The translations under genes and the position numbers were made by a program. From the IMG/VR virus record IMGVR_UViG_3300035701_007077, positions 1-21,653 of that record: a stretch of DNA of 21,653 nt. One strand, written 5' to 3'. Of this stretch, positions 1 through 21,653 are shown piece by piece (the stretch's first letter is position 1; each line of letters starts with the position of its first letter). The notes under the pieces are model-generated. The model was not told where the DNA came from, did not search any database, and saw only the letters and a list, made by a program, of their open reading frames with translations. The DNA comes from a virus.

Positions 1-1083
1 ATATTTACTCAATGAATCTTTAACTGTGCTATTAACCATATTAGTTAATTCGTCAATATCTAATTCTTTTACCTCATCAACTTCTTCTTCTTCGTCAGGT
101 ACATAGTCGTCTTTCTGAGGATCTAGAGGAGAATCCATTTCTTCTTCGTTGTCATCCGAATGAGGATTTTCTTTTTCAAAATCTTTTTCAGCAAACTTAG
201 AAGCTTTCTTATCTTCGAAATCTCTTATATCAGGAGAATCTATTTCATCTTCATCGTCATCGAATACACTTGTATCATCATCAAATGGAGTATTAATCAA
301 TTCTTCCAATGCATCCATCCCATCAACTTGAACTTCGCCAAGATCATCTTCAGATGGCGGAACTTCAGATCCTCCCATTTCATCACCTGAGGCGTTTGCT
401 TCAGGATTCGGTTCTTCGTCAAAATTATCGAGAATTTCAGTTTCATCAGCATCATCCAATTTATCAAGATCAACCGAGCCTAAAATCATATTAATAACAT
501 ATTTGATATCATTACTTTCAAGTTTATCTTTATAAATGTCTAATTTTTGGGTAAGCTTACCAGTCATTTTCTGTATAACTTTCATATAGTCGTTTGGATC
601 TTCTGTTCCCGCGTTTGGATCTTCAGTGCCGAAATCATTACCTGTATCCGTATCAGGAGTATCCAAAGCAGTAGGATCTGGTGTTGCTGGTGGCGCCGAT
701 GGCTCATTCGTTGGTATTGGAGCAGGGGCTTCTTCCTGCGGCTTAGGTTGTTGTTTTAACACATATTTTGTTGCTTCCTGTAATTTTTCTTGTTCTGTTA
801 GGAACTCAAGTTTCTTAAAAGCTTCGCCATAGGATGAAAATTTATTTTTGTTTTTCATAAACAAACCGCCAATATAGTCCAACGAGTTTTCGTTAAGACC
901 TTTCTTCACATAGTATCCATCTTTTTCTTTAACTATGCCGTAAACGCCAGTTTTTGATTCTTTCACAACCTCGGACGATTTACTAGAATCGTTTGCGGAT
1001 TGATAATATGTGAGTTCGAGTATGCGCTTCATTTTTGCGTCCCCGCTTAGTTTCTCACTTCCTATTGGTTTTAACTCTCCCAT
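1..1083 (-). CDS. Acidic protein of unknown function, C-terminus beyond left edge
   Basis: An uninterrupted minus-strand frame of 361 codons runs from an ATG at 1083 to the window edge, so the C-terminus is missing. It begins MGELKPIGSEKLSGDAKMKR. Residues 1-105 look folded (basic and aromatic residues, including a GVYGIVKEKDGYYVKKG segment). A Pro/Ala/Thr-rich linker follows at about 110-150, and from about 150 onward the chain is very rich in Asp and Glu, with runs such as DDDEDE and DEEEEEVDE. Acidic, low-complexity proteins of this kind include phage head-core or scaffold components, but no family motif proves that here. The plus-strand frames lying over this gene are shadows. It is the last visible gene of the minus-strand block and is separated from the nucleotidyltransferase by about 100 AT-rich bases. 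Confidence 0.8.
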   Translation of the reverse strand, partial: MGELKPIGSEKLSGDAKMKRILELTYYQSANDSSKSSEVVKESKTGVYGIVKEKDGYYVKKGLNENSLDYIGGLFMKNKNKFSSYGEAFKKLEFLTEQEKLQEATKYVLKQQPKPQEEAPAPIPTNEPSAPPATPDPTALDTPDTDTGNDFGTEDPNAGTEDPNDYMKVIQKMTGKLTQKLDIYKDKLESNDIKYVINMILGSVDLDKLDDADETEILDNFDEEPNPEANASGDEMGGSEVPPSEDDLGEVQVDGMDALEELINTPFDDDTSVFDDDEDEIDSPDIRDFEDKKASKFAEKDFEKENPHSDDNEEEMDSPLDPQKDDYVPDEEEEVDEVKELDIDELTNMVNSTVKDSLSKY

Positions 1084-1187
1084 TTTTATAATGTTAAATG
1101 TAAATTATTCTTTGCAATAAATACAACTATGTTTGAAAAAATACTCTTTATCTTTCTCTCATAGAGCGTTTATGTTATTATTTATTT

Positions 1188-2468
1188 TTAGATGAAATCC
1201 TCATCATCCGTATATTGTTTAGGTTTAACTCCTTCTCTATAATACGATTTAATTCCTTCAATGATATGTTCTTCAGGTGTATCACTCTCGTATTCAATAC
1301 TAACATATTGTTCAACTTGTACGATTACTTTGCCATTCTGTTGTCTTATTAATCGTCGAATTATTTCAAATTGTTCCTGTGACGGCATCTGTCTCATATC
1401 AAGAGAATGAGATTCAGGAATGTATCGAATAAATCCCATATCCAATACCGCATACATTCCCCATGATGTACTACGTTTCCATTTATCAGTAGCATACTCG
1501 CCCAAATTTAAATTAGGAACAGTTTCCAATGTATAACCGATATTTCTGTGATCCTGAACACGGCTATTTGTACCTTCTGAAAAATCTAATAGATAACCGC
1601 TTGGAGATATAAATCCCGCACGATGTAAAGAATTAGTTTCCCCATATTGTTTTAATGCGGCTTTTTCCACCCTTAATATATCTCGGTCGCTAAATTGTAC
1701 ACTTTCATTTACAGATAATTTATCATTAACAATAGTTTTTTTTAGTTCGAGTAATTTACTTATATATCCGTTCCGTCTAAGTAATTTGAACGTCAAATTC
1801 TCGTATGAATATTCACCACCTTTATCGAGCCCACTTTGTCTGAATCGTTTTAACTTTTTTCTAATATCCTCAATATCACCCCTAACATCTTCACCTTTAT
1901 TTTTTTTCTTAATTAAGCCATCGATGAGTTTTGCGTATTCCTCACCTTTTTCCAATATAACTCTATCGTCGATTTTTTCTTTGGTTTTCTGTGGCTCAAT
2001 AATCCATTTGTTATTTAAAATTGAATACACGCCACTTGAAACATGGTTTTCAATCACATCCTGAACATAAATTTCAACTTCATAATTTTTGATTTTTATA
2101 TCGTGTGTACTATTCCACACATTTTTTTTAGCCTTAAAAAATTCTTTAAGCAGGTCAGTATTATGTCCCGTTTCTTCATAGTCTATAACAAGGTGTAGGT
2201 CAATATCGGAGAATTCTGACCAGTTATAATTTGCGAGAGATCCTGTTAATACAACATCATGTATAAAAAAGTCGACCCCTAAAAAATCTATAAAATTATC
2301 GGCAACAATTAATAATTTTTCCCTAACCGAGTCGTTCATTTTACATATTCCACCAGCCTTTTGAAATATATCCTCAGATAACGAATCCTTTGAGTAAAAA
2401 GATTTAATAATCTTTTCGTCTTGTTCCCTATCTTCGTCTAATTCTTCAACTAGTGACTTGCCTGTCAT
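1188..2468 (-). CDS. Pol-beta-superfamily nucleotidyltransferase with an extra C-terminal domain
   Basis: The 426-residue protein carries the nucleotidyltransferase signature GSLANYNWSEFSDIDLHLV at residues 76-94: the GS pair at 76-77 and the metal-binding D88-x-D90. The third acidic position is probably E132 or E130 in NYEVEIYVQD, a Glu where many members have Asp. Residues 155-260 are charged and helical. A distinct C-terminal part (about 280-410) contains AGFISPSGYLLDFSEG followed by QDHRNIGY, which resembles, from memory, accessory domains of phage polyvalent proteins. Such enzymes move nucleotidyl groups onto RNA, protein or small molecules; the substrate cannot be told here. The start ATG overlaps the stop of the KTSC gene (ATGA), indicating translational coupling. 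Nucleotidyltransferase fold likely; role unknown. Confidence 0.82.
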   Translation of the reverse strand: MTGKSLVEELDEDREQDEKIIKSFYSKDSLSEDIFQKAGGICKMNDSVREKLLIVADNFIDFLGVDFFIHDVVLTGSLANYNWSEFSDIDLHLVIDYEETGHNTDLLKEFFKAKKNVWNSTHDIKIKNYEVEIYVQDVIENHVSSGVYSILNNKWIIEPQKTKEKIDDRVILEKGEEYAKLIDGLIKKKNKGEDVRGDIEDIRKKLKRFRQSGLDKGGEYSYENLTFKLLRRNGYISKLLELKKTIVNDKLSVNESVQFSDRDILRVEKAALKQYGETNSLHRAGFISPSGYLLDFSEGTNSRVQDHRNIGYTLETVPNLNLGEYATDKWKRSTSWGMYAVLDMGFIRYIPESHSLDMRQMPSQEQFEIIRRLIRQQNGKVIVQVEQYVSIEYESDTPEEHIIEGIKSYYREGVKPKQYTDDEDFI

Positions 2469-2710
2469 TTAACCTTCTTATATTTGTACGTTCTACTTAT
2501 ATTGGTATTAAAAAATTTACCTTGAGATTCGGACATTCTCAATTTCGTGAATATCGTCCAAGGAACTTCATAATATTCATAAATACTTCCATTATTGAAA
2601 GTGACCGTTAATGTCTTACTTCCAGTTTCATAAACTGCAGTCTTCAAATTCGATGATTTAATGTCAACGCTAATAGTTGTACCTGAGATTTGTTCTGAAA
2701 TTATACCCAT
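2465..2710 (-). CDS. KTSC domain protein
   Basis: The 81-residue protein fits the KTSC domain: a beta-rich start (VDIKSSNLKTAVYE), then LTVTFNNGSIYEYYEVP, then a helix ending in SQGKFFNTNISRTYKYKKV. KTSC domains are small single-domain proteins, or modules of larger ones, common in phages and bacteria; they have been suggested to bind nucleic acid, but their role is not settled. It overlaps the downstream nucleotidyltransferase by four bases, so the two are probably co-translated and may act together. The ATG at 2710 is the only reasonable start, giving the full domain length. Confidence 0.85.
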   Translation of the reverse strand: MGIISEQISGTTISVDIKSSNLKTAVYETGSKTLTVTFNNGSIYEYYEVPWTIFTKLRMSESQGKFFNTNISRTYKYKKVK

Positions 2711-2755
2711 AGCTTTAGTTTTGATATAATTATACGGAATTTATATAAAAAAATA

Positions 2756-2780
2756 AACCCTCAACTTTCGATTGAGGGTT
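2756..2780 (-). terminator. Intrinsic terminator after the 181-residue gene
   Basis: A 9-bp perfect stem (AACCCTCAA on the plus strand at 2756-2764 with TTGAGGGTT at 2772-2780) and a 7-base loop lie just past the stop codon at 2789. Read on the minus strand it is followed by a T-rich tract (TTATTTTTTTATATAA). It separates the 2789-3334 gene from the KTSC/nucleotidyltransferase pair. Confidence 0.8.
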
Positions 2781-2788
2781 ATGTTTAA

Positions 2789-3334
2789 TTATAAAACTCT
2801 AATTCCTGTTGATTTGAATCGGGACATGTTCAATCCTTTCCTTTTGAATTCTAATACCAGTTTCAATTCCGATTCCTTCTTAAAGATTTCTCTTTTTTCC
2901 TGTTCCGTCTTTATTTTCTTAGCACAATCCTCCAGGCCTTTATTCTTATTGAACTTTTCAATGAAAATGTCATAGATGGATGAAGGGGTATTATTAATTA
3001 TGTCGAGGCATATCTCGCGCAATTCTTCTTCAGGTGTGTCTCTGTGGGTATTATAAGTTACTTCCTGAATCCTACTGTAGCAGTTCAATGCCGCGGTATC
3101 ACCCATTAGATACCGCATGTTGCTCATTTGTTGTGTAAGTGAAAATTCAGTTGATCCGATAATATGATTTGCGACTTCGGCTAGGTCTTTCAGGCCTAAT
3201 TTACGGGTGTCTCCGTTTTTAACGTACTTAGTACAATACCATGTTAACAGGGTATCGTTGCCTGACCATTCAGGTTTGTAGATGTCTTTTTGATTTGTTT
3301 TCGTTGATTTGGGATTAGTGGATTTTTCTTTCAT
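2789..3334 (-). CDS. Unknown protein, paralogue of the next upstream gene, without leader peptide
   Basis: The 181-residue protein is not recognised by family. Residues 22-112 align with residues about 33-120 of the protein at 3434-4261: both have a W at the start of the unit (KPEW / KSEW), a D-x-x-L-x-x-Y stretch, an (I/V)IG(S/T) turn followed by a QQ(M/T)SN segment, a (Y/F)LxGxxxL motif and a DTPxxE(L/F)(R/K)xIC end. The C-terminus (140-175) is charged and helical. Unlike its paralogue it lacks the KKIIKLTE-type N-terminal peptide and begins with a short Lys/Ser/Thr-rich tail. It has its own consensus promoter upstream and its own terminator downstream, so it is probably a single-gene transcript. 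Confidence 0.8.
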   Translation of the reverse strand: MKEKSTNPKSTKTNQKDIYKPEWSGNDTLLTWYCTKYVKNGDTRKLGLKDLAEVANHIIGSTEFSLTQQMSNMRYLMGDTAALNCYSRIQEVTYNTHRDTPEEELREICLDIINNTPSSIYDIFIEKFNKNKGLEDCAKKIKTEQEKREIFKKESELKLVLEFKRKGLNMSRFKSTGIRVL

Positions 3335-3360
3335 ATAGATTATGGGTTTTAATTAGACCA

Positions 3361-3391
3361 CAAAGATAATTCAATTTTTTAAATATCCAAA
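3361..3391 (-). promoter_or_regulatory. Bacteroidota-type promoter for the 181-residue gene
   Basis: On the minus strand, TTTG (3388-3391) is followed after 19 bases by TATCTTTG (3361-3368), which fits the Bacteroidota consensus TTTG-N19/21-TAnnTTTG exactly. The start codon at 3334 lies about 20 bases downstream of the expected transcription start. Confidence 0.72.
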
Positions 3392-3404
3392 TATTTTACA
3401 AAAA

Positions 3405-3429
3405 AAACCCTGATGATGTGTCAGGGTTT
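3405..3429 (-). terminator. Intrinsic terminator after the 275-residue gene
   Basis: A 9-bp perfect stem (AAACCCTGA at 3405-3413, TCAGGGTTT at 3421-3429) with a 7-base loop. On the minus strand it is followed by a run of T. It sits 5 bases past the stop codon of the 3434-4261 gene and just upstream of the next promoter. Confidence 0.82.
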
Positions 3430-3433
3430 ATGA

Positions 3434-4261
3434 TTAAATGTTGATTTTCTTATTTATTTCCGTAATTCGTTTAATGTTTTTCATTGCCTCAGATTCAGAT
3501 AATAGAGTTTTCTCCCTAAAAAGATTTGTGATTTCACTCACCATATTTTTATCGGTTAATTCATTATCAATATAATCCATAATAAACTCAATATCACCCG
3601 CTAATCCTCTTGCGTCTTCTTTTGTGTTTATGTTTCTTGCTCGGTCATACATTGCCTTGAGAAAGTCCCGTATCTCATCTTTTGCGGTTGATTGTTCTTG
3701 TGGTAAGGAGTCTGGCTCATTATCGGGTATGTTTTTTGGCCGAGAGCTAATTAGACTTGCTCTATCAGGATTAATTCCTCGTTTTCTAAGTTCGTCTTCT
3801 CTTGTTTTTTGGATTTCATCTCTTTTAGACCCAATTTCCTGTCCTAATTTCTTTTTAACAACAGAGTTTTCAGGATTCTCATATCTTTTATGAACAATAT
3901 CAGAGCATATTGACTTAAATTCAGTCTTAGGTGTGTCTTTATATTTTTCATATATTGCCGTTTGCATCTCATGAGGTCTATCCAGCCCCCCTTTTCCCGA
4001 TAGAAAATCAAAATTTGACGTTTGCTGGTTAAAAGACGCTAGACTGGTTCCAATAACATCTTCAGCCGTCTGTTCTTTGTTTATACCCAGCTCTTCAATT
4101 CCGTATAAGGAATTATACATTGCCAACATTTGATCTTCTTCATTCCATTCGGATTTCCATAAGCCCTTACGACCACGTTCATTTATATCTGATTGTTCCT
4201 CAAGTTTGCGCTTCAGGACATTATCAAATTGGACTTCGGTTAATTTGATTATTTTTTTCAT
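3434..4261 (-). CDS. Leader-peptide protein, paralogue of the 181-residue gene
   Basis: The frame is open from 4312, but the start is set at 4261 because translation from there gives MKKIIKLTEVQFDNVLKRKL, the leader shared with the next two genes, and leaves 13 bases after the preceding stop instead of a 38-base overlap. The 275-residue product has the leader at 1-24, the domain it shares with the 2789-3334 protein at about 33-120, a charged helical middle (130-180), a Pro/Ser linker near 185-205 and a helical C-terminus. Function unknown. The leader may be a targeting or processing signal (see findings). It appears to be the last gene of a small operon with 4275-4925, closed by the terminator just downstream. 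Confidence 0.82.
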   Translation of the reverse strand: MKKIIKLTEVQFDNVLKRKLEEQSDINERGRKGLWKSEWNEEDQMLAMYNSLYGIEELGINKEQTAEDVIGTSLASFNQQTSNFDFLSGKGGLDRPHEMQTAIYEKYKDTPKTEFKSICSDIVHKRYENPENSVVKKKLGQEIGSKRDEIQKTREDELRKRGINPDRASLISSRPKNIPDNEPDSLPQEQSTAKDEIRDFLKAMYDRARNINTKEDARGLAGDIEFIMDYIDNELTDKNMVSEITNLFREKTLLSESEAMKNIKRITEINKKINI

Positions 4262-4274
4262 TATTAAAAATGAG

Positions 4275-4583
4275 TTACTGATTGTCTGATGGGATGGATT
4301 GATCAGGCTCAACTTCAGGCTCAGTCGCTTCAGGCTCGGTTTCAGTATCTTTAGATTCGCACATTTTATCGACTAAAGCACCAATAGTAATACCCTGTCC
4401 CATTAACTCCTGTGCTGCCGCCATAAATGCCTCGAAATTAGGCTCGCCATCACCTTCTTCTTCGGGGCCTCCTGCAATTGCTTCAGGATCTGGGCCTGAC
4501 ATATACTGATCTTCTTGTTCTTTAAGTGATTTCTTAATAATATTATTAAGCTGTGTTTCGGTTATTCTTACTTTTTTTTTCAT
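4275..4583 (-). CDS. Small leader-peptide protein with acidic tail
   Basis: The 102-residue product starts MKKKVRITETQLNNIIKKSL then KEQE, the same leader as its two neighbours. After an acidic Gly-rich stretch (30-48) it has a helical unit, NFEAFMAAAQELMGQGIT then IGALVDKM, matching the core of the two following small proteins. The C-terminal 25 residues are an acidic Glu/Pro/Thr tail. Not a recognised family. The ATG overlaps the stop of the 4580-4786 gene by four bases. Confidence 0.8.
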   Translation of the reverse strand: MKKKVRITETQLNNIIKKSLKEQEDQYMSGPDPEAIAGGPEEEGDGEPNFEAFMAAAQELMGQGITIGALVDKMCESKDTETEPEATEPEVEPDQSIPSDNQ

Positions 4584-4786
4584 ATTTGATTTTTATTAGC
4601 TATTATTTTTATTTTTTCTATTAAATCATTTGGTGAATGTCCAGCTTTGATTAGTATCAAAGCAGATTTTTCAAATTTGTTCTCCCAATGCTCCACATAT
4701 CGTGGATATTCTTGTTCTATAAGTGCAGCTTTCTCATCGATAAGATTAAAAAGTTGAGATTCATTCAGTTTTATTATTTTTCTCAT
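4580..4786 (-). CDS. Small leader-peptide protein with helical core
   Basis: The 68-residue product has the leader (MRKIIKLNESQLFNLIDEK, ending EQE at about 24-26) followed by VEHWENKFEKSALILIKAGH and SPNDLIEKIK. The second half is clearly paralogous to the 54-residue protein encoded just upstream, which has no leader. Function unknown. Its first 26 bases overlap the end of the upstream gene, and its stop overlaps the next start, so all these genes are probably one translationally coupled operon. Confidence 0.8.
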   Translation of the reverse strand: MRKIIKLNESQLFNLIDEKAALIEQEYPRYVEHWENKFEKSALILIKAGHSPNDLIEKIKIIANKNQI

Positions 4787-4925
4787 CTGTAATTTTTTTT
4801 ATTTCTTCAATTAACTCTTGTGAAGTTATTCCACTTTCTAACAATATGCGTATCGATCTGTCAAATTTATTTCTCCAATGGTTTACCGTCATAACGGATA
4901 TCTTCGCATCTTTCTTAGATTCCAT
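4761..4925 (-). CDS. Tiny leaderless paralogue of the helical-core protein
   Basis: A 54-codon frame from ATG at 4925 to TGA at 4761. It encodes MESKKDAKISVMTVNHWRNK, then FDRSIRILLESGITSQELIE and a short charged tail. Residues 14-50 match residues 30-66 of the next protein: V-x-HW-x-NKF-x-(K/R)S-x3-L-x3-G-x4-(D/E)LIE-x-IK. It is supported as a real gene by this paralogy, by the 26-base overlap with the next gene in another frame, and by its place at the head of the block. It lacks the leader. It is too short to be caught by a 60-residue cut-off. Confidence 0.72.
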   Translation of the reverse strand: MESKKDAKISVMTVNHWRNKFDRSIRILLESGITSQELIEEIKKITDEKNNKTE

Positions 4926-4956
4926 ATTTTAATATATAAATATGTATAAAATAAAA

Positions 4957-4981
4957 AAACTCCCGATATTGTCGGGAGTTT
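4957..4981 (-). terminator. Intrinsic terminator after hsp20
   Basis: A 10-bp perfect stem (AAACTCCCGA at 4957-4966, TCGGGAGTTT at 4972-4981) with a 5-base loop, followed on the minus strand by a T run. It lies 3 bases past the hsp20 stop codon and separates that gene from the small-protein operon. Confidence 0.88.
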
Positions 4982-4984
4982 CAA

Positions 4985-5362
4985 TTAATTAATCGTAATT
5001 GTTCGTTCATTACTTTTTTTCTTGGATTTGGAAATAATAATTTCTAATATTCCATTATCCACTTTACCTGTAATGTTCTTTTCATCAGAATCTTCAGGTA
5101 AATAATATTCTTTCTTGAAGGAGTCAGTAAAGAAAAATGTATTATCGTCTGTTTTTGTATTTTCATGAGAGATAGATATCACATCATGTTTTACAACGAT
5201 CTTTATGTCTTCCTTAGAAAGACCAGGCACAGCCAGTTGAATACGATAATCATCATCGTTCTCAACAATGTTAGTTCTTTTAACAATACCTCTATAATAA
5301 CTCGGAGTTTCGAAAAAGAGGTCAATCATACTCCCAAAGGGATCCTTTCTTAATGTAATCAT
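4985..5362 (-). CDS. Small heat-shock protein, Hsp20/alpha-crystallin family
   Basis: The 125-residue protein has a short N-terminal arm (KDPFGSMIDLFFETP), an alpha-crystallin domain at about 28-115 with AVPGLSKEDIKIVVKHDVIS and the closing GILEIIISK, and the C-terminal I-x-I motif (I122-T-I124) that binds a neighbouring dimer in the oligomer. Small heat-shock proteins hold unfolding proteins without ATP and pass them to other chaperones. Hsp20 homologues are known in large phages such as T4-like cyanophages. The gene is transcribed away from the ClpC-like operon, so a shared control region could couple a holdase with an unfoldase. Confidence 0.93.
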   Translation of the reverse strand: MITLRKDPFGSMIDLFFETPSYYRGIVKRTNIVENDDDYRIQLAVPGLSKEDIKIVVKHDVISISHENTKTDDNTFFFTDSFKKEYYLPEDSDEKNITGKVDNGILEIIISKSKKKSNERTITIN

Positions 5363-5391
5363 AGTTATAATATATTTTGTTGTTTAAAATA

Positions 5392-5424
5392 CAAAAATAT
5401 TGCCAAGGATAATTTACTGACAAT
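5392..5424 (-). promoter_or_regulatory. Probable hsp20 promoter
   Basis: On the minus strand, TATTTTTG (5392-5399) matches the TAnnTTTG -7 element. A near-consensus ATTG (5421-5424) lies 21 bases upstream in place of TTTG. The expected 5' leader to the ATG at 5362 is about 25 bases. The -33 element overlaps the TGACA repeat at 5418-5422. Confidence 0.5.
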
Positions 5425-5463
5425 ATGTCGTTTGACATCTACCCCAAATGTCATTTTGTCAAA
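5418..5463. promoter_or_regulatory. TGACA/TGTCA repeat cluster, candidate operator
   Basis: Between the divergent promoters lie TGACA at 5418 and 5433 and TGTCA at 5449 and 5457. TTTGACA (5431-5437) and TGTCAAA (5457-5463) form a perfect 7-bp inverted repeat, and TGACAT/ATGTCA (5433-5438, 5448-5453) another one nested inside it. The cluster differs from CIRCE or HAIR heat-shock operators. It could bind a dimeric regulator acting on both promoters. Confidence 0.45.
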
Positions 5464-5475
5464 TTTCATTTTTTA

Positions 5476-5507
5476 TTTGGTTATTACAAATATTTGTGTT
5501 ATTTTTG
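5476..5507 (+). promoter_or_regulatory. Bacteroidota-type promoter for the ClpC-like operon
   Basis: TTTG (5476-5479), a 20-base spacer, then TATTTTTG (5500-5507): an exact fit to TTTG-N19/21-TAnnTTTG. The first gene starts at 5544, leaving a leader of about 30 bases. Confidence 0.78.
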
Positions 5508-5543
5508 TACAATAATAATTTTTAAACTAAATTCAAAAAGAAA

Positions 5544-5789
5544 ATGGAAAAATTCCTTATCAGTCTTCTTGGTGGTTTCGCGGTAATGGCAGCAGTTGCT
5601 TTCATTGCGTTAATCGGCGGAACGATTGTGTTCTGGATTTGGCCCGTAGCCATTCCTGCTGTATTTCCTGGGTTAGTTACTGCTGGAACTATTGCTGGTA
5701 AATTGGCTTGGTGGCAGGCTGTATGTTTCACATGGTTATGTGGAATACTAATAAAAAGTACTCAAACTAATAACAACAGTAAGTCATGA
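5544..5789 (+). CDS. Small multi-span membrane protein
   Basis: The 81-residue protein is almost wholly hydrophobic: segments at about 4-32, 34-52 and 55-71, with a short polar Asn/Ser/Lys tail. No family recognised. It is the first gene after a consensus promoter, overlaps the next gene by four bases (ATGA), and lies in one transcription unit with the ClpC-like unfoldase, so a role in bringing the unfoldase or its substrates to the membrane is possible. A minus-strand frame over the same interval is a shadow. Confidence 0.75.
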   Translation: MEKFLISLLGGFAVMAAVAFIALIGGTIVFWIWPVAIPAVFPGLVTAGTIAGKLAWWQAVCFTWLCGILIKSTQTNNNSKS

Positions 5790-6043
5790 TGTTAATTGCC
5801 GAAATTATTCTAACTATTTTTGCCTGGAGAAACGGGTGGAGATGGTATTCACTAATACCTGTTGGTCTTGGTGGTTTTCTTGCTTTTACTGCTGGATTTG
5901 CTATCGGCGCATCTGGCGGTTCTACCGCAAATATGGGATGGGTGGCTATTTTCGATGTCGCAGCAATTATTGCATTAATTGTGATGGTTAGTAAAAAACC
6001 TAAATCATCCACAACTGAAACTAAAACCCTTTTAAAAGACTAA
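5786..6043 (+). CDS. Small membrane protein
   Basis: The 85-residue protein has three hydrophobic stretches (about 2-14, 21-42 with a Gly/Ala-rich FLAFTAGFAIGASGG, and 50-68) and a Ser/Thr/Lys-rich C-terminal tail. The segment AWRNGWRWYSLIP lies between the first two. Not recognised. It begins inside the stop codon of the previous gene and ends 12 bases before the ClpC-like gene, so it is the middle member of a three-gene operon. Confidence 0.75.
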   Translation: MMLIAEIILTIFAWRNGWRWYSLIPVGLGGFLAFTAGFAIGASGGSTANMGWVAIFDVAAIIALIVMVSKKPKSSTTETKTLLKD

Positions 6044-6055
6044 TACTTATTATAT

Positions 6056-8056
6056 ATGTCAGTAGATTTCTTTGAAGAAACCCCGAAACAAGCTCAAAAA
6101 GCTAAAAGGTCAGGATCAACAACCCCCATACTTGATAACTTTTCAAGAGACCTTAATAAATTAGCCGAGGAAGGTAAAATAGATCCAATAGTTGGAAGAG
6201 ATAAGGAAATAAAGAGAATTTCTCAAATTTTATCTCGAAAGAAAAAGAATAACGTTGTTATTGTTGGAGATGCTGGCGTCGGTAAAACGGCATTAGTTGA
6301 AAAATTGGCATTATTAATAGTCAAAGGTGAATGTTCAAGTAATTTGTTGGATAAGCGTATTGTAACATTGGATTTAACCGCGCTAGTTGCAGGAACAAAA
6401 TACCGTGGTCAATTCGAAGAGAGAATCAAAGGTATATTAGTGGAATTACAAGATAATCGTGATGTGATTTTGTTCATTGACGAATTACATATGATGGTCG
6501 GTGCGGGAAATGCAAGTGGGTCTATGGATGCGTCAAACATTTTTAAGCCCGCTTTATCTCGTGGTGAAATTCAATGTATCGGTTCTACAACATTGGATGA
6601 ATATAAAAAGCATATTGAAAAAGACGGGGCGCTGGTAAGAAGGTTTCAAAAAATTATTTTAAAGGAGCCTACATATGGTGAAACGATTGAGATTTTATCC
6701 AATATAAAACCAGCATATGAAGAATATCATAAAGTAATATATGGTAAGAATGTGATTGAAACAATTGTTTTATTAGCATCAAAATATATTACAGATAGAC
6801 AATTTCCCGACAAAGCCATCGATATTCTCGACGAATTAGGTGCGGAAAAGAAAGTTTCAGTCAAAATTCCAGCATCAATTGAAAAATTGAGAGAACAAGT
6901 TGAAGAGATAAAAGAAAAAAAGAAGGAGGTCGTATTAAGTCAAAAATACGAACAAGCCGCCAAGCTGAGAGATGAAGAAAAGAAAATATTAAAAAAATTA
7001 GAAGCCGAAAAAGAAAATTGGGCAAACAATAAAAAAGACGATAAAGATCCAATAATTGTCGAAGATGTTTATAGTATTGTCACTAATATGACAGGAGTTC
7101 CAATTAATGAACTCGATTCAGAAGGACGAGAAAATTTATTAACTCTTGAAAAACAACTTGAAAAGAAAGTCATCGGACAAAAAGAAGCTATAACAATCAT
7201 TTCTAAAGCAATCAGAAGAAATCGTGTCGGTATTAAAGGTAATAACAAACCCGTTGGTTCATTTATGTTTTTAGGGTCAACAGGTGTTGGAAAAACATAC
7301 CTAGCTAAATGTCTATCGGAACTTTTATTTGGGTCTCCCGATAATGTAATAAGAATCGATATGAGCGAATACATGGAAAAACATAATGTATCACGATTAA
7401 TAGGGTCCCCTCCAGGATATGTCGGGTATGAAGAAGGCGGTCAGCTCACTGAAAAAATAAAAAATCAACCATTTGCGGTTATTTTGTTTGATGAAATTGA
7501 GAAAGCCCACAAGGATGTTTATAATATCCTTCTTCAACTTCTGGATGAGGGGCATATTACAGATTCTTTCGGTAGAAAAATAAACTTCACCAATACGCTT
7601 ATCATATTAACTTCCAATATTGGTTCAAAGAAAGTTCAGGAATTTGGAAAAGGTATTGGATTCTCCACGGGGGCCAATCAAAATGAATCTAATAAATCAA
7701 TCATAAATAAAGAATTAAAGAAACATTTTAATCCTGAATTTTTAAATCGTATTGATGCAACCGTTATGTTTAATACATTGAACAAAGATGCTCTCAAACA
7801 GATTGTTAGCATTGAAATCCAAAACTTAATTGGAAGACTCAAAGAAAAAGAATACGATATTGAATTTGGTGAAGATGTGTTGGATAAAATTTTGGAATTA
7901 AATTCTGAAGAAGATTATGGAGCTCGTCCAATTAAACGTATAATTCAAAATCTATGTGAAGATTTTCTAAGTGATGAAATTTTAAAAGGTAATATTATAC
8001 CAGGAAAAAAAGTACATATTCATCATTATAAAGATGATGAGTTGGTGATTTCTTAA
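6056..8056 (+). CDS. ClpC-like AAA+ unfoldase lacking the N-domain
   Basis: The 666-residue protein has both Clp/Hsp100 AAA+ modules. Module 1: Walker A GDAGVGKT (71-78), Walker B ILFIDE (138-143), arginines R195-R196. A short middle domain with a UVR-like segment (EQAAKLRDEEKK, 299-310) is typical of ClpC rather than ClpB. Module 2: Walker A GSTGVGKT (407-414), Walker B ILFDE (476-480), arginine finger in NRID (564-567), sensor 2 GARP (622-625). The tripeptide IGF (534-536) sits where ClpA/ClpC/ClpX carry the loop that docks on ClpP. Usual ClpC length is about 810-850; the missing part is the repeated N-domain that binds adaptors. Expected activity: ATP-driven unfolding and feeding of substrates into a peptidase, probably host ClpP, as no clpP is visible. 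Third gene of the operon. Confidence 0.93.
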   Translation: MSVDFFEETPKQAQKAKRSGSTTPILDNFSRDLNKLAEEGKIDPIVGRDKEIKRISQILSRKKKNNVVIVGDAGVGKTALVEKLALLIVKGECSSNLLDKRIVTLDLTALVAGTKYRGQFEERIKGILVELQDNRDVILFIDELHMMVGAGNASGSMDASNIFKPALSRGEIQCIGSTTLDEYKKHIEKDGALVRRFQKIILKEPTYGETIEILSNIKPAYEEYHKVIYGKNVIETIVLLASKYITDRQFPDKAIDILDELGAEKKVSVKIPASIEKLREQVEEIKEKKKEVVLSQKYEQAAKLRDEEKKILKKLEAEKENWANNKKDDKDPIIVEDVYSIVTNMTGVPINELDSEGRENLLTLEKQLEKKVIGQKEAITIISKAIRRNRVGIKGNNKPVGSFMFLGSTGVGKTYLAKCLSELLFGSPDNVIRIDMSEYMEKHNVSRLIGSPPGYVGYEEGGQLTEKIKNQPFAVILFDEIEKAHKDVYNILLQLLDEGHITDSFGRKINFTNTLIILTSNIGSKKVQEFGKGIGFSTGANQNESNKSIINKELKKHFNPEFLNRIDATVMFNTLNKDALKQIVSIEIQNLIGRLKEKEYDIEFGEDVLDKILELNSEEDYGARPIKRIIQNLCEDFLSDEILKGNIIPGKKVHIHHYKDDELVIS

Positions 8057-8103
8057 AAGTTTTACGTTCGTATATCAAATAACCGACTTTTTCTAAAAAC
8101 ACA

Positions 8104-8216
8104 GATATTTATGCTCTTGCAGGTTCTCTTTGTCGATTACCTTTTCGTTTTACAAAATAGATGGCGTTGAACCCATCTAACGACCCAAACCCCGACAGAT
8201 TGTTGGGGTTTTTTTT
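8104..8216 (+). ncRNA. Possible small RNA ending in a strong terminator
   Basis: Between the ClpC-like gene and the next gene there is no convincing ORF. The interval contains GATATTTAT at 8104-8112, similar to sequence found upstream of several start codons here, then a 7-bp stem (TAGATGG at 8159-8165, CCATCTA at 8173-8179) directly followed by a strong intrinsic terminator. This could be a small RNA of about 90-100 bases or simply the 3' untranslated region of the ClpC operon. Confidence 0.3.
8187..8216 (+). terminator. Intrinsic terminator of the ClpC-like operon
   Basis: A stem of up to 11 bp (AAACCCCGACA at 8187-8197 with TGTTGGGGTTT at 8201-8211, one G-T pair) with a 3-base loop, followed by a T tract. 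It is the strongest terminator in the window. Confidence 0.9.
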
Positions 8217-8265
8217 GTTTATATGGTTTCTTTTTCTTATCTTTTAATATACTAAAAATTATATT

Positions 8266-8577
8266 ATGAATAAATTTGGATTTGAAAGATTGTTAATTGA
8301 AAAAAATTATGATGATTTTCCTAGTTTTTATAAAGAGTCAAAGGATATTATCTATCGAAAAATCATCGACACTTTTGAAAGCGCAAAAGCTTCGGGAAAA
8401 GAAACACAGATATTAATTGTAACAGCTCGAATAGAAAATCAACCGTTTGATACCGATTTTCCAATTATAAAATCAGATCCAGGTTTATTAATGAGAATAA
8501 TCCCATATTTTGAGTCGATAGAAGATTATGAAACATGTGGTAAAATAATGAAGTTGTATTCTGAGCTGGCAAATTAA
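8266..8577 (+). CDS. Hypothetical protein
   Basis: The 103-residue protein is soluble, with mixed helix and strand (ESAKASGKETQILIVTARIE, then a helical C-terminus YETCGKIMKLYSELAN). No family recognised. It stands alone between a terminator and a convergent gene whose stop overlaps its own (the TTAA at 8574-8577 serves both stops). The ATG at 8266 follows an AT-rich leader without a Shine-Dalgarno sequence, as is usual in Bacteroidota-type genomes. Confidence 0.75.
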   Translation: MNKFGFERLLIEKNYDDFPSFYKESKDIIYRKIIDTFESAKASGKETQILIVTARIENQPFDTDFPIIKSDPGLLMRIIPYFESIEDYETCGKIMKLYSELAN

Positions 8578-8840
8578 TCCATTCTCTTTTTCATGCCTAA
8601 AGTCGAATTCTCGCCAATTCCTTCAGCTGACGGCTTTGATGTTTTTAACCTTTCATATGTGCGTATACCTAATAAGACCCCGATGAACATTAAAACTTCA
8701 TAATAATCTTTATTAGTGAAAATTATTAAATAGATGGAAACACCCGTGAAGAGATAAACAAGAAGTTTTTTGATTGAATATTCACAATCTTCACGAAGGA
8801 AACATAAAATAAAACTTACTATTTGTTTAAATATTTTCAT
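8574..8840 (-). CDS. Small two-span membrane protein, holin-like by layout
   Basis: The 88-residue protein has a short N-terminal amphipathic segment with FLRED, two hydrophobic helices (about 26-41, LLVYLFTGVSIYLIIF, and 47-59, YEVLMFIGVLLGI) and a polar C-terminus. Size and topology would fit a phage holin or accessory membrane protein, but there is no lysin next to it and no diagnostic motif. It is the last gene of a minus-strand cluster, about 40 bases after the single-span protein. Confidence 0.68.
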   Translation of the reverse strand: MKIFKQIVSFILCFLREDCEYSIKKLLVYLFTGVSIYLIIFTNKDYYEVLMFIGVLLGIRTYERLKTSKPSAEGIGENSTLGMKKRMD

Positions 8841-8880
8841 TTTATAATTCGTTCAATTACAATAATAACTGTGTCTGGAA

Positions 8881-9318
8881 TTATTTTATTGTTGCGGGGA
8901 CTTTGGGATTTGATACTGTCGGATACGTTAAAGAGTTTTTTTTTACATCAAAACTTAAACCATCCATATATTTAAGAAAATCTTCTTTAGTTAACGTTTT
9001 ATCCTTACTGATATATTTTATGTAAGATGTCGAAAGAGATTTAAGATTATCCGCATTTTGATCGGTATTTGATATAATTTCATTTAATTTCGTCTCCATA
9101 ACAACCTGCTTTACTAATAATATGGAATCCGTCTTAGTTTGTGATTTCTGTGTCTGTATTATCGTGGAAACATTGGATTGCATTTTTACGTTATTATCTT
9201 TCCAATTATCATATACAGCAAATGCTCCCCAAAGAGCGCCTAGAACCGCAACGACACTGAAATAATATCCACTGTATGTTTTAATTCCCTCGATAATATT
9301 TATTAATTGTTTTTTCAT
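8881..9318 (-). CDS. Single-span membrane protein with long soluble domain
   Basis: The 145-residue protein has one membrane helix at about 18-36 (YYFSVVAVLGALWGAFAV) preceded by a short Lys-containing start, then a long hydrophilic helical region (45-110) rich in Gln, Ser, Thr and Lys that looks like a coiled coil. The C-terminal 30 residues are extended (TYPTVSNPKVPATIK). The layout fits a periplasm-facing coiled coil such as an inner spanin, but no lipoprotein partner is visible. Function unknown. Confidence 0.7.
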   Translation of the reverse strand: MKKQLINIIEGIKTYSGYYFSVVAVLGALWGAFAVYDNWKDNNVKMQSNVSTIIQTQKSQTKTDSILLVKQVVMETKLNEIISNTDQNADNLKSLSTSYIKYISKDKTLTKEDFLKYMDGLSFDVKKNSLTYPTVSNPKVPATIK

Positions 9319-9338
9319 ATATTATAAATATCATTAAA

Positions 9339-10556
9339 CTATAGTTTTATTCCAATAACTAATATATCATCTGTTTGTTCAAGTTCTCCTCTCCATTTGA
9401 TTATTTTTTGTTCAAGTAGCTGTCCTTGATAATATAATCCTAAATGTTTAAAAGATAATAACAATTCAATAAATTTATCCTTCAATAGTTTTTTGTTATC
9501 ATCTCCGCCAAACTGATCAACAAAACCGTCAGTAAACATATAAATAATATCACCATTTTTATAAGGGATATCCTGAGATTTAAACGTTTTAATTACCCTA
9601 CTATCAACACCTCCAATTAAATATGGTTCTCCTTTATATTCAACAATCTGTTTATCTTTTTTTCGATAAACTAATAAAGGCCTTTTACAGCCAGAAAAAT
9701 GTATAAATTTCTTTTCCTTATCGATGCAAACAAAAGCAATGTCAATTCCGTCTTGATATCCACTGCTAGCATCTTGATGTAATAGTTTACGCATATTTGA
9801 ATCTAGTTCACGTAATATATCTGTTGGTGTGGTATTAATTTCATCATCGTCAAGAATTTCATTTAAAAAATTATACCCGATCATAGATAATAATGCACCC
9901 GATACGCCATGTCCTGTACAGTCAGCAACTGCAACCAGGGACAGATTATTTTTATTGGTAATCCAATAAAAATCACCACTAACTATGTCCTTTGGTTTAT
10001 AAAGTATAAACGCCTCTGTAAACTCTTTTAGTAATGAGTCAATTTTAGGAAACGTTACACGTTGGATCCTTTCAGCAAAAATTATACTTTGGGTAATGCT
10101 TTGATTTTTAGCTTCAATTATTGCGTTAGCTTTGATTAGTTCATCGTTTGCTTCCTTTAGCTTTTGCGAATCTTCTCTATAACAATGTTGTATGAATGAT
10201 GTCTCAATTACGTGTGGTAATCGAAGTAATTGATTTTTCATAACATAATCATCAATACCTTCTTTTAATACTTCAAGAGCAAATTCCTCACACATATTAC
10301 CCGAAACCAAAATAAATGCGATATTCGGATCCTTTTGTCTAGCGGCATCCATTGCTCTAAAAGAGTTAAAGTTAGGTATCACATGGTCACATAAAACCAC
10401 GTCCGGCTTAAATTCATCTAGTTGTTTGATAAATGTTTCTTCGCTATCAGATACAGCCGCAGGGGTTGTATATCCATTTTCTATAAGACATTTCAATATA
10501 CGTTCGACATCCTCTTTCGAGTTGTCTAATATCAGTATTTTTATTCCACTTCTCAA
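9339..10556 (-). CDS. Response-regulator receiver fused to PP2C/SpoIIE-type phosphatase
   Basis: Residues 1-125 form a receiver domain: acidic pocket near D11, phospho-acceptor D57 (VVLCDHVIP), S85 and K107. A helical linker at about 126-165 (ANDELIKANAIIEAKNQS) joins it to a SpoIIE/RsbU-type PP2C phosphatase at 180-405 with metal ligands D195 (SGDFYW), D212 (VADCTGHG), D343 (FTDGFVD) and D396 or D397 (QTDDILV). Such proteins dephosphorylate serine or threonine in partner-switching anti-anti-sigma proteins when the receiver is phosphorylated by a histidine kinase. No kinase or STAS partner is visible here, so a phage product would act on host signalling. The start is TTG at 10554-10556: the frame has no upstream ATG before a stop, and the first internal ATG would delete much of the receiver. 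Confidence 0.9.
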   Translation of the reverse strand: MRSGIKILILDNSKEDVERILKCLIENGYTTPAAVSDSEETFIKQLDEFKPDVVLCDHVIPNFNSFRAMDAARQKDPNIAFILVSGNMCEEFALEVLKEGIDDYVMKNQLLRLPHVIETSFIQHCYREDSQKLKEANDELIKANAIIEAKNQSITQSIIFAERIQRVTFPKIDSLLKEFTEAFILYKPKDIVSGDFYWITNKNNLSLVAVADCTGHGVSGALLSMIGYNFLNEILDDDEINTTPTDILRELDSNMRKLLHQDASSGYQDGIDIAFVCIDKEKKFIHFSGCKRPLLVYRKKDKQIVEYKGEPYLIGGVDSRVIKTFKSQDIPYKNGDIIYMFTDGFVDQFGGDDNKKLLKDKFIELLLSFKHLGLYYQGQLLEQKIIKWRGELEQTDDILVIGIKL

Positions 10557-10677
10557 GACAAGTACTTATTAATTTTTTATTTTAAATCTCGGCAAACACC
10601 TGTCAAGACCTTTATTGATATTACATTTAATAAATACTATATCGCACGACTTTTTGATGTCTTTGATAATTAATTTT

Positions 10678-11841
10678 CTACCTCCGTGTAGGAGCATTAC
10701 CTGAACTATTTGAGGATCCAGAAGATGAACCACTTGAGCTTCTACCCATTCCACTACCACTAGAATTAGATTCATTTGAACGTCTACTAAAATCATTTGA
10801 ATTGTTAATCCTTGATGGTTCTGAATAACTTCTATTTGGCGGCGCCGAATATGTTTGTGTTGAATTATTCATTTCGTATCTTCTATTCTGAATGGTGTTG
10901 GTATTTCCAATGTTACGATTTCCATTATCTATATTCGTTCTACGATTCTCTGTGTTTGATACTCTACTGTTATTAAACTGAGGACGTGTATTCATTTTAG
11001 GATTATCGTATGTAGGGACGTACTGTCTTCTACTTTCAGAATATTGTTTCATGTTCTGAGAATTTCTCTGTTGATTTGGTTCGATACGATTCCTCTGAGG
11101 CTGTGTACTCTCAATTCTTCTATTAGAAGGCGGGTTTCCCTGTGTTAAATTGGACGGCCTTTCTCTACGAATATATTGCGGAGTAGTCGGATTATTATAA
11201 TTGTGATTAAAATTATTGTTACCATAGTAGTTGTTGTTATAATGATTGTAATTATTATACCCATAGCGATTCCATCCGAAATACCAGTTATATCCGAAAT
11301 AAAAATCATTATGCCAGAAGTAAGGGTAATTCCATCCGAAATAAAAATCATTATAGAACCATGAATTATAGTACCAAGGATTAGAGTACATCCAATAATT
11401 AAATCCATAGTGATGATATCTACCAATCATATTTGAATAATAGAAAGGATCCAACTCATAATAATTAACTGTAATGTTTGGATTTTCCTTTACAAGTGTG
11501 TCGATAATCTGGTCAGTATTCATTCTTTTCTGACGTTTTACTCTTGGTTGATCGGTTTTTGCGTTAAAATAAAGATCATCAAATTCGGGGTTTGGATTTC
11601 GTTTTTCCATTTTACCGTTCTTTGATTCCCAATACTTTTCATAGTTGGATTTTTCACCTTTACGATTCAAAGTATCCTGAATGATTACTTCTGGAAGAAT
11701 GGTGTAACCCATTTCCCTGAGTCCTTCCAATACCCAACTAGAAATTGCGTTGTCAATCTCTCTTGGATTAAGTTCTTTCGGCCTTCCAATTAATGTAAGA
11801 CTTAATAGAATTGCGAGTGCTAAAATTAATAGTCGTTTCAT
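10678..11841 (-). CDS. Exported Tyr/Asn/Trp-rich low-complexity protein
   Basis: The 387-residue protein starts with a Sec-type signal peptide (MKRLLILALAILLSLTLIG). A polar region (25-125) follows, then an aromatic stretch at about 130-205 packed with Tyr, Trp, Phe, Asn and Gly (for example YFGWNYPYFWHNDFYFGYNW), then an Asn/Tyr run and a long Asn/Arg/Gln/Ser-rich disordered tail ending in Ser/Gly repeats. It resembles poorly annotated exported proteins of Bacteroidota more than any known phage protein family. Composition suggests an adhesive, surface-coating or self-assembling protein; this is inference. Frames on either strand in the Asn/Tyr run are composition artefacts. Confidence 0.85.
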   Translation of the reverse strand: MKRLLILALAILLSLTLIGRPKELNPREIDNAISSWVLEGLREMGYTILPEVIIQDTLNRKGEKSNYEKYWESKNGKMEKRNPNPEFDDLYFNAKTDQPRVKRQKRMNTDQIIDTLVKENPNITVNYYELDPFYYSNMIGRYHHYGFNYWMYSNPWYYNSWFYNDFYFGWNYPYFWHNDFYFGYNWYFGWNRYGYNNYNHYNNNYYGNNNFNHNYNNPTTPQYIRRERPSNLTQGNPPSNRRIESTQPQRNRIEPNQQRNSQNMKQYSESRRQYVPTYDNPKMNTRPQFNNSRVSNTENRRTNIDNGNRNIGNTNTIQNRRYEMNNSTQTYSAPPNRSYSEPSRINNSNDFSRRSNESNSSGSGMGRSSSGSSSGSSNSSGNAPTRR

Positions 11842-11903
11842 ATCATATATTTTATATAATATAAATAAACAACTATCGTACCAAAGATGAAGATTTTCAG
11901 GAA

Positions 11904-13142
11904 TTAACCTTGCGTTAACACTTCAATATGTTGATGACATTTCCCTTCATAGTTTCGGAAACCATAGAATTTTGAATTCCCATCAATATAGGAATATTCT
12001 ACAAAATTCGGAAGTAATGATATCTTACCCTTGCTCGTGTCAACCACGAATTGAGGACAAGCATATCCTGATGTGTGACCTCTCAAACCATCAATAATTT
12101 CAAGTCCTTTATCAATTGTGGATTGAAAATGTTGACTCCCCGGAATTTTATCACATGAATATAGATAGTATGGTTTTACTCGAACTTTAAGTAATCTTCT
12201 ATAAAGTAATCTGAATGTTTCCACATTATCATTAATACCTTTTAATAACACACTTTGGGACCCCATAGGAATTCCAGTATCAGCAATCATATTACAGGCT
12301 TTTTGAGTTTCTTCTGTGAGTTCGTCAGGGTGTGTAAAATGAATACTCATGTATACTGGATGATATTTTTTGATAATATTCATAAGTTCAGGTGTAATAC
12401 GCATCGGATTAACAACGGGTATTTTCGTACCAATTCGTATCATTTCAACATGCTCAATGCTTCTTAATCTGTTAAGAATATATTCTATTTGGTCATCTCT
12501 TAATGTAAGCGGGTCCCCACCTGACACAATCACATCCCTAATTTCAGGATGTGTTTCGATATAATCAAACCCTAATTCCCATTCTGAATTGGAAACAGTA
12601 ATTGATGTTCTCTTTGAAACCATATGACTTCTGGTACAATAACGGCAATAAGCAGAACAAAATCCCGTCACAAGAAACAATGCTCTGTCAGGGTATCTAT
12701 GAACGATATTTGGAACAGGTGACATGTTTACCTCATCAAGTGGGTCTTCAGTTTCATTTTTAGTGTGATTCAACTCATTTATAGTAGGGATAATTGTCCT
12801 ATATAATGGATGATTGTCTTCGAGTGTGCTAAGTAAATACGCAAAGTAAGGAGTTATCCTAAAGGGCAGATGGTTTTCTGGCATATTAATAATAGTATCA
12901 TTTTTTTTGTTGCCCAACACCGCATTAAGTCGGTCAGTCTTGGTGATACTGTTCTTGATTTGCCACTTCCAGTCGTTCCATTCTTCGATGGACGCTTCGG
13001 AGTAGTTTTCATTAATAAAATTATTAAGTCGATTATTGGTCGGCAAAGGGGTTTCCTTCTCTGCCGCAGGAGGGACATCAGAGGATTCTGATTCGTTGTG
13101 AGATTGTTGTAAATTCTGTGAATTCATATCATTTTTTATCAT
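11904..13142 (-). CDS. kamA: Lysine 2,3-aminomutase-like radical SAM enzyme
   Basis: The protein (412 residues from ATG 13142; an in-frame ATG at 13127 would give 407) matches the KamA family. The radical-SAM cluster motif is GFCSAYCRYCTR (CX3CX2C; C162, C166, C169). The PLP lysine is likely K373 in SKGKISLLPN. The two acidic residues that bind the lysine side chain in clostridial KAM appear conserved as D331 (YSCDKIPG) and D368 (FVVDTS), favouring lysine over glutamate as substrate. Also present: SGGDPLTL and LRGHTSGYACP. KAM interconverts L-lysine and L-beta-lysine with SAM, PLP and a 4Fe-4S cluster. The N-terminal 40 residues are polar and poorly conserved. In a phage this would be an auxiliary metabolic gene. 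The YjeK/EpmB branch that modifies EF-P is an alternative; no partner ligase is visible. Confidence 0.92.
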   Translation of the reverse strand: MIKNDMNSQNLQQSHNESESSDVPPAAEKETPLPTNNRLNNFINENYSEASIEEWNDWKWQIKNSITKTDRLNAVLGNKKNDTIINMPENHLPFRITPYFAYLLSTLEDNHPLYRTIIPTINELNHTKNETEDPLDEVNMSPVPNIVHRYPDRALFLVTGFCSAYCRYCTRSHMVSKRTSITVSNSEWELGFDYIETHPEIRDVIVSGGDPLTLRDDQIEYILNRLRSIEHVEMIRIGTKIPVVNPMRITPELMNIIKKYHPVYMSIHFTHPDELTEETQKACNMIADTGIPMGSQSVLLKGINDNVETFRLLYRRLLKVRVKPYYLYSCDKIPGSQHFQSTIDKGLEIIDGLRGHTSGYACPQFVVDTSKGKISLLPNFVEYSYIDGNSKFYGFRNYEGKCHQHIEVLTQG

Positions 13143-13235
13143 GAATAAATATAGATAAATTAAATGAAATATCAATGAGAAAAAAGTATTTTTGAAAATA
13201 ATTTTTTATCAGGTATTTATATAGAAATAATCATC

Positions 13236-13361
13236 ATGGGAGATGGAATTATATCAATTATTTTTATTGTGACATTTTTTTTATTCGTGCTTTTAATAGC
13301 AAAAATATCACATCCGAAGCCTAAGTATAGACAAAGGAAGTTTATTCCTAAGAAAAAATAG
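13236..13361 (+). CDS. Tiny single-span membrane protein
   Basis: A 41-codon frame encodes one hydrophobic helix (IISIIFIVTFFLFVLLIA) followed by a basic tail (PKYRQRKFIPKKK). Unlike a random AT-rich frame, it shows the standard small membrane protein pattern of helix plus positive cytoplasmic end. It is preceded by TATTTATATAG about 20 bases upstream of the ATG, like the next gene, and ends 25 bases before it. Function unknown. Confidence 0.55.
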   Translation: MGDGIISIIFIVTFFLFVLLIAKISHPKPKYRQRKFIPKKK

Positions 13362-13386
13362 TTATATTTATATAAAAATCGAATCT

Positions 13387-13656
13387 ATGAAAAAGACATT
13401 ACAAGAAGAAAAAGAAAGAATCCTCCAAATTATGAAGCCTATAATTGAAGGTAATGCTTTTTCAGGCGCAGCTAATAAGGCAAAAGAAGAAGGAAAAGAC
13501 ACTTTTGAATTTGACGGAAAAACATTTAATGTAAGTGGAACTGTAAAGAAAGCTGAAGAAACTGACGAAGAAAAGGAAGACAAGATCGAAGAACCTAAAA
13601 AGGCGACAGGTGAAACAAATATGGCTATTGGATTTGGCGTTAACCCAAAAAATTAA
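13387..13656 (+). CDS. Small charged protein with Glu/Lys-rich leader-like start
   Basis: The 89-residue product starts MKKTLQEEKERILQIMKPII then EGN, an amphipathic charged N-terminus of the same length class as the leaders at 3434-4786 but a different sequence. It is followed by FSGAANKAKEEGKDTFEFDG and KTFNVSGT, which looks like a small folded unit, then an acidic Lys/Glu linker and a short C-terminal IGFGVNPKN. From memory, units of the form AxxAKEEGKxxFxxDGKxF recur in phage structural proteins, but this could not be checked. The opposite-strand frame is a shadow. Confidence 0.75.
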   Translation: MKKTLQEEKERILQIMKPIIEGNAFSGAANKAKEEGKDTFEFDGKTFNVSGTVKKAEETDEEKEDKIEEPKKATGETNMAIGFGVNPKN

Positions 13657-13684
13657 AAATATTTTAAAGATTTTTTGAAAAACA

Positions 13685-13716
13685 TTTGGCTATCTCATAT
13701 TTATTACATATATTTG
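13685..13716 (+). promoter_or_regulatory. Bacteroidota-type promoter of the tRNA array
   Basis: TTTG (13685-13688), 20 bases, then TATATTTG (13709-13716): an exact fit to the Bacteroidota consensus. The expected transcription start is about 18 bases before the leader ORF. Confidence 0.8.
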
Positions 13717-13739
13717 TACCGTAATTAAAAATTAAAGAC

Positions 13740-13826
13740 ATGAAAAACTTACTCAACTTATCAAACATCCTCTTGGCGGCTGACCTATTATGGGCTGATG
13801 AGGATATATTGCGTAAAGTCGGGTAG
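13740..13826 (+). CDS. Leucine-rich leader peptide
   Basis: A 28-codon ORF directly downstream of the promoter begins MKNLLNLSNILLAADLLWAD and ends after DILRKVG. Eight of 28 codons are Leu (positions 4, 5, 7, 11, 12, 16, 17, 24), written as TTA three times, CTC twice, TTG twice and CTA once. These are the codon types read by the four Leu tRNAs encoded downstream. The last codons (13816-13824) lie inside the sequence able to form the antiterminator. This is the classical layout of an amino-acid attenuation leader. It could alternatively be a chance short ORF or a small hydrophobic peptide with its own role. Confidence 0.6.
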   Translation: MKNLLNLSNILLAADLLWADEDILRKVG

Positions 13827-13871
13827 TGTTATAAACATACTAAAATCTTTCTTAAATGAAATGACCCGACT
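13817..13871 (+). promoter_or_regulatory. Candidate antiterminator pairing of the leader
   Basis: AGTCGGGT at 13817-13824, at the end of the leader ORF, is complementary to ACCCGACT at 13864-13871 and identical to the 3' arm of the following terminator. The two structures are therefore mutually exclusive. A ribosome finishing the ORF would cover the first arm and allow the terminator; a ribosome stalled at the early Leu codons would leave it free to form the antiterminator. Confidence 0.5.
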
Positions 13872-13890
13872 AAACCAAGTCGGGTTTTTT
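13864..13890 (+). terminator. Intrinsic terminator ahead of the tRNA array
   Basis: An 8-bp perfect stem, ACCCGACT (13864-13871) with AGTCGGGT (13878-13885), loop AAACCA, followed by TTTTTGTTTT. It lies between the promoter and the first tRNA, so transcription must pass it for the array to be made. Confidence 0.85.
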
Positions 13891-13898
13891 GTTTTGAG

Positions 13899-13909
13899 GC
13901 TCTTTGACA
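13899..13909 (+). promoter_or_regulatory. boxA-like antitermination site
   Basis: GCTCTTTGACA differs at one base from the classical boxA core GCTCTTTAACA, bound by NusB/S10 in stable-RNA operons. It lies between the terminator and the first tRNA. Similar CTTTGACATATTG sequences precede rRNA and tRNA genes in Bacteroidota. Confidence 0.5.
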
Positions 13910-13922
13910 TATTGGAAAAAAT

Positions 13923-13996
13923 AGTGCGTTGGTGAAGTTGGTTATCATGCCACCCTGTCACGGTGGAGTTCACGGGTTCGAGCCCCGTACGCACTG
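13923..13996 (+). tRNA. tRNA-Asp(GTC)
   Basis: Full cloverleaf: acceptor AGTGCGT/ACGCACT, D-stem GTGA/TCAT, anticodon stem CCACC/GGTGG with loop CTGTCAC (GTC), variable loop AGTTC, T-arm ACGGG-TTCGAGC-CCCGT, discriminator G as expected for Asp. CCA is not encoded (CAA follows). Confidence 0.93.
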
Positions 13997-14058
13997 CAAC
14001 AGAGTTTTGAGCGTCAGGAGGAATCTCTATATATATGGAAAAAAACCGCTGGCAAATT

Positions 14059-14143
14059 AGTTTGTGGGGCTGCTGGGTGTGGCCGCCGGACTGTCACTCC
14101 GGAACCAGAAATGGACAGGTGGGTTCGAACCCCATACAGACTG
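14059..14143 (+). tRNA. tRNA-Asp(GTC)-like with a hairpin in the variable region
   Basis: Acceptor AGTTTGT/ACAGACT, D-stem GGCT/GGCC, anticodon stem CCGGA/TCCGG with loop CTGTCAC (GTC), T-arm GTGGG-TTCGAAC-CCCAT, discriminator G. The variable region is 16 bases and contains a small hairpin (CCA-GAAA-TGG), not expected in a tRNA-Asp. The acceptor resembles that of the first Asp tRNA, so it may be a diverged duplicate. No CCA. Confidence 0.75.
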
Positions 14144-14169
14144 CAATCTCAACCGAAAGTAAGTAGGTT

Positions 14170-14225
14170 ACTGGTGAAGCGGGGATCATAGCCCCAACTT
14201 GAAGGGTTCGTTCCTGACAGGGTAT
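14170..14225 (+). pseudogene. Degenerate tRNA, CAT anticodon arm
   Basis: A GGGG/CCCC stem with the 7-base loop ATCATAG would present CAT (Met or Ile2), followed by AACTT and a weak T-arm (AGG-GTTCGTT-CCT). I find no matching acceptor stem, and the D-arm is poor. Most likely the remnant of a tRNA-Met/Ile2, or a very divergent tRNA. Confidence 0.3.
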
Positions 14226-14254
14226 GGTGACAAAAAACAGTTTGGAGATTAAAT

Positions 14255-14340
14255 GCGATGTTATACAAGTGGTTAAAGTACTCAGACCTTCAATCTGATA
14301 TCCTCCGTGATTTCGAGGGGTTCGAATCCCCCACATCGTA
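14255..14340 (+). tRNA. Class II tRNA with unusual anticodon loop
   Basis: Acceptor GCGATGT/ACATCGT, short D-stem TAC/GTA, anticodon stem TCAGA/TCTGA, variable arm (ATC-CTCCGT-GAT), T-arm AGGGG-TTCGAAT-CCCCC with an outer A:C mismatch, discriminator A. The anticodon loop is CCTTCAA: position 33 is C instead of the near-universal T, and positions 34-36 read TTC (Glu), which does not suit a class II body (normally Leu, Ser or Tyr). The anticodon stem matches the CAGA/TCTG of bacterial tRNA-Tyr. Amino-acid identity cannot be assigned. Confidence 0.65.
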
Positions 14341-14344
14341 CTAA

Positions 14345-14400
14345 AATAAATCTATTTCGAAAGGATTCGATGGGTTCGTATCCCTTACACATTTGACTTT
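14345..14400 (+). pseudogene. Orphan T-arm, tRNA 3' remnant
   Basis: A T-arm-like GGG-TTCGTAT-CCC with TTACACATTTG behind it lies just before the GIY-YIG gene. No matching 5' half is found upstream. It may be the 3' remnant of a tRNA disrupted when the endonuclease gene arrived. Confidence 0.3.
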
Positions 14401-14437
14401 TTAAAATTATTTTGGTATATTTATTATAAAAGCGTTT

Positions 14438-15040
14438 ATGCCAAATTTTAACAAAAACAAAAAATATCATTTTATTTACAAAACCACAAATTTATTGAAT
14501 GGCCAATATTATATTGGAATGCACAGTACATCTAATCTCCACGATGGTTATTTAGGTAGTGGTAAAAGATTAAATTATTCCATAAACAAATATGGAAAAA
14601 AGAATTTTAAAATGGATATTTTAGAACAGTTACCAAGCAGAGAACTACTAATTGAAAAAGAAAAAGAAATAATTAATGTTGAAATACTAAAAGATTTAAA
14701 TTGTCTCAATTTACAAACAGGTGGATTTTCTGGATTTGATTATATTAAAAAACTCAGGACAAATAACCCCGAATATGATAAAAAATGGAGAGCTTTACAA
14801 AGCTCAAAATTAAAAAAGGTTCATCAAAGAGGTAAATTTAAATACGATACATTTACAAATAAAACTCATAGTGACGAAACAAAAAAGTTAATGAGTATCC
14901 AACATAGAGGTAAAGGAATTGGTGAAAAAAATTCACAATATAATACATGTTGGATAACAAAAAACAAAATGAATAAAAAAATAAAAAAATCTGAATTGAG
15001 TTGTTTTTTAGAAAATGGATGGATTCAAGGTAGATTTTAA
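14438..15040 (+). CDS. GIY-YIG homing endonuclease
   Basis: The 200-residue protein has the GIY-YIG nuclease domain at about 10-95: HFIYKTTNLLNGQYYIGMHS (the FIY...YIG pair), DGYLGSGKRLNYSI with the expected basic residue, NKYGKKNF, and a later Glu in LIEKEKEIIN. A NUMOD3-type DNA-binding segment follows (THSDETKKLMSIQHRGKG), and the C-terminus has a Trp-rich repeat ending NGWIQGRF, common in phage Seg-like endonucleases. It is free-standing between a tRNA remnant and tRNA-Glu; these enzymes cut related genomes lacking the gene and spread by repair. TATATTTATTATAAAA lies just upstream of the start. Confidence 0.93.
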   Translation: MPNFNKNKKYHFIYKTTNLLNGQYYIGMHSTSNLHDGYLGSGKRLNYSINKYGKKNFKMDILEQLPSRELLIEKEKEIINVEILKDLNCLNLQTGGFSGFDYIKKLRTNNPEYDKKWRALQSSKLKKVHQRGKFKYDTFTNKTHSDETKKLMSIQHRGKGIGEKNSQYNTCWITKNKMNKKIKKSELSCFLENGWIQGRF

Positions 15041-15043
15041 TAT

Positions 15044-15115
15044 GCTCGGTTCGTCTAGGGGTTAGGACCTCAGGTTTTCATCCTGGAAACACGGGTTCGA
15101 TTCCCGTACCGAGTA
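15044..15115 (+). tRNA. tRNA-Glu(TTC)
   Basis: Acceptor GCTCGGT/ACCGAGT, D-stem GTCT/GGAC, anticodon stem TCAGG/CCTGG with loop TTTTCAT (TTC), T-arm ACGGG-TTCGATT-CCCGT, discriminator A. Starts three bases after the endonuclease stop. CCA not encoded. Confidence 0.93.
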
Positions 15116-15180
15116 CAATGCGTGACAAACCCATCATTAAGTACCAAAGTGAGGGTTAATGTGTAATATAACAAACAATC

Positions 15181-15222
15181 GGTTATAATACCGATATATA
15201 ACCCATATAGGTTATATAACCT
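15181..15222. repeat. Nested GGTTATA/TATAACC inverted repeats
   Basis: The spacer before tRNA-Leu(AAG) contains GGTTATA twice and TATAACC twice, including the perfect 14-bp palindrome AGGTTATATAACCT (15209-15222). Could be an RNA processing hairpin or a protein site; nothing else is visible in this spacer. Confidence 0.5.
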
Positions 15223-15229
15223 ATAATTT

Positions 15230-15311
15230 CTCATTGTGTTGGAATTGGTAGACATGTCAGACTAAGGATCTGGCGCCGAAAGGTTTGAGGGTTCGAGTCC
15301 CTCCAATGAGA
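15230..15311 (+). tRNA. tRNA-Leu(AAG)
   Basis: Class II: acceptor CTCATTG/CAATGAG, Leu-type D-arm (TTGGAATTGGTAGACA), anticodon stem TCAGA/TCTGG with loop CTAAGGA (AAG), variable arm with GCCGAAAGG, T-arm GAGGG-TTCGAGT-CCCTC, discriminator A. A34 is unusual in bacterial tRNA-Leu, where GAG is normal; it would need deamination to inosine to read CUC. Confidence 0.9.
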
Positions 15312-15371
15312 CAAAATGTTTAATGGATTAATCAAAAAGTGAGGAAAAGTGATTAATGGGATAAGCAAAAT

Positions 15372-15455
15372 GCGGATGTGGTGGAATGGTAGACACGCCA
15401 GTCTTAGGAACTGGTGCCGAAAGGCGTGTAGGTTCGAGTCCTATCATCCGCACCA
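15372..15455 (+). tRNA. tRNA-Leu(TAG), CCA encoded
   Basis: Acceptor GCGGATG/CATCCGC, Leu-type D-arm, anticodon stem CCAGT/ACTGG with loop CTTAGGA (TAG), variable arm TGCCGAAAGGCGT, T-arm GTAGG-TTCGAGT-CCTAT, discriminator A followed by genomic CCA, unlike the other tRNAs here. Confidence 0.94.
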
Positions 15456-15529
15456 TCTTACTTGAGGTAGTGAAGCGATTAACTCTCAACACTTAGGCTT
15501 GAAGTAATAGTTCAAGAGTGAGATTAACT

Positions 15530-15615
15530 GCTCGTGTGGCGGAACTGGTAGACGCGACGGACTTAAAATCCGTTGGGCAGTAATGCCCGTGTGGGTTCGA
15601 GTCCCATCATGAGTA
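15530..15615 (+). tRNA. tRNA-Leu(TAA)
   Basis: Acceptor GCTCGTG/CATGAGT with two G-T pairs, Leu-type D-arm (GCGGAACTGGTAGACGC), anticodon stem ACGGA/TCCGT with loop CTTAAAA (TAA), variable arm TGGGCAGTAATGCCC, T-arm GTGGG-TTCGAGT-CCCAT, discriminator A. Confidence 0.94.
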
Positions 15616-15618
15616 CAA

Positions 15619-15683
15619 AATGATTTGGTCGAGCGGTGGTAAGGGGTCGCAACGATAATCGCAGGAGCACCTACCAAATCATT
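15619..15683 (+). other. tRNA-sized RNA element closed by a 10-bp stem, no T-arm
   Basis: AATGATTTGG (15619-15628) and CCAAATCATT (15674-15683) form a perfect 10-bp stem around 45 bases. A tRNA-Ser/Tyr-like D-arm segment (GTCGAGCGGTGGTAAGG) follows the stem, but only about 30 bases remain and no TTCGA T-loop exists. Could be a truncated tRNA or another structured RNA. Confidence 0.4.
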
Positions 15684-15684
15684 C

Positions 15685-15767
15685 AAGTAGTAGATGTCTA
15701 AGTTAAACCAGGCGGCCATAACTTTAATGGTCTTTGGATGTTCGGGTTTTTTTTCGGTCTACTACTT
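15685..15767 (+). other. tRNA-like element closed by a 10-bp stem, degenerate T-arm
   Basis: AAGTAGTAGA (15685-15694) and TCTACTACTT (15758-15767) pair perfectly. Inside, GTCT/AGGC could be a D-stem and GCCAT/ATGGT an anticodon stem with loop AACTTTA (CTT at 34-36, A instead of T at 33). The T-arm region is T-rich and pairs poorly. Likely a degenerate tRNA (perhaps Lys) or a tRNA mimic. Confidence 0.4.
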
Positions 15768-15770
15768 TAC

Positions 15771-15844
15771 GGGCTGTTAGCTCAGTTGGCTAGAGCACCT
15801 GCCTTGCAAGCAGGGGGTCAAGGGTTCGACTCCCTTACGGTCCA
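15771..15844 (+). tRNA. tRNA-Ala(TGC)
   Basis: Acceptor GGGCTGT/ACGGTCC with the Ala identity pair G3-U70, D-arm GCTC-AGTTGGCTA-GAGC, anticodon stem CCTGC/GCAGG with loop CTTGCAA (TGC), T-arm AAGGG-TTCGACT-CCCTT, discriminator A. Confidence 0.95.
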
Positions 15845-15908
15845 CACGGGTGATGTTTTCGCGATGTTTTGAGCTGGCCATTACAGTACAGGAAAAAAAC
15901 AAAGAAAT

Positions 15909-15981
15909 GGGGGCGCATGTACCAAGGTTGGCGATTGAGTTTTGCAAACTTGATGGGACGTTTCGATTACGTTCGTCTCCA
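15909..15981 (+). tRNA. Divergent tRNA-Ala(TGC)
   Basis: Acceptor GGGGGCG/CGTCTCC with G-T at 3-70 (Ala identity), anticodon stem TGAGT/ACTTG with loop TTTGCAA (TGC at 34-36), variable ATGG, T-arm GACGT-TTCGATT-ACGTT, discriminator A. The D-arm pairs poorly. A one-base shift would read GCA (Cys), but the discriminator is A, not the T of tRNA-Cys, and G3-U70 favours Ala. Confidence 0.7.
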
Positions 15982-16028
15982 CATGCACGGTTCACCCTAT
16001 ACGCAGAATTGTTAGGAAGGGTATATTT

Positions 16029-16110
16029 GGCCTTGTGGCGGAACTGGTAGACGCACTTCACTCAAAACGAAGTACCGAAAGGTGTGTGGGTTCGAGTCCC
16101 ATCTTGGCCA
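16029..16110 (+). tRNA. tRNA-Leu(CAA)
   Basis: Leu-type D-arm (GCGGAACTGGTAGACGC), anticodon stem CTTCA/CGAAG (one A:C mismatch) with loop CTCAAAA (CAA), variable arm with CCGAAAGG, T-arm GTGGG-TTCGAGT-CCCAT, discriminator A. The acceptor GGCCTTG/CTTGGCC has two T:T mismatches, so folding or charging may be weakened. Confidence 0.85.
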
Positions 16111-16115
16111 CTAAT

Positions 16116-16248
16116 GTTATTCGTGGAGGAATGGAATACTCGCCTGACTAAACCCTAAAAATGGATTATCTATGTGGGCTGAATCGGGTACGTCGGCAGG
16201 ATAGTCTGCTACAGACGCGACTGCGGGTTCGAGACCCGTCGAATGACA
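16116..16248 (+). other. Interrupted tRNA-like element
   Basis: GTTATTCG (16116-16123) pairs with CGAATGAC (16240-16247, one G-T pair), and a good T-arm (GCGGG-TTCGAGA-CCCGT) precedes the 3' strand. A D-arm-like GAG/CTC follows the 5' strand. The middle is far too long (132 bases in all) and contains no clear anticodon arm; a hairpin GTCTG-CTA-CAGAC lies near 16204-16216. Options: a tRNA with a small insertion or intron, or two fused remnants. Confidence 0.45.
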
Positions 16249-16255
16249 TTAAAAT

Positions 16256-16338
16256 GCGCAAGTGGCAGAGTGGTCGATTGCACGAGTCTCCAAAACTCGT
16301 AGAGAAATCTCACAGGGGTCCAAATCCTCTCTTGCGTG
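16256..16338 (+). tRNA. Class II tRNA with CCA anticodon
   Basis: Acceptor GCGCAAG/CTTGCGT, anticodon stem CGAGT/ACTCG with loop CTCCAAA (CCA at 34-36, Trp), variable arm GAG-AAAT-CTC, T-arm AGGGG-TCCAAAT-CCTCT with T-loop TCC instead of TTC, discriminator G. The long variable arm and G73 suit tRNA-Ser, whereas CCA is the Trp anticodon; normal tRNA-Trp is class I. Identity is ambiguous. Confidence 0.75.
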
Positions 16339-16412
16339 CTATGGTAAAATTAATTTTACCAAAAACATCTGTTTTACTATTCGACCTGATATTTATAATA
16401 AAATATAGTATC

Positions 16413-17147
16413 ATGAATAGTAAAACAGATAATTTTTCAGATAACGAAATTATAGGAATTCTCGATCAATGTAGATCCTTTAGAGAAGTATTAGGAAAAA
16501 TCGGATATAGTAGTAATGGAAGTGGAGGGTACAGTCTTCTTAAACAACAACTCGGAAAACGAAACATTCAAATTCCAAAATACCATTATTACGGTGATAC
16601 TAAAAAGAGGTCATCAATTCCCTTAATCGAAATATTAATTGAAAATTCAACATATACTAATAGATCAGGATTGAAAAGACGATTAGTTAATGAAGGACTA
16701 CTCGAATATAAATGTAAATGTGGTAATATTGGATTGTGGGAAGGAAAACGACTATCATTACAATTGGAGCATAAGAACGGAAAAAATAATGATAATAGAA
16801 TTGAAAACTTGGAATTTTTATGCCCAAACTGTCATTCTCAATCTGAAACATTTTCTGGTAAAAATAATAGATGTTCCAAAAGAGTTAAAAAAATAAGAAA
16901 GTCCAGAAGTAGTGATAATTTTTGCATATGTGGAAACCCTATAAAAAATAGAAGTACCCATTGTAAAGATTGTCATCATGAGAATTTACGAAAAATTAAA
17001 TCAAGGCCGTCATATGGAGAACTAATTAATGATATTACATTTTCAAACTATACATCAACTGGAAAAAAATATGGAGTATCAGATAATACAATACGAAAAT
17101 GGATTAAAATATATGAAAAAGAAATGGACATTCATCAATCATTTTAA
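16413..17147 (+). CDS. HNH homing endonuclease with zinc ribbons
   Basis: The frame is open from 16161, but that would run through the preceding tRNA. The ATG at 16413 (MNSKTDNFSDNEIIGIL) gives a 244-residue protein of normal layout. Residues 1-60 form an HTH-like module common in phage HNH enzymes. The HNH core is at 100-147: zinc cysteines C101/C103 and C137/C140, the catalytic H120 in LQLEHKNG, IENLEFLCPNCHSQ with H141. A second CxC...CxxC ribbon lies at 171-187 and a C-terminal helix-turn-helix at 215-233 (YGVSDNTIRKWIK). It sits inside the tRNA array, like the GIY-YIG gene, and GATATTTATAAT lies about 20 bases before its start. Confidence 0.92.
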   Translation: MNSKTDNFSDNEIIGILDQCRSFREVLGKIGYSSNGSGGYSLLKQQLGKRNIQIPKYHYYGDTKKRSSIPLIEILIENSTYTNRSGLKRRLVNEGLLEYKCKCGNIGLWEGKRLSLQLEHKNGKNNDNRIENLEFLCPNCHSQSETFSGKNNRCSKRVKKIRKSRSSDNFCICGNPIKNRSTHCKDCHHENLRKIKSRPSYGELINDITFSNYTSTGKKYGVSDNTIRKWIKIYEKEMDIHQSF

Positions 17148-17151
17148 AAAT

Positions 17152-17250
17152 ATTTTAGTGGCGGAATTGGAAGACGCGCCTCAATGCCCTGTGGTGTGAC
17201 AAAAGAGGGTTAACAAAAGTCACATATGGGTTCGAGTCCCATCTAGGATG
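17152..17250 (+). pseudogene. Degenerate Leu-type tRNA after the HNH gene
   Basis: Acceptor ATTTTAG/CTAGGAT, Leu-type D-arm (GCGGAATTGGAAGACGC) and a sound T-arm (ATGGG-TTCGAGT-CCCAT) are present. The anticodon arm is damaged (CCTCA/TGTGG around a 6-base loop) and the variable region holds a long extra hairpin (TGTGAC/GTCACA). Discriminator is G, not the A of tRNA-Leu. Starts five bases after the HNH stop. Confidence 0.5.
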
Positions 17251-17255
17251 TAAGT

Positions 17256-17282
17256 GAAGCGGTGGAGATATCCCACCGCTTC
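17256..17282 (+). terminator. Terminator-like hairpin at the end of the tRNA array
   Basis: A 10-bp perfect stem, GAAGCGGTGG (17256-17265) with CCACCGCTTC (17273-17282) and a 7-base loop. The following tract is only weakly T-rich, so it may be a processing hairpin instead. It divides the plus-strand array from the convergent PspC gene. Confidence 0.65.
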
Positions 17283-17289
17283 TTGTAAT

Positions 17290-17496
17290 TTAATCAGTTA
17301 ATAATATGGGTTCTTTCGGAGTAACAATCCACAATACGATATATGTTATAAGAAAGAACGGACACGCAAATAACCCACCCATTAAAAAGATTAATCTCCA
17401 AAATGTCGGATCAATGTTAAAAAAGGTTCCAAGTCCGCCGCAAACGCCGCCGATCCATTTGTTAGTTCTACTTCTGTACAATTTTTTCGTTTCCAT
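17290..17496 (-). CDS. PspC-domain membrane protein
   Basis: The 68-residue protein is a single PspC domain: KLYRSRTNKWIGGVCGGLGT then FFNIDPTFWRLIF, a glycine-rich amphipathic start followed by one long hydrophobic stretch (about 33-60). PspC domains sit in the inner membrane and take part in envelope stress sensing in bacteria; small stand-alone versions are common in Bacteroidota. No pspA or other stress gene is nearby. A phage copy might protect the membrane or modulate host stress signalling (inference). Confidence 0.9.
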   Translation of the reverse strand: METKKLYRSRTNKWIGGVCGGLGTFFNIDPTFWRLIFLMGGLFACPFFLITYIVLWIVTPKEPILLTD

Positions 17497-17566
17497 AATT
17501 AATAGTTTTGCATAAAGACGGAAGAATGTGAAAAATGCTGTACGAAAATAAAAATATTTTTTCCAA

Positions 17567-18460
17567 TTAGTCTAAACCAACTCTAAGAGTGTTAGTTATC
17601 TTCAACATTAATTCATATTCCTCAGCGTTTATGTCCTGAGAGAAGAAATTAATTGGATTAATAGGTTTATTCATATAAATGACTTCATAATGAAGATGAT
17701 CCCCCGTTGATATTCCTGTATTTCCAACTGTACCAATGATTTGTCCTCGTACAATTTTTTGTCCATTTCTAACGCCAATGCTATTTAAATGGCCATATGC
17801 GGTTTCATAATTATAACCATGGTCTATCTTTATAAAATTACCAAATCCTAAATAGTTTCCTGCGAAAGTAACAACCCCATCTGCGGTTGCATATACAGGA
17901 GTTCTTTCTTTTGCGACAAAATCCATTCCATAATGAAATTTATTTATTTTATAAATTGGATGAATTCTCATACTATACCCTGATGAAATGCGTTCTACAT
18001 CTTTTGTTGCAATTGGTTTTATTGCTGGATAATGCCGTAATTTAGTGTTATTACTTGTTATTTCTTGAATAATATTTTTAAACTTTGCCCCATTATATTC
18101 AATAATACTTCCAATATTATCTAATTTATCGTTAACCGTTTGAGGGGTAATTATTGTAAGGGTATCATTATTGTTTGAAAAAGAATAATTAATAATGCTA
18201 TCTTTTTCCTCCAATGTTTGTAAAAGATAGTAGATGCCATCAGATTTTTTATCAATCATATATAATTGATAGTTTAAATCATTGAGTTCTTTTTTTAATT
18301 GAACTTCTTTCGGCGTGTCGAAAAGAAAAGAAATGATAAAGATCAATAGAACGCTAATAATAATTTGCGTCAAAGAAAATATTAAAATTTTCTTATAGTT
18401 TAATATAACTTTTTTATATTCTAATTTAATCCCGTCAAATTTATATAACGTACACCTCAT
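17567..18460 (-). CDS. Membrane-anchored M23 (LytM-type) metallopeptidase
   Basis: The 297-residue protein has a cytoplasmic start, a membrane helix at about 25-47, a helical linker with YQLYMIDKKSDGIYYLLQTL (about 50-140), then an M23 domain at about 155-275: zinc ligands H176 and D180 (FHYGMD), H224 (AYGHL) and H255/H257 (GDHLHYE). All expected catalytic positions are present. M23 enzymes cut peptide cross-links in peptidoglycan. The membrane anchor and linker resemble Bacteroidota cell-wall remodelling peptidases rather than a soluble lysin. It starts 12 bases after the giant repeat gene, so the two are probably co-transcribed. Confidence 0.93.
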   Translation of the reverse strand: MRCTLYKFDGIKLEYKKVILNYKKILIFSLTQIIISVLLIFIISFLFDTPKEVQLKKELNDLNYQLYMIDKKSDGIYYLLQTLEEKDSIINYSFSNNNDTLTIITPQTVNDKLDNIGSIIEYNGAKFKNIIQEITSNNTKLRHYPAIKPIATKDVERISSGYSMRIHPIYKINKFHYGMDFVAKERTPVYATADGVVTFAGNYLGFGNFIKIDHGYNYETAYGHLNSIGVRNGQKIVRGQIIGTVGNTGISTGDHLHYEVIYMNKPINPINFFSQDINAEEYELMLKITNTLRVGLD

Positions 18461-18472
18461 AATAATAAGTAT

Positions 18473-21400
18473 TTAATGTAAGAAAGTCACATCACCTACT
18501 TTATCAAAATACGTACCATCGATATATCGGCCAGTTGCTTTCCACACATATACACCTTGAACAGCTAAACTCCCATTAGCAAAATATCCGTCCCATCCTT
18601 TATGCAAATCATAACTTTCATATATAAGAACGCCCCATCTATTGAAAATCTGTAATTTATATTCCAATACATTCTCAAAATGAGGTCTGAATACCGCATC
18701 ATCTACTTGACCTTCTGTCCAATATCCACCCGTTGGCCCCGATTGGTTCCAAATAAATGCATTAGGAAACGCTAATTTCCCAACATTATATTGTACTTTT
18801 ATTGGCGTTGTTGAACTTAATGAATCTATACACCCATCTTTAGATGTTACAATTAGTGTAACATTATAAACCCCTTCTGCTGTATACTTATGCCATGGAT
18901 TATCTTCAATAGAAGTAGCGCCGTCTCCAAATTTCCATAATCTATATGCGTCGTACATTGAATAATTATAAAATACCACTACTTGTGAATTATTAGTAAC
19001 TTCTGTTGGGTATATGGTAAAAGAAGCAGATGGATTTTGAAAAACAGTAACTAATCTTTTGCTAGTCGTTTGACCACTTACATTTGTGGCGATTAATCTA
19101 ACAACATACTTTCCAGGGGTATAATACACATGTATTGGATTTTCCTCAACGGAAAATACATTATCACCAAAGTCCCATAAATATGAACTTGCCCCAACAC
19201 TATTATTCACAAACGGGACGTTCAATGGAGAACATCCTGTAGTATCAGGATCAAATTTTGATATCGGAAGAGGCGGCATGATAACTTTAATATGTATGGT
19301 ATCAAATGCAAGACATCCAAATCTATCAGGAATTGTTTGATATTTAACAACATGTATTCCTAATCCCGCTGCGTTCGGATTAAACATATTTCCTGTTATC
19401 CCGTTCCCCGAAAATACTCCATTGATAGGTGTTGCATTTAACACCACTGGTGGTTCATTAATAAACAGGGTTCGCACAGGGGTTATTTGTACTATAGGTA
19501 CGGGCATGACAGATATTGTTATTTGATCCACATCAACGCATCCATAAGAATTAGTTATAGTGTAAATAACAACATGATCTCCAACACCAAGTACAGATGG
19601 GTTAAAAACATTAGTGGAAATAGATCCCGACCATATTCCTCCAGTCTGTCGAGTTGTTAAAGTTACTGGTGAATTGTTAACACACATAGTATCAACTGGA
19701 ATTATTGTGGCATCTGGTGATGCAACAACATCTATAGTTATATTATCTGTATCGAAACATCCACTCGAATTAGTGATATTATATGTTATTAAATGAGAAC
19801 CAACCCCAGCTATTCTAGGATTAAAAATATTTCCACTAACACCCTTTCCAAGCCATGTTCCGCCTGAATCCTGAGCTGCTAGTGTAACATTTGAATCATT
19901 AATACATACGACGCCAACAGGAGTTATTGTCGCATCTGGCACGGGTAAAATAGTAATAGTTATTTGATCAACATCACTACAAAATGGATCGGCAATAAAA
20001 TAAGTTATAACATGATTACCTATTCCTGCAACGGCTGGATCAAATGTGTTACCTATAACTCCCTTTCCTGACCATACGCCGCCCAAATCTTTACTTGTCA
20101 AAGTTATTATGGAATTATTAAGACATAATGGGGGTACAGGTGTTATTGTGGCATCTGGAGCAGGAACGACATCAATTGTAATTTCATCCTCATCGGAACA
20201 ACCATTAGCGTTAATAATATTATATTTTATTAGATGACTACCTATACCTGCAACAACAGGATCAAATGTATTCCCAATAACCCCATTCCCTGTCCATACT
20301 CCGCCTATGTCATGCGAAATAAGGGTTATTTTAGAAATGGTGTCAATACATACGACGCCAACAGGAGTTATAGTTGCGTCGGGAACAGGATAAACAGTAA
20401 TAGTTATTTCGTCAAAATCATTACAATTTGCATTAATTATAGAATACCGTACCCGATGATTTCCAGGGCCAGCAATAAATGGATCAAATGTGTTTCCTAT
20501 AACGCCAGTTCCCGACCATGTTCCACCTGGATCATGAGCATTTAATATGACGGGCGCAGCATCAGCACACATCGGATTAACAGGAGTTATTGTTGCATCT
20601 GGAGCTATAACCAATATAGATGTTTGATCTGAACTTGCACATCCATTTACATCAACTATAATATATGTTATAATATGATTTCCAATACCAGCTATTCCAG
20701 GGTCAAACATATTTCCAACAACGCCTAAGCCAGACCATATACCGCCAGGATCATGTGCTGTTAGTAATACCCTTGGACCTGTGAAACATTGAATTCCTAT
20801 TGGAGTTATAGTAGCATCTGGCAACGGCACAACCGTAATATTAATCTGATCGATATCCGTACATCCACCTATTCCAGTTAAAGAATAAGTTATAGTGTGA
20901 GTTCCAACCCCAGCTATAGCAGGATCAAATCTATTTCCTCTGAAAACACCTGGACCAGACCATGTTCCGCCAGGATCATGTGCAGTTAAGATAATTGGAG
21001 CTCCATTAAGGCACATAGGGCTAACAGGGGTTATAGTAGCATCAGGATATGGCACAATAAGTATTATTGCCGTAGTTACCACAGGTGGATGGTCGCCATT
21101 TAAAACATCAACAGGTGGTCCAGGTATGTTAGGGTCGTCATATGGGTTACAATAATTCCAGTTTCTTAATGTTACCTGAAAATATTGTCCTACTAATTTA
21201 TCGTTGGCAACATTAATGACATCAGACCAAACACCTGAACCTGTGACAGGGCCTGGAAGAGTAATTACAGGTGCAGTATAGGGAAAGATTCTTGGCGTTC
21301 CATTAATAGTTACTGGAATACCTGTCATTGTTATATCAGTTCCATATATCCATTGTATCCATCGGGTAAATAAATTTGGTACATCATTTTCTTGAGGTGG

Positions 21401-21653
21401 CACACAGTTAAATTGTGTTAGATCCTGAAAACGAACATTATCTCCATTACCTACACATATAGGATAAACCGTTGGATTAATATGCATTTCTCCGCCATTA
21501 TGGTCGTCATCATCCCATACAGTAACTATTTGTTCTTGTGCAGAAGAACTACAAAGTACACCGTTAACAACTAGAGTTGCTTGAGGATGATAATTACAAA
21601 CATTTCCAGCAGATGTATATATATGTGATAATGTTGTTTGATAAACACCAGGC
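18473..21653 (-). CDS. Giant secreted repeat protein with PKD domains and CHU_C/T9SS type B-like end, 5' partial
   Basis: The frame has no stop up to the right edge: 55 further codons upstream of the in-frame Met at 21487 read through, with VTVWDDDDHNGGEMHINP spanning that Met, so the true start is outside the window. Counting from that Met: residues 1-147 are a Cys-containing head (PICVGNGDNVRFQDLTQFNC); 148-739 are eight tandem repeats of about 74 residues, most beginning PDATITPV; 740-819 and 820-899 are PKD domains (YLWDFGD, RLWKFGD); 900-1004 is a gliding-motility-associated C-terminal domain (IFNRWGVLIYES, GWDGYFANGS, GVYVWKATG), the sorting signal of T9SS type B cargo. Likely surface-exposed or secreted adhesin-like protein. 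In a phage it could be a fibre or a morphon expressed on the host. Confidence 0.9.
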   Translation of the reverse strand, partial: PGVYQTTLSHIYTSAGNVCNYHPQATLVVNGVLCSSSAQEQIVTVWDDDDHNGGEMHINPTVYPICVGNGDNVRFQDLTQFNCVPPQENDVPNLFTRWIQWIYGTDITMTGIPVTINGTPRIFPYTAPVITLPGPVTGSGVWSDVINVANDKLVGQYFQVTLRNWNYCNPYDDPNIPGPPVDVLNGDHPPVVTTAIILIVPYPDATITPVSPMCLNGAPIILTAHDPGGTWSGPGVFRGNRFDPAIAGVGTHTITYSLTGIGGCTDIDQINITVVPLPDATITPIGIQCFTGPRVLLTAHDPGGIWSGLGVVGNMFDPGIAGIGNHIITYIIVDVNGCASSDQTSILVIAPDATITPVNPMCADAAPVILNAHDPGGTWSGTGVIGNTFDPFIAGPGNHRVRYSIINANCNDFDEITITVYPVPDATITPVGVVCIDTISKITLISHDIGGVWTGNGVIGNTFDPVVAGIGSHLIKYNIINANGCSDEDEITIDVVPAPDATITPVPPLCLNNSIITLTSKDLGGVWSGKGVIGNTFDPAVAGIGNHVITYFIADPFCSDVDQITITILPVPDATITPVGVVCINDSNVTLAAQDSGGTWLGKGVSGNIFNPRIAGVGSHLITYNITNSSGCFDTDNITIDVVASPDATIIPVDTMCVNNSPVTLTTRQTGGIWSGSISTNVFNPSVLGVGDHVVIYTITNSYGCVDVDQITISVMPVPIVQITPVRTLFINEPPVVLNATPINGVFSGNGITGNMFNPNAAGLGIHVVKYQTIPDRFGCLAFDTIHIKVIMPPLPISKFDPDTTGCSPLNVPFVNNSVGASSYLWDFGDNVFSVEENPIHVYYTPGKYVVRLIATNVSGQTTSKRLVTVFQNPSASFTIYPTEVTNNSQVVVFYNYSMYDAYRLWKFGDGATSIEDNPWHKYTAEGVYNVTLIVTSKDGCIDSLSSTTPIKVQYNVGKLAFPNAFIWNQSGPTGGYWTEGQVDDAVFRPHFENVLEYKLQIFNRWGVLIYESYDLHKGWDGYFANGSLAVQGVYVWKATGRYIDGTYFDKVGDVTFLH
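19271..21046 (-). repeat. Eight tandem ~222-bp repeats encoding Ig-like units
   Basis: Unit boundaries in residues counted from the Met at 21487: 148, 223, 296, 369, 444, 517, 591, 664, end 739. Each unit has PDATITPV, a Cys near position 12, GG-x-W near 26-29, G-x-GV-x-GN-x-F, AG-x-G-x-H, and a second Cys near 60. Units 7 and 8 are most diverged and unit 8 has lost its first Cys. The paired cysteines suggest one disulphide per unit outside the cytoplasm. Confidence 0.92.

Follow-up and report, generated by a model that had tools for sequence, protein, structure and literature searches.

Phage leader peptides that list the tRNAs of their own arrays: a probable ribosome-mediated attenuator of tRNA operons

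A tRNA array in a phage genome fragment is preceded by a short open reading frame whose codons correspond to the tRNAs of that array, and the end of this frame carries a copy of one arm of the intrinsic terminator that follows. We consider it very probable that this is a ribosome-mediated transcription attenuator through which the phage tRNA operon responds to shortage of its own tRNAs. The locus lies in a 21.6-kb virus record (the whole stretch analysed, here called the window), a metagenomic phage fragment of Bacteroidota type. The initial annotation had described the locus as a candidate leucine attenuator controlling a tRNA array. Leader-peptide attenuation of the array is strongly supported by the sequence comparisons reported here (a conserved leader, a covarying arm and a match between codons and array), but the leucine specificity did not hold up, as codons for every one of the five amino acids in the array (Leu, Ala, Asp, Glu and Trp) occur in the leader, and the model of a Leu sensor making Leu tRNA is too narrow.

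In the mechanism that we propose, RNA polymerase would transcribe a short ORF holding codons for the tRNAs of the array. With all of these tRNAs available the ribosome would reach the stop codon and cover the antiterminator arm, so that the terminator folds and the array stays off; were a single one of these tRNAs short (depleted, cleaved or uncharged), the ribosome would stall upstream, and the free arm would pair with the 5′ arm of the terminator and let the polymerase read through into the tRNAs. A host-type boxA would recruit antitermination machinery for passage through the long structured array. Each leader would in this way be an OR-gate over exactly the tRNAs of its own array. Stalling as the ON state is consistent with the geometry of the leader, and the trigger would most plausibly be that host tRNAs are lost in the course of infection, for instance to tRNA-cleaving defences.

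Results

Anatomy of the locus

All elements of the locus lie on the plus strand of the window, in the order promoter, 28-codon ORF, antiterminator arm, terminator, boxA and ten tRNAs, and each was found where the annotation had placed it. The promoter (13685–13716) was identified by sequence match to TTTG-N20-TAnnTTTG, the Bacteroidota promoter consensus used for comparison, which it fits better than it does sigma-70. Upstream of the 44 leader clusters described below the full motif occurs nine times (0.1 in shuffles) and TAnnTTTG alone 20 times (4.1 in shuffles). A CHU_C type IX secretion signal domain, found by domain search in one window protein, points to a host among the Bacteroidota.

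The leader ORF (13740–13826; peptide MKNLLNLSNILLAADLLWADEDILRKVG, then the stop codon) has 19 other distinct homologues and a frame-specific match to its array. Eight of its 28 codons specify Leu (three TTA, two CTC, two TTG and one CTA), as had been claimed, and it also holds codons for Ala, Asp, Glu and Trp, the remaining amino acids of the array. These putative sensor codons (Leu, Ala, Asp, Trp and Glu, with others interspersed) extend from 13749 to 13805 by positional match to the array tRNAs, and the last of them for Asp (13803–13805) starts 14 nt ahead of the antiterminator arm AGTCGGGT (13817–13824). The arm, a conserved copy of the terminator 3′ arm, sits within the final codons of the ORF and is the exact complement of the terminator 5′ arm ACCCGACT (13864–13871). 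The terminator itself (13863–13886; 3′ arm 13878–13885) comprises nine pairs, a loop of 6 and a T run, with a predicted energy of about −14.3 kcal/mol. It is followed by a boxA-type antitermination site, CTCTTTGACATATTGG (13900–13915), near-identical to the Bacteroidota motif GTTCTTTGACATNTTGGAA. Between arm and terminator, MFE folds give a small A+T-rich hairpin, TTTC...GAAA (13848–13861), with similar hairpins in related leaders; it is formed by the motif CTCCTTTCTT, conserved in leaders of this Leu type, and may be a pause hairpin or a stabiliser of the antiterminator.

The array (13923–16339, its first tRNA beginning at 13923) was read by ARAGORN as Asp, Asp, Glu, Glu, Leu(aag), Leu(tag), Leu(taa), Ala, Leu(caa) and Trp, so that the four annotated Leu anticodons are all present, and all ten tRNAs also exceed the Rfam RF00005 threshold. 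A gene for a GIY-YIG homing-type endonuclease (Pfam PF01541, E = 7e-5, over the cut-off) lies within it at 14438–15040.

Several other features of the region were recorded. The tRNA-Leu at 15230–15312 has an AAG anticodon (A34), frequent in Leu-type arrays, and would need deamination to read CTC. The tRNAs with Asp and Glu anticodons at 14059–14144 and 14255–14341 are 86–87 nt long, with apparently long class II-like variable arms and low scores with the Rfam tRNA model (34 and 38 bits); similar long second Asp/Glu tRNA genes were seen again in two relatives (L004 and L068). A spacer, CAATCTCAACCGAAAGTAAGTAGGTTACTGGTGAAGCGGGG, which is tRNA-like yet gave no tRNA call, is common to two diverged arrays, that of the window (14145–14190) and that of L005 (about 17450–17510). 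An ORF at 16161–17147 with weak similarity to HNH endonucleases overlaps the last tRNA, and its translation probably starts beyond the array. On the minus strand are genes for a PKD protein of 1004 aa that carries a type IX secretion signal domain (18473–21487) and a lysine-2,3-aminomutase-like radical SAM protein (11904–13175).

Relatives of the Leu-type leader and covariation

With the ClpB-like ATPase of the window as the starting point, 80 related viral loci were obtained, and these and later pattern matches were scanned for short ORFs carrying a terminator copy. This gave the 19 further distinct leaders of the Leu type. All have a terminator and tRNAs after them, with a boxA, and their consensus is MK-LLDIL...LLWADED-x4-VG, in which the Trp/Ala/Asp/Glu block is as strongly conserved as the Leu codons. 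Val codons are an addition of homologous leaders, usually in company with a tRNA-Val in the array; neither the window leader nor those of L002/L003 have any before the arm, and none of these arrays includes a tRNA-Val. Two leaders (L102 and L259) are exceptions in that they retain Val codons with no tRNA-Val found in their arrays. Relatives lacking the Leu codons or the arm had been named in advance as evidence that would count against attenuation; they were searched for, and the model came through. Five pattern matches (L083, L088, L089, L090 and L091) were rejected as chance. The neighbouring 89-aa gene, used as query, gave no relatives. In named phages tblastn of the window leader peptide found nothing, blastn of the window leader region returned weak unrelated matches only and that of the leader regions of other families no matches; the whole of one relative (L144) matched named phages only in its tRNA genes.

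In L086 the arm sequence GTCGGG is kept despite a changed reading frame over the arm (L-S-G, within ...TLSG..., instead of V-G), and in L324 all three arms have changed together (GTCGAG/CTCGAC/GTCGAG) with pairing retained. Compensatory changes of the kind that the annotation had suggested looking for were found in the flanks of the arm, where 34 of 60 positions form Watson–Crick pairs with the 5′ arm compared with 21.4 ± 3.7 in shuffles (p = 0.0005, an optimistic value as the shuffles ignore relatedness), whereas the same shuffle-based test at the equivalent terminator positions gave p = 0.31. As the arm flanks covary while their terminator counterparts do not, selection on the antiterminator itself is favoured.

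Arm copies and fold energies across loci

In all fetched loci taken together, a copy of at least 6 nt of the terminator arm lies 30–65 nt upstream of 81% of the 88 terminators found 0–60 nt before a boxA, but of only 6.1% of 479 control terminators without nearby tRNAs (9.7% in shuffles), which bears out the annotated upstream copy as being beyond chance. Mean predicted energies over the clusters are similar for the antiterminator (−17.2 kcal/mol) and the terminator (−14.8 kcal/mol), and across all clusters the loop between the two arms has greater stability than in shuffles (p = 2e-5). The enrichment, the covariation and these energies agree with mutually exclusive structures that have one arm in common. 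A general protector hairpin was not found, duplexes with the arm being overall no stronger than shuffles (p = 0.19); the leaders are therefore not assigned to the trp-type subclass, and the untranslated default may be ON, unlike that of trp.

Leaders spell out their arrays

Scanning for the boxA motif, alone and with a terminator tail, revealed many further arrays with unrelated leaders and the same anatomy. Leaders were selected by geometry only, never by peptide, and the 84 obtained fall into 44 clusters (unrelated families), with contig or locus ends truncating many of the arrays. The correspondence is often legible by eye: MSNIINIQPQPQHHPQGC precedes Pro, His, Gln and Gln tRNAs, MKNLLNNGRPQQHPQVDEWGYYV precedes Arg, Pro, His and Gln tRNAs, and MKNLTNISLISTCLLPSSRTQRPHGNR.. 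precedes Cys, Gln, Pro, Arg, Thr, His, Met, Ser and Leu tRNAs. Over the whole set, amino acids of a leader's own array make up 0.67 of its residues compared with 0.495 ± 0.017 for permuted arrays (z = 10.4, 0 of 20000 permutations). When only the sensor region is counted the values are 0.78 and 0.53 (z = 10.3) in the coding frame, with control z values of 0.6 and −1.4 for the +1 and +2 frames, −1.7 for the antisense strand, −0.4 for residues from the arm onward and −1.1 for upstream DNA. A comparison matched for array size gave p = 9e-8 (Wilcoxon). The match extends to isoacceptors, the codon family for Leu, Ser and Arg agreeing in 57 of 80 cases (42.2 ± 4.1 expected, p = 0.0003), and 83.5% of array amino acids are present in the array's own leader compared with 59% in other leaders.

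The match is also limited in position. Its excess is 0.21–0.33 at codons −4 to −12 relative to the arm, 0.13–0.17 at −3 and −2, and zero from −1, and it ends 1–3 codons ahead of the arm across clusters; this fits the signature expected if a ribosome stalled at a sensor codon has to keep its leading edge clear of the arm. No correspondence with the array is seen in the first five to six leader codons. Individual leaders depart from the rule: L042 (leader at 14333) has Gln, Thr, Ser, Asn and Pro codons before an array confined to Leu, Arg, Met and Gly, and may represent a decayed array, missed tRNAs or an exception, while in L096, L180, L305 and L307 the match is no better than chance and some of these may be false detections.

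Predictions and held-out leaders

Array predictions were written down before more DNA was fetched. The new DNA held all of the tRNAs predicted for L099 (Thr, Ser, Gly, Tyr) and L265 (Asn, Ile, Arg) and part of those for L115, and the prediction for L042 failed; L160 and L264 were left out of the tally since their arrays are cut by contig ends. A held-out set was formed from the last two scans, run with the pipeline frozen and restricted to leaders unlike any seen before. In these six clusters the match was 0.950 compared with 0.615 (p = 0.0016, near the smallest value possible), one example being MNNKIVHQVIWHVIT before Trp, Trp, Val, His, Ile, Ile and Val tRNAs. The T4 tRNA region, taken as a negative control, yielded no leader.

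Huge phages

The design is found again and again in phages of Bacteroidota-type bacteria, and it extends to the largest known phage genomes. Three public huge-phage records (LR756501, a 735-kb genome, LR756502 and LR745206) carry many tRNAs in separate arrays, which were read without recourse to boxA, eight leaders coming from the pipeline and five being recognized by eye among upstream ORFs. In LR756501 there are five arrays, and a different leader matches each of them. The Met, Gln, Ile(ATA) and Glu tRNAs are preceded by ..NMIQEQMQQIQ.., the Ile, Cys, Asp, Asn and Tyr tRNAs by ..YNDYCIND.., five Leu tRNAs by a leader in which all six Leu codons occur, the Trp, His, Phe, Lys and Ser tRNAs by ..SKHSKHFSSSSKWF.. 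and the Arg, Thr, Val, Ala, Gly and Pro tRNAs by ..FTPAPAVAFRRGTGTGTGT..; the five sets jointly comprise all twenty amino acids. The true pairing of leaders with arrays ranks first of 120, 24 and 24 in the three genomes (5, 4 and 4 pairs), the last two, LR756502 and LR745206, having similar leaders and not being independent. Apart from the five arrays, LR756501 has two tandem tRNAs with CTA (amber-reading) anticodons at 690585–690737 (L452).

boxA and phage specificity

The motif GTTCTTTGACATNTTGGAA occurs in Bacteroidota genomes, where the four loci checked against Rfam are rRNA operons; in one of the loci (L325) it lies between a spacer tRNA and 23S. The window site thus has its sequence in common with the host rRNA boxA and would be an antitermination site recruiting Nus factors. 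A terminator precedes boxA at none of 80 host sites. The strict terminator-plus-boxA pattern had no match in 84,980 bacterial and archaeal species genomes and a looser one none in 395 Bacteroidota genomes, both being exact patterns that variants may escape, so that within the limits of exact patterns the combination appears to be phage-specific. The exact boxA is absent from the Tenacibaculum phages PTm1 and pT24 and from LR756501, whose arrays have variant sites such as TTCTTTGACGTATTG.

Alternative explanations

One competitor to an attenuator reading all tRNAs of its array is an attenuator in which only the Leu codons count and scarce charged Leu-tRNA turns on mainly Leu tRNAs. It would account for a leader with eight Leu codons in 28 ahead of four Leu tRNAs with matching anticodons, and for the Leu-only array of the 735-kb phage with its Leu-rich leader, but not for a Trp/Ala/Asp/Glu block conserved as strongly as the Leu codons, or for unrelated leaders that are not Leu-rich and match other tRNA sets, such as QPQPQHHPQ before Pro/His/Gln tRNAs, and we regard it as very unlikely. 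It is also highly improbable that the leaders are general translation-stress switches, in which any slowed or blocked translation frees the arm and the particular codons are incidental. Attenuation through a leader peptide is known for ribosome-targeting drugs, for example bmrCD (PMC4191407), and an architecture with no protector hairpin would also be triggered by inhibitors or absent initiation, but such a switch leaves the frame-specific, isoacceptor-level match in dozens of unrelated leaders without a reason.

The conservation of the peptide within the Leu-type family, including LLWADED, could instead mean that the ORFs encode functional small proteins and that the terminator copy is a by-product. 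We give this almost no weight, as the peptides of different families are unrelated to one another and follow their arrays, no such correspondence is seen for residues at or beyond the arm, and the GTCGGG arm of L086 survived a change of frame. Equally, A+T-rich DNA commonly contains short Leu-rich ORFs and 8-nt repeats, so that single examples could arise by chance or as artefacts of detection, and the pipeline does admit false positives (e.g. L180 and L096); for the set as a whole this is refuted by the permutation, control-terminator, frame, pairing and held-out controls, and in close relatives the pattern of the window is kept rather than lost, which makes such an origin extremely improbable. 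Attenuation by shortage of any of the array's own tRNAs is the reading that we carry forward.

Discussion

The trp, his, leu and ilv amino-acid operons are controlled by leader-peptide (ribosome-mediated) transcription attenuators. The phage leaders resemble these in several respects. A short ORF with a conserved coding frame separates the promoter from the intrinsic terminator, its putative regulatory codons correspond to what the controlled genes produce, antiterminator and terminator exclude each other, and a ribosome halted ahead of the arm would be expected to allow readthrough; the presence of several amino acids in one leader is a trait that the phage leaders share with the ilv type. 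They differ from amino-acid-operon attenuators in being phage-borne, in controlling noncoding tRNA genes, in having a boxA after the terminator, and in that they would sense up to ~18 tRNAs at once and track the array case by case; from the trp type they differ also in showing no general protector hairpin. The Rfam amino-acid-operon leaders (Leu, Trp and His) had no match in the window up to E = 0.5. There is a likeness to T-box riboswitches in that tRNA availability would set expression through a terminator/antiterminator switch, but a T-box recognizes uncharged tRNA by direct binding, independently of translation, whereas the specifiers of the phage leaders would be codons of an ORF; no Rfam match to a T-box (sequence and specifier loop) was found in the window. 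The arrays open with a motif nearly identical to that of boxA/Nus antitermination in rRNA operons but, unlike the host boxA, the phage site follows an attenuator terminator.

Phage tRNAs have been found to counter tRNA-cleaving or tRNA-targeting defences (PMC10264068; PMC11555353). The problem addressed is the same, supply of tRNA when host tRNAs are lost, but here supply would be conditional on the loss. The main texts of those two papers make no mention of attenuation or leaders, nor does the huge-phage paper (PMC7162821) mention a leader or attenuation. In open-access full text, the scope of our search, we found no account of phage tRNA arrays being controlled by a leader peptide. The kind of mechanism is known; the novelty, as far as we have found, lies in the tRNA-gene target, the number of simultaneous inputs and a code that differs from array to array.

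The reason for which phages carry tRNAs has been a matter of debate for decades, the choice being between codon compensation and evasion of defences. A sensor that reads the array's own tRNAs would indicate the purpose of the array, namely replacement of tRNAs that are running short. Attenuation, familiar from biosynthetic operons, would be extended to an operon of noncoding RNAs that takes many inputs at once. The code is readable, in that the leader peptide predicts the array, as was checked on newly fetched DNA; the question is open to direct testing with reporters, and the leaders offer ready-made candidate sensors for individual tRNAs. We think it likely that Bacteroidota phages, from those on small contigs to one of 735 kb, have several tRNA operons, each with a codon checklist, in which any one shortage would induce the whole operon; this would amount to a repair response induced by tRNA loss, probably directed against tRNA-cleaving defences and host shutdown.
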